Positions 1-64,000 of a stretch of DNA of 64,000 nucleotides are shown piece by piece. The notes below the pieces were generated by a model that was given only the letters and a program-made list of their open reading frames with translations, ran no database searches and was not told where the DNA came from. Source of the DNA: Tausonia pullulans (Eukaryota > Basidiomycota > Tremellomycetes > Cystofilobasidiales > Mrakiaceae); contig OX637637.1 in NCBI GenBank assembly GCA_951802195.1, forward strand, positions 186,001 through 250,000. Direction: 5' to 3'. Each line of letters opens with the position of its first letter. Position 1 is the first letter of the stretch. The translations under genes and the position numbers were made by a program.

Positions 1-1228
1 GAAGATGTATTGCTAAACTGAGCCTACGAACAGAGAAGAAGCGTTGCCTGGTGGGTGAAGCTTTGCACGCACGAGCGGGGGAAGGACAGACAACTGCACC
101 GAGACAGCCCCAGTGCGATGTCCAACCCGCACGCGCGCAGCAGCGGCTTACTCTTTTGTCTTCTTCCGCTGACGTCGGGAGGATCTCATCATCCCGACAC
201 GTTGCCTTGAGCGTCCGGCCTGCGGCCCAATCGGTCAACAACCATTCGTCCTAGAGGCTTGGGCTGGAGGGCTCGGCGATGGGCTTGGCTCCGGAGGAGG
301 TCGGAGGAAGACAGAGAAGGGAAGCGATGCCCGCAGTGTTCCACCACCCGCCTCGGTCTTTTACCCAATCCCCGTGGTTTGGCGCGCGTGCACACGCCAG
401 CGAAGCGAACAAGTTTGTCCTTGGCTGCCGTCTGATGGCGATATATGGCTGGAGACCGACGATGTGGTGGGTGGGTTGCACGAGGATCGCCCCTCCTCCC
501 CACGCGTGTGCCGTCGAACGGGCGATTGCGAGATGACTGGAGCAGAGCGAATAATAAACTCGCGGCTGGCTGGCCTGGGGATGCCGAGGGTCTGGTTCGG
601 CGGGGACCTGCATACGCCACTCGCTGGGCCACGCCGCCGGCGGAGGAAGAGCCAGCCGCGGCGGCCGCCGCCTCTCACCTTTCTCCCTCTCGTCTGCCCT
701 TCTTTCTCTGTTAACCGCCGCCGTATCTCTCCCCCCTCCTCTTCCAACGCATCCCCAGCCAGATCTCCCTCGGTCCCGAGATGGCGACGCCCATGACTCT
801 CAGCCCTGGCGATGTGGGTCCTCGCCTTTCCTCGTCCTCTTGGTTGTCGTCGATTCTTTCGTCCCTCTCGTCCTCCATCGTCTGGTGGTTGCGCGCGCGC
901 GTCCTCGCGCCCTCGCTCCTTCTCGGCGGCTTGGCCCTCCTTCGCCCGAAGGTCACGAGCTGCCGTCTCTTGCCCTTGCCCTCCGCTTCTCAGCTGGAGG
1001 GTTGGGGGAAGCCGCCGGCTGCAGGCTCTATTTCGCCTCACCCCAGGCCTTTCCATCCTTTTCGCTGCTGACCGAACTCTCTCGTCATCGCTCCTTGATC
1101 GTCCCCATTCTCTCTCTACCCTCCTCCGCACGTTTGTCCCACATCGGTCCTCCCTTTCTCCCCTTCCGCCTCCTCATCCAACATCTATCGCCGTCGATCC
1201 ATTCGCCCCCACTCGCCGTCCACCCTCA
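1..1228. other. 5' region of the SAT4/HAL-type kinase gene
   Basis: I see no convincing gene here. The open frames on both strands are low-complexity Ser/Pro/Arg readings of pyrimidine-rich DNA. The stretch from about 640 to 1228 is strongly CT-rich on the plus strand, as in a fungal promoter and leader. A gene ending left of the window cannot be excluded. Confidence 0.5.
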
Positions 1229-4200
1229 ATGCTCGTCATGCAGTCGCCGAGGAGCCACTCGCCGAGCGCCGCCGAGCGTGCTGCCTACTCGTCCAAAACG
1301 GTTAGTCCTAGCGCTTCTGCTCTTTTCCCTGCCTGCACTCTGCGCAGGTGTGTGTGCGTCCATCGGAGGAGAGCGTCCATTCGTGCCTGCTTGAGTCTGC
1401 GCTCGCTGGGGAGTCGTGCGGTGTCGGACGGCGACAGACGACGACAGACGACGACGACGACGCCGACGTCGTCTCCCTCGCAACTTCGGCCCGGGCAAGG
1501 CCGCGGCTCCCCTTTCCTTCCATCAGCCTTCCCCTCCTCCTGCTCTTCCTCCCTCGCCACACCACTCTTGCGGCCTTGCAAAGGACGAAGACAACCGACA
1601 ATCGACGAGCAGCACGCCATTCACCCCTCGCTTGCTGCTAGCGAGCAAGGCCGGGCCGGAGAAACAGCCAGTGAGTTGCGTTGGTCATCCGCCGCTGGGT
1701 CAAGCGGGGAGGAGCAAACCGATGGCCGCCTTTGGCTCCTCTCCCCCCTTGACTTGCGCGCGCGCCGAGACGCTGCCGAGACTGACGCCGTTCCCTCGCC
1801 CTGGCCTTGCTGCTCTTCCCCATCGCATCGCTGCTTCTTTTCCTCCCTCCCTCCAGGCCCATCTCTTGCCGTCCTCTCGCTCTCCCGTCCATCCCCGCGG
1901 TTTCCCCACCCCACGTGCTCTCCCTGCTCGCTCCAAGCCCCCATCTTCTCGGCTTCGTGCCGTAGCCGAATCGGGCGACAGAGTTTCCCCCTCGCTCGCT
2001 CTGACGTTCTTCCCCTCGGCCATCGGCGAGAGGATCCCCTGTTCTCCGCTGATGTCGGCCGGCCGCCGGTTTCGACTTTCTTCCCCTCCCCTCCCCTCTC
2101 GTGCTCGCTCGGCACTGTCCCTGCCTGCGGCTTCGGCCGGACCGGGGGTGAGGGGGGTCGAAATATCACCGAGTGACTGTGCCGGAGGGGTTCTTCCCAG
2201 CCCTGTCTTGACCCTCTGCCTGTGCGTTGCTTCGCTCGTAGTACCGGAGAGCTGGGGGAGGGAGAGGGGGGCCGGCTCTCAGGAAAGGCCTGTTCGGCTG
2301 GACCTCAGAAACAGAGAGGAAGGAAGGGGACCTTCCTCCCTTCCTTGCCTGGTTACCCTTCTTCCTTCCCCGTCTTCCCTGCGAGATGTATCTGAGCGAG
2401 CGCCCTTGACTCATCGGTTGCGCGTCACCCACGTTCAACAGGACGCATACATTCTGGGCCGCAAGCGCTGACTGACGTCCGCTCCCTTCCTCTCTCTTCC
2501 TTACTATCAGGCCCCTGTTTCGCCCGGCCGCTTGACGCCCCTGCACCCCGACGATGGCAAGGCGACCGTCCGAAAGCGTGGGTTCTTCACCAAGCGGTCC
2601 TCGTCCGTCTTCGTCTCGCCTTCCCACACGACCCCTTCCTCGCCAACGGGCGAGTCTCGACCAGGCCACCCGGAGCGAGGGGCCTCGGCGTCGTCGTTCA
2701 TGCACCCTCACCACCCTTCGCCCCCTCCATCGGCGCACGCGACGAGGCACCCGAAACACCACTCGGGCCCACTGCACGACCTCAAGCGGTTCCTTCACCA
2801 TCACATCGGATCGCACTCCCCTCACCCGGCAGGCCACCCGAACCACCCGCACAAGGAGCACCACGACATTCTCGGCCTCGGAGTTGCCGGAACCGGACCT
2901 GAGACTCCCTCGGTCACTGCTGCTCGCTCCGCCGTGGGAACGGCGGGCGACTCGCCCTCTTCGAGGTCGAAGGCTGTGTCGAGGCCGCCGAGCATCACAA
3001 CCACGGAGCCCGCCCTGCCAGCAGCGGCCGTCCTTGGCTCGCACGTCGTCCCTGGGACCGGAGGCGAGACGCTCAAAAGTGTCTTTGAGGACCCTGGGCA
3101 TCCGACGGCCGCTCGTCGACCTCCTCCGCCGTCGTCGAACCAAGTCCCGACTGCAGCGGCCATCACTGCCCGTCTGGCCGTCTCAGACCGTCCGCACTCG
3201 TCCCACGCCAGCGTCGTCAATGCTTCTCCAGCCCATACCCCGACATTCGGCGGGACTCCTCCGGTCTCGTCGCACTCTGGCGGCGTCTCGTCCTCACTGG
3301 CATCGTCCCTCCATCACCACAACCCGTCCCCCTCACTCGCCCACGCAACGCAGGCCCATCTCTCGAAGAAGTACGGCAAGTGGGGACGTGTCCTCGGTTC
3401 CGGAGCAGGAGGCACCGTCCGCCTCATCAAGGGGTCGACCAAGACGGGCGGCGTCGTCTATGCCGTCAAGGAGTTCCGGCCCAAGCGCTTGGGCGAAAGC
3501 GAGAAGGAGTACCAGAAGAAGGTGACGGCCGAGTTCTGTGTGGGTGTCACGCTCAAGCATATCAACGTCATTGAGACGGTCGACATTGTCAACGACCACG
3601 GACATTATTACGAGGTGAGCGAGCGAGCGAGCGTGCGTGCTTCTCTGTTTCAGCATGCAGGGACTGACTGCTGTCATCTCAGATCATGGAGTACGCGCCC
3701 TATGACCTTTTCTCGGTCGTCATGTCTGGCAAGATGACGCGCCCGGAGATCTACTGCGTCTTCCGCCAAGTCGTCGACGGCGTCAACTATCTCCACGGCA
3801 TGGGCTTGGCCCATCGGGACCTCAAGCTCGACAACTGTGTCATGACGACCAACAACATCATCAAGATCATTGACTTCGGCACGGCCACCGTCTTCCAGTA
3901 CCCAGGCAAGCACTCCGTCCCCGCGACGGGTGTCGTTGGGTCTGATCCATACCTGGCGCCTGAGGTGCTTGGCGGCAAGGAGTACGATCCGAGAAAGACG
4001 GACGTTTGGAGCTTGGGTGTCATGTTCCTCTGCATGATTCTCCGGTCGGTCCCGCTCCCTCTCTTCTCTCCATATTCGATCCTGGACTGACCTCTCCTCC
4101 TCGACCTCTTGTCAGCCGCTTTCCTTGGAAGCTTCCAGACCAAAAGACGGACCCCTCGTTCCGGCTCTTCGTCAACACGCACCCGGAGCTTTGTGGCCCA

Positions 4201-5475
4201 CCCATCCCACCTTCCTCAAGGAAAGCCTCGATGCTCGCCCCCCCGGGAGCGACGGGTGGCGGGCCCTCGTCCTCGCTTATCTCGACGAGCCCGAGCAGGT
4301 CGAACACCACTGCCTCGAGCGTCTCGACAGCGCCGACGGCCGTCTCCCCGACGACCACGACGATGTCCGGCGCTGCCCCCGCTTTCAGCGGTACCACTGG
4401 CTCGCTCACGCCTCACGCTGATGGCAGCTCCGCTGCCTCCAGTGCTGGCAGCTCCTGGCTCCCCGCGACTGGCGCGGACAGCAGGAACCAGATGTCCTCC
4501 TCGCCCACTGCCGAGTCCCCCTCGCAGCTGCTTCACGCCGAGCCCGGCTCGGCGTCCTCCTCATCCCAGGAGGACGTCTCGTCCGAGGCCGTCTCGGCGC
4601 GGGAGCTCCAAAAGCAAAAGGACCGGATGAGGGCCTCCCTCCGCGTCACGGCAATCCCGGAGAGGCATTTCGCCTCCGAAGTCGCTGACGAGCGAGGCAA
4701 GGAGATGGACCCGAGCGTGCTGGAGATGGCTCGCCCGGGGACGGAGACGACCTCCGCTCCGGCCTCGCGGTCAGTCTCGGTTGCTCCGGGCGCTGGACCT
4801 GGAGGTGCTGTGACGAGTGCCGCTCCTTCGCCTGTCGGTAGGTGGAATGATACCACCCCAACGGGCGCTGCCTCCGCTGCTGTCGCTGCCAAGGAGCAGG
4901 CGAGTGGGGACGAGCTCGCGAAGAGGCTTCAGTCGACCAAGCTCTCCGCGACGGGCTCGGCTGGCCAGGCTAGGGGGCGCGCTGCGACCTCCCCTCCTGA
5001 GTACAAGATGCCTCAGCTCAATTCGGCTACTGAAACCGCCACCGATGCTGCTCCTCCTGTGGCTCCCTCGCCCTCTAAACCCATTGCTTCCCCCGCCAAG
5101 CTCAACGGTGACAACACGGGCGTCGACTCCATCTTCCGTCTTCTTCCGCGCGAGACTCGGCCTGTGCTCATGGCTATGCTTGCCGTCGAGCCCACCCGCC
5201 GCTCGACGCTCTCCGACCTCCTTCTCGGCAAGGGCAAGGATGCCCTTGTCTGCCGCTGCGGCGGCGCCGAGTGCGGAGGAGGCATGAACACCCCTCCTGG
5301 CACGATCACCCCTGAGGAGAGGGAAATCGGTGACGAGGCTGACAACCAGGGGGACGAGTGGTTGAAGACGATCGATTGCTGTAGTCATCATGCGAGGTCG
5401 ACGGGGCACCATACGCATGCGAAAATTGAGGGGGGCGATGGGGAGACGAAGAAGAAGAAGTTCTTCGGTCATTAG
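1229..5475 (+). CDS. Ser/Thr protein kinase, SAT4/HAL4-HAL5 (NPR1-related) family
   Basis: Fungal kinase of the group that regulates potassium and nutrient transporters at the plasma membrane (family knowledge). Proposed exons are 1229-1300, 2511-3614, 3683-4044 and 4116-5475, giving 965 residues in one frame. A His/Pro/Ser-rich N-terminus precedes the kinase domain. Visible motifs are the Gly loop GSGAGGTV, the Lys in [19 protein letters not shown] and APE. After the segment [10 protein letters not shown] a Ser/Thr/Pro/Ala-rich insert of roughly 280 residues separates the last kinase subdomains, which resume at [12 protein letters not shown]. The tail is Cys/His-rich and ends in a Lys run. 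The first intron would be 1210 nt, far longer than the others; an additional exon inside it is possible. The start is the first ATG of the exon whose donor GTTAGT joins in phase; another in-frame ATG lies at codon 4. Confidence 0.88.
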
Positions 5476-6069
5476 GGAGGGAGATCTATATCTCTTCCAC
5501 TGGCTTCTCTGTTTCTCACTGTCTGCTCTGCTTCCGCTCATACTATTGGTTTCGCTTTCTTTGCTCTCTTTGTCTTTCTTTTCTTCTCTTGTTCATCCTC
5601 GTCTTCTCTCTTGTGATCTCGTGCCCCTTTGCTCTTTCTCTGTCTCCCAACCGTGTATCCATATCTCCTTTCTTTTGCAAGCGCGAGACCGTTCACGGCT
5701 TCGTTTGCTCTCTTTCTCTTGATATGATGGTCATCTCTCTCTTTCTCCCCTTCCCCCTTCTCGCTTAAGGCCGACCGACTCTGAATATAGCTTCCAGCGC
5801 AATCTCCGAATACCGGATCGGACCCGGACCCATCGGTGATTCCTTGACTCGCTGGCGTCTTATCTTGTGAGCTTCTTCCTCTCTCGCTCGTCGCCGTGGC
5901 ACACACAGGACAAGGCCGACTGAAGCTGATACCTCTCTCACAAAGAGTGTGCTGCTTTTTCGGCCAGCTCCGCTTTCGGCGTGATCCGATGAGCAAGACT
6001 GGGCCGCAAGCCTTATGAAGGATCCCTCTCATCAACCATCACCCTTCCCTCCTTCTTCATCAACCCAAC
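5476..6069. other. Intergenic, kinase 3' end to aminotransferase start
   Basis: About 590 bp without a supported gene. The first 280 bp are T/C-rich (probable 3' UTR of the kinase). The rest is the presumed promoter and leader of the aminotransferase. No repeat or RNA gene seen. Confidence 0.5.
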
Positions 6070-8779
6070 ATGTCACCCACTGCAACCATCCCGCACAGCC
6101 TCGACTTCACCAGTAAGTCCCTTAAAGTACTCCCCTTCTTCTCCTCAGACGCAGCACTAAGTTCGCTCGACGGCCACCAGAGCATCTCTCGGATCAGACG
6201 GCGGCTCGGACAGCGAGCCAGGGCAAGGCCCTTGGATTCCTTTCTAGTCAGCCGGGGATGATCTCGCTTGCTGGAGGTCAGTCTACTTGCTCTTCTCCCC
6301 CCCCCCCCAACTCGAATCAGCAGTCTAGCTTCCGTCACGGCAAGGCGAGCGAGCAATAGAAGGTTAAGCCGGGAGGGTTTAAGCCAAATCGCACGCCACT
6401 CCTGCGCTTGTCGACGCGGCGTGCCTCATCGCTTGCGGGCGCCACCATCTCTCGCTCCCTTTCCAAGACTGCCTCTCTTAGGCGCAACCTCCCGTTTCTG
6501 ATACCTCAACCATTACCCAGGCAAGCCCTCCGCCTCCCTTTTCCCCCTCAACTCCGCGACCTTCCGCGTCCCCGCCCGCTCCGAGCTCTCTAGCGCGGCT
6601 GGGCTCTCCGAGGCATGGAAACAAAACAACGGGGAGGAGCTTGAGTTCTCACTGTTTCGTGGGAAGGAGGGCGGTGCGGTGGATTTGGAGAGGGGACTGC
6701 AGGTAACTTCGGTGTCGCCGTCGAGGGTTCAGGCTGGCTGCTGGCTGACGTCTCGTCCACCTCCCAACCATCAGTATTCGGGCGGACCCAATGGCTTCCC
6801 AGAGCTTCTACGCCCGCTCGAGCAGATAACTTCGCTCGTCCATGCTCCGCCTTACAAAGATTGGACGGTCGTGCTGACCCTCGGCTGCTCTGGTACGTCG
6901 ACCTCCCTCCCATCTCGATTCTACTCTCGATCAAGACTGACAAAGGCAGGGGCACAGATGGCATCAACAAGGTCTTCACGCTCTTCGCGAACCAAGGTCG
7001 CTCTAACGTCCTCGCCGAGCGTGCGTCCTGTCTTCCTTCTCCCTCCCTCCCTCCCTCCCTTCCTGCCTCCCTTGACCATCTACTCGCCCTCGACTGCAGG
7101 CCAGACCTTCGGCAACACCATTGTCATCGCTCGTCAATCGCACGGGATCACCTTCTGGCCTGTTGAGATTGACGATGATGGAATCATCCCGGAGAGCTTG
7201 GATGAGGTGATGACGGGATGGGATGAGAAGAAGCAAGGAGACAGGCCGAGGGTGCTCTATACGGTCAGTTCTGATGCGAGGGAGCGAGTGAGGAAGGATT
7301 AGAGGCTGATTGCATGGGTGGACTGGATAGATCCCTTGTGGGCAGGTGAGCGGTCACTCTCACCAGGGGAGAGGAAGTTCACTCGGCACGCTGATCTGAG
7401 ATGTGGGACTCCAGAATCCTACGGGGACCGTCCCGACGGAGGAGCGCTACAACCAGATCTACGCGCTCGCTCAGAAGCACGATCTCATCAGTGAGCAGCA
7501 AGACGTGGCGTGGCCCTCCCTTCGAGCGACCACTAACGTGCGCCTTCCCCTCTCAAGTTATGGAGGACGAGTCCGTTCTCTCCCTATATCCCCCTCAGTC
7601 CCTCTCTGTTTTTGTCCTCTAACCGCTTTCCATTCTTCCCCCTCCCACCAAAGCCCCTACTTTTGGCTTCAATTCCAGCCTTACACCCCCGACCTCCCAA
7701 TCCGGCAAGCCCAGCTAGACGCTCACCCTCTCCCTGCACTGTCGCCCACCAGCGAGCCAGACGATGAGGACCTGCATGTCCTCGCAGAGGCGTTCAATGG
7801 CTTCGCCGGGGTGAGGTCTCATCTCAGCAGGGACGTCGACGGGAGGGTAGTGAGGCTTGACACGTACGTTCCTGATGGGCTAGGGAGAGAAGGACTGCTG
7901 GCTGATATGAGGAAGAGACAGGTTCTCCAAGATATTTGCCCCGGGACTGAGGGCTGGCTGGGTGACGTGCAACGAAAAGTGCGCCCGTGCTTCTCCATCT
8001 CGCTCAGACTTCCCGCACACACTGATCGCTCATATTTGGCATGCGCGCGCTCTTGCAAGATTCGCCGAGCGTCTCTATCGAATCACCGAGACCTCAACCC
8101 AGCCTCTTTCATGTCTCAGTACGGCCTTCTCTCCCTCATTCCTCGATCATTCAGAGACGGCCACTGACGGTGAAAGCGCCCAACAGCCCAGTCCCTCCTC
8201 GCCTCGTACCTCTCCCCTGTCCACGGCTGGGGCGTTGGCGGGTTCCTTCGATGGATCGCGGGCGTCCGGCTCGAGTACCAGTCGAAGAGAGATCATTTCC
8301 TTGACTCTATCGGATCGTTTGTGCCGTGAGTAGCGCTGAGGAAGAGAGCACACAGATCGGATCGATCTGACGCTTTCTTTGCTCTCAGACCCGAGTATGC
8401 TACGACGAACTCACCTCGAGGAGGCATGTTTGGCTGGATCGTACGTCTCATCTCAAACTTTCTCTCTTTCTTTCTTGGTCTATCCCTAATCCCTGGTCGA
8501 CAGCGAATCAACCTCGAAAAGCACCCTCGCTTCGTATCGACGACCTCCTCCAACAACACCTCCACTCTCATGGAAGAGATCTTTAACGCCCTCGTCGCCC
8601 AAAATCTTGTCGTCTATCCCGGCCGGCAATTCACAATCGAGTCTCCAGGCTACGAGGTCCCCTTCTTCCGGTTGACATTTGCGGGCGAGCGGGAGGAGAC
8701 AGAGAAGGGCATTGAGATCTTTGGACGGGTCGTGAGGACGTTCTTTGAGGAGGGGCCAGAGGGGGAGGTGGCTGTATGA
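6070..8779 (+). CDS. PLP-dependent aminotransferase, fold type I (Aro8/2-aminoadipate type)
   Basis: Transaminase of the ARO8/KAT/2-aminoadipate group, acting on aromatic amino acids, kynurenine or 2-aminoadipate (family knowledge; substrate not decidable here). The gene is cut into about a dozen exons. Exon 1 (6070-6112) encodes MSPTATIPHSLDFT and splices to KHLSDQTAARTAS. Recognisable in order: GMISLAGGKPS, the PLP-phosphate region LGCSDGINKVF, CGQNPTGTVP with the Asn that contacts PLP, MEDDPYFWLQF, and the PLP lysine in TFSKIFAPGLRAGWVT near 7920-7970. The C-terminal domain ends FFEEGPEGEVAV. A 15 nt microexon at 7331-7345 (IPCGQ) completes the NPTG motif region. I see no targeting peptide, so a cytosolic location is likely. 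Confidence 0.87.
7331..7345 (+). other. 15 nt microexon of the aminotransferase gene
   Basis: Encodes IPCGQ between a frame ending VLYT and a frame starting NPTGTVP. It is flanked by TAG on the left and GTGAGC on the right. Without it the conserved cofactor-binding segment is incomplete. Confidence 0.75.
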
Positions 8780-10428
8780 GGGGCAGGACGACGGACTTGT
8801 GGACTTGTTTTTTAAGTTTCTATTGGCTGGCATGATTCTTGCTTGACGATCGCGCGCGAGAGAGATCGACCGACGGAATCTGTTGGCCTGGGGGATCTTG
8901 AACCTGGCCCTCTCTTCCTCAGTGTATGCGGAACATCGCCCTTGCAGCTCTCTCCTTGCACGTTGCTCCGAGCAAAGGTCGATGTTGCCCGCACTCTCCA
9001 TCGGTTGCTCATGAGCCGCCGGATCTCCCTTTGACGCTGGCTGCGTCGAGGCTGAACCAAGCAGGGCTGGCTTGGCTGTCTGACGGGCGGCGGGGACTTG
9101 GGAGCGGCGCGCTTTTCGAAGGATGAGCTCTCCCAACCATCACCCTCCGAGTAGACACCTTCCGCCCGTCTCCATCTCCGCCGAGCCAGGTAAGCCTGGA
9201 CCATCCTCGAACGCATTCCGTCGCCCTTCTGGAGCCGCGATGTGAGCGTCCCCAGGACCGGCAATCAGCCTAGTCCGATCGAGATAGCCCGCCGCCAGCC
9301 TCGAGCGTTGAACGGCCTGGCTTCGCTTGCTCGCTCAGCCAGCCTTGGGGCGCGTCTCGCTTGTGGCTTAGGGATCTCCTGCTTGCCCGTTTCTTCACCC
9401 CTGCTCTTGGATGGCCAGCTAGAACCTCGTGTCGACCCTCTTGTCGCGTCGCACGGCTGCTGACGTCCTTGGTTCCTCACTCCCCTCACTCCATTCGCGC
9501 TCTTGTCTCCTCCCCCACTGGCTGTTTCGCGTCACGTCTCCCCTTGGCCCCGCCGTCCACTCGCCCGCACGCAGCCTTCTTCCCCCCTCCCCCATCCACC
9601 AGGTTCGTTCGTGCTTCCAGACTCCGTCCCAAACCAATTCGCGTCATTTGGGCCCGTCGCTCGTGTTGCCCGAGGAAGGAGTCGGGCGTCCTTCGTCTGG
9701 TCCTGCCGCCTACTGTTGGTCTCGCTCAGCCGGTCGACAGAGAGCCATCCCTCCTCAGAGCGATCGGCGGCAGACATCCTGCTCGCATGCCCACTGGATG
9801 CACCTCAGCGTGTCTTTCGAGAGGGCGGCCTCTGCTCTCATCGCGCTGGGGCGCTCGGGGAAGCACAGCGCAAGGCGAGCGCGTTACAGCTGGCGAGAGA
9901 CGGACAAGCTCGAATGGGGAGCATTGGCCTCCTCTAGATGGGTTCTTGCCTCAGGCATGGAATGGGATGGGATGGAATGGGGGTGACCCGCCCCTTCATC
10001 GGCTGTGCTTCCGGCGGGTGGTCGCTCCATCTTGGGCGTGCGTGCGACCGCGTGCCCGACGTTCAACCGTGCTGGGAGGCCAGCTTTTCGGAGTGTGCTC
10101 TCCTTTGGGGTCTGTTGGCCGATGAAGCTGGAAGAAGGTGTCCTGCTTGTCCACGAGGCGCTGTCCGGGGCCTCGCAAAGCCCGTTGTTCTCTGGCTGAC
10201 ACGCGTCGATCCTCCAACGTCGCTGTCTCATCCTTCCTGTCTCCTCTTTCTTCTTCCCTACTCTCTAGGTTCGTCCTTGAGACTCTCTCCTCCTCTTCGT
10301 CTTTCTCTTTTTCTCTGCACCCTCTCTTCTCCGCCACTCGTGCATATACCTTCAACACGTGGCGGCGTCCCGACCTCGACCTCGACGCGTCTCTCTTTCC
10401 TCTCTCGCTCGCTCCTTCTTTCGCTCTC

Positions 10429-10476
<48 letters not shown>

Positions 10477-10730
10477 CTCCCCTCACCGCCACCGCATCCT
10501 CACCCTCCTTCCCTTCCTCTTTTCTCCGCCACGCATCCGCCTTCGCCTCCGCTCCCGCTTTCGCCGACCTCGCCCTCCTCAACCCAAACCCTCAACTCGA
10601 ACGCGCCAACTCGCCCCTCATCCCTTTCATCCTTCCCCTCTCCTCCCCTCCCTTCCCGATCCCATCTGGTCCGTCCCTGCCCGGACCCACTGACTAATCG
10701 CAGGCCTTCATCACCCGCCCCAACCTCGCT
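8780..10730. other. Long intergenic/leader region before the KH-domain gene
   Basis: Nearly 2 kb without a recognisable protein. From 9400 on it is CT-rich on the plus strand. A small ATG frame at 9123-9245 (MSSPNHHPPSRHLPPV...) could be an upstream ORF or a first coding exon, since a GTAAGC donor sits inside it. A tight CT dinucleotide run lies at about 10430-10472. Most of the sequence is probably promoter and long 5' leader. Confidence 0.45.
10430..10472. repeat. CT dinucleotide microsatellite
   Basis: About 20 uninterrupted CT units in the pyrimidine-rich leader of the KH-domain gene. Such tracts commonly mark fungal promoters and leaders, and their length is likely to vary among strains. 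Confidence 0.9.
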
Positions 10731-12182
10731 ATGTCTTCCCCAGACGCCGCCGCCGCTCCTCCCGCCCCCACTTCCAACAAGCGCCCGTCGTCGTCCGAGC
10801 CCGAGGACCGTAAGGCCGACACCAAGAGGAGCAAGGACGAGGACGACATCACCGCCGACGACGAGCAGATTGAGCGGCCCGCGCAGACTGGTGACGACGT
10901 GAACATGGAGGAGAATGCTAACAAGGAGTTTGTTGACGTTTACACGAAGCGCACTTGCTCGCTTGCACTGACAACCTATTTTTCCAGGGCTGCTGCCACC
11001 ACCACCACCACCGCGGCCACCACGGAGCCGGTCCTTCCCCCCGCTCCTAACGCCAACTCCAGCCCCGAGACCCCGGCGTCGGTTCCCGCTGCGTAAGCTC
11101 CCTCGTCCGCGCTCCCTTGTACGAGCGAGGAAGCCAGTGCCTGACCACTCCTCTCTCTGAATTTTCTGCAGCCCCGAGCCTGTCCCTCAGCAGATCCAGA
11201 TGCGCTGCCTCATCGTCACTCAGGACGCGTCGGTCATCATCGGCAAGGCCGGCAAGCACGTCAACGAGATCCGGGAGAAGTCTGGCGCCCGCGTCACCGT
11301 CTCCGAGTCGATCCCGGGCAACCCGGAGCGCATCCTCAACGTCAGCGGTGCCCTCGACGCCGTCAGCAAGGCCTTTGGCCTTATCGTTCGCCGGATCAAT
11401 GACGAGCCTTTCGATGTCGCCTCGGTCCCCGGCTCCCGCGCTGTCACCATCAAGTTCATCATCCCTAACTCGCGGATGGGCACCATCATTGGCAAGGGTG
11501 GTAGCAAGATCAAAGAGATTCAGGAGGCCTCGGGCGCCCGCCTCAATGCCTCGGAGGCCATGCTCCCGGGATCGACCGAGCGCGTCCTCTCCGTCTCCGG
11601 CGTCGCTGACGCCATCCACATCGCGGTCTACTACATCGGCAACATCCTCCTCGAGTACCAGGACCGCCCCGCCGGTCGCGCCGACAGCTCGTCTTACCGC
11701 CAGGCTGGTGTCGGCAGTGCTCCCCGCGCTGACCGTTACGAGCCGCGAGGCGACCGGGCGGCCCCGGTGAACGCCGCTCTTGCTGGCCCGGGGGTCCAGA
11801 CGCAGACCATTTACATCCCTAACGACCTTGTTGGATCCAGTATGTTTTACCTCTCGCTCTCTTTCACGATTCTGTACTCACTCCGGGTTTCTTGCAGTCA
11901 TTGGCAAGGCCGGTGCCAAGATCAACGAGATCCGCGCCACCTCCGGCACCCAGATCCGCATCATGGAGCCCGGGCAGCCCGGGGCGTCGACAGACACCAA
12001 CGAGCGCCTTGTCACCATCACCGGTCAGCCCGCGGCTATCAACATGGCTGTCCAGCTTCTCTACCAGGTGGGGGTCTACGACGCGCGCTTCCCTTTCGGA
12101 GACCTTTTGCTGACTCACCTGCTCCTTTACCTAGCGTCTCGAAATCGAGAAGGCTGCCCGTCTTCAGGCTCAGGCCGTCTAA
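10731..12182 (+). CDS. Triple KH-domain RNA-binding protein (PCBP/Hek2/PBP2 type)
   Basis: Poly(C)-binding-type RNA-binding protein, predicted to act in mRNA localisation, stability or translation (family knowledge). Exons are 10731-10927, 10988-11092, 11172-11839, 11898-12067 and 12135-12182; all phases match, giving 395 residues. The N-terminus is Ala/Pro/Ser-rich then acidic, with a Thr/Ala run. Three KH domains carry their GxxG loops: VIIGKAGKHVNEI, TIIGKGGSKIKEI and VIGKAGAKINEI. A Gly/Arg/Ala-rich linker lies between KH2 and KH3. The protein ends soon after KH3 with EKAARLQAQAV. The third intron splits the KH3 GxxG segment, and the last exon is only 48 nt. It converges on YOS9 with a 235 bp gap. 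Confidence 0.92.
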
Positions 12183-12417
12183 TTACGGTCGAGCTTCTTT
12201 TTCCCACGTCCCTTAACTCCCCAATTTTACCTTCCTCCCTCCTCTCCCACCTCTCTCTATATTCGAGCTCGTCCCTCCCGCCCTTCGCGTCCTGCTTCCT
12301 ATCTCTCTTCGCTCTTCTTCCTCTCTTTCTTCTTTCTCTCTTTCTCTATCCCAAAACGAAAGCTGTGCCCCATGAATTGCCGCAATCTGCCCAGGGCCTC
12401 GTCGAAACGGCGATCGC

Positions 12418-14977
12418 TCAAAGCTCCTCCCTCTGCCGCTTCGTCCTCTGTCGCTTCTCGTCCTTCACTGTGCCCTCTCCCTCCTCCTTACCGCCTGCCC
12501 CTTCCTTCTTTGTCTTCTCCGCGCTCTTCAGGAACTCTCTGAGTGTCCCCTCCATAGCCTCAATCTTCCTCGCCTTCACCGACTTCTTCGTTTCTCGAAG
12601 GTCCACCAACTGCACCTCCTCCTCCCCTTCCGCCGCCGGCCCCTGGTTCTCATCGAGCACGGCTCGCATCTCCCCCGTCAGAGGGTCTACGTCGACCCTC
12701 ACGAAGACGATGTCATCCTCGCCTTGCCCGCGCTTGAGCGCCTCGTATGTCTCGTCGTCTATCTCCCCCTGGTCGATCCATCCACTTCTCCCTCCTGCGC
12801 CGTCGTCCACGAAGTAGAGCTCGCCGTCGTCGTCGTAAATTTCCTCATCCAAGAAGGAGCCGAACCAGCTCTCTTCAGCGTCGAAATCCGTGAGGTCGAG
12901 GCCGGCAAGAGCTCGGTCGAGACCCTCTCCTTCCGCCGATGGCTCGTCCTTGTTGGTATCGGCGTCAGCAGCAGCAGCAGCAGCAGGAGGTGGAGGACGT
13001 TGAGCCACCGAGTCGCCGTCCTTCTTGACGTCAACGGCAGCCTTCGCACCATCTTGCTGATGCTGGCTGGCCATGTCCAGCTTATGCTTCTTGATGAACT
13101 TCGTCAAAAGCGCCTGCAACGGGTCATCGACGTCGCCGCCATCACCGCGAACGTTCACAGCCGCCGCGGCGGCCTCCTTCTTGGCGGCGGCGGCGGCAGC
13201 GGCGACCTCCTTGCGCTTGTTGGCGACGAGGATGTCCATGAGAGGGTTCAGGAGAGGGGCTTTGGGCTTAGGAGGGATGCCTCCGGGAGGGAGATGGGCC
13301 CAGGAGGGGAGCGGAGTGCGGTCTCCGGAGGTCTTCTGCTCGGAGGAGGACCGTCAGTCTCTGGAGAGGGACGGAAAGGGGGAGAGAGAGGGCCACGCAC
13401 CGAGGGGCCCTGATCGATCAGTTCCTGAGGGACCGAACCATCTGGGACGACCTCCCGGCAAGCGATGCCAGTAGGCGGGCTCGCGTTCGTCATGGAGGAG
13501 AAGCCGGGGACGTTGCAGAGGCGAGGCGTGTGTATAACAAGGACCTTAGGTAGAAGAACAAAAAAAAATTCAGTTACGACTGTCGGAGGAGGAGGGAGAG
13601 TGACCACGAACGTAGTTGCAGCTGGGGAGCAAGCAAGAAACGAGATCAGCTTTTGACGAAAATGGCCAGCAACAGAGCTTGGTTGCTCACGTCGAAACCT
13701 CCTTGATGAGCGCGATGCTATCCGTCGTGCTCATGGAGCAATGGAACTGGATGAAATGCGGGTCCTCTCAGCTGACTGTTTATCATCTACAGCGAAGCAA
13801 CGATGCTCCTCACCTGAATCTCGATCTCCCGCGCCTTGTCAGTCTTGTCGCATATTGTCCCGCCTCCCCAGCGCTGAACAAGGTACCGTGAGCCAGTTCC
13901 ACGGCCGAGCGAGACAGAGGGCAGGTCTTGCGCCACATTGAGGTCGACTTTCTTCGTCTGCGTGAAATTGTCAAAGTCAGCGTAAGACGCTCTGTGCAGA
14001 AGACAGAAGACAGTTCTGATACTTACTCCCAGGATGTAAGTCCGTTTCTAAAGATTGATATGGACGTTTAGTATGTTTCATCGCTTCCGATCTCAGCGAA
14101 ACTTGAGGCGCTCACTGTCGGGTCCTCCTGCGGGACGTATCCCCCAAGGGGAGGCGGCCAGGGCCGGTTGGCCTCGCGGAACTGGCGGATCTCCTTCCCG
14201 TGGCAGTACGCGTAGGTGAACCCTGAGAGCAAGTTCGAGCCGGTCAGCCGCCTGGATTGAATGAGCGAAGGGTGGACGTGCGCGCTCACAGCCTTGCTTC
14301 ATCTGAACAGGACGAACAGCCCAAGTCAGCTGTCGCGACCTACAACAGACACAATTTATCTCCCAACGTACGTAAAGACACTGGTCATCGAGATGCTGGA
14401 GCAGTTTGGCCGGAAGCTCCGGATCCATGGGAGGCACGGGTGGCGAGGACGCTGGATGCTGGCCGAACGTGTTCTTGGGCGGTGGAGGCGGGAGAAGGCA
14501 GAGGTATGACCTTGAAGGCGGTAGGAGGAGGTGCTCGAGTGTGTAATTATGCGTGGGCTGGTTGGACGATGGCGGCGACGTTCCCGAGGGCTCGCCGACA
14601 GAGACAGCAGCGGCGGCATCTTCGGCCATCGGAATCACCGCCGACGCGTCGTGGTCGTTGTCGTCGTCGCCGCTCCTCCTCGGATGACCTTCGATCCCCC
14701 GACGAGCGTTCGGCGCCAGCTCATCACCAGCGGAAACAGCTCTTCCAGTGCTCGTGTCCCCTAGGTGGTAGAAGGCGGCTGGCGAGGCGATACCCTCCGC
14801 GAGGTACCGATCCGCGAGCGAGCGCTCGATGGGGAGGTCGTTGAGAAACGTGAGCGCAAACTTGGGATTGGCGAATGGGTCTGGGGGTGAAGAAGATGCC
14901 TGCACTGTCGAAGCGGAGGCTGATAGGAAGGCCAAGAGAGGAAGAGACGGGGCAAGGACGGGGAAGAGGGCCAGCAT
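12418..14977 (-). CDS. YOS9: OS-9/Yos9-type ER lectin with MRH domain
   Basis: Lumenal lectin of ER-associated degradation that reads trimmed N-glycans on misfolded proteins for the Hrd1 ligase (family knowledge). Proposed minus-strand exons: 14977-14372, 14300-14288, 14222-14116, 14047-14027, 13957-13814, 13746-13691, 13621-13612, 13544-13401, 13335-12418. They sum to 2019 nt (672 residues) with matching phases. A signal peptide starts MLALFPVLAPSLPLLAF. The MRH domain includes GWFTYAYCHGKEIRQF, LVQRWGGGTICD, FHCSMSTTDSIALIKEVSTCNY and IHTPRLC. Several conserved residues, including the Trp of GWF and the Cys of TCNY, appear only when microexons of 13 and 10 nt are included. The C-terminal third is acidic and Ala-rich and ends REEL, a plausible variant of the HDEL retrieval signal found on yeast Yos9. 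Confidence 0.88.
13612..13621 (-). other. 10 nt microexon of YOS9
   Basis: Ten bases read CTGCAACTAC on the minus strand between CCCAG and GTTCGT. They complete a Thr codon and supply Cys-Asn-Tyr, restoring the MRH motif between KEVST and VLVIHTPRLC. Without them the frame is lost. Confidence 0.8.
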
Positions 14978-15494
14978 GGTGCGACGACGAGGACGAGCGA
15001 GGGCAGGCGGACGCGCCGGCGATGGTGACGCGAGAGGGAAGCAGGCGAGTCTAAATGGAGGCAACGGCTCTGTTCGTATGATATCCTTCGCTCGAGAACG
15101 AGTTGTAGGGTGGTCCTGAGAGGTGTTCGCTTCGGAGGGAGGTCGACGTTCAAGGTGGAGGTCTTGGTCGCGCGTGCCAGCGAAGCGGCGGCGGCCCTTG
15201 CCGAAGACACCCAGTCCGTCGGACATCTCGCTGGGCGTACGGCTGCGCCGATCCGTCGTCCTCAAGATTGGTTTGCCCGTCCTTGCTACCAGACAATCCT
15301 GTCTCAAATGCGTACGCGGGTCTGTCCAGTCCACGCATGTAGCTACAGACATCGCCTTGACACACACCTTTGTGCCCGCCATCATTCGATCCAACAAACG
15401 AGAAGGCTTAGAATAAAGTGTCATATGATAGGGTTTCGTCAAATTCGTTCCTCCATTCGTTCGTTCATGTACGCTCGTCTCGCCTCATTCCATC
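14978..15494. other. YOS9 upstream region and 3' flank of the next gene
   Basis: About 515 bp. The YOS9 promoter should lie here because the gene is transcribed leftward from 14977. The right end is the 3' side of the next minus-strand gene. No convincing ORF or RNA gene. Confidence 0.5.
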
Positions 15495-17857
15495 TCACGA
15501 GCTCTTGCCGAAGAGCCTCGCCCCCCAACTGCGCCTCTTTTTCCTCTTCTCCGCCACCGTCGCCTTCGCCGCCGCGGCCTCCTTCGTCGCCTGCTGCTGA
15601 TCCTCCTCCTGGATGAGGTCGTTCCTTGAAATTTGCGATCCGACCGAGCTCTTGCGGTCTGGTTTCCTCTTGCCAGTGAGGAGAGTGCTTCCGGGCCCGT
15701 ATGAGACAGCCCGCTGGCGGAGGCGGCCGGTCTTGGGCCCTGTTGATCCGTCGTCAGCGCCTTCGAGATGCATAAGATCCCGGATGGAATCTTCGATCTG
15801 TGCTGAGGCACGGCGCAGGCGGGCCTAGAGACAAAAGGGAGAAAGATATCGCACGTCATCAGTATCTCAAGCGCAGACGGAGAGAAACAGGCCCAACAGT
15901 CGGTGCCGACGTACTTCGCTAGCCCGAAGGAAGTCCGCCTCCGAGCGCAGGCTCGAAGCGAGGGAGAGTAGTCGGTCTCGCTCCACAAAGGCTGCTGGGT
16001 TCGACCTGAATTGCGTCGACGAGGAGGGCCGCTTCGGCGCTGGCTCGTGGCTGTGGTCGTGGTTGCAATCGTGGTCGTCATCTGGAGAGACGCCCTCTGG
16101 TGGCGTGCCTCTGCCGTTGCTGCGGTATGGGTAGGGTTGGGCCTCCTGATCTGCTGAGTTCGATAGCAAGGATATGGGAGCGAGGGGCGTTGGGTGCTCG
16201 GGGGAATTTCTGTGGGTAAATAAGGTGGAAGAAAGGAGTGAGATGTCAGCTTCGAACAAACAGATGGCGGAGAGCGACTCGGACTCACTCGAGGACCTGG
16301 GCGACTGTGACTTGTTCCGATGTGCTTTGTTCCGATGGATGTATAGGTCCTGCTCCTCCTCCTCCATGCCCTCGCCGCTGCCTGGCCTCCGCACCCGCCC
16401 CAAGCATCCGTCCCATTGTGACAGGGCTGGCCGTCCCTGGGCTAAGAGCGAAGGACGAGGGATCTGTCGAGCTGTCTGGAGTTCCCAACTGGCTAGCGAC
16501 TGGGAGCTCGAGGAGTGGTCTGGTCCTGAGTGGTGTCATCTGACAACAATATTTAGTATCGGTGTCAGTGACTGGAGAGTTAAAAAGGTTTGTGAGCAAT
16601 GAAGGAAAGTCGCACCTCAGAAGGTGAACCCACGAAGCTCAAGAGCGAGACGTTTTCGATATTTTCTGGCGTTCCTGGCCGCAAAATGAGAGCAGGCTCC
16701 CTCTCTGATGCTGCTGCTACCGCCATTGACGACCGCGACGATACTCGCCGAACGCCGATGGTATCCTCGAAGGGGAGGCCACGAGAGCTCGATGCGTCCT
16801 CAAAGAGGAGGTTGCGCGAGCTGGCAGCATCCTCAAAGGGAAGCTCGTGTGAGCCCTCACGCGGGGTGTGGAAGAGGGTGTGGGTTGACGTCGAGTGGTG
16901 AAGCTCCGGCCGGATGAGAGGGAGGCTGCTGTTCGTGTCGATCGAGGGCGACTTTACGGGCGTGAGAGAGATAATGGTCGCCGGAGAGAGGGCCCGCGAA
17001 GGGGAAGAGATCGAAACGACGCTCGAGGAACTCCTCAGCTCATAATCGGACTTCGGAGAGTTTGTTGTAAGCAGCTCCCGCTGGTTGCCTTCTGCGCCAA
17101 AGGTGCCTGACCTGCTGGGTCCTGAGATGTGAATGCCATCCGACACCGATCGCTGCTGCTGCCCGGGCGTACGCGGCCCTGGATCGAGAGGGAGGCCGAG
17201 TCTCGATCTGCCGTCGACAGCCCTCTCGCCGCCAGAGGACGACCTTGACCTTGGTGGCACGGAGGCGAGGAGCTCGTTGGGGGTACCGAGCGAGGCCCTC
17301 GCGGCCAACGCCGGATGGCGAACTTGATCTCCGCCCTCTGAGACAGCCCCTCCTCCAAGGCCGCCACCACCTCCTCCTCCCCCTACTCCTCCAGTTGCAC
17401 TCGAACTCCTCTCACTTTCCTCGTTTAGGCCCCTCTCCGCTGCCGTCGGCCGTTCCTCATTCGGTGACGCTGGTGAATCAGACGGGCCAAAGGTCCCGCT
17501 GCTCCGAGGAAGTCGATGCTCATCTGCAGGTGGACCCGATCTGGGAGAGCTCGACTGGTGTTGCGAGTTGTCGTCCCCACCAGCGACTGGCGTGTCCCTC
17601 TGCGAAAGGAGCGGCCTCGGGGGCGCCAAGGGCGGCAGTCCCGTTGGTTTCAACGAGGGCGGCGACAGGCGGCGCAATCTCGAGCTGGCGCTCATACTGA
17701 AGGGCGAGGTGAAGAAGGCGAGTCTTCGGTGGGACGGCGAGCTTGGAGGGGACTCATTGATCGCCGGGAGTCGACGAGGAGGAGGGAGCGGCGTGCGAGG
17801 CCCGCCGGAGGAGGTGGAGGCGGAGGAGGAGGGAGAAGGCGGTTGCTGAGGTGCCAT
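15495..17857 (-). CDS. Hypothetical Ser/Pro-rich protein
   Basis: I do not recognise this protein. Exons fit as 17857-16616, 16539-16289, 16209-15915 and 15824-15495, with matching phases and 705 residues. The first 410 residues are Ser/Pro/Gly-rich and probably disordered (MAPQQPPSPSSSAS at the start, a Gly run near residue 160). The last 180 residues look helical and charged: FVERDRLLSLASSLRSEADF, then RLRRASAQIEDSIRDLMHLE. The protein ends with a Lys/Arg-rich stretch and LFGKSS. No signal peptide, membrane span or catalytic motif is visible. The ordered C-terminal helix could mediate oligomerisation or membrane binding; that is inference only. Confidence 0.7.
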
Positions 17858-18978
17858 GAGATGATCAAAATAAAGGAGAAGATATCAGGAGAGAGAAGGA
17901 GCGAGAGAAGAAGCGAGGGGTGAAAGTCGTCCGGAGAAACCCGCAGCAGAGGTCGTTGTACTTGAGCTGGAATAAATGCAGGGCTTGCGAAGAATCGAGT
18001 GAACGAGCTGGCCAGCTGAGGGGCGGAGGAGGGTGGGTGAGGGATGACGGGATGACGGACGATGTTGAAGTACAGGGCGACTCGGAGAAGGAGGACGCGA
18101 CCGAGGAAAGTGGTGAGGGAGAAGGAGGGAAGCCAACGAAGTGAGGACAAGGGACGATGGTCGCGCGCGGACCACTCTGTCGATCGAATAAGCAGTCCTT
18201 GTCCCCGGGATGAGTCGTTGAAGAGAACTGTCGGGGCTGGGATATGGTTGGTTGGATGAAGGGTGCCCAGGAGGCCCGGGATCAGACAAGGAGGACTTCT
18301 CGAGCGAGCGAGCGAGCTCTCAGGGGTCAGAGAGAGACATGACGACGTCCAGCCTGAGAGCAGGTTCGTCTCATCAACTCGTCGGAGTTTCATCCCCCGA
18401 AAGTCAAATCGCCGCATTAGGCCACGCGCGGGCCTCATATGAGCGGGGACGAGGAGAGAAGCTGTATGTTTCACATCCGGAAGCACAGGGAAACAGAGAG
18501 CGAGCTAGGAGGGGCGCACACGATCATAGGTTGGGCCGATGCGAGCGCGCTCGCCCAAGGGGCCAGGATCGCGGAGATGTCGCGGAAGGACGCTGGGCAG
18601 GATAAAAGAAGCATAGAAGAAGAAAAAAGATCCACGGGGATAGGCTGCTGGGCAGGAGAGGTGAACGGATGGGCTAACGGGCGGACAGAAACAGCTAAAG
18701 CAAAGGGAGTGGGGAGGTTTTTCCTGCTTGCATGGCGAGAGCAGGAGGGGACAGAGGGGTTTCAAAGCGAGAATTATCAAGAATGCCATAGTGAAACGAA
18801 GGAGGGAGAGCAAGGATCCTGACAAGAGGAGAAGGGAAGCGGACAAATGAGAGGGAAAGGTCGCAGGCGGCGAGGACCAGGATCGAGGACCACTCGGTGA
18901 CGACAGCTCAGAGTCAGGGGGGATATAGTAGTTACTTCCTGATGGTGTGGGGAGAGAGGGCTCGGCATCAGCGGCGAT
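17858..18978. other. Intergenic region between hypothetical gene and syntaxin
   Basis: About 1.1 kb, purine-rich on the plus strand (hence CT-rich leader sequence for the minus-strand gene at 17857). The long minus-strand frame at 17692-18486 is a low-complexity extension of this leader. No other gene supported. Confidence 0.5.
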
Positions 18979-20998
18979 TCATCCAGGGGCAAGAGAGCAA
19001 AGGCCGACGACACACTTGTTTTGCGTGACGACGACAGCAGCGACCACGGCGGCAATGATGACGAGGATAAGGACAATGATCCAGAAGCAGATCCACTTCC
19101 TGTACAATGATGACGCAGCGAGGACAGTAGACGGTGGTCAGTTTGACGAACGCGTGCAACTCCGAGGAGGACAACGGCAATACTGACTTCCTTCGGGCCT
19201 TCTTGGCCGAAACGATGGCAGTGTCGAGCTGCTTCGAGCCCTCCTCCATGTCCCGGTTGACGCCGACGGCCTGATCCTGAACAACGTTGATCGTCTCGTC
19301 CTGTTGCTCTATGAGCATCGCCATCTGAAAGAAGGGGGGAAGGAAGTCCTCGATTAGATTGCGCATCTGAGAATAGGTAGGAGCGAGATGTCGACGCACG
19401 TCGTTGAAGAGCTGGGCAAGCTCGGCGAGGGTCTGTTCAATGCGCTTGATATCCTCGTGACGCTGTTGCACTTCCTTGTAGGCAGAATTGGCCTGACCGT
19501 ACCGGTTCGACTGGAGGAGCTGTTTGCGTCGAGACGAGACGTGGGCAGTCGTCAGTCGGGGCACAGGATGATGATGCGCGAGTAAATAAAGGGACCAACA
19601 GCCTGCTGGAAGATCTGAGGATTGTCGGATTCGAGCACCGTCTCAATCTCCTGGGGGGTAGCGTCGGGCTTGACTAGAGTGGTGAGAGGCGAGAGGGCCG
19701 TTAGCGGTCTGAGTCGACCAACCTGTATGCATACGCAAGAAACGCACCAATCTTGAACTGCCGCTCAGCCCTTTGCTTGACCTTCTGACGGTGGGTCTTT
19801 TCAATATTCTGCGGGTGTGAGAGGAAAAGTTCAGCAGGTGACCCCGGTCGGCTGACTCCCAGACAGAGCGATCCTCACTTGGTACTCTCCGAGAAGGCCG
19901 ACAAATTGCTCCTTCACACCCTTGACCTGCTGCTTCTTGCCCTTGTCTCCACCAGTGTTGGAGTTGGCGGCCTTGATCTTGTGCTTGAGCGCCTGCGACA
20001 TCTGGCGAGTCTCCTCAACCATGGCGTTAAGCTCCGGTGGGGGACCCGACGTCGAGTTAAGCGACTGAGCATGGAGTGTGCGGATCTCGGTGATGGACGT
20101 CCGGAGCTGGCCGAGCGAGGTCCTGATGTCTCCGATCTAGGGAGAGTGGCAATGGAATGACGGTGAGCAGTAAAGGAGGTAGAGGGAAGAGAGCAGGGCA
20201 CGGGCGGAAGGGACGCGACGGCGACGCGAAGGGATGCGTATGCGGTCAATTCAAAGAGAGGTGAGCGGGTCGTCAGTCTCAAGGCCACATGCTATTATTC
20301 CAAAAGCCTGAAACTATGCCAGAGCAGCATCTTTGACGAGCAGGACGACAAGCCAAGGGTAGACTGGTCCAAGCTCGACTCGTTCAAGCATCTCTGACCC
20401 CTGTCGCGAGAAGTCGTTGTCGTGGGCCTGTCGCATGCCCTGACTTCATCATGGCACTTTGCGTGGACCCTTGGCACGTTCTACTGCACGAGAAGTTACA
20501 AAGAGAACACGTGCGACTGACCTCAGACCAGAAGTCGCCGAAGCCCTGGGCTTGAGGCTGCTGAGACGTCGGCTGGAGTTGGTAACTGTCCTCGCCGTAA
20601 GGGTTGCCGTACGGCTGCTGGGGTGGATACGTGCTGATTGGGTCCAGCCAAGCCACATCGAGTTATGTAGGGGAAGCGCCGGGGAGAAAAAAGAGGAGGA
20701 AGGAGAAGAAAGGAGAGTGTCAGAGCTCTCGTTCTTTCTGGCTCGCGCTGACGGTGCGCGCCTGAGAGCCACCGACCCGACTCACGGGCCAGGGCTCGGG
20801 ATCTGGTTGTATGTATCCTGCTGCCCACCAGCGGGCTGGGTGTAGCAAATACGACGGGACGAGGGACAAGAGGACGAAAGCGCGTCGGAGGCAGTGCGGG
20901 AGAAGACGGTCAGCCGGGGGCCGGGCGGGAGACCAAGACGAGACACGAGGCAAGGGATGGCGACGCACGCGCATGTCGGCCAGTCGGTTTCTAGACAT
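18979..20998 (-). CDS. Plasma-membrane t-SNARE, syntaxin 1/Sso1 type
   Basis: Qa-SNARE for fusion of exocytic vesicles with the plasma membrane (family knowledge). The start MSRNRLADMR (20998-20969) is typical of fungal Sso proteins. Next exons fit as 20835-20786, 20633-20522 and one beginning at 20136, followed by several short exons. About 320 residues. A Pro/Gln/Tyr-rich N-terminus is followed by the Habc helices (IGDIRTSLGQLRTSITEI; MVEETRQMSQALKHKIKAA), the SNARE motif (EDIKRIEQTLAELAQLFND, then MAMLIEQQDETINVVQ) and a C-terminal membrane anchor KKWICFWIIVLILVIIAAVV followed by a short lumenal tail. The intron 20137-20521 (385 nt) is the longest. The start was chosen by phase and family resemblance. 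Confidence 0.9.
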
Positions 20999-21706
20999 CG
21001 GGAGGGGTTGAGGGGAGAAGGGGAGAAGGGGCGAGAGCCGCAGGAGACGGCTGGATGGAAGGGGAGGAGGGGTGGTGGCTCGAGATGGTTGTCAGAGAAA
21101 TCGCCTTGGGAGGAGAGAACGGGAAGATAGGACGAGGCGACGGCGGCCTGTGACCGCGCGCTGGTGCGCTTCACCCAAAGTCGCGAGTTGAGGCGGTGGG
21201 ACATACTTCTTTGCTTGGTCTCCGCCCAGCGGCGGTCATTCAGCCTTCGGGGTCTCCAGGACTTTCCAGATGACGCCCGCTACACCAACAATCCTGTGCT
21301 GTGCATATGGGCAACATTGGATTCTGCGCGAGACAACCGCCCGCCTGCGGCTTTTCCATCGTTCTAGTTGGTCTTTTTGTTTTCTAACCACCCGATCACC
21401 CGCAACTTATAAGTACAATTTATTTATGTATTCCATACACCATAGTCAATGGGAGAGAGGAAGTTGGATACCAACCCCAGAAGCTCTTACCGATGCCTGT
21501 CGGCAGGCTTGCGCGTCAATGATGATGGCATTGTTTTCAGTATTCTGGACATTTATATCCGCTCATAAGAACATGATAGAGGAGGTGGATGAAAGATGGG
21601 TCGTTTGGGGCAACACCCCCTTGGTCCGAGTGACAGACCTGGAGGTGCCAGGCTAGGCCCGCAGGGCTAGGAATGGGCGGAAGTGAGGCAAGGCTTCAAG
21701 TAACGA
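20999..21706. other. Syntaxin promoter region, left edge of the repeat island
   Basis: About 700 bp with no supported gene. GC content drops from 21370 onwards, marking the transition to the repeat-rich island. Confidence 0.5.
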
Positions 21707-22248
21707 TTTTTTTTTGTATTTGTAACGACAATCATTTCAACCTTTTTTTTTGTATTTAAGTCATGAGTTATACGTAGAGGACGAAGTAACCCTATGAGAG
21801 ATGATGATTCGTAGCTAGATAGAAGGAAAGCGAAAATTAAAGTAGGGATGGAAGGAAAACAAAAGATGGGTCATGGACATAAGTCCGTTAGAAAAGGTAA
21901 GATATTAAGATGACCAGCTACATCAAGCAGTGGCTATGGACCAGCCATACTTCCCCACCCCAGACCTGCTTGTCACCCAGGATCGATGTCGGCGCCGACC
22001 GCAGTTCCATCCATCTGGTCCCTGCGAGCTATCCACCTCGTACTCGACTGCCAGTGTGTCTGCCGGATCATAGACGCGATCTTGCGGATCTCCTCGTCCG
22101 TGACAGGGTCGAGGGCTGCGATCTTGCTGTACCTCCGCCTCCGGACGAATCGCCATGTCCGAGCTACAAAGATGCAGTGGAAGAGGAAGGCCGCCCTCGG
22201 CGGCGACGGCGTCGGGCAGACAAGCGTCTGGAGGGACGGAGGATGGGA
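21707..22248 (-). mobile_element. 5'-truncated LINE copy with 3' tail
   Basis: On the minus strand this matches the 3' end of the LINE at 24-30 kb: the last ~110 codons of ORF2 (compare 24120-24400) and the 3' UTR ending in a GACTTAAATACAAAA-type tail near 21742. A second short A-rich tail lies at 21707-21741. The 5' break is at about 22248, where the sequence switches to the upstream flank of the permuted tRNA-Gln. The copy is nearly identical to the longer element over the shared part, so the insertion is fairly young. It cannot encode the enzyme. Confidence 0.85.
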
Positions 22249-22368
22249 GTCTTTTGGTTGTCTTTTGGCTGGACAGATGATGATTCGAGCTTTTGCGCGA
22301 TGCCAGGAACAAACGTCGCCTGTTTGCGCGGCGTTCGCTGTCTGTTCTCCATCGAGAGCATAGATCCT

Positions 22369-22470
22369 CCGAGCAACCTCGGTTCGAGTCCGGGCACTGC
22401 CTGTCCGCCTGTACGATCATGTACAAGGCACGGCGGTGTAGTATAGATGGTTAGTACACTCGGTTCTGAA
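22369..22470 (+). tRNA. Permuted tRNA-Gln(CTG), copy 1
   Basis: The 3' half is at 22369-22402 and the 5' half at 22432-22470, with a 29 nt linker between. Rejoined as 5' half plus 3' half they form a 73 nt cloverleaf. Acceptor: GGCGGTG with CACTGCC (one G-T pair). D stem: GTAT with GTAC. Anticodon stem: CTCGG with CCGAG. T stem: CTCGG with CCGGG. The anticodon CTG (22466-22468) follows TT. Invariant T8, A14, G18, G19, A21, T54-T55-C56, A58 and the G15-C48 pair are present; the discriminator base is T. The Pol III B box therefore lies upstream of the A box. A TTTTT run (22478-22482) follows. No 3' half lies downstream, so no ordinary intron-bearing reading exists. Confidence 0.82.
22403..22431 (+). 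other. Structured linker of the permuted tRNA-Gln
   Basis: The 29 nt linker joins the acceptor 3' end to the acceptor 5' end in the precursor. It can fold on itself: GCCTGTAC (22407-22414) pairs with GTACAAGGC (22421-22429) with one bulged base and a 6 nt loop. The linker is identical in all three intact copies. In known permuted genes this part is removed by RNase P and tRNase Z. Confidence 0.7.
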
Positions 22471-22477
22471 GACAATC

Positions 22478-22482
22478 TTTTT
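22478..22482 (+). terminator. Pol III T-run after permuted tRNA-Gln copy 1
   Basis: TTTTT seven bases after the 5' half. Equivalent runs follow copy 2 (TTTT, 23345-23348) and copy 3 (TTTTT on the minus strand, 32062-32066), placing the end of the transcript after the 5' half as expected for a permuted gene. Confidence 0.7.
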
Positions 22483-22486
22483 GCCA

Positions 22487-23102
22487 CCGCTGTCGAGACG
22501 GTGGAGGAAGAGAAGACTACGGAAACACGGCGTGCTCACACCCGCTGGTAGTCGTGCGGCAATCCATCCCATCACGCACGCGTGGCGGTGCAGAATCTCC
22601 TGCTGGTCAGGATCTCATAGGGTTCACTCGCCCGCCGGCACCTCCTCATCCCTTCCACCTCGCTCTTCCTTCAGTCATCATCATCTCCTTCGCCGCCGAA
22701 TCCCTCGCCTTCCCGTCTCTCTCTGGTCCCTCGCCTCACAACCGTACGAGTACGACCGTACGCCAAACCTCCACGAACCCGACCGTGTCTGGTGTCTCTG
22801 CCTCTTTGACCGGTGACGGGCTCACGCTTGGTCTCCCCGTCTCCCCGTCTCCCCGTCTCCTCGTCTCCTCAGTCTTCGAACCCTGCCGCATGTTCGCTAT
22901 ATCCGAGAGACGGGGTCCTTTCCAAAAACGACCGCGCTTCCCTCATCAGTATCTCCATGGTTTTATTCACAGAACTGCATCAACACCTTCAGCTCAAGCC
23001 GCATCCGTCCTCCATCTGCCACGTATACATCGCTTCCCCGGCACCCCTCCCCTCACGCCGACGGTTGCAAGCGTGCTGGAGGATGCGGGTGAGAGCTTGG
23101 AC
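22487..23102. other. Spacer between the two duplicated tRNA blocks
   Basis: About 615 bp without a recognisable gene. It contains a short GTCTCCCC tandem run near 22832-22860. The open frames here are not conserved-looking and run into the duplicated block. Confidence 0.45.
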
Positions 23103-23350
23103 GTCTTTTGGCTGTCTTTTGGCTGTCTTTTGGCTGGACAGATGATGATTCGAGCTTTTGCGCGATGCCAGGAACAAACGTCGCCTGTTTGCGCGGCGTT
23201 CGCTGTCTGTTCTCCATCGAGAGCATAGATCCTCCGAGCAACCTCGGTTCGAGTCCGGGCACTGCCTGTCCGCCTGTACGATCATGTACAAGGCACGGCG
23301 GTGTAGTATAGATGGTTAGTACACTCGGTTCTGAAAACAATCCCTTTTGC
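23103..23350 (+). repeat. Duplicated block, copy 2
   Basis: Second copy of the block at 22249-22486. It has three GTCTTTTGGCTG units at its left end where copy 1 has two; the remainder matches almost completely until just past the T-run. Confidence 0.9.
23234..23335 (+). tRNA. Permuted tRNA-Gln(CTG), copy 2
   Basis: 3' half 23234-23267, 29 nt linker, 5' half 23297-23335. Both halves and the linker are identical to copy 1; the trailer differs slightly (AACAATCCC before TTTT). It shares the same ~120 bp upstream sequence as copy 1, so whatever drives one should drive the other. Confidence 0.8.
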
Positions 23351-23633
23351 CGTGTATTCGAGGAGGTGGGCGAGCACGCCGATTGAGAAGGGGCCGGGCT
23401 GGCAGGCAGACGGATCATTTTGCACCATCATCTCCACCACCCTCAGTTAGTATGATCTGTTTATATAATCCAGTTCGCAAAGAATATTATATGTATGTTG
23501 TTATGGCAATGTTGTTGTTAGTACTATCGGCATGTTTGTTCTCATTGTTTATATTATGACCATCTGATCACTCCCGATTTCAAGACGCAATAATCGTAGT
23601 CACGGGAGAGGGCGGGAAGCGAGAAAATCCAAC
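23351..23633. other. AT-richer spacer between tRNA copy 2 and the LINE array
   Basis: About 280 bp of lower-GC sequence with no ORF or RNA gene that I can support. Confidence 0.4.
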
Positions 23634-23891
23634 CCTTTTTTTGTATTCAACAACAACTATACGTAGAGGACGAGGTGACCCTATGAGCGATAGCGAGTCG
23701 TAGCTAGATAGAGGGAGAGCGAAGATCAAAGAAGACGTGGAAGGAAAGCAAAAGATGGGTAAGGGGTATAGGCCCATTAGAAAAAGTAAAATGTTTATTT
23801 TTGTTGTATTTAAGTCATGAGTCATACGTAGAGAACGAGGTAACCCTATGAGAGATGGTGAAATGTTTCTTTTTGTATTTAAGTCAAAAAT
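23634..23891 (-). repeat. Stack of truncated LINE 3' tails, head to tail
   Basis: Reading leftward after the 3' end of the long LINE, three further 5'-truncated pieces of the same 3' UTR follow, each ending in an A-rich tail after a (G)ACTTAAATACAA-type motif. The last piece (about 23634-23790) is the longest and the most diverged. The shared core is TCATAGGGTTACCTCGTTCT or close variants. Confidence 0.8.
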
Positions 23892-24119
23892 GTTTTTTTT
23901 TGTATTTAAGTCATGAGTTATACGTAGAGAACGAGGTAACCCTATGAGAGATATCGAGTAGTAGCCAGATAGAGGGAGAGCGAAAGTAAATAACAGGTAG
24001 AAGGAAAGCAATATATGGGTGTGGACATAGGCCCATTAAAGAGGTAAGATATTAAGATGACCAGCTACATCAAGCAGTGGCTATGGACCAGCCATACTTC
24101 CCCACCCCAGACCTGCTTG

Positions 24120-27100
24120 TCACCCAGGATCGATGTCGGCGCCGACCGCAGTTCCATCCATCTGGTCCCTGCGAGCTATCCACCTCGTACTCGACTGCCA
24201 GTGTGTCTGCCGGATCATAGACGCGATCTTGCGGATCTCCTCGTCCGTGACAGGATCGAGGGCTGCGATCTTGCTGTACCTCCGCCTCCGGACGGATCGC
24301 CATGTCCGGGCAACAAAGATGCAGTGGAAGAGGAAGACCCCCCTCGGCGGCGACGGTGTCGGGCAGACAAGCGTCTGGAGGGAGGGAGGATGGGAGGGGA
24401 GTGAAGGAGAGGCACGCGCTGCCGCAGCCGACCAGATAGCGCCCACGACGGGACACGGCTCGTCGAAGAGGTGGAAGAAGGACTCGACGGGGGCCGTCAG
24501 GCACAGCGCACATCGCTTGGACCTGTTGTGCGGCGTAGCGGTTCCGTCGGCGAGGAATGCCGCAGCAGTATGCTTTCCTGGGTGGAGGCTGTACAGCGAG
24601 AAGCGATGGGCCAAGTCGACGTCTTCGGGCGACGCTCGGGACACGGCCTTGAGCAAGCACCACTGCCGCTTCCAATCAATCTTGGTGAGCGCCGGGAAGT
24701 GGTCCTGCCAGCCCTTTGGGATGATGAGGCCGCGGTTGGCTAGAGTACGACTGTGTGCGCCGTGGGGTTCACGAGGGGCGTTCAGCCGGCCGAGGTTTGT
24801 GTGGATAGGGAGGAGACCCAGCCGCAACTGGCTATCTGTACCGAACGTAGACATCCAGTGGACAGCGTTCCTCCAGCGGTCTTGATTCCAATAGCTCATG
24901 TCAAAGCTGACTTCTTCGAACCATGCCCGGAGGTAAGCCTGGCATCGCGCAGGGAGAGCTCCTTGGAGCTTTGTGATGGCATTCCACCAGACGGCTGGGA
25001 AGAACCATTGACCTTCCACTGGGGAAAGGAATACGCCTAGCCAGCTGAAATTGGCGGGCCGAGGTCCTCTGATGAACTCTCCATCCCGGAAGATGGTGCG
25101 AGTCAGCATTCTATAAGCTTCTGGATCGAGGCTCATGGTATGGATGATGCGCTTGCGAATGCGGATCGATGCGGGAAGCTCCGGTCTGAAGAGCACATCG
25201 CCCGCCCACTGAGCGCGCGCTTTGATGAGCCGGAAGCGGAGTGGCGTGAAGCCGAAGCCGCCGAGGTCTCGAGGGGTTTCTAGACGTTCTCTGCTGACGT
25301 CGTGGTGTTTCGATCGGTAGAGGGACTTGTAGGCCGTTGCCTCGAGGTCTTCCAGGATATCGTCTGGGCACGGCAGGAAGCGGTCCAGGTAGATGATCTT
25401 CGAGTAGATGTACTGGTTGATGACGTTGCATCGCGCAAGGAGAGGGAGATCGTGCAGCGGGATGCGAGCAAGACGAGCCTTCAGCTTGCCGATGACATCT
25501 CGCCAGCAAGCAGGCACGTTGACCGTGCGACCGCATGGAACGCCGAGGAAGTCGAATGAAAGCGTTTGGACGCGCCATTCGTGGTACCTCGTAGGCGCAT
25601 CCGTCCGGCATGACCCTAGAGGATAGAGGAGTGATTTCTGGTAGTTCAGCTTGCTTGCTGCGGCTTTCTCGTACTCTCGGAGGCAGACCGTCGCCTCATC
25701 GACCTCCGACCAAGTCCGACACCGGATACTAAGATCGTCTGCAAAGAGAAGGGCCTTCCGCTCATGTAGAGGGGACGGATTGGCCGGTAGGAGGCGATGG
25801 CGGAGCATACACGCCAGCGGCTCCAGAAGGAGGGCGAAGATCGTCGGTGCCGCGGGATCGCCCTGTCGGACACCAGACCGGATGTCGATGGCTTGACCCA
25901 TCCATCCGTTGATCATGAGCCGAGCTGTCTGGGAGGTCATCGTTGAGGTGATCCACGCGGCGGCGCGTGGGCCAAACCCCATGTGGCGGAGGCAGGGGCC
26001 AACAAAGTCGTGCGATACTCTGTCGTATGCCTTCTCAAAGTCGACTTGGGCGAGGACGCCAGGTAAAAGGTCTTCGTCGTCAATGGCGAGCTGGAGAGAG
26101 GAGATGTTGCGACCCGAGTCGCGGCCAGGGAGGAAGCCTGTCTGGTCCCCGTCGATGAGGGTGTCCACAACGGTGAGCAGGCGGCTGTTGATGGCAAGGG
26201 AGAAGATGCGTGCGTCAACGTTGATGAGCGAGATCGGACGATAGTTGGCAATCTGGTCGCGATCTCCCTTCTTCTTGAAGATGAGATGGATATGGGCCTC
26301 GCGCTGTGAGGCGGATCGGAGGCCTGTCTCCGGAACGAGGTTCAGTAGGCTGAGGAGGATCGGGCCGACGACAGCCCATGTGGCCTGGTAGAACTCGACG
26401 GGGATCCCGTCACTTCCTGGTGTCTTGTTACGGTTCGATCTGAACGTAGCCCGCCTGAGCTCGTCCGGTTCGAAGGGTTTCTCGAGGGTCCGACTCTGGG
26501 AGTCGTCGAGTGTGTTGGTGACATATTGGAGGGCGTTGGCGTGCTCGGCAGCTGGCGTCGTCTTGGTCTCATAGAGAGTCGTGTAGAAGGTGTGTGCTGT
26601 AGCTAGAATGCTCTCGTTGTTTGCGATGGCTGCGGCTGCTGGGTTGTCGAGAGGCCGCAGGGCTGCGATAGTGTCGGCCTGGCGGACGATCTTGAGTCGC
26701 TGCTTGACGGCATACTCGCTTGTGTTGGCTGGTTCGAGGTGGGCTCGAAGAGCGTGGCCTTGGAGGATCGACCTGTGTGGATCCCCGCCCGACACTCTGC
26801 TCATTCGGGCGAGGTGTCTTGAGATGCAAGACGCCTGTTCCGCTATCTGACGCTTGGTCTTGTCCCAGGCCTCGAAGGGGTCTCTGATCTCGGTGAGCGC
26901 ATCTTGGTACCACTTGGGAACGTGGTAGAGGAAGTACTCAACAAAACCGGTAATCTTCAGAAGGTGAGTTCCGATCTTGTACGATCCGGGACCGTGCTCT
27001 ATTGCACCGGGGAAGGTGAGGCTGAGTGCGATCGGCTTGTGGCTGGAGTACAGGTGGCCAGACGGTCTTGGCAGGAAGCGCTGTTGCACGGCTCGGCTGG

Positions 27101-27794
27101 CGAGTAGAGGGGACAGATAGAAGCGATCGATGCGGCGATCTGCTCGCGTGATGCCAGTATAGTTAGTGTATTCGCGCTGGAGCGGGTATAGGGATCGGTA
27201 TGGGTCGGAGAGGGCAAAGTCCCGGGCCAGCCGGCACATTTCCTCCTTTCCCGCGTTCTGGGTAAATTGGCTCATCCCGTCGAGGTAGCTGTCCTCCACA
27301 CAGTTCCAGTCCCCTCCCAGGAGGAGAGGAATGTCAGAGTGGGCAGGTATCTTGCGAGATAGAGTAGAGAGGAACTCCTTTGTCGAGCGGCCGTTCGTTT
27401 GGCTGTCTCGGCAGGGGACATAGACTGCGGCCACCCTGACGGCTTCGCCGGCTATGGTGAAGACAGCATCCGTCAGGTTGGTTTGTAAGATGGGGGAGGA
27501 GCGGGAGATGGATCTGATCCTAGTTGGAGGGGTATCAGGAGGAAGGAATCGAGAGGCCTGCCGCCAGAGGATGGCAGTCTGGCATCCGACCGTAAAGATC
27601 GAGCCGAAGCCCATATCTTCACACTCAGCTGTCCAGGTCGCCACCTGACCTGGTGTTGTGCATGCTATTTCTGAGAGAAGGTATATGTCAGCCTTGGATC
27701 GTGAATATAGAGAGAGGAGGAGACTGCGGGCGCGATCTCGCGTGAACACCCTCTGGATGTTCGCCGCGACGATCTGTACATCATTGTACACCAT
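24120..27794 (-). CDS. LINE ORF2: AP endonuclease and reverse transcriptase
   Basis: 1224 residues, intact. The N-terminal endonuclease covers roughly residues 1-250, with LLLGGDWNCVED, ITRADRRIDRFYLSP and the C-terminal SSHKPIAL motif typical of APE-type LINEs. The reverse transcriptase covers roughly 430-700: NKTPGSDGIPVEFYQ, ANYRPISLINVDARIF, QVDFEKAYDRVSH, SGVRQGDPAAP and the catalytic LLFADDLSI. Near residue 1085 CALCLTAPVESFFHLFDEPC fits the zinc-binding segment often found after the RT of such elements. The start ATG at 27794 overlaps the ORF1 stop (TAATG), suggesting coupled termination and reinitiation. The product would nick DNA and prime reverse transcription in the nucleus. Confidence 0.92.
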   Translation of the reverse strand: MVYNDVQIVAANIQRVFTRDRARSLLLSLYSRSKADIYLLSEIACTTPGQVATWTAECEDMGFGSIFTVGCQTAILWRQASRFLPPDTPPTRIRSISRSSPILQTNLTDAVFTIAGEAVRVAAVYVPCRDSQTNGRSTKEFLSTLSRKIPAHSDIPLLLGGDWNCVEDSYLDGMSQFTQNAGKEEMCRLARDFALSDPYRSLYPLQREYTNYTGITRADRRIDRFYLSPLLASRAVQQRFLPRPSGHLYSSHKPIALSLTFPGAIEHGPGSYKIGTHLLKITGFVEYFLYHVPKWYQDALTEIRDPFEAWDKTKRQIAEQASCISRHLARMSRVSGGDPHRSILQGHALRAHLEPANTSEYAVKQRLKIVRQADTIAALRPLDNPAAAAIANNESILATAHTFYTTLYETKTTPAAEHANALQYVTNTLDDSQSRTLEKPFEPDELRRATFRSNRNKTPGSDGIPVEFYQATWAVVGPILLSLLNLVPETGLRSASQREAHIHLIFKKKGDRDQIANYRPISLINVDARIFSLAINSRLLTVVDTLIDGDQTGFLPGRDSGRNISSLQLAIDDEDLLPGVLAQVDFEKAYDRVSHDFVGPCLRHMGFGPRAAAWITSTMTSQTARLMINGWMGQAIDIRSGVRQGDPAAPTIFALLLEPLACMLRHRLLPANPSPLHERKALLFADDLSIRCRTWSEVDEATVCLREYEKAAASKLNYQKSLLYPLGSCRTDAPTRYHEWRVQTLSFDFLGVPCGRTVNVPACWRDVIGKLKARLARIPLHDLPLLARCNVINQYIYSKIIYLDRFLPCPDDILEDLEATAYKSLYRSKHHDVSRERLETPRDLGGFGFTPLRFRLIKARAQWAGDVLFRPELPASIRIRKRIIHTMSLDPEAYRMLTRTIFRDGEFIRGPRPANFSWLGVFLSPVEGQWFFPAVWWNAITKLQGALPARCQAYLRAWFEEVSFDMSYWNQDRWRNAVHWMSTFGTDSQLRLGLLPIHTNLGRLNAPREPHGAHSRTLANRGLIIPKGWQDHFPALTKIDWKRQWCLLKAVSRASPEDVDLAHRFSLYSLHPGKHTAAAFLADGTATPHNRSKRCALCLTAPVESFFHLFDEPCPVVGAIWSAAAARASPSLPSHPPSLQTLVCPTPSPPRGVFLFHCIFVARTWRSVRRRRYSKIAALDPVTDEEIRKIASMIRQTHWQSSTRWIARRDQMDGTAVGADIDPG

Positions 27795-29704
27795 TATTCT
27801 TCCATGTCCTCGGCTTCAGCCAAGGTCACGAGGGTGCGCTCGATGGATGCCTGGGAGGACGGCGTGGAGGAGATGAGAGAAGGAGTGGAGGGTGGGTTTA
27901 GGGGGATTGAAGATGGGGGGGAGGGGGATGAGGGAGGGGGAGACGATGGTGACAGGGGAGGTGGGGTGGGAGGAGGATGCTCGTCTTCGACCTGCATCCC
28001 GTCTTCTGTCCTCTCCAGACCCCCCTCGTTGTCCTCCTCTAGGGCGCTCAGCGTGCGAATGGGTTGCGAGCCCGCATTGCGCGGTGCTTGCTCTGAGTGG
28101 GAGTGGGAGGAGTCGGCGTAGGCAGGAGGTGTCACCACCTCCGTCGTGGCTTCCGTCGGCCTGTTCAGTGACCTCCTTTTGGATTTTTGTACGAGCTGGT
28201 ATCCATCCAGGTCTGTTCCCGGTTCGACAGGTCTCTGGGGGGGTCCTTCGGTTGGTGCTCGCGCATTCGCTGGAAGGTTTGCCTTCGGACGACCTGGGCA
28301 TCAGGCCGATGGGTGAGCGTGCGATCCGCATCCGCCACACTCTGGAGCGGTAGGACACTTGGCACGAGCGTGCTCAAATGAGTGGCAGTAATAGCAGTAT
28401 GACGAGGCTGGTCGAGCTGGAGAGTTCGTCCCAGTGCCAGGTTGGACAGGTTTGAAGATGACATGTTGGTTGACCCAGCCGGGTAGCTGTTGAGGGAATG
28501 CATTTGCCCTCGGCATCGTCTTGGAGCCAGAAAGGTCGAGCAGGACTCTAACCCGGCCAGTTGGGACGCCGGGTAGGCGGGCGTAATACTGACGCTGGAA
28601 TATGATGACTCTGTCTCCAGAAGCTTCTACTTGTTTGCGAAAAGCTTCCTCCACTCCGTCTTCGTCTTCGAAGTTCACCAGCAGACCTTCTTGCAGGAGC
28701 TTGTTTTGGGAATTGTAGCACGCGTGGATCTGGGGTTTGACGCCTCTCACATTTAGCGGGAGGGCCTGTAGTTGAGTCAAGATGTCTTGAGCATTTCCTC
28801 GGGAGTTGACTATAAGGAGCATTCTGTCTTTTGGGTCCTTGACAGGACGGATCATGAAAGACAGTCGTTCGTCGCACTTTGAGATTGCGAGAGAGATCTC
28901 GAAAGGAGTGGTATCTCGAGGGACTGAGATGGCTAGACAGTTCCCGCGGTCGGTAGCCAAGGCTGGGGCGATTGGGGTATTGTCCTGCGGATGTTGTTGA
29001 GCGGTTCCGAAGACGAAAGGGAACTGGGGCTGGGTGCCAGACGAGTCACGTTGTCTCGCAGCTGAGGTTGTAGGATGAGCCTGTTTGGCGGCGTTCGCAT
29101 ATGAGCGGCCGATGGCGTTCGGCTGGGATTTCGCGGCGGCGCGAGTGCGAGTGCGAGTGCCGGCGGAGTTCGCCGGCACGGGCGACGCGGTGCCGGGGAC
29201 GAAGAGAGGTTGTTGAGGGAGAGTCTCGCCTGTAGAGCGAGACGGAGTGAGACGCGTCACTTCGGACGTGGAGGATAGAGCGGCATTGAGGTCGCTGATG
29301 GCTGAGCTCGACCGCGTGATACGGCGAGCTGGGGGAGTTGCAGGAGTTCTGCGGAGGGGGGAGGGAGAAGAGAGGAGGGCCGTGGGGCTGATATGGATAT
29401 GGGGCGTGGTGGGGTTGGTAGGGTTGGTACGATTGGTACGATTGGTAGGAGTGCTGGGGTCGGTAGGATTGGTAGGAGTGCTAGGGCTGCTAGGACTGGT
29501 CGGATGGGCAGGTGGGCTGAGAGTGGGTTTGCTGACGGGCGTTTGAGGACGTTCGTCGACGCGAGAGGGCGTATTGGTCGCGTCTTGGACGCTGGGGGTT
29601 TCATCGGATCCACTCTTTCTCTTTGCTGGAGAGGGAGGGTCTGGGGGATCCTTGGGAGCCTTGAGGGCTTCTTGGAGTCGCTTGGGGGTTGATTCACTAG
29701 GCAT
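27794..29704 (-). CDS. LINE ORF1: Gag-like protein with zinc knuckles, one in-frame TGA
   Basis: Nucleic-acid-binding first ORF of the LINE. Starts MPSESTPKRLQEALKAP with a Pro/Thr/Asn-rich region containing PTNPTDPS-like repeats, then an RRM-like or globular domain around LAISVPRDTTPFEISLAISK. The first zinc knuckle reads CYYCHSFEHARAKC (CX2CX4HX4C). The second reads CGGCGSHAH, three residues, a TGA codon (28301-28303), then Cys, so the spacing of a full CX2CX4HX4C motif is kept only if the TGA counts as one residue. After it the same frame stays open to the TAA at 27794-27796. The most economical reading is a recent CGA-to-TGA change; readthrough is the alternative. Confidence 0.8.
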
Positions 29705-29756
29705 AAGGTAGGGTGACCTGGATTGACCTGGTGGTGGTTTTTTGTAGTTTTTTTTT

Positions 29757-29903
29757 TAGTTTTTTTTTGTATTTAAGTCATGAGTTATACGTAGAGAACG
29801 AGGTAACTCTATGAGTTTTTTTGTATTTAAGTCATGAGTTATACGTGGAGAACGAGGTAACCCTATGAGAGATAGCGAGTTGTAGCTAGATAGAGGGAGA
29901 GCG
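29757..29903 (-). repeat. LINE tails immediately upstream of the full LINE
   Basis: Two further truncated 3' tails in the same orientation as the long LINE, each with the TCATGACTTAAATACAAAA-type end at its left side. The long element therefore begins directly after the tail of an earlier insertion. Confidence 0.82.
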
Positions 29904-30132
29904 GACATGACCGAGCGCGAGAACGTCGGGCGAGGCGCCGTGGGAAGAGGGTTGGCCGAAACACTGGGGATGGTTGGCCGGACGGCGTGATGGGCGCCGT
30001 GAGAGGGGGGGGGGGGGGTTGGTCGAACCACCGGGATGGTGGTTGGCCGGAAGGGGGTAAAAAAGACCATTCCCATCAGTGATATGAATGTAAACACTGT
30101 GCGCACCTAGTATATCAAGTCTCTTCGACACT

Positions 30133-30281
30133 GACCCAGTGGTGTAGTGGTATCACGCGTCCTTCGGGCTTTCATAACCCGCCCCACATCGGGGTAGCGA
30201 TCTGGACGATTTCCTTCATTCGCAGGAGACGGTTCACCTCGATCATGGACGAGGTCCCCGGTTCAAATCCGGTCTGGGTCC
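30133..30281 (+). tRNA. tRNA-Pro(CGG) with a 77 nt intron
   Basis: Acceptor GACCCAG pairs with CTGGGTC; D arm GTG/CAC around TAGTGGTAT; anticodon stem CGTCC pairs with GGACG; T loop TTCAAAT with A and B boxes intact. The anticodon CGG (30165-30167) follows TT and is followed by G. The intron runs from 30169 to 30245, directly after base 37 as usual for nuclear tRNA introns, and holds AACCCG, which can pair with the anticodon region CGGG. The T stem has one C-T mismatch at its outer pair. The 77 nt intron is long for a fungal tRNA. LINE tails end 230 bp upstream. Confidence 0.82.
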
Positions 30282-32034
30282 ATTTTGCCGCGGTCCTTGG
30301 CTCTGTGGTCTTCCCTTGCGCTAGCTACCTTCCGTGAGGTCCAAGTTGGACCAGCGGGCATGGATCCTAGACCCTCCTGTAAACCTCCCTCGACGAGCAA
30401 CACTTTAACTGCGTGGAAGTCACTTGTCAAGTGCGGAGGAAGCGAAGCCAAGCAAGGGCCGAAGACATCAAGATCTGCTCTCTTCGCTCCTCTGCCCTCA
30501 ATCTTTTTCTTTTTTTTTTTTCGCTAAAAATGATAATGCTGATTGTACAGGCTCTGACGCACAAAATTGAGCCCCAGGTGGACATGAGAGCGCGCCAAAC
30601 GACGTCGATGAGGACGGTCTCCCATCGGAGGGCATCTCCTCTCGCCGTCGTCGACCCTGCTTCTCGGACGGTATGCAGATTTCGTTCTGCGCTAAGCCTT
30701 CGGCCAATACGGTGTTCCGTTTGCGTTTGTATGCGTCGGTAGGAGTGGAAATGAAGTGGTGCAGATGGTGTTAAGGTCAAGGTTCGCCCTGGGGTCCAAT
30801 GTGGATGCAAGCTTGCTTCGATATCTTGGGCTGGTTTGTCGAATCCAAATGGTAGTCAGGTTATAGAACAAAAGGTACGATCAACTGAGTGTCTTTGGGC
30901 TAACGGTAAGAAAACAAGGAGTGTGTGACAGTGTGGCTGAAGAGAGGCTGAAAGTATGGAAGCCGAGCAAACAAGGGCGCTGCTACACAGACGCGGAGCC
31001 GAGGTGGCGGGTCCGCGAGATTCTGCAGCCACATAGGCGCAAAGCCAATGTGGTGAACCCGTAAGATCCTGACACTCTAGGTCTCCGAGAATCGCACCTT
31101 CCAACAGATGGCAGGGGCTCGTCTCGAGATGTTGGGCAGGTTTGTCGAGTCCAAATGATAGCCAGCCAGAGTGCAGTACAAAGTGTACGATGGACTGTAA
31201 GTTTTCTGGATGAGGGTGAGAACAGGGGGAATGGCAAGGACTCCGGAGCGGGGGGGGGGGGGGGGGGACCAGAGAGAAAGGAGTATGGATCAGATGAGAC
31301 AAGATCAGGAACGAATAAATGAGAATGCTGTATGAGGAAAGGAAAAGCTACACTGACGCCGAGTTGACCAAGCGCAGGACCGAGATGGTAAATTTGGGAG
31401 ATCCGGGATATTCTTACATAGGACCGCTGTGGCAAATCCAGGATATCCGAAAATCCCGGGGATTAAGGAGAATCGGACACTGTGTCAGGATCGCGCTCTA
31501 CTTTCGCCATTGACAACTTGGTCTCATACTATCGGGTCTCACGTGTTCCGATTCAATGCCTTGCACCCGGCCATGTGTCAAAACGGCCAAAGCATGAACT
31601 CAGTTCCTCAAACGCAGACTCAGGAGTGGCCAGACGCAAAGCCGAAATGGCGGGTCCGCGAGGTCTTGACACTTGGCGGCGAGTGAGTATACATGCGGAT
31701 CTTAGTCGTCGGTCGAGTAGGGCAGTGAGGCACCTGCTACATGGCTCGCGAGATTGTCGCGCAGGTGTGCGGTGAGAGAGGGCTTGCGTCAAAAGGGGTT
31801 CAAAAAACCAGGTGGATCGATAATAATGGCAAGAGACCAGGCCATTGGAGGCTTACTCATAAATTACAGACCGAGGGGTCGGGTAAGCGAGACGGAGCCG
31901 TGAGAAGGCAAGACTGGAGCAAGAAGAAGGAAAAGAGACAGAGAGGGACACGGGGAAATGATTCACAGTGAGGCCACGAGGGAGGGCCAAAAATAAGACT
32001 GAGATGCTGAGATAGCTAGACATCTCTCTCCGTC
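30282..32034. other. Gene-poor stretch with degenerate repeats
   Basis: No supported gene over 1.75 kb. Blocks at about 30830-30900 and 31130-31205 resemble each other (CAGGTTTGTCGAGTCCAAAT and a related version). A second motif around TGGCGGGTCCGCGAG occurs near 31000 and 31650, with weaker relatives near 31070 and 31385. This looks like an old, decayed tandem duplication. A G17 homopolymer is at about 31251-31267. Confidence 0.5.
30800..31690. repeat. Degenerate tandem repeat region
   Basis: At least two motif families recur at 250-400 bp spacing: one around GTTTGTCGA(A/G)TCCAAATG(G/A)TAG and one around GGCGGGTCCGCGAG. Identity is partial, so borders are approximate. Confidence 0.5.
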
Positions 32035-32073
32035 TTCCTCCACCGTCTCGACAGTGGTGGCAAAAAGATTGTC

Positions 32074-32175
32074 TTCAGAACCGAGTGTACTAACCATCTA
32101 TACTACACCGCCGTGCCTTGTACATGATCGTACAGGCGGACAGGCAGTGCCCGGACTCGAACCGAGGTTGCTCGG
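32074..32175 (-). tRNA. Permuted tRNA-Gln(CTG), copy 3 (inverted)
   Basis: On the minus strand the 3' half is 32175-32142, the linker 32141-32113 and the 5' half 32112-32074; all 102 bases match copy 1. A TTTTT run follows at 32066-32062. Homology with copy 1 continues ~40 bp past the T-run but upstream it stops within a base or two of the first CCGAG base of the 3' half. So the upstream region differs from copies 1 and 2, which makes this an independent context for the same gene. Confidence 0.8.
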
Positions 32176-32269
32176 AAAATATATCTCAACGTGAAGATCT
32201 CAACATCGGTTTGATGCGACAACAGCAGCTCAGAGGAGACACGTTCTGGCTGCACAATGCGAAGGGATT

Positions 32270-32352
32270 TTCTCTATCTAGCTACGAATCACCATCTCTC
32301 ATAGGGTTACCTCGTTCTCTACGTATAACTCATGATTTAGATACAAAATAAG
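32270..32352 (+). mobile_element. Short 5'-truncated LINE tail (plus strand)
   Basis: Matches the LINE 3' UTR from CTCTATCTAGCTACGA to the ATTTAGATACAAAATAAG end. It lies ~95 bp upstream of permuted tRNA copy 3 and points away from it. Confidence 0.8.
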
Positions 32353-34611
32353 TATATTCTTACTTAATTTTTGAGCATTCTTCCCTCTCCTCTCCTCCCT
32401 CCCCCCTCCCCCCCCCCTCCTCATCTGTTCTCTCCCCTCCCCTCCTCCTTATGTGGAATCCCTATCCCCTATGTCAGAGTTGGTGATGGTGGTGGCAGCC
32501 TTGATACCGGTGCTGGATGTGTTGGTCGTGATGAGGGTCGTTGGCCGTGGGGGTGCGTTCCTGGTGTTCTCCTCATCCCATTCTTCCCTCGTCCTCCTTC
32601 CAACTCTCCTATCTCTTCCTCTTTCCCCTACCATTCATTCTTCATTCCTTTCACCCACCTCTTCATCCCCTGACTTCTTTGTGCCATTCCCACCTCTTTC
32701 GGGAGCGCGCGCGCTATAGTGGGCTCCCCTTCTCCCCATCCGCTTCCTCCCATTGACGACAGCCAGTGCAGGTCTAAGCTGCGGGCGACTCGATGGGTAG
32801 AATACGAAAGAGGGAAGATAAGCGATGGCGTTGAGAACTGCGCCGCCGAGGTTCGTGTAGCGCGCGCTTGCAGGGAAAGGAAACGGGCGAGTGCTTACCG
32901 CTCTTACTGGTCGTAGAGCGCGTACCTCCTCTCAACAAGAGCAGCAGAAGCGACGGGACTGTTTGACGATTTTCTCTCGATGGACCGAGGCAGTGCGAGA
33001 GAGACAAGAGAGAAATGACTCGCGCGCAGATCTTGCGCAAAGGCAAGGCAGCTAACTAAATATCGAAGAGTGAGATGAGCGAGCGCGTCTTTTCGACTCA
33101 AACCTCGCTGTTTCTCTCTCTATCCTGTCTCATTCGATGTACGTCCCTGGTGTGGAGATGAAAAGGCGGGGGAGATGAACGTCGTCATGCAAGCTGCTGG
33201 TCCTCCTCGTTGAAGTCGAATGCAACTCACGCTCGCCACGGAGGTGGCGGTCTGTCTGCTGTCCTTCATTCCCACGGGATGGCTGCTGGGCCGTGCAAAA
33301 GTCCTGTGCCAGGCATAGCCATCAACTCTCTCTCGCAATTTCCGGGCGGGTATTGGGGGACGCCAGGGAACGAGGCCTTGGGGAGGCGAGCCTTGAGCGA
33401 GCTGTCCTCGCCTGACTTCCGCGCGGTCTCCTCGCAGCGTGGCTTTTTCTTGGGCGACTTGATCTCGACCACCTCACCCTCGCCAGCACCAACCCCCCAA
33501 CACCAGCCTAGGGCCCTCCCTCGAGTCGGCTCTCCCCCTACGATAACGCCGAAGGACCAAAGAGAAGATTTCCGTTTGAAAAACCTAGAGGTCCGTCGAG
33601 TTCCTCAGCCCAACCGTGGTCCGGCTGTCCGCCTGCCTGCCAGACCCGCGAAAAGCCTGACTGACGTACGCTCGCCCTTTTCTCCCCCTCGTCCCTCCAT
33701 CCTCGTCGCCTTCGCCTCTTCACGTTCCCATATCCTGCTCGCTCTGTCGCTCACTCGTGTGCCTGGTTCCTCATTGTCACCGTGCCGCGTCCCGACCCTC
33801 ACCCCTTGGCCCACGACCGTGTCCTTCCCTCGTTCCTCGCTGCTCGCCCGTTCGACCGACCGCCTTCTCTCCCTTCGTTCGCTCCCGCCCGTCTGTGTCT
33901 CTCCCTTCTCTCGTGGCTCCTGCAGTGGTCCCAAGTTCGAGGTACGTTCTTCTCCCTCACCTGCCCCACAGCCAATGTGAGGGGCGGTCGAGCCTCCGAT
34001 CGTCGGCGGGCGGAGTGGCGGAGGGGAAATCAGCAACAGCCTCACAGGTCCTGACATCCGCCCTCCCATTCAGGAGAACCACCCTAACACGACCCCCGAA
34101 GCACATAGGAATCAAATCACCACGACCACCCGCTCCACGCCTTCGTCAGTCCCCGCCTCTGCCCGCTCGTGTGGCTGAGCGAGAGGTTCGCTCGGGCCAG
34201 TGGCGCCTTTGAGCGGGCCTCGACTTCATCGCGCGCCCGCGCCCTGTCCATTTCGCGCGCTCTCAGCTCACCCGGTTCCCTCGGTCTCTTTCTTCACTTG
34301 ACCTCTCAGAGCCCCTGCCCGTCCGTCTCCGTCGCCCGTCGACCGCCCACCCCCCGACTACCCATCTGCTTCTTCTCACGCAGAGAAGAAGCTCTAGCCG
34401 CCGCATCGAAGACACCAAGCGTAACGCCGGGGTTCCCCCCTCCGCTACGCCGTCAGGTCTCATCGCCAGCTCGCCACTCACCGCACGCGCCGCTCGCCCA
34501 ACCTAAAGACTTTCTCATCGACATCACCCAACGCTCGCCACTACCGCGCCCGGCTCAACCCATCGCTATCATCTCCAGCCCCACCAATCCTCGCTCCCCC
34601 GAAGAAAGTCG
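32353..34611. other. Intergenic region and long leader of ornithine decarboxylase
   Basis: 2.26 kb without a supported gene. The right part (33.7-34.6 kb) is CT-rich and likely the ODC promoter and leader. Between the ATG at 33975 and the start at 34612 I find no other ATG on the plus strand. Confidence 0.5.
33975..33980 (+). promoter_or_regulatory. Minimal AUG-stop upstream ORF before ODC
   Basis: ATG directly followed by TGA, about 630 nt before the ODC start and the only upstream ATG in that interval. If it lies within the mature leader it could act as a start-stop element that stalls initiating ribosomes. Its presence in the mRNA is not shown; leader splicing could remove it. Confidence 0.35.
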
Positions 34612-36513
34612 ATGAACGACACCCCACAGCTGACCCAGCCGCCCTCGACTACCGCCACTAGTACCATCCCCGCCAGCCACACCACAATCACCCCAGTCAT
34701 GTCTGCGACATCTGTCCTGCTCCCCGCTGGCAAGACCTTCTCCGGCGCCGACTTTGGCCGCAGGGAGACCCTCAAGGCCAAGAAGGCTCCCGCCGACGCC
34801 GGTTTCCTCCCAACCCCCCCGTCGACCTCGCCTCCCCCCCCCATGGCATCCGCCCGGCTCGCGCCCGCGGTTACCCTTGAGACGCAGGTTCTTCCGCCTT
34901 TTCTGGCGGGTGCGGCCGAGATGGTCATGGCCTCTCGCATCGCCGAAATCGCTCAGGGCTTCGAGGACGAGGGTGCCTTCTTCGTTGGCGACCTCGGTGA
35001 GGTCTGGAAGGCTTGGAAGAGCTGGAAGACCCACCTCCCGCGCGTTGAGCTTTTCTACGGTGCGTGGTATCTCATCGACTTCCGGTCCTTCTTTTTGCGG
35101 ATCGCTGACCTTAACCGTCTCTTTTCCCTCATAGCCGTCAAGTGCAACCCGGACCCGCTCGTCCTCCAACTCCTCGCCTCGCTCGGCACGGGCTTCGACT
35201 GTGCCTCTCAGGCTGAGATCATCAACGTCCTTTCGCTCCCCTCGCCCCCGGACGCCTCGCGCATTATCTTCGCCAACCCGTGCAAGCCGGCTTCTTTCGT
35301 CCGCTCAGCGCGCGCCTTCGGCGTCGATGCAATGACATTCGACAACAAGGACGAGCTCGTCAAGATCGCGCAGCTTCATCCAGGAGCGCGTCTTGTCCTC
35401 CGCATCCTCACGGACGACTCAAAGTCGCTCTGCCGGCTCGGCCTCAAGTTCGGCGCCCCCGTTGAGACGTGCCCTGCGCTCCTCGCGCTTGCCCGCTCGC
35501 TCAACCTCGACGTTATCGGTGTCTCGTTCCACGTCGGCTCGGGCTGCAAGGACCCCCAGATGTTTGAGGACGCCGTCGTCCGCGCCCGCTCCGTCTTCGA
35601 GATGGGTCGCCGCGAGGGCTATGCCTTCGACTTCCTCGACATTGGAGGTGGCTTCGAGGCCGAGAACTTTGTAACCACGGCCGAGGTTCTCTCTGGAGCG
35701 CTCGAGAGGCATTTCCCTCTTGAGAGCGGCGTCCGCATTATCGGCGAGCCTGGAAGGTTCCTCGTCTCGAGCGCTTTCACGCTCGCGACCAACATCATCG
35801 CTAGGCGCGCGGCCTCGGCACGCATCAACCCTGCTGTCCAATCATACAGCGGCGAGGATTCGGATGAGGAGCTTGGCGTCAGGACTCCCGTCAGCGAGGG
35901 CGATGCCGAGATGGACTTCATGACGAGCTCCGTTGTCTCGCTCGATGGCTCCCTCCAGGGCTCGCAGCACCTCGGTGTGGCTGGCGAGGACGCCGATGAG
36001 AGTGGACCCAAGGTCATGTGTGAGTAGCGCCTGCGCCCCCTCTCCCTTATTCTCACCGTACCCTCGAGTATTCATGTTGCCCTATTTTCTCCTCTAGACT
36101 ACATCAACGACGGAGTCTACGGCTCCTTCAACTGTATTATGTTCGACCACCAAATCGTCCACCCCTTCCCGCTCACTCTCGCCGGCGCGCCCCGCCCCTT
36201 CCCTGCGGCGTTCCCCCCGAACGTCCAGCTCGAGGAGGATCTGACTGTCGGCATGGGCTACTCTCGCAAGACCGTCGAGCCCGCGTCCGTCTGGGGCCCG
36301 ACGTGCGACTCGATTGATTGCGTCCGCAACGTCGTCATGCTTCCGCGTGAGCTTCAGGTCGGTGACTGGCTTGGATGGGGCGAAATGGGCGCGTACACCA
36401 TCTGCGCGGCTTCGACTTTCAATGGGTTCAAGAAGAGCCCCGTCCACTACACGACGGGCGCGGACCCGGAGGCGTCGTCAGCGGTCCTCAGGATCCTTAG
36501 CGGACACTGCTAA
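34612..36513 (+). CDS. SPE1: Ornithine decarboxylase
   Basis: PLP enzyme that converts ornithine to putrescine, the committed step of polyamine synthesis, in the cytosol. Exons 34612-35059, 35135-36019 and 36098-36513 give 582 residues with matching phases. PLP lysine in AVKCNPDP; GVSFHVGSGCKD; LDIGGGF; GEPGRFLV; and the second active-site region WGPTCDSIDC with the catalytic Cys. An acidic, Ser-rich insert (EDSDEELGVRTPVSEGDAE and on) of ~70 residues sits before YYINDGVYGSFNC, longer than in yeast or mammalian ODC. The N-terminal ~85 residues are Thr/Ser/Pro-rich and not conserved-looking; the ATG at 34699 is the alternative start. I chose 34612 because it is the first ATG after a long ATG-poor leader. 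Confidence 0.93.
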
Positions 36514-37098
36514 GCTCAAGGCGAAGCAGACTCAAGGAAAGGGAAGCGGACGAAGCGCTGTTTCCCTCCATATCACATCTCTCTCTCTCTCTCTCTCTCG
36601 TTGCTTCTTTTTCTTTTCTTTTCTCCCATTTTTTCCCCTCCTCTGTTCACCTATCTTTCTCGCTCCCTAGTTTATCTTCTCTTCCTACCATCTTACCATC
36701 GTTGCCCTCTCTAGCTAGGTTTCTCCTGCACCCCATCGATCTTAATGGACCGATAAAGAGACCCCTCTATCTCAGCGAAATGTCTATGATCGTCAAAGGA
36801 GCAAGGGGCTCGCTTGTGAAAATGACAGGGAAAGTTACAGCGTGGCGCGTGCGGCCGCGGCCGACGGGTCAGGCCTTGGCGAGAGCGAGCGAGCCAGCGC
36901 GCCTCAGTCGCTCGCTCTCCCTTGACTGCGACGCCCGGCCCTCGTCCCTCGTCGACGACCATCCTCTCCCTCTCCCCTCCTCTCGACATTCTTTCTCTCT
37001 GTCTCTTTCTCTCCCTCTCTCGCGCCATCTCTTCAACTCGCAAACACACCGCCTAAAGAGAGAGAGCCAGGCTCCTCTCCCCCTCTTCTACTCCCACC
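36514..37098. other. Intergenic, ODC 3' end to Spa2 start
   Basis: 585 bp, CT-rich. Contains a short CT run near 36580-36600. No supported gene. Confidence 0.5.
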
Positions 37099-40000
37099 AT
37101 GTCGGGCACCCCCCCATCCGCGTCCGCCTACGCCGCCGCCTCCTCCTCCTCCTCCTCCTCCCCCGCCGCCGTACCCCCTCGACGCCAACCCTATCAGTAC
37201 CAACAGCACCAATCTCAACAGCGCTCCATCGGCGGAGCTCCCTCAGCCTCGTCCTCCTCTCCGCCCTCCTCCGCCCCAGCTTTCCCCCCGCTCTCTGCCT
37301 CGTCCTCATCGACCAGCTCGTCCGTCTATGCCAATACGCCACCGCCTCCAGCCCAGGGCCAGACAAACTCGGCGAGGTCTTCTCAGACGGGAAGCAATAC
37401 TTTCGGGGGGGGAGGAGGCCTAGGAGACGCAAGGGCGATCGCGTTCGAGCACTGGTCGGCGTTCAAGAGCTTTCTGGTAGAGTTGCTGAGAAAGGGTGCG
37501 TCTCTCTTCCCTTATCGACATACGCTCTCTCATCTGAAAGACGGAACGGCCAAGACCCCTCACTGACGCGTCTTGGGCGACACCCAATAGAACCCCCCGG
37601 TAGTCGCCAAAACGCGCGGGAGAAGCTCACGCGTTTGACCAAGCAGCAGTTCCAGGAGCTCAGTACGGATGTGTACGATGAGCTTGTGCGGCGGCTGGGA
37701 CCCACGAATGAGGGTAGTGAGATTGCTGGCGGAGGTGGAGAAGGTGAGTGATCCGATCGTCTGCGTTGATGGTGTCGCGTAACGGGAGGGACGGGACGAG
37801 CGCACAGTGTCGTCGGCTCTCTTGGGGTTTCGGCCGGAGAGGGACGGATCTTCCAACCTTGCTGAATGCGGGTGAAGGGAGGCAAAAGAGAAGGAACAAT
37901 GAAGGAGGAAGAGGAGGGGAAGAAGCAAGGCTAGGTGGCGGGGACGCATCACGCGACTCGCCACGCCCGCGGGAATCCACGACGACTGAGGCGGGCGTCC
38001 GACGCGTCTCAGATTCCCCTCCCCCTTCCCCTCTCCACCCCCTTCCCCCCCTTCCCCCCCTTCCCCCCCTTCCAAACTCCGGCCCGTTTCACTGACAACG
38101 TCGCATGCTCCCCTCAGTGCCCTTCCTTCCGCTCCGACCAGACTTCCACCCGAAGCGGAACCAAGCGCGTCAGAAGCTGGCAACACTCCCGAAGAACCGG
38201 TTTAAGGACCTCGCGAGCGACGTCTACTTTGAATTGAACCGGCGGTACCCAGAGTTCTCTGAGCCAGAGCAGCCGGATGAGGTGAGCGCCTCCTTTGACG
38301 CGTCTGTCTATCTACTATCGAGTGACCTCATTTACCCTCTCGTTCTGCCAGCCCCAGCGGCTCTTCAACCGACCTCCCCCCTCCGCACGCGGCGCACCCG
38401 AGACGCCCTCCATGTACGGTGCCACCTCCTCTAACCTGTCGTTCCACCGACAGAACGACAGTGGCAACGGTATCCCTGTCAACCCCAACAACGTCCGCTC
38501 CTCCACTGCTTCGTCGTCGAACACGGGGGGGTTCGACTTTGATTCCCGACAGTCGTTCGACCGACCGCCTTTGTCCGTGGCGAACTCGTCGAGCCCGACA
38601 TCGATGACATTCCCGCGGGGACAGGGAGGCGCGAGGCCACCAGCGGCGGCGGCTCAGAACGGGTCATCGTCGTATCAGCTGCAGCAGCGCTTGTCTGTTG
38701 CCTCCCGATCGCTCTCCTCCTCATCGATCCCATCCTCCCAGGACAACAACTACCGTCCCTCTCCGCCTCGGCCCACAGCATCTTCCTCTTCCATCTCGTC
38801 CCAACAGCGTCCGCCTCTCCAGCCAAGCACAGCGGTGAGCACGACGCTCATCGCCCCCACGAAATCAACTATGGTTGCTTCGGAGGAGATCCAGGTTCCT
38901 TACGCGAGGGACTCGCTTCCTGCTTCGTCGGCGAGGCTTTCCCGAGCGGAGGATGAGGATGGTTACGGCATCAGGTCGGAGGATGTTCTGAGGAAGGAGT
39001 ACGAGCTCAAGATTGCTCAACTTTCGGCGAGAGTCGCCGCAGTGGAGGAGACGGCGGCGAGCGCGAGGGAAGGGGAGACAAGGGAGAGGGAGAGTAGGGA
39101 GGCTGCCGAGCGGGATGTCGCGCTCGTCAAGGAGGTTGGTCCCATCCATCATCGCCGTCTGAATTTCGCTCCCTCGTTCTGACAGGATCCTCTCTTCTTT
39201 GCTCGCAGCAACTCGTTACCTTCAGCGAGAAGCTCCGCGGCCTCGAGGTCGAGCTTGAGGAGACGCGCACTGCTCACGCCCGAGAAAAGGAGCGAGCCCG
39301 AGCGAGCGAGGCCCAGGTCCGAGAGCTCGAGCTGAACCCACCGTCATCGAGTCAAGTACCCAGCGCGTCTGAGGAAGACCTACAAAGCGTCAAGACGCAG
39401 ATCAAGGACCTCATGCGCGAGCTGAACGGGCTCTCGGTGCTCAATGACGAGCTGCATGCTGAGAGGGAGAGCGTGCGGGAGAAAGTGAGGCTCGCGGAAG
39501 ACAGGGCGAAAGAGATGGAGGCGAAGTGGCGGGCGGCGAAGCTCGAGCTGAGGAACCTCAAGGGTTGGTCGCCACCCTGACCTGCTGCGTGAGGCTCAGA
39601 CTGACGTCTGCTTGTTCCCCTGATTTTCCAGCTACGTCCCAGATGTTTGTGTCGGCTCGCCGGACGGAAGACCACCTTCCTGCGACCAGGAACGGGGCGC
39701 TCGCCGACGTGCACGTCCAGACGTTCCAGACGTCGATCGATGGCGTCATCACGGCTGCTCGGTCAACAACCCCAAGCAGCGTCCTCGCGGCCATGAAGCA
39801 CGTCATCGTCGCCGTCCAGTCCATCTCATCAGATGTAGAGCTCTTTGAGGCCCGCCCGCCAGCCGAGCGACTCGATATCGACATGAACACTCTCCGATCG
39901 CTCAAAGACCGATCGACAACCAATCTGACGACGTTCGCTCACGCCGCCAAGGAGTTCGCGACCTCCTACGGCCTCAGCCCGATCAGCCTGCTCGACGCCG

Positions 40001-41025
40001 CAGCGAGTGAGCTCGCCGCCAATATCGTCGGCCTCACCAAACTTCTCGGCATCCGGAGGACGACCGGCAGCAGCAACTCTGTGGAGGGCAACGACTCGGC
40101 CAAGTCCACGACGAATGGCGGCGCGAACCTGACGGCGTCAATTTCAAGTGCTTCGTTGTCCGCGGCCTCGACGGATCGCGGCGGGATGTCCTTCTCGACA
40201 GCGCCCTCGTCGGTCTCACGTAACCCCTCGTCGGCGTCGTCCTTCCAGAGCGACGCGTACGACGCCCGGTCCTCGCAGTACACTGCTCGCCCGAGCCACC
40301 GGGATAGCCAGGACCAGCACCAACAGCAACAGCAGGACCAGCAGCAGCGTGCGCGTCTCAGGTCGGACGCGAGTCGTCGTGGGACGTCGACGTCGTCCAT
40401 TGGGAGCGCATTCGACCTCGAGCGAAAGCCTTCGACGACTGCGACGGACACGAGCTCGCGCGGACACGGCGGAGGCGGCCGATGGGATGGCGGCGCTGGA
40501 GGCAATATGTTCAACGACAAGCTCGATCGGGATGGCGCGGCGGAGGAGTTGAGGCTAGGGGAGGGCGACGAGAATGAGAGCGAGGAGGATGGAGATGGTG
40601 ATCGGGCGTGGAACGAGCTCAAGGTGCGTCTCTTTCCCGTCCAGACAGTTTCCTTTTTAGTTCCGACAGCTTCTCACTTCCTCTGTCCCACCCTCCAGCC
40701 CTACCTGGACACCCAGTCCGACTCACTCATCTCGTCTATCTCGACCCTCCTCTCTTCGGTCCGGTCCAACGAGCCCTCCCCAGTCGTTCGGGATAACCTC
40801 TCGTCCGTGATTGTGCTGGGGTCCTCCATCGTCGGCGTCTCGAAGGACTCGCTGCCGGCTCACTCCCTCGGCGAGGGCAGGCGGCTCCTCCGTGAACTGG
40901 CTGCCAACTGTGACTTGCTCAGCGAGATCAGCGAGGGCTCAGAGCTCGGTGTCCCGGAGCGTAATCGGATCACGGGGCCGACGTTCGAGCTCGCGAGGAA
41001 CCTCAAGAGCCTGATGAGCATCTGA
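37099..41025 (+). CDS. SPA2: Polarisome scaffold Spa2 (SHD/GIT-like)
   Basis: Scaffold of the polarisome, which recruits formin and MAP-kinase components to growth sites (family knowledge). N-terminus is Ser/Pro/Gln-rich. Then the two SHD1/GIT repeats, each split by introns: NAREKLTRLTKQQFQELSTD with VYDELVRRL, and NQARQKLATLPKNRFKDLAS with DVYFELNRRYPEF. A Ser-rich linker leads to a coiled coil (EDVLRKEYELKIAQLSARVA; then QLVTFSEKLRGLEVELEETR to about 39560). The C-terminal domain (from 39632, SQMFVSARRTEDHLP) has ATRNGALADVHVQTFQTSID, a Ser/Gln-rich insert (Gln run at 40310-40350) and a final helical segment ending LKSLMSI. At least six introns. It converges on the methyltransferase with a ~190 bp gap. 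Confidence 0.87.
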
Positions 41026-41215
41026 GGAGGACGATTAGACGTCCCTCTAGTCTTGGGGCAAAGCACCGCCCTCTCAATAATTTTTTTTTCTCTGATTCTC
41101 CTTATAACTTCTCTCGGCATTATCTTTTTCGGGTCGTCTCTGTTCTTGTTCTCTCTTCCGCATCCTATGTATGCCCGGGGCTCTCTGAATATCAAGCCAC
41201 TTCTTCCTTCCTCTT

Positions 41216-41559
41216 TCAAGCTCGGATGGCCCACCAGCTCGACGCCAACATCTCCAGCCCCTGGCCTCTCGGCAGGCCTCGGACGCTCTCCAGCTCAGCC
41301 TGCTGCAACTCGAAGAGAGCGCGGTCCTCGGGTGTCACAGGTTGTGAACCACGCTTGTCTTCGAGGTACATCTCGAGCTGTTGGGTTTGAGAGGGAGGAC
41401 GAGGAGGACGCGAGTGTGAGGGCATGTCCCCTCGTAGGAGGAGTCACGGAACGGAGGGGACAAAGACGCACGACGAGGCTGAAGCATTCGTAGAGGGCCT
41501 CGCCGATGGCGGCTTCCTCTGGAGCTGTGTCGACGAGTCAACAAGGCTCCATCTCAGTT

Positions 41560-41629
<70 letters not shown>

Positions 41630-43063
41630 ACACTATCATTCCACCGTCGGCCGACATCGAGCCGCCAGATTTTGTGGTTAACATCGCGCCAGTCCCCGCT
41701 GAGTCGAAGAAACTTCTCCAGGTCCGTCTGGGCCGGGTGGCAGATGGTGTCGCGAAAATTGACGGTGTTATGGTCGAGATGCGGGTACTTGCTTGAGAGG
41801 GGGCTGCCTGTTGAGTCGTAGAAGACGGTCTGGAATGGGTTAAGGCTGTCAGCGATCGAAACGAGGTAATAAAAGGCAAGATAGAGAGATGGCGATGCAC
41901 GTAGATCCCCTCGATGAGCAGCACCCCGCCTGGTCGGAGACATCGAGCGATGTGATGGTGGTAGAGAGCGCGGTCGGTGAGCCAGGTGCCACCACCGCGG
42001 AGGTGGATGACATCGAAGCACGCGTCCGGGTAAGGGAGCGTCTCGGAGCAGTCATGGATTTCGTAGATCACGTTGGGAGGTGCGAAGCTGTGTGTGTGGG
42101 GTGGGGGGGGGGGGGGAAGGGAATTGAATGCGGGATATGTTAGGATACGTTGTCCGCGGAGACCGGGGAGCTAGCTACTCACCGATCGGATGGCATGTAG
42201 AGATCGACGCCGGAGACCTCGACGTGCGGGTAGAGCTCGGCCATGGCGACGACCCAGGCTCCTTCAATGCCACAGCCTGAGGAAGCACGAGTCAGTGGAC
42301 CAGCCGAGTAGGTTTTGTATGGATGCGTGCCCCATGCATAGACAACCCCATCCAACCAAATTCCGGGCCGGCCTTCCGCCATGCTCACGCGGGACTCACC
42401 GAGATCGAGCACCCTCGCGTCCTGCTTGTCCTGGAGGAGCTTGTGGATCGTGCCCTTGCGGCCCTCAGGCTCGAAGTATGGCTTGCCCTCCTGGAGACCG
42501 CATCGGTAAAGATGTGTGAATCGTTGGACCTCGGCGACGCGCGTATTGACAGGGAAACAGCTGGAAGGGTGACAGACACACAGGACACGTGGGAGGGGAA
42601 CCGCGAGTCAGCCAAGGGGCGTCACACGAGGCATGAAATGCACGCGCCAGCGGCCGAGACGGGCTCTCCCGTGGCCAGAAAGGAGAAGAGAGGGATGGAG
42701 AGAGAGAGGAGCAGAGGCAACGGGAATGACTAACTAGTCCGTGGAGAGCGTCGAGTAACGGGTGCCGGGCTTCTCCTCTTGCGTGAGGAGCAGCTCCCGG
42801 AGCGAGTCCGTCAGCGAGATGGTCGAGTCAACGTCCCCGCTGCTCTCATCCTCTCGATCGACCGCGTTGGCGCCCTCGCTCGGGGCGTAAGCGTCGTCGT
42901 TGCCATCATTGTCATTGCCGTTGTTGTTCTTGGCCAGAGTAGAAGAGGGAGGAGGAAGAGGCGATAGGGATGGGGTCAGGGGTGTATCAGGCTCGCCAGA
43001 CGGTCCTGTCGCCGTGGGCGTGCTATCTTGGGGCGAGGGGAAGAGCTCAACAGCCGTTGCCAT
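41216..43063 (-). CDS. Class I SAM-dependent methyltransferase (UMTA/LaeA-like)
   Basis: Predicted small-molecule or protein methyltransferase; substrate unknown. Exon 1 from 43063 encodes an Asn/Asp/Pro-rich N-terminus ending TRYSTLSTD. Later exons give RFTHLYRCGLQEGKPYFEPE, the SAM motif I split by an intron (VLDLG then CGIEGAWVVA), VEVSGVDLYMP (motif II), FDVIHLRGGGTWLTDRALYH, CLRPGGVLLIEG and a C-terminal segment with NHKIWRLDVG. The 3' part is uncertain: after WRLDVGR the minus strand enters a CT repeat (41562-41628), which I take as intronic. A plausible final exon encodes QLEMYLEDKRGSQPVTPED and ends ASSWWAIRA at 41216. Confidence 0.72.
41562..41628. repeat. AG/CT dinucleotide microsatellite inside the methyltransferase gene
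   Basis: About 33 AG units. On the coding (minus) strand it would read as a Ser-Leu run if translated, and on the plus strand as Arg-Glu. Neither is likely protein, so it is probably in an intron; its length is expected to vary among isolates. Confidence 0.9.
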
Positions 43064-43847
43064 GCGATGACTTGGCTCTAGGCATTGGGCGGTGGTGGTT
43101 TGAGGGCAGAGAGGAGAGACAAACAAGATGGGGAGAGGGATCCGCGAGCTCCGGTTGTCATCGAGTCGCCTCTCCTCGAGGCGCCCCGGGCTCGTCGGGG
43201 AGAAGGCGGAGGCAGCACTCTGTAATCGTCTTCCGATGGTCCCCCTGGAGTCGTGCCAGCCAGCGAGAGAGGACCTGGGCTTATTTAGTCTCTGATGGCT
43301 CGAAGCAGCTCCAATTCTCGTCAGCGCGACGTTGGCCACATCCCGATGGAGGTTGCCATCTCGGAGCGGGGTTTCCCCGTGCCTTGCGCTGTATACGGTC
43401 CATGCGTTCATCTCATCGGGCATGGCCCTTGGAAGGGGAACGTCTGTTGCTGTTGGGGATGGACAATTCCCCCAACCACCACCACCCCAGGGACCATTTC
43501 ACTCGCAGAGGAGAGAAAAGAGCCGTATCGATCGTGTGGGTCGCCATCTTTGACATTTGGCGGGCCGATCTGGAGTCGAGACTGAAGCTGAGTGCACGGG
43601 ATGGACAGATAGACAGACAGACAGACAGACAGGCAGGACAGCAGCGGCAGCACCATAGGAAGGCCCGATTCCCTCAGAATCTGCCCTTGTTCCCCAAACA
43701 AGGCGTAGTTTCCGACCCGTCTTCTGTAGGTCCTCTACAGAGAAGTGCTAGGTCTTCTGCTGCGAGCATCGTCCTCACCCGGCTCTGTAGGAGACTTGCC
43801 TCAAGGCAAGCACTCTTGCCCGACCATTATAACCATTCATTCCCGAC
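43064..43847. other. Divergent promoter region
   Basis: 784 bp between the divergent methyltransferase (-) and MOSC (+) genes. Contains a GACA tetranucleotide run at about 43605-43635. No supported gene. Confidence 0.5.
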
Positions 43848-45304
43848 ATGGGCAACAACCTTTCTGGCTCGGCAGAAACATATCCTACCATTGACCAGCT
43901 CTGGGTCTACCCTGTCAAGGTGCGTCGAGCGGATGTACGCGTCCTCCTCGAAGCTGCCAGCCTTATGCTGACTCTCCTGATTGCGGCCGCATATACACAG
44001 AGCTGTGCCGGAATTCAGCTCCCCTCCTCGCTCTGCACTACTGAAGGTCTCGAGGTGCGCTCTATCCGGCGACACTTTATTGAACAGGGGCGCGCTGACC
44101 GCCGGTCCCCGTCGTTCTCTTGACAGCATGATAGGCAGTGGATGATCGTTGAGACCAAGACGATGAAGGCCTGCACGGCGAGGCAGTTTCCCAAAGTCTG
44201 TCTCTATGGATAATCATCTCTGCAGGTCATAGCTGAAGTGTTTGCGCGTCTTTCATCGTCGTCTCCGACAGATGCTGCAACTCACCCCGACCATCGGTGC
44301 CGACAACCTTCTTCTTGCCCTACCGTCCTCTTCCGAGCCTCCCATAAGCCTGCCCCTAGCTCTGCCTCAGCCGTCCTGGGAACTGTCTGTCTCCCTTATC
44401 CTATCTGACCTCGAACCGCCAGCTGACCTGGCCAACCAGCCTCGACGACCTCAAGCTCTGGACCCTGACCCTCACAGGCATCTCCCCGCCCGCATCACAC
44501 GAGGCCAATGTCCAACTCTCGGCCTTCTTTGGTAGGGATGTCCGAATCGTTCGCAAGGCAGGCAAGCTTCGAGGCCCAGGCAAGAAGGGACCGCGAGAGG
44601 GCCGCGCAGTGAGTTTCTAGCTCTCCCCTCTCCCTGCATCGGAACTGACGCATCTAGGACGTCAGGCCTTTGCGGACACTTACCCTCTCCATGTCCTCAC
44701 CTTGCCCTCCGCTGAGGCCGTCTGGGCCTCGATGCAACACGATGCCGAGCCCGTCACACCAGAGTCTCTTCTCCGGCGCCTTCGACCCAACATTGTTGTC
44801 CGGCTTCCCCCCGGAACTGAGGACCAGGCTTTCTCAGAGGACCATTGGAGCGTCGTTCGTGTCCTATCTGGCTCTCAGTCGGAACCGGAGGAAGCCGGCG
44901 GATTTGAAGTCGTCGGTCGCTGTGGGCGGTGCACCGTTCGTCGTCGATTCTTTCTCCTCTCGCCTGTCACTCACGCCGCTCACGGACCTGTCGTCCTTAG
45001 CTTCCAAACATCGATCCCTCCACCTCGGCTCGCCATACGGCCAATCAACCGCATCGCATCCTCACCGTGACCAGGCCAAAGGAAGTCGACGAGGTGAGTC
45101 GTCGTTTCTCCCATGCTGGGGGGTCGTCTCATGACTGAGGCCGTCTTGTGTGGCGATCAGTTTGTCGGCGTGCCGTGTCCTGTCCTTGGAGTATATGCAG
45201 TCCCACTCGAACTGAAGGAGAAGGAGAACAGCGGGAAGGAGAGGGAGATGAGATGGAGCGTTGGTGACGAGGTGAGGATCGAGAGCTGGGTCAGGCGGGA
45301 TTAA
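43848..45304 (+). CDS. MOSC-domain protein (Moco sulfurase C-terminal/mARC-like)
   Basis: MOSC N-terminal beta-barrel plus MOSC domain, the fold of the Moco sulfurase C-terminus and of mARC enzymes; likely binds molybdenum cofactor and acts in N-reduction or sulfur transfer (family knowledge). Exon 1 encodes MGNNLSGSAETYPTIDQLWV with YPVK, splicing to SCAGIQLPSS and then HDRQWMIVETKTMKACTARQ. Further exons give FPK plus MLQLTPTIGADN, LDDLKLWTLTLTGI, AEAVWASMQHDAEPV, LLRRLRPNIVVRLPP, EDHWSVVRV and a C-terminal part ending VGDEVRIESWVRRD. Around seven exons with 55-80 nt introns. RFRPNIVV-like and AFxEDxW motifs are the family hallmark. The N-terminal MGNN could be myristoylated; that is a guess. 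Confidence 0.83.
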
Positions 45305-45633
45305 TGCTTTGGGCATTCTCTTTCAAGACGGGGATAGAGGGAGGCCCTTCGAGCCTCCCCTCTATCGGGGACAAAACAGCACGAATGGAAGCAGATTGCA
45401 GGAGCTTTTCGACACCACAGTCGACTCCAACTTCGACAGTCAATACTGCCCTCCAACCTATGCTCTCTTGGAGCTCTCCTCTCCTACTGACACCCCTGTC
45501 CTGCTGGATGACGACCTGCAGCAAATCGGCGAAAATGAAAGACGACAGGAGTAGTTCGATCGCTGAAACAGGTTTGATCCCATTCCTCCTACATCTGTTC
45601 GCTGTGTTCACATCAAGTCGAACGTAAGAACTT
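45305..45633. other. Intergenic flank of MOSC gene
   Basis: 330 bp without a supported gene. Confidence 0.4.
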
Positions 45634-45765
45634 CCGAGTATTCTCGGCTCAAGTCCAGGCACTAACTAGCCCTGTCTCATCTTCATTTAGTCCGGCATTG
45701 AGTGGTAAAGAGTGAGTCTTCCATCTGGCGGTGTCGTATAAATGGTTAGTCCACCCAGTTTTGAA
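45634..45765 (+). pseudogene. Decayed permuted tRNA-Gln copy
   Basis: A 3' half-like segment at 45634-45667 begins CCGAG and contains CTCGG, a degenerate B box (CTCAAGTCC) and CACTAAC. A 5' half-like segment at 45727-45765 begins GGCGGTG, has the D-arm TGGTTAGT and ends TTTTGAA (anticodon position TTG). The linker is 59 nt. The order is the same 3'-then-5' permutation as in the intact copies. Pairing is broken in both the acceptor and anticodon stems, so it is a relic. Confidence 0.65.
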
Positions 45766-47147
45766 GACAACGTTGTGGTTTGGAGGTGAGAAGAGAAAGA
45801 GAGCGCGAAATCGCCAATTCAGGTCGCACTCTCTTGCATCTTGCGTAGTCGCTCCCATCCACCATCGATGATTCGCGTTCGTATTGAACACGCGAGCGAT
45901 CAATGACAGAGGGCTGCAGACTAGCAAGAACTATGCACGCAACGACAGAGAAACACATCAAGATGAACAGCTGCTGATGCTTTAATAGGGTCGCTCAAGA
46001 TGAACCGGACAAATTCTTGGCGAAAAAATTGCATCTTACCGTCGAAATAGGCCGGACTACCATCGCTTGAGGGATAGTTTCAACAAGTCCGGGCTGAGGG
46101 TTGAAAGCTATCCAGAACACTTGAGACCCAGGGCTGCTTCTTAGAGCCGCCTGTCACATGACAAATGAGAGCCTTCAATAGCGTTTCAGCTACAAACCGA
46201 CCGCTCATCTGGGTCTACGTATTGCCAGAGAATTCTTCCTCTCAAAAGAACGAGTGCCACTTTGAAAGTATCGTGACGATTGTCAATGAGAGCTGATTCG
46301 CTTGATCTCCCTTCTACATACATTACCATCGCCAGAGATCCACTAATCCTCTTTTGCATTCGAAGGATCTGTTTAAGGCCCTTTTCTTGTCCATCTAATG
46401 CGTCAACGCACTCGATCTCGGCATGTGTTACGCGTATGTTCCGATGGCCCGGCTGTCAGTCTGTCCGGTGGTTTTTTTCTCGTCATCATACTCAGCTAAT
46501 TAGTCTACGATCTGGTCAGATGATCCATTCTGGCACCATGCGTGTAGCTGTTACTCCCAGCTCGAGCTAATCCAAGTTTGGGTCCCTGTGTTATCACACT
46601 TGCATGCGCGCAATCACTCTCGTGTGTGCTTGCCTCGTGCGTTCGTTAAATAGTGCAGAAATTTTAGCACCCTTATCGACAGCTTCATCTCTGAGTCTCA
46701 TACATTTTCCCGCCTTTCAAGTACAGGTATGGCATTCCTGCCTCCGATCGCATGGTACTAGGTCTACTGCCCCGATAGTCTAACTGCTCAGGCGCATGCA
46801 ATCCTGCGGTCACTGGTCAGTTGGACCCGTCTCCTGCCCAAACCCGCAGGCTGCCATTCATCTAGCACATACGGGCTGTCGAGGTATCGCTCTCCCCGGT
46901 TCGGCCATCTTCGTCCTTCTCTCCTTCGCCCCCTCCCCCCCCCCCCTCTTTTACTCTTCTCTCACCTACTTGTTCCTTCATGATCATCATCCCTCAGTGA
47001 TTCTCATATGTTGTAACAGTTAACTCCAAATCCCCCCTTTTCCGTTTGCCCTCTTGCTCTTTTCCTTGCCTTGTATGTATGCCCCTTCATATTCAACAGG
47101 AGCAGCATATTAATAGGCATGCATCACCACCGTCCAGAGGACGACGC
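45766..47147. other. Gene-poor region of lower GC
   Basis: About 1.4 kb with no recognisable gene on either strand. A C13-type homopolymer lies near 46932-46946. No further tRNA-like or LINE sequence seen. Confidence 0.45.
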
Positions 47148-49517
47148 CTACCCCTTAGCCTTCCCAAACCTCGCTTTTAGGAATCTTCCCTCCTCCAGCG
47201 CTTGCCTTTCCCTCTCGTACCGCTCAATCTCCCCTTGGACCCTCTCGAGCCCCTTTGAGATCTTCTCCTTCACCTTTCGAAGATCCTCCAAGGCGCGCGT
47301 CTCCTCCTCCTCTGTCCGTTTCTCGAGAGCCTCGAGCGCCGCGATGTGGTCGTCGACTTCGGAAGTGGGCGGGCGCTTTGCGAGGAGCCGATCGTACCGC
47401 GCCTTCCTCTCCGAGAGCGACGTAATCTCCGCAAGGAGCACTGGGAGAGTAGCGCTCCCGCTTTGCAGGCCGAGGGCACGTGTGAGCGCTGCTCTTCGGT
47501 TGTCGGCCGTGAGCGGCCAAGGGGAAGGAACATGAAAGGAAGGAGGAGCCGTCTCATCGTTGTCGAGGAGGGCAGTGAGGGCTGGATTGAGCGAGGAGAG
47601 AGAAGTGAGAAGGACGGAACAGTGATCGATGAGGGTTGATGAAGAGAGGGTGGAGAGCGTGGAGGAGAGTGTGAGAGATCGAGCGTGGAGTTCTGAGTGG
47701 AGGTCGAAACTTGCTGCGAGGAAGGGGATAAGGATCGCCTGGATTCGGTGAATCAGCGCCGATGCTTTGTGAAGGAGCACCGAGGACCAAACGCACCTGC
47801 TCAGCCCTTGCTTCAGCCAATTGGCGCGACTGGCTTTCCTTTCCCGCCAGCATCGTTCGCCCCACGTCTGAGAGGCCGGAGAGGAGCTGGGCACAGGAGG
47901 ACGCCTGGGCGCGGGCGTCCACGCTTGCCAGAATTTCCGTCTTTCTTCTTAAACGAGACGCCTTGTCCTCGCTCCCGTACTTGGCTAGCAGCTTGGCGTC
48001 AAGCCTACCCTCGAGTTCGGCACGTCGATTCGGTGCTGGTGGAGACTGTATGGACCGGCTGAGATGGATATTGAGAGCATGCAGTTCCTGGAGCAGGGCA
48101 GCGGGGTTAGTATCGTTAACGTTTGGAGAGAGTGGGAGGAGAAGCAGCACACCGAAAGAGCATCCTCAGTGTGGCCGCCGGTCGGAGCAATGTATCGCTT
48201 CTCCTTGACGTGGGAGCTAGTAGAAACCGGTCAGTATCAACAATGGGGAGCGATTAATACACTAAGCCGTACCTGATAGAAGTATTTGCCGCGACGAGGA
48301 GCGCCTCGACTGTCTCCATTAGCGACTCTGGAGGAAGGTTACCAGCAGCGGTGTCGGCAAGATCGATAGCATCCGGCGACAGGGCCTCGAGTGACCGGGT
48401 GATGTCGTCCAGAACTGCGTCGATCTGGCGAAGCGGCTGTCAGGGCAACTTGTTCGGCTCGGCTCGCGGGATCCACATTACTAACCCGAACATCGACGTC
48501 CATGGAGTCTTGACTGGTGCAGACCAGGGTGGCATATGAGACCGTGGGTTCAAGAGAGACGAGAGCATCGGGAGGACTGACCCCTTCTTCCGAATTCGTT
48601 CCGATCCTGCCAATGCACCACCGACTTTCTCAAGCCTTGTAAGTCCCTCAACCCATCTTGCTTCCGCTCTCTCCAGAGCATCCAGCCTCGCCTGGAGCCC
48701 AACGGCCCTGTCAAGTGTCTTCTTGTTCGAGCGGGCATCGCTCGAGCCTAGCAACTTGGACAAGTCGGCGCGGAGCGAGGCGAGGTTCTGATCGAGCCGG
48801 GCGAGGCGTTTGAGTGCAGCGCGTTGAGATTGATAGGTCGAGTCATCGGGGAAGAGAGATTGGAGGGTTGGCAAGGAGAGTAGGGAGGCTGTTGAGGGGG
48901 ACTGGAGGCTGTGGCAGACTCGGTGAATCGATGAGTCGGACAGGGGCGACGCGGATGAAGGGCAGCTTACCGATGCAGCTCAGCACGGACAATAGTCGTC
49001 TTAGTTCGGCCCAGGAGGTGTCGGTGAAGATGATGAAGGAGTACATGAAGACTGCCCTTGCAGAAGCTGTAGGAGGTCCAAGAGTTTCGCCGTCAGCTAT
49101 GGTCTTACCCTCTTCGAGTTGAAACGAGAAGACCCACCGTTCAACCTCCCTCAACTTCATGACTGGCTCTGCACGAGCAAGGTCCCATGGAGTGGATGAG
49201 GAGCGGGCTGAATCGGACTCTGGCGAGTAGCCGAGGTCATCGACTAGCCAGGAGAGGATCTCGGGCGGCGTAGCGAGAATCGGTGCTGTTGTTGCTGGAG
49301 GACGCGTCGAGGGCTGAGGTGCCCGCGAGCTAGAGGACGCTTCTTGACGGCGAGTGGCGGGCTTCCGACTGATCATCGCAAGGGATGAGTCTGAATGGAT
49401 GGGCCGAGGACGTTGAGGACGCGTCGAAGCTGGAGGTTGGAGAGGCGACAAGAGGTCGAGCTCGGCGAAGACCGTACGCGTCCCGGCGACGGCGCGTTCC
49501 TTGAAGGTCGTCAACAT
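47148..49517 (-). CDS. Hypothetical coiled-coil protein
   Basis: I do not recognise this protein. Start at 49517 (MLTTFKERAVAGTRTVFAEL), Ser/Pro-rich to about residue 80, then a compact segment TPPEILSWLVDDLGYSPESD and VMKLREVERWVFSFQLEEG. The remainder is helical: YQSQRAALKRLARLDQNLAS, RAVGLQARLDALERAEARWV, ELEGRLDAKLLAKYGSEDKA and a C-terminal coiled coil with VDDHIAALEALEKRTEEEET and GLERVQGEIERYERERQALE. Stop at 47148-47150. About five exons. The helix-then-coiled-coil layout resembles structural proteins of the spindle or vesicle tethers (for example augmin or kinetochore subunits), but no motif decides it. Confidence 0.7.
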
Positions 49518-50052
49518 ACTAGATCCTAATCTTGCATCGTAATAGTCGACGCTTCATATTAAAGAGCATCTCGGAGAGGGCCTGGGTGTTCAGGGTTGTA
49601 GGGCGGCTTGAACCAAAGTCCTAACAGGTGAGGACGGCGCGCGCGCAGTGTCGATGGTCTCATTAATAAGTATCAAGGCTCGTTAAAAATCATAAAAATC
49701 TTATGGGACCCTTTTCCTGTTAGATGCCACTTGACCTGAATTTCTTGACTTAATATGCGAGAGTTGACGTCATGCAGGAAGCTTCGGTGCCGATCCCTTC
49801 TCGATGCGAGCGGGCGGACAGGGCCGACCTCACTCCCACCCTGTACCACCCTTGACCACCACACCACCAGGAAGCCTCCCCTCGGTTCCGGACACTCATC
49901 CGCGTCATTAACTGCCTCTGATCCACAGCCCGAACGTCAGTCAAGCAGTGCTCTCTCCGGGGAGACAGTTGGCCAAGTGATTACCTCCTGATAAGCCCTC
50001 CTCGCTTCGCCTCTTCCCTCCACGTGGTCTCTCGCTCGTCTCCCTTCAGAGC
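49518..50052. other. Divergent promoter region before RAD4
   Basis: 535 bp shared by the divergent coiled-coil gene (-) and RAD4 (+). No supported gene. Confidence 0.5.
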
Positions 50053-53000
50053 ATGGCGCCCGCTCCACCCAACGGCAAGGGCAAGGGCAAGGAAAGGGAG
50101 AAAGTCATCGAGATTAGCAGCGACACGTCCGACAACGGTCTGTCCCTTTCTTCGTCGCGTCCAACGCCAAGGTGGAAAGAGGAAACAGACAGGAAGGTTG
50201 ACGCGTTTCCCTTCCCTCAATCCTGTCTCATTCGACAGGCCATCCATCCGCCGGAGCCTCGTCAGCAGCCGAGGTTCCGTCATCCAAGCCTCCCATCCAG
50301 CCAGTCCGCAAGATGTTCAAGCGCCAGCCGCTGACTAAGGTGCCCAAGCCCAAGCTCAAGCCCAAACCGTCCGCGAAGGACATCACGGGCAAGGGCAAGG
50401 CCATCGTCACCTCTCCCTTGGCGGCGGCCCGGAACAAGGTCCCCCGAGCCCCTGTGCCAACTCCTCCTTCTCCAACGCCGACTCTGTCCACGGACGATGA
50501 GGACGACGACGACATGGAAGAGGTCGAGTACGAACCGTCAAACAGGGCGGCGGACGACGGGAACAACGACGACGACGAGCTCCACCCAGCGATTATTCTC
50601 CAGCGCGAGCGCGAGGCGGCAGCGATGATGGGAGGAGGAAAAGAGGCCGGTCCGTCGAAGGAGCCGGTGATCTATAAGGACGGCAAGGGTGGAAACGCGC
50701 CGCTCAAGATTGACCTCGCAGGGGACGGCGAGTTCCGGTTCAAGGGGAAGGACAAGGCCAATGATAAGAAGAGGTGGATTGCTGCTTGTGACATCACACT
50801 CGACAGTTGACTGGAGACTGACAGCGGGCTCATCGTCACGGTCACAGATTAATGTACACTCCCGAGGAACGGCTCCTTCACCTCAACGGACACAAGCTCC
50901 ATACCATTGCCCTCCTTGCCTCGGCAGCTCGCCGGAATCGTGCTCAGAACGGCCCACTGCTAAAGGCCCGCCTTCTTTCCCTCCTTCCGCCCAGGATCCC
51001 TGCCCTCTTCGCCCGCATCAACCCGGCGCTCGAGCCAAATCAAGCCAAGCGCGGTAGGATGTTCGAGAAGGCGCTCACCGTGCTCGTCGATCACTGGGCG
51101 GAAACGTGGGAGACCGACTGGAGGGCAGGTATCCGCGGTCGGACGTGGACGGATGCGGCGTCTGGACTCAAGCTCGGCGACAAGAAATCGGAAGAGATCT
51201 GGGGCGGGGAGTTAATCCGGACGGGGAAGAGTCTCCAGAAGAGGGCCCTTATTCAGCGCGGTTCGAGGGACGTGAGCGCTCAGCTCTTCGTTGGCGTGTG
51301 CAGGAGCTTGGGGCTTGGGACTCGGCTCATAGTGAGCTTGCAGGGCGTCGGCTGGCGGATGGGCGACGGCAGGGAGGAAGCCGCGAAGGACGTGCGGCAG
51401 GCCGAGAAGAAGAAGAAGCAGGGCCAGGCAGGCAAGTCGTCAGAAGCGAGTAAGGCTGAGACGACAGAAGAGGAGGCGACTGCCTCGACTGCGGAGGAGA
51501 AGCAGCACCAGCCCGAGGCGGGGCCTTCGAAGCCTGTACGGTGGATTGAGAGGCTTGAAGGACAGCGCTTCCCTGGGATGGGCAACAACCTCGGCGTCGT
51601 TCAGGGCAAGCGACCGACTCTTTTTAAGCCTGCCATTCCCAAGAGCCTCCAAATCACGAGCAAATCACGTGGCCAGCGGCTCTCATCTGGGCGACGAGTC
51701 GGCGAGCGGCCTGAGCCTGGAGGTGAGTTATCCTTCACCATCTCTTCTTCTTATGTGCACAAATTGACTGATGCAAGCGGCCTTGAGACCCGTTCACACC
51801 TCTCTCGCCACCCGTCTTCTGGGTCGAGGTTTATTCGCGGCCAGACCGAGACTGGATCGCCGTTGACCCCGTCCGCGGGTTTATCAAGCAGCCCAAGTCG
51901 TTTGAGCCACATGGGGAGGGCATCCGCAACCGCATGACCTACGTCGTTGCTCTCGAGGAGGGTTGGTGCCGCCATCTCGACTGCGGTCACTGGGAGCTGG
52001 GTCGCTGATACCTGCTTGAGCGCCCACCTGCTTACAGACGGCTCGGCCAAGGACATCACAGCCAAGTATGCCTCCGAGTTCACTCGCAAGACCTCGAAGC
52101 TCCGCGTCAGCGCCAAGCGAGGGGACAACTGGTGGGGCGATTTCATAACAGGTCTCGGACGGCGGTACAAGCTCGTGAGTAGTCATTACCATCCTGGAAA
52201 GGTCTACATCGCTCATTAACGCATTTGACTCTACTTGCAGCAACGCGACCTGGCCGAAGACGCCAAGCTTCAGCTAACGGTCAAGAAGGCGACGGCGGGC
52301 ATGCCTACCACGCTCGCCGGCTTCAAAAATCATCCCGAGTTCGACTGTCCCTCCTTGCTTGCGTCCAGGGACCGATGCTGACTCAGAACTCATATCAGCT
52401 ACGTCCTTGAGCGCGACCTCAAGCGCGAAGAGGTCATCTTCCCCAAGGTCCAGAATTCGGTCTTCCGTGGGGAGCCTGTCTATCGGCGCAGCAACGTAAT
52501 CCCGTGCAAGACACCCGAGTCGTGGCTTCGGCTTGGACGCGAGGTCAAGGACGGCGAGGAGCCGATCAAACTTGTCAAGGTGCGCGCCGTGACGATCAAC
52601 CGGCGCAGAGAAATTGAGGCAGCGAAGGAAAACGGAGAGGAAGAGGTCCTCCAAGGGCTCTTCTCAGAGGATCAGACCCAGCTGAGGATGGCGCCACCGA
52701 TCGTGGACGTAAGTGAAACCCCCTTCTTCTGTGGCAGGGAAATGACTGACCATCGCTCCGTGGCCTCGCGCTCTAAGGGCAAGATCATTCGTAACTCGTA
52801 CGGCAACTTCGACCTCTTCACCCCGACGATGCTCCCACCTGGCGCGGTCCACCTTCCTTGTGCGTTTTTAACTCCTCCGCTCCTTTCAAGGTATTCCAAT
52901 ACTGATAAGCTCGTGTAGATAAGGGCATCTCTAAGATCGCCAGGCAGCTCGACATTAGCTACGCCGACGCCTGTACGGGCTTCGAGTTCAAAAAGCAACG

Positions 53001-54305
53001 CGCCATTCCCATCCTTGAGGGCATTGTCGTTGCCGAGGAGAACGAGGAAATCGTAATGGAGGTAAGCTTGGTTGGCTGCCTTGTGACTGCACTCGCGACA
53101 AAACACTGACTCCTGCCGCTACTCTTTACAGGCCTTCCGCATCGCAGATGCGCAGGCCAAGGTTAGAGAAGCCGATAAAAAGCGGGCTCGTGCGATCAAG
53201 CGATGGGAGCGGCTCATCACGGGTATGCGCATCAAGATTCGACTCCAGAAGCAATACGGCGACTCGAAGGTTGTGAGTCGTGTTCGCCTTTGTCGTGCGC
53301 TTCAAAAGCTCTCTTCGGTGTTGATGGCCTCTCTCTCTTTCCATCTAGACCGGCGCAGCCTACGAACAGGAGACAGGCATCCAAGACTACGCGCTTCCTG
53401 CGCCCAAGCATATCAAGATCCGCCTCCCGGACGAGGACAATTCGCGACGCTTCGAGGCTGCAAACTCTGCCGCTGCTTCCGCCGACGAGGTAAACGCTGA
53501 GGAGGCGCACCCGGGCGAGCAGGTTGTCAAAGGTCGGGCAAGAGGTGACGGAGCTCAGGACTCGTCATCGGCTGCGGCCAAGGGGGAGGCTCGCATGCAG
53601 AGCTCCGACGACGACGACGAGGCGGAGGAGGAGGACGACGCTCAGCAACAGGCCCCTCTGAAACCCACTATCGCTGCTCAACCAGCTGCAGTCCCCAAGT
53701 CACTCGCAGACATGCTTGGGGGCAACAACGATGGCGACGTTTCTTCCGGCGACGAGGCGGGAAACCATCCTGTTACAGACGAGTCCCCGCATCCCACGCC
53801 AGTTCGACGCATCATCCTTCGTACCGGCAACGGTGTATCCTCCTCCTCCGTCGCTACTTCCGCTTCCCCTCTTCCTGTCTCTCTGGATCCGCCGGTCTCG
53901 TCTTCGTCTCGCTTGACGCGAGCCTCGACCCGTCGCGGGCCTGCCCGGGCGACAGCTGCGACGATCGTCACGCCGCGCAGGCAGCAGCCTCGTCGGAGCA
54001 CTCGCACTGCCCCGTCGACATCGTCGTCGCGCAAGCGTCGTCGTGGAGACGCCGATTCAGACGATGACGAGGACGAGGTCAGCTTTGTCGCCGACTCAGA
54101 GGAGGAGGAGGAAGAAGAGGTCGTCCAGCCGAGGAGAGCAGCTGCGGCTGTTTCAAGGCGGCCGGGCTTGCGGATGAGCACGAGGGCTGCGGCGAGGGCG
54201 ATGGCTACCGATCAGCAGCAGGAGGTTGTGAACCTTGACGACGACGATGGCGCTGAGGGAAGAGGTGGAGAAGGGAGCGAGTTATCCGAGCTGGAGGAGG
54301 ACTGA
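50053..54305 (+). CDS. RAD4: DNA damage recognition protein Rad4/XPC
   Basis: Lesion sensor of global nucleotide excision repair, nuclear, partner of Rad23 (family knowledge). N-terminus MAPAPPNGKGKGKEREKVIE and an acidic region, then MYTPEERLLHLNGHKLHTIA starting the transglutaminase-like domain, continuing through VSAQLFVGVCRSLGLGTRLI to PPVFWVEVYSRPDRDWIAVD. BHD1-BHD3 follow: YVLERDLKREEVIFPKVQNS, ESWLRLGREVKDGEEPIKLV, GNFDLFTPTMLPPGAVHLPC, then IARQLDISYADACTGFEFKK and the run ending at AFRIADAQAK. C-terminus is a long acidic and Ser/Arg-rich tail. The intron 50774-50847 uses a weak donor, GTGGAT, but is the only one that keeps frame. About nine exons. Converges on SAC1 with a 218 bp gap. 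Confidence 0.92.
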
Positions 54306-54523
54306 GAGATTGTAAGATGTTGCGAGATGGCTACTCTCTTGGCGGTTGAACTCGTTCATGCCAAGTCTCATAGGGTATGCCTTTTGCAGCGCGAGGCTCG
54401 GCTCAGGAGGGCCGAGCACCTCCCCTGACGGCCCAATTTAATCATATTATCCGTATCGACCAGAAAAGCGACCACAAAGAAAGAAGAAAGAAGAAAGGAA
54501 AGGAAACACAGCCCATGAGCCCT

Positions 54524-57500
54524 CTAATCGAGCCTACCTCCGCGACCCTTCCTCCTGTGACCTGCGTCGTCCCCAGCCCCACCAGGCAACAGCCCCGCTA
54601 GATGGACCTTCTCCACACCCTCCCTCAGAGCCTCCTTCGCCGCTGCGCCCGTGATCTTCCCGTCGCCGAGGAACCGCGGGAGGCGGAAGAAGGCAGACGA
54701 GAAGGAGGAGGAAGAGGAGGCCGTGACACCGGCACCGATGGAGCCGGTGCCGCGGCCACGTGGGGGTGTCTTGAAGCCGGGGCCATCGTAGTTAAGAATC
54801 TCGAGGGGAGGATTGAGGCGTGGCCAGTCGACGTAACTGGAAGTAGATAAAGCGGGGAGGAGGAGGGATCAGGAGGAGGGGAGTCAGACGCTTCGACGAG
54901 GGTAGGGATAGGGAGGGGGTTCACTCACTGGATGCCGTTCATCCAGATGTAGAGGAAGGAGAACACGCCAATGATGGCCCAGAAGATGCAGGCGGACCAG
55001 TTCAACCCATAGTCTGGAGTGGAGGTAGAGCGCGGCGTGTGAGTCGACCGAGTGCGCACACAGAACTGAGGTAAGGCGACGCACCAAACCACCACGCAAA
55101 CAAGACGGAGAGGATATTGTAGGAGATGGCGAGAGAAAAGACATAAGGCATCTACAGGGAAGAGTAAGGCACAGACGCAGAGGAAAGAGGGTGGCGAGGG
55201 TAGCGAGCGAGGCAACGCACAAGCTTCATCCAAGGTGATCGCAGATCCGTGAGCGGTGTTGTCGTCCCCCTTCGCATGACCCAAGCGCCTGTCAAGAGGT
55301 CGAGCGCGTCTTGTCGCGAGCCATCGAAGTAGTTGTTTTTGACGTAGCGGACGACGCTGTTCCAGCCGTCCATGACCGAGCCCTGAAGCGTGCGCTTGCC
55401 TGTGCGCGTGAAGTCCGTTTTGAGGGCGCCCGTCCCAGAATAGGCGTTCGAAACGGAGTCGGCGTGATCCGCCCAGACTGAGGTGAAAGGATTAAGATCA
55501 AATCAAACTTTACAGAAGGGATCCAATTGGACGCACTGTTCCGGAAGACTGTCATGAACTCGGAGTGGTTGTTGACCGAGTCGCCCGGGTTGAGGAGGCC
55601 GGCAGTCACGAGCTGTTTGTCAAGAATATATTTGGCCAGAGCGCTCTGCACGACGTTGGTCCGGTCGAGCGAGTCCATGCCTGCAAGGAAGTCAGAGGTC
55701 AGCCATCCGAGCCATACCCGTAAGGGATGGAGGACGCCGCTCACAGTTTGTCCGGACTACAGAGGTCTGCACCTTGCGCGGCGGATCAGCCTGATATGCC
55801 TCGATACCTGTTCTCGTCGACTGATGGAAGTAGCTGAAATGTCTCATCGTCAGCCTCTCCTGCTCGATGGCGCACCGAAAAAACAATGATCCATCATCTC
55901 ACCTGTTGTCGTCGAGTCCCTCCCTCAGCCGCTCGACAAGTCCACTGATCCGGTCGTACCGCATCTTCCGACACTCCTTGTGGAAGTCAAAGTAAATGTA
56001 CTTGGCTTTGGGCTCGTCGACGACGAGCAGCGCATTCTCGAGGGCCTCCTTGACGGGTCGCTCGTACTTGACCTGGTTGACAAGGTTGACGAGGTAAACC
56101 GTCCCGTAGAGCGCGATCTGCTCCGTAAGATGCGACTTGAGCGCGGATGTCTGCTCAATCTCGGGATCAGCTTGAGTCCAGGGTAGAAGCGTAAGACGAC
56201 TGCATGACCCACCGTCTCGGGGAGATCCATGATCTGGAGATCTGGCGTATATCGGAGGTTATTGATCTGCGCCCAGAAAACAGGCGCACTGCCTCGGATT
56301 TGCACGAAGCTGAACCTGTCAGACCCGACTACGGCCGGCGCAATGCCTCCGATGCCTAGGCCGATGGCGCCCGTCGTTTTGCTGTCGGCGACACCGGGCC
56401 CGAACTGTTCGATGAGGATGATCTGTTCGGTCTCGACAAAGTTGGCGGCGTTGCCGTCGTGGTCGATGCCGCGGGTGAAGAAGCGGGTACCGGCGCGGTG
56501 GCGGGAGCGTCGTGAGATGAGCCCGAAGGTGAAAGCTCGGCCGGAGATGGAGCATTGTCGGATGACGACAGCTGTGAGAATGAGCGAGTCAGAGAAGGCA
56601 CCGAGTAGCGACAGAGAGGGTGGCGGCGAGACTCACAGCCGTACATGACGGGGAGGATGAATCGACTCAACTGTTCAGATAAAGGGATGGGTCAGTCCCT
56701 CGCTGTCCAGTTCTCGCTTCAACTTCGTGCAAAGAACTCACGTCGCCATCTTCAGCTGCTCCTCCCACCCCCCGACCGACCTCTAAGAATTTCCGCATGA
56801 GCGCCTTGTTCCAAAAGAACCGATCGTCCGCCGCCTCGCTCATGTTCGTCTCCCCGCGCTCATCGGCTCGGCCCTTACTCTTAGCCTTTTCATTCCACCA
56901 CTGTCGCTCGAGTGAGTTGGTGAGGTCCCAGCCGTAGCTGAACCAGAGCTGGCCTGAGTTGAGACCTTGGGAGACAAGGTCAAGGAGGTGGCGCTCTAAT
57001 TGAGGGAGAGGGCGAGGAGTGTTGGGCGAGATGGGGAGAAGGCGGAAGGCGGTTGCGAGGGAGACATCATGTCCGAGGAGCCGGCACGAGCGGGTCCGCT
57101 CGGAAATGACGATGATGTATTCGGCTGGACGATGAAAAGAAATGCGTATGCGCATTAGATCTCCTCTTGTTCGCGGTAGGCCTGGGCGACAACGACTTAC
57201 TGAGGGCGAGAGGGACAATGCCAAGGATGCCATAGACCGTAATCATATTTTCATACATGAGCGGTGTCCTTCGATTGGGCGCTGGCCAGGATAAAGGGAA
57301 AGAGTCAGCATAAAGGGCAGCGGGCAAGGGGAGAGACAACGCGACGCGGTGGCGTGGCTAGACTCCTCGGTGTTCAGCCGTCGACAGCAGCTCTAGTTGG
57401 CCTACATTGAGACCATGAACAGGAGGAGGCCTCCCAATGGAGTCTTCCCAGGTAAGAGACAGCACGCGATCTTGCTTTTGTTCCAACAGCACGTGTCGAG

Positions 57501-57860
57501 AGGGAGTGAGGCTGAACCAACGCCAACGTCGGACTGTGGAAGGACGCGCCTCCTTGTCCTCATCCCAAGTACAAGCAGCATCGAAACTCACGATTGAGAG
57601 CAATCCCTCCATTTATCCGATCGATGACGAGCGACTCGCGCTCGTCGATGTGGGCCTCGCCAGAGCTGGCCTTCTCGGCGAGTGACGCGCCCGTCGTGGC
57701 CGTGGCCGACGCGACGGGCTCGAAGACCTGGATCGCAGCGCGGCGAACCCATGTCAAAGATCAGCGGAGGCCTGGCGGAGGGCAGAGAAGGAGCACTCAC
57801 ATATGCGTCCGGCGAGATATAGAGGTTGAGGGCATGGTGGAGCGGTCGAGACAAGGTCAT
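54524..57860 (-). CDS. SAC1: Phosphoinositide phosphatase Sac1
   Basis: PI4P phosphatase of ER/Golgi membranes. Start ATG at 57860 ([20 protein letters not shown]). The catalytic CX5R(T) motif is CMDSLDRT, with its Cys codon split by an intron (RTN-C then [11 protein letters not shown], around 55745-55680). Downstream are [51 protein letters not shown] and two C-terminal membrane spans, the second near [20 protein letters not shown]. The tail after the last span is longer than in yeast Sac1 (about 90 residues) and ends Gly/Arg-rich ([10 protein letters not shown]) at 54524-54526. Roughly eleven exons. Confidence 0.88.
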
Positions 57861-58520
57861 CCTGCGTAAGCCTGGCGGGGATGGGCGGCGTTGCTCTGGT
57901 TGGCGGAGTGCGAGAGACAGAGAGCTGAGGGCCTCAGGCGAGGATGCGCGCGTTCTAAAAGGCCTGGGCCGGGAATGGTCTGTGAACCGACAGAGGCGTC
58001 CCGGCGGGAAGGTCGGGGGTTGGGGGTCAAGGTCGTGGTCGTGGCCGTGGTCGTGGGGAGTAGAGGCAGGGACGTCAATGGTTTGACTGGGTGGACGAGC
58101 GTGCGATGCAATGAGCCTTCACTCACGGCCTTAAGACTCCGTCGGGCGAGTCCGCGGTCAACGGATCGATGGGCCTTTCTTCGAGCCCAGGGCGAGGCCG
58201 ACGAAGGCAAAGCAGCAGGGGTGAGGGTCTGTGAAACCAGCATGCATGGCCAGGAGTTTTCAGACCCATCGTCGTGGCCCTCCACCATCTCATCTCGCGC
58301 GCGTCACATCAAGTACTTGCGCTGCGGCAGGTCATGAACCAAAGTGCTCCCAGCATCGATATCTCGGATTTGCCGTCGGTGCAATTTGGCAGCTGCGATC
58401 GCTCCCCATGGTAAGACCGCGAAGAAAGGGCGGGCCGGTGCGCGCGTGTTCGGGAAGGACACGACGAGAGGAGATCGAGACACAACTGACGCCGTCGAGC
58501 CCGGCTGTCTCCCAACACCC
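57861..58520. other. Divergent promoter region, SAC1 and aldo/keto reductase
   Basis: 660 bp, GC-rich, no supported gene. Confidence 0.5.
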
Positions 58521-60467
58521 ATGCTTCTTCGCTCATCCGTCCGAGCATCCAGCAGCTTCCCCCGTACCCTTCTCAGAAGCATGACCAACACCACCAAGAA
58601 CCCTCTCCTCGATCCCGCGGTCATCCCGACGATCGACACGAGGATCGAAGTCGGGGCCAAGGATGGAGCGGTCCACTTTCCTGTGTGCGTCGCTCTCTCC
58701 TCCGGCCTGCGATGATAAGGAGAGGACACTGAAAGCGCAGTTCATCTCGTTGCGGTTCTACCAGCATGGCCACCGGAACGTGAGCCTGAAGAGCAAAACG
58801 CGGGATGCGGACTTGGCCGCGTCCAGCTGGTTGCATTGTTGGCCTGTCTCTGACGCAGTCTGCTCACATCCATACTCCGTGTCATTCACAGCTGGGCGTG
58901 GGGAGATGTGGGTGGCATCAAGATTATAAATCAGCTGGAAACAGTTGCGCTGACGGACTTGCTCCCTCGTCTAGACTTCTGTCTGGCAGTACAAGCCGGA
59001 AGGTCCGCTCTCATCGTCCCTGTTAGTTCCTATAGGTAGACCATGTGTCCTTATCATCTCCACCACCACTCAGACCTCAACTCGATCGAAGACGCCTTCA
59101 AGACCGCGCTCACCCTCCAGGGCGGCTTCTTCGACACTGCCGAGGTCTACGCGCGTGGCGAGTCTGAGAAGATCCTCGGCGCTTGCATCGCTGCTCTTCC
59201 GGAGGAGGAGCGCTCCAAGGTCATCGTTGCGACCAAGGCGAGTCATGCTCGTGGGTTGAGTCCGGGATGCTTGGTCGCTGACTTGCCGTGCAAGAGCAGG
59301 TTCTGCCTCTCCCGAACCCGATGCATTGGTCCTTCCTCGGAACAGGCATCGTCGACGCTCTTAGGGCGAGCCTGAAGCGTCTTGGCCTGAAGGAGGTCGA
59401 CCTCTTCCAGGTGTGCCCGGCTTGGACAAGAAAGAAGAGACTTGCTCTGATTGATCTTATGTGACGGTCTAGATCCACGGCCCAGTTGGGTATCGGTCCT
59501 GGTGAGTTCCTTAATCTCATGAGCTCTCTTCTTCTCTTCCGCTTATATCCTCTTTCCTACAGGGCCGCTCAAGGTCGTGACCTCGCCCAATGCGTTCACC
59601 TCGGCCTCGCAAAGGTCCCTCCTTCCTCTTTTCCCCTCGAAGCAGACACCAGAGGTTGACGCTCCTCCCCTCCTGCAGACCGTCGGCGTCTCCAACTTCT
59701 CCCAATCCGAACTCATCAAGATCTCTGACGTCCTCGCCTCGCACGGTGTCAAGCTTGCCTCCAACCAAATCGAACTTAACCTCCTTCGACAGAGCCCCCT
59801 GAAGAACGGTCTCATGGAGGAGATGAACAAGCGTGGGGTCGTTTGCCTCGCTTACTCCCCCTTGGCGCAGGGGCGTTTGACAGGGAAATACTCGGCGGAA
59901 AACCCACCACCGAAAGGGAGGAAGTTCTCCAATATCCCGATGGAGACGATCGATCCACTCGTGGAGGAGATGAAGCGGATTGCAGAGGCGAGAGGCGTCA
60001 GCGTCAGCGCGATTGCCCTCAACTGGGTTCTGTCGAAAGGTAAGACTGTGTGCGATGCGCAGATCTGGATCCGACTGACTTTCACCGCCTACCGACCGAT
60101 GAATTATTTTATCGTTCCTTAACCAGGTGCCATCCCGCTGGGTTAGTCCGCGTGCCTGCCCTGAGTCTTTCATCACGCTGGTAACTTACAGCCCTCGTGC
60201 GATCCAGGCGGCGCGAAGAACTTGAAGCAGGCCGAGCAAAACGCACAGGGTGAGCTCAGAGCAACCTCGTTCATATCTCTGCCGCCCCTCTGACTCGAAC
60301 TCTCTCTCAGCACTCGGCTTCCGTCTCTCCGAGGGCGAGATCACCCGTCTTGAGGCGCTCGGACAGGAGGGCAAGACGTGCGTGCCTCTAGCTCCGCAGA
60401 AGAATTTGAGGGGAGAGCTGATAGTAAAATGCCTTCCTCATGCAGGAGCTTCTGGCAACACGGTTGA
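58521..60467 (+). CDS. Aldo/keto reductase, 13 exons with several microexons
   Basis: NADPH-dependent reductase of the AKR fold. Exons: 58521-58684, 58765-58779, 58892-58907, 58975-59002, 59074-59237, 59300-59410, 59473-59501, 59563-59614, 59679-60039, 60127-60141, 60208-60249, 60311-60377, 60446-60467; phases match, 361 residues. A basic Ser-rich leader (MLLRSSVRASSSFPRTLLRS) suggests mitochondrial import; ATG 58581 would give a cytosolic form. Core: TGTWAWGDTSVWQYKPE, FFDTAEVYARGESE (catalytic Asp/Tyr region), VIVATK (catalytic Lys), GLKEVDLFQ then IHGPVGYRSWA, VGVSNFSQSEL, LAYSPLAQGRLTGKY and IPLGGAKNLKQAEQN near the cofactor site, ending TSFWQHG. Exons 2, 3 and 10 are 15, 16 and 15 nt. 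The intron 59238-59299 is GC-AG (GCGAGT donor). Confidence 0.9.
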
Positions 60468-60791
60468 GACTGGGTACCGGCAGCGAGAGGCGATTTATGA
60501 TAATTGCCGAAATGTCTCCATGTTTGAATTGCCCTGTCGCGCAAAGCAAGCGAATGTGCATCGATGAGTTCCTGGCCTGACATCTCTCCGGCTATGGTCA
60601 ACCGGGGAGGGTCGCCGACGATGGCGAAGAGCGGATAAGCCCAGACGGCGTTAAACCCGCCGGTGGAGCTCCTGTCGCCTCCATCCTGTCCGTCCAGCCA
60701 AATCTCGCGCCTGAAACCCCTTCCTCTGTTCTCGCCCGACAACCACAACCACCCAACAGCCTGTCCCCGTTCTTCTTCCGCCTTCTCTAGC
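60468..60791. other. Short intergenic region
   Basis: 324 bp between two plus-strand genes; presumed promoter of the thioesterase gene. Nothing else seen. Confidence 0.5.
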
Positions 60792-63220
60792 ATGCTCGCT
60801 CACTCCCTCCGCACCCTGAAGGTGCCGGCGGCCTCGTCCACTCGCTCCGCTGCCGCCGCCGCTACCACCTCGCGCGCTCTGGGACAACGGTCCCTCACTG
60901 ACTCGCGGCCGAACAAGACATCCGCGGCCGCCGCCGAGCAGCAGGGCAAGACGGCCGCTCAGAGGGAGCTGGCGGACGTCCGGAGGATCGACGAGCTCCT
61001 TGAGGAGGCTGGGCGTGAGTTCTTATCGTTCTCGCTGGCTATTGGCGGTCATCGTTCTCTCACCGACGTCGTCAGTCGGACGCGTTGGGGAACAATGCGG
61101 GACGGACGGGGATGGGCATGCGCCACGTCCCCACCCCATTTGGTCCGCGTTTATCTGGTGGGCTTTGTTCAGAGTGCTGAGCGGAAGAGAGGCTGTTTCC
61201 TCCTTGGTCTCTGGTTTGTCTGGAGGGGGTGGCGTGGCTGGGAGGCGGCGACAAGAAGGGGAGACAGCAACATAGCTGTCTCTCTCACCCCCTCCATGCT
61301 TGGAGCCCCTTCCTCTCGTGCCTGCGACGCGCACAGGACTGACGTTGCTCTTCGATCAGGCAATCTGACGACGCCCAAGAATCGCTCCGGCATCCCGATG
61401 CTCGCCGACTCGCCCTACACGTCGACTCACTACACGCCTTCGCCCTGGTCCTTCTCGTTCGACCCGCACCCCCGATCCAAGCAGCAGCAGGCTACCTCCA
61501 CTACCGACTCGCCCTCTTCCTCTGCGTCGTCTTCGACGGTGGCTAGCATTGTGAACGAGTCGTCCAAGGCCGAGAGGAAGCACAAGGGCGAGGCAGACTT
61601 GCCGCCGGGACGCCATATGTTTGAATCTTACGTCGAAGTGCGTTCGTTGTGGCGCGTCGTCTCCGGTTGGGGGCTGCGGCTGATGTGTAATTCTCACAGA
61701 TTAACCTCGCACTCAAGTCCAAGCCGGGCATGCTTCGGCAATACGTCTCGACTTCGGGCGCAGTATGTGCCATGTCGAACGCTGTTTCCTCGGCGGCTGG
61801 CTTGTCTCTGACGCTTCTTGCTCTTGATGCGCCCTTTCCAAGCTCCGGATCGGCAAGATCATGGAGCACATCGACTCTCTCGCCGGTGCCATCGCCTGTG
61901 GGTCTCTCGCTTCTCCCTGATCTCCGCTGTGTCATTTCTCTCATACTCGGCGCTTTTGCAGACAAGCATGTTTTCCCCAAGGCCGTGATGAGCTTCGAGG
62001 AGGCCACGGAGCAGTCCGGCGTCTACATCGCCACCGCCGGAGCCGACAGGCTCGACCTCTTTAAACCGCTCGTCGTCCAGGATCTCCGGCTGAGCGGACA
62101 GGTCGCGTTCGTTGGATCGAGTTCCATGGAGGTCTTTGTCAAGATGGAGGGCCTTCGGGAGGACGGGCCCGACGAGACTCTCCTCCTCGGTGCGTACGCC
62201 GCCTTGACAAAGAGGTTGGTGGAGTGCTGGCTGACACATTTCCCTGCAGGTCGCTTCACCATGGTCGCCCGAGACTCGCAGTCGCACGGAGCCCGCAAGG
62301 TCGCTCCACTCATCGTCGAGTCGCCGGCTGAAAAGGCTCTCTTTGAGCTCGGCAAGGGTGCGTTGTTACCTCAGTCGCTCGCTAGCCTTCAGCCCTGATA
62401 TTCTCTCCGTTCAACAGGTCACAAACGCCGCAAGAAAGAAGCCTCGCGCAACTCGCTTACCAAGGTGCCCCCGACGGCGCCTGAGCTCGCTGAACTCCAC
62501 GCGTTCATGCTTCGCGGCGGGTCGTCCGTCGTCCCTGGCGGCGTGGCAATCGAGCCAGTAAAGATGAGCGAGACGGTGACGCAGGCGGACTTTTTGATGC
62601 ATCCACAAGAGAGGAACCTGCACGGCATGGTTAGTCTCCATCTCTTTCCCCTCTCCGTCATCTGTCTTGCAGGGCCATTGACGTAATCGCATCTTCGCAG
62701 GTGTTCGGAGGCTACCTCATGCGTCTGGCCTACGAGCTTTCCTACTCGAACGTCGTCATCTTTGCTCGGTCGCCCATGCGCTTCCTGTGTGTCTACTCCA
62801 GCACTACCTAGACCTGACGCCGCCGCTGATCCTGTTCTCCCAGCTCTCTCGACGAGATCTCCTTCCAGCAGCCTGTCCCGATTGGCTCCGTCTTGCACCT
62901 TACGGCTACCGTTACACACTGCTCACAGACGAACCAGGTCCACTCGCAGGTCACGGCCGACGTCGTCGATGTCAGCACGGGTGTGCGCAAGAAGACGAAC
63001 GACTTCCACTTTACGTGAGCTCGCGTATTCTCGCTTTTGAAATAAACAACCACGCTGATCCTTCGAAACTCAATGTAGATGGCTCAAGGACGACGACGAA
63101 CCCCTTGCGCGCGAGGTCATCCCAGTCACCTACTTCGAGAGCATGGCCTGGATTGAGGGCCGTCGGCGGCTTGACGTCGGTGACAAGATGCGGGGTCTCG
63201 CGCTCGCTCCACTTCTCTGA
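60792..63220 (+). CDS. Acyl-CoA thioesterase, ACOT9-like, double hotdog, mitochondrial
   Basis: Hydrolyses acyl-CoA to free acid and CoA; ACOT9 is mitochondrial. Start MLAHSLRTLKVPAASSTRSA, an Arg/Ser/Ala-rich targeting leader. After the first intron come SGIPMLADSPYTSTHYTP and a linker ending GRHMFESYVE. The first hotdog domain has AVMSFEEATEQSGVYIATAG and LRLSGQVAFVGSSSMEVFVK; the second has ERNLHGM, then VFGGYLMRLAYELSYSNVVI and a C-terminal strand block with LHLTATVTHCSQ and VDVSTGVRKKTNDFHFTWLK. Ends RRRLDVGDKMRGLALAPLL. About ten exons; the first intron is ~340 nt. Converges on the next minus-strand gene with a 210 bp gap. Confidence 0.87.
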
Positions 63221-63430
63221 TTTGTTCGGTACCTCCCTATCATCGTCTCAGTTCCACTCTGCATAGAACATCATATTTCCTTATCTTATAGGTCGCCAGC
63301 CTGCCTCGTAATCGCATCGTAGAGAGGAACTGTGTTTTTGAATTTTTTTTTGGCTTCGCGCGACCCAAATTTCACTTTTAGACAATGCCCTGCACCGCTT
63401 TGTCCAAAGAAAAAGTCATGTTATGACAGA

Positions 63431-64000
63431 TCAGGCGCCCTTCCTGTCCTTCCGCTCTCGCCGCTTCTTGCCAATGAGTGACCCAAGCTTCTGACGCTCC
63501 TCCTTCGCCTTGTTCTCCTTGCGCTCCTCGGCCGTCGGGGGCGCCGAAGCAGCCGCCTCAGCTGCAGCGGCCGCTTTGGCGTCGATGCGCTCTTTGGGTC
63601 CACGACGTCGCTTCTCGGCTCCACCGGCGTGGCCCTCGTCGTCGCCCTCGCGGGAACGCTTCTGCGCAAAGTTGGTGACCTTACTGACGCGGCGCTGGAC
63701 GACCTGTAAAGTCGAGGGAGCGTCAGGGATGAGATCGATAGAGAGGCGAGGCAGAAAGAGGGCCGCACCTGGACGTTCTCGATCGAGAACTCAATGATGA
63801 GGGTCTTCTTCATCACGACGTTGCGTCCGGCCTCAATGGCCTGGGTGAGCTCCTTGACCTTCTCCTGGAGCCGCTTGAGGCGTATCTCGAGCTCGCTCGA
63901 CTCGACGCGCTCCTTCTTCTTCGGCTGCGGGTGCTCGCCGTCGTCAGCGTCCTCGTCGTCGTTGTTGGTTGCGCCGCCCTTGCCCTTGCGCTGCTTCTTG
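63431..64000 (-). CDS. 3' part of an unrecognised nuclear-type protein (runs off the window)
   Basis: Coding on the minus strand from the window edge to 63769, then after an intron (63704-63768) to a stop at 63431-63433. The visible part reads DADDGEHPQPKKKERVESSE and ELEIRLKRLQEKVKELTQAI, then EAGRNVVMKKTLIIEFSIEN and VQ joined to VVQRRVSKVTNFAQKRSREG. The end is Lys/Arg/Ala/Glu-rich (EERQKLGSLIGKKRRERKD). Charged, helical, with nuclear-localisation-like clusters. Family not recognised. Confidence 0.65.

Follow-up and report, generated by a model that had tools for sequence, protein, structure and literature searches.

In a 64-kb stretch of fungal DNA, hereafter the window, a tRNA-Gln(CUG) is encoded at 22368-22482 with its two halves in reversed order, the 3' half being followed by a 29-nt spacer, the 5' half and a T-run (Table 1). 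An earlier note on this DNA had proposed a permuted tRNA-Gln(CUG) gene in a fungus, with the 3' half upstream of the 5' half and a cloverleaf that forms only when the two are swapped, and this reading of the sequence is supported by the same order at all 21 loci of this tRNA in the assembly. Judged from sequence, each intact unit very likely functions as a circularly permuted tRNA gene, of type II with its break between positions 37 and 38.

Joining 22432-22469 to 22368-22402 yields a mature tRNA-Gln(CUG) of 73 nt that forms a full cloverleaf, with an acceptor stem of 7 bp, a D stem of 4 bp and anticodon and T stems of 5 bp each (21 standard pairs, G-U counted). The joined sequence carries the consensus bases T8, G15-C48, G18G19, T33 and T54T55C56, and CCA is not encoded in the permuted Gln units. 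Four paired stems, the invariant bases, the G15-C48 pair, the total of 73 nt and a T-run after the 5' half had all been noted before and are confirmed here. The break, placed earlier at 22369 and 22470, was one base off and belongs at 22368/22469. The boundaries of the matches fall at 1-38 and 39-73 of the joined sequence and correspond to a break A37/T38. We assign T22368 to position 38, because T is the base before CCGAG at all 21 Gln loci, whereas the base after A37 varies (A, G or T). ARAGORN reported no tRNA in the whole 64-kb window, and an Rfam scan of 21000-25000 gave no tRNA match and four matches below threshold. Since ARAGORN finds nothing here, programs built for ordinary genes may miss permuted ones, and further fungal cases have possibly been overlooked.

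Table 1 Permuted tRNA-Gln(CUG) units in the window
Feature	Position	Strand	Details
3' half, copy 1	22368..22402	+	tRNA positions 38-73; contains B box
Spacer, copy 1	22403..22431	+	intervening sequence, 29 nt; links both acceptor-stem ends
5' half, copy 1	22432..22469	+	tRNA positions 1-37; anticodon CTG; contains A box
T-run, copy 1	22478..22482	+	Pol III-type terminator
3' half, copy 2	23233..23267	+	
Spacer, copy 2	23268..23296	+	
5' half, copy 2	23297..23334	+	TTTT begins 10 nt past end
3' half, copy 3	32142..32176	-	
Spacer, copy 3	32113..32141	-	
5' half, copy 3	32075..32112	-	TTTT begins 8 nt past end
Decayed permuted copy	45633..45764	+	3' half-like 45633-45667; 5' half-like 45727-45764

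The window holds three intact permuted copies and one decayed copy. The latter has the anticodon TTG, broken stems, a 60-nt spacer and mismatches at 8/33 and 6/38 positions of its halves, and TTTT is absent from the 36 nt that follow it. The earlier statement that no matching 3' half lies downstream of the first unit is literally wrong, as the second permuted copy starts at 23233, 763 nt beyond the first 5' half. This spacing would suit a tRNA gene in ordinary order in which a long intron separates the 5' half of one copy from the 3' half of the following copy. However, those 763 nt include the T-run at 22478-22482, and the 3' half at 23233 is followed, across a 29-nt spacer, by a 5' half of its own. 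Most loci lack a nearby second copy (C1:751729-751812, for instance, stands alone), several pairs are in opposite orientation, and the acceptor-stem variants described below agree within each locus. In each of the 22 permuted units (21 Gln and one Thr, see below) TTTT begins 7-17 nt beyond the 5' half, and it never occurs inside a unit (0/22), whereas only 2.9% of random window positions have TTTT within 17 nt. A long intron of this kind is scarcely credible.

In the assembly searched (23.86 Mb in 21 contigs), a scan that allowed up to three mismatches placed the 3'-half motif at 21 sites, 16 of them exact and five with one mismatch. A 5' half follows 41-83 nt downstream of the motif start at all 21 loci, and none lies within 400 nt upstream (0/21). 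The loci are spread over seven contigs (C1, 1; C11, 3; C12, 3; C14, 1; C16, 2; C17, 2; C18, 9), and a search with the 5'-half motif returned the same 21 plus the decayed copy, at window position 45742. The earlier note had named an ordinary-order tRNA-Gln(CUG) elsewhere as evidence against its reading. Sought across the assembly with the joined 73-nt tRNA as query, such a gene was not found: there are 42 matches, 21 to five-prime and 21 to three-prime halves, broken after A37, and none of full length, in a search that ignores the most frequent words and scores its top candidates alone. Therefore, no ordinary-order tRNA-Gln(CUG) is detectable by this search in the assembly. Exact half patterns also gave no match in viral contigs and prokaryote genomes.

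The suggestion that these units are the only source of a CTG-reading tRNA stands in part. No other Gln(CUG) gene appeared in the assembly search, but CAG can also be read by tRNA-Gln(UUG) through wobble. A nuclear tRNA-Gln(UUG) was not located in either order by an incomplete genome search; yeast and human tRNA-Gln(UUG) queries gave no match to the genome, a result that shows little without a positive control. The Rfam tRNA search of the genome scored 63 of 897 candidates and so does not give the full tRNA set. CAG exceeds CAA by 13:4 in the RPB2 exon on contig C13 and by 9:2 in the ornithine decarboxylase (ODC) frame of the window, and a tRNA with a CUG anticodon is therefore in demand. The product of the permuted units would be the main, and possibly the sole, tRNA matched to CAG.

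The pattern of sequence change among the copies argues for function. The 21 loci share three mature sequences, yet their spacers come in 14 versions and their 60-nt flanks in 17 versions upstream (leaders) and 20 downstream (trailers). Among the nine copies on C18, differing sites number 0/2628 in the mature parts and 48/1044 in the spacer, compared with 783/1830 upstream and 824/2088 downstream in the 60-nt flanks; for the five copies on C11, C12 and C14 the corresponding values are 0/730, 11/76, 231/596 and 295/574. Gene conversion may keep the halves identical; conversion sparing just the tRNA parts on either side of a diverging spacer would not be easily explained. Between the three mature variants, acceptor pairs 3-70, 4-69, 6-67 and 7-66 have changed on both sides, and in the DNA the spacer separates the compensating bases. 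All 63 cells (21 pairs in each of three variants) are paired, which was reached by 4 of 500 shuffles, and partners slid out of register are at most 48% paired. This covariation, drawn from three variants only, counts as support for function and not as a tree-based test.

These observations bear on a rival account in which the units are silent pseudogenes or a SINE-like tRNA repeat, with a working Gln(CUG) gene unseen or unassembled, or with CAG read by tRNA-Gln(UUG) alone. Such an account would fit the clustering of partly duplicated copies on C18, the existence of one decayed copy, the inverted A and B boxes and the retrotransposon pieces that adjoin several copies. Yet the mature parts are static while spacers and flanks drift, the groups do not have flanks in common (17 leaders and 20 trailers for 21 loci), and no other Gln(CUG) gene emerged from the assembly search. 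The pseudogene alternative, which the earlier note had itself raised, is further opposed by the small number of mature sequences among 21 copies, the compensatory acceptor pairs and the Pol III-type terminators found in 22/22 units, and we regard it as very unlikely.

Permutation extends to a second isoacceptor. A permuted tRNA-Thr(UGU) lies at C2:1549210-1549338 (-), with a spacer of 53 nt, a break at 37/38 and TTTT 8 nt past the 5' half; the matches to the joined sequence are bounded at 1-40 and 41-76. No ordinary-order tRNA-Thr(UGU) was found, the joined Thr query matching just its own two halves genome-wide. This gene was recovered, together with Gln units, by a scanner for permuted tRNAs (T arm and acceptor, then acceptor, D arm and anticodon stem) applied to 323,839 bases of partly overlapping assembly sequence, and three block shuffles of the same bases gave no permuted match. 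Across the 22 permuted units, spacers range from 4 to 53 nt. A further 61 T-arm sites in 60 stretches (40 of 98 places, 15 from the best 100 of 110 and 5 from the best 100 of 163) comprised, by the same scanner, 47 ordinary sites, one of them weak, 14 that were neither, and none that was permuted. Among the ordinary sites Leu, Ser, Pro, Gly, His, Asp and Val predominate, and many carry introns. As 0 of 61 sites are permuted, permutation is the exception in this genome, as far as this partial survey goes.

How the permuted units are transcribed is of interest, since the B box lies before the A box. An upstream A box does not exceed the level of random 90-mers, and a TATA-like element is found upstream in 1 of 13 dissimilar permuted contexts compared with 24 of 105 ordinary ones. 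A search for the B-block domain of TFIIIC gave one partial match of 28.7 bits (cut-off 22), which is weak because prokaryote controls also match (8/14, four of them above the cut-off). It seems fairly probable that in this fungal lineage, which splices tRNAs in the ordinary way, permuted genes are the sole source of both Gln(CUG), from 21 dispersed loci, and Thr(UGU), from a single locus, with obligatory circular intermediates, and that Pol III initiates on them despite the B-before-A order and with no TATA element standing out upstream.

We propose the following route from gene to tRNA. RNA polymerase III would transcribe the whole unit, from leader through 3' half, spacer and 5' half to trailer, into a single RNA, which would fold into a tRNA with its open ends in the anticodon loop. 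There, the splicing endonuclease would cut after A37 and before T38, at the site it uses for the introns of ordinary tRNAs in this genome, and the fungal tRNA ligase would join 37 to 38 into a circle. Cleavage by tRNase Z after T73 and by RNase P before G1 would then release the spacer, and CCA would be added. By analogy with algal cases (PMC3978253), cutting and ligation to a circle followed by opening with RNase P and tRNase Z is the likely order of events. As for origin, two tRNA-Gln genes with introns, lying in tandem, probably lost their outer halves, and the resulting unit would then have spread to 21 loci.

The 37/38 break coincides with the canonical intron site, and in ordinary genes for Lys, Asp, Tyr and Pro in this genome ARAGORN has the intron begin at position 38. 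Leaders pair better with their own trailers than with swapped ones (mean -6.9 vs -5.6 kcal/mol; permutation p 0.008, 13 contexts). Under the anticodon-intron pair rule, base 32 pairs with base -3; this pair is possible in nine of 21 Gln units and in Thr, and impossible in 12 Gln units. A uniform motif resembling a bulge-helix-bulge was not seen at the break in the leader and trailer sequences. In minimum-energy folds, three of the 22 precursors contain all four stems, a result that weighs little because the joined Gln tRNA (all three variants) and five of six ordinary tRNAs likewise miss the plain cloverleaf. Recognition of permuted precursors by the splicing endonuclease appears plausible. 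The same endonuclease and ligase could presumably also join two molecules, so that halves from different transcripts might be trans-spliced with no circle, and the many identical copies would offer partners. In contrast, both halves are present at each locus, 4-53 nt apart and with a matching acceptor stem, and algal permuted precursors of like layout have been shown to circularise (PMC3978253). Trans-splicing is thus a slim prospect, and we favour processing through a circle.

As the earlier note had said, the class has precedents in algae and archaea; what appears to be new is the fungal host and the number of copies. Permuted tRNA genes have been described in some unicellular algae, a nucleomorph and one archaeon. 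A 2014 review counts 34 of them across six species of algae and a single archaeon, with type II the commonest in green algae, and considers permutation at 37/38 in other eukaryotes plausible, though most lack such genes (PMC3978253); Auxenochlorella has been added since (PMC12636532). The closest counterpart is in C. merolae, which has a permuted Gln(CTG) gene of type II with a 31-nt spacer, as well as Thr(CGT) and Thr(AGT), and in which a T-stretch follows the 5' half and the intervening region carries no signal (PMC3978253). The two organisms agree in the order of the halves, the 37/38 break, the short terminator-free spacer, the T-stretch, the lack of an encoded CCA, the standard consensus bases and the isoacceptor, Gln(CTG). 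They differ in that the review table gives one Gln(CTG) gene for C. merolae, compared with 21 loci in the fungus, in that ordinary tRNA genes remain the majority in the fungus, and in that most C. merolae genes have an upstream TATA-like element (PMC3978253), whereas none stands out upstream of the fungal units.

Type II permuted genes occur in prasinophyte green algae and the nucleomorph of Bigelowiella natans (PMC3978253), and permuted genes also in Auxenochlorella (PMC12636532). Like the fungal ones, these are nuclear eukaryotic genes; most of them break at 37/38, and their spacers measure 5-64 nt. They belong to other isoacceptors, mainly Ser, Leu, Cys and iMet, and for the prasinophytes and B. 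natans at most one gene is listed per anticodon and break type in each species (PMC3978253, Table 1). The permuted tRNA-iMet and tRNA-Tyr of Thermofilum pendens share with the fungus the reversed halves in one transcript and the status of the permuted gene as the only one for its anticodon, whereas they differ in breaking at 59/60, in encoding CCA and in having an additional intron at 37/38 and an archaeal promoter (PMC3218864). We found no report of a fungal permuted tRNA gene among the open-access papers listed, judged by titles and the openings of abstracts; in the available portions of PMC3400036, PMC4090602, PMC4033280 and PMC8450103, mentions of fungi or Basidiomycota concern ligases, introns and other tRNA matters and not permuted tRNAs. 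A fungal case would show that the permuted order can be fixed, multiplied and relied upon beside ordinary 37/38 introns, presumably with standard fungal enzymes sufficing. It would also open the use of inverted internal promoters by Pol III, and the origin and spread of permuted genes, to experiment. If both isoacceptors are indeed encoded by permuted genes alone, these would be an essential family present in many copies beyond algae and archaea.

Several other features of the window and the assembly were recorded. A non-LTR retrotransposon lies between permuted copies at 24120-29704 (-), with an RT domain (PF00078) and a CCHC-like frame at 28301-29704, and repeats resembling its tail occur near 21743-21840, 23632-23990 and 32272-32367. 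The tail motif ATACGTAGAG is present at only six places in the window, all within 21770-32317, and in 21 of 30 partly overlapping ordinary-tRNA loci (L027-L056); at locus L086, the 3' portion of a tRNA-Leu directly adjoins such a repeat. The element may target tRNA genes. Dense, partly mirrored clusters of repeated tRNA genes (Leu, Lys, Asn, Glu, Ala and others), many with introns, occupy about 673000-1374000 of contig C6. Contig C21 (18.8 kb; locus L064) is apparently mitochondrial, with nad4-like and atp6-like frames and several tRNAs, the best match of the nad4 product having 51% identity. From two protein comparisons we take the host to be a basidiomycete. For the ODC fragment at window positions 34612-36027, the named fungal matches among the 120 listed are basidiomycete, with 45-69% identity over part of the query, and mayfly and mite records also rank high (37-44%). 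For the RPB2 exon, compared only with proteins of about 170-540 residues, Mycena and Desarmillaria fragments reach 81-84%, other named fungi 76-83% and a metagenome protein 92%.
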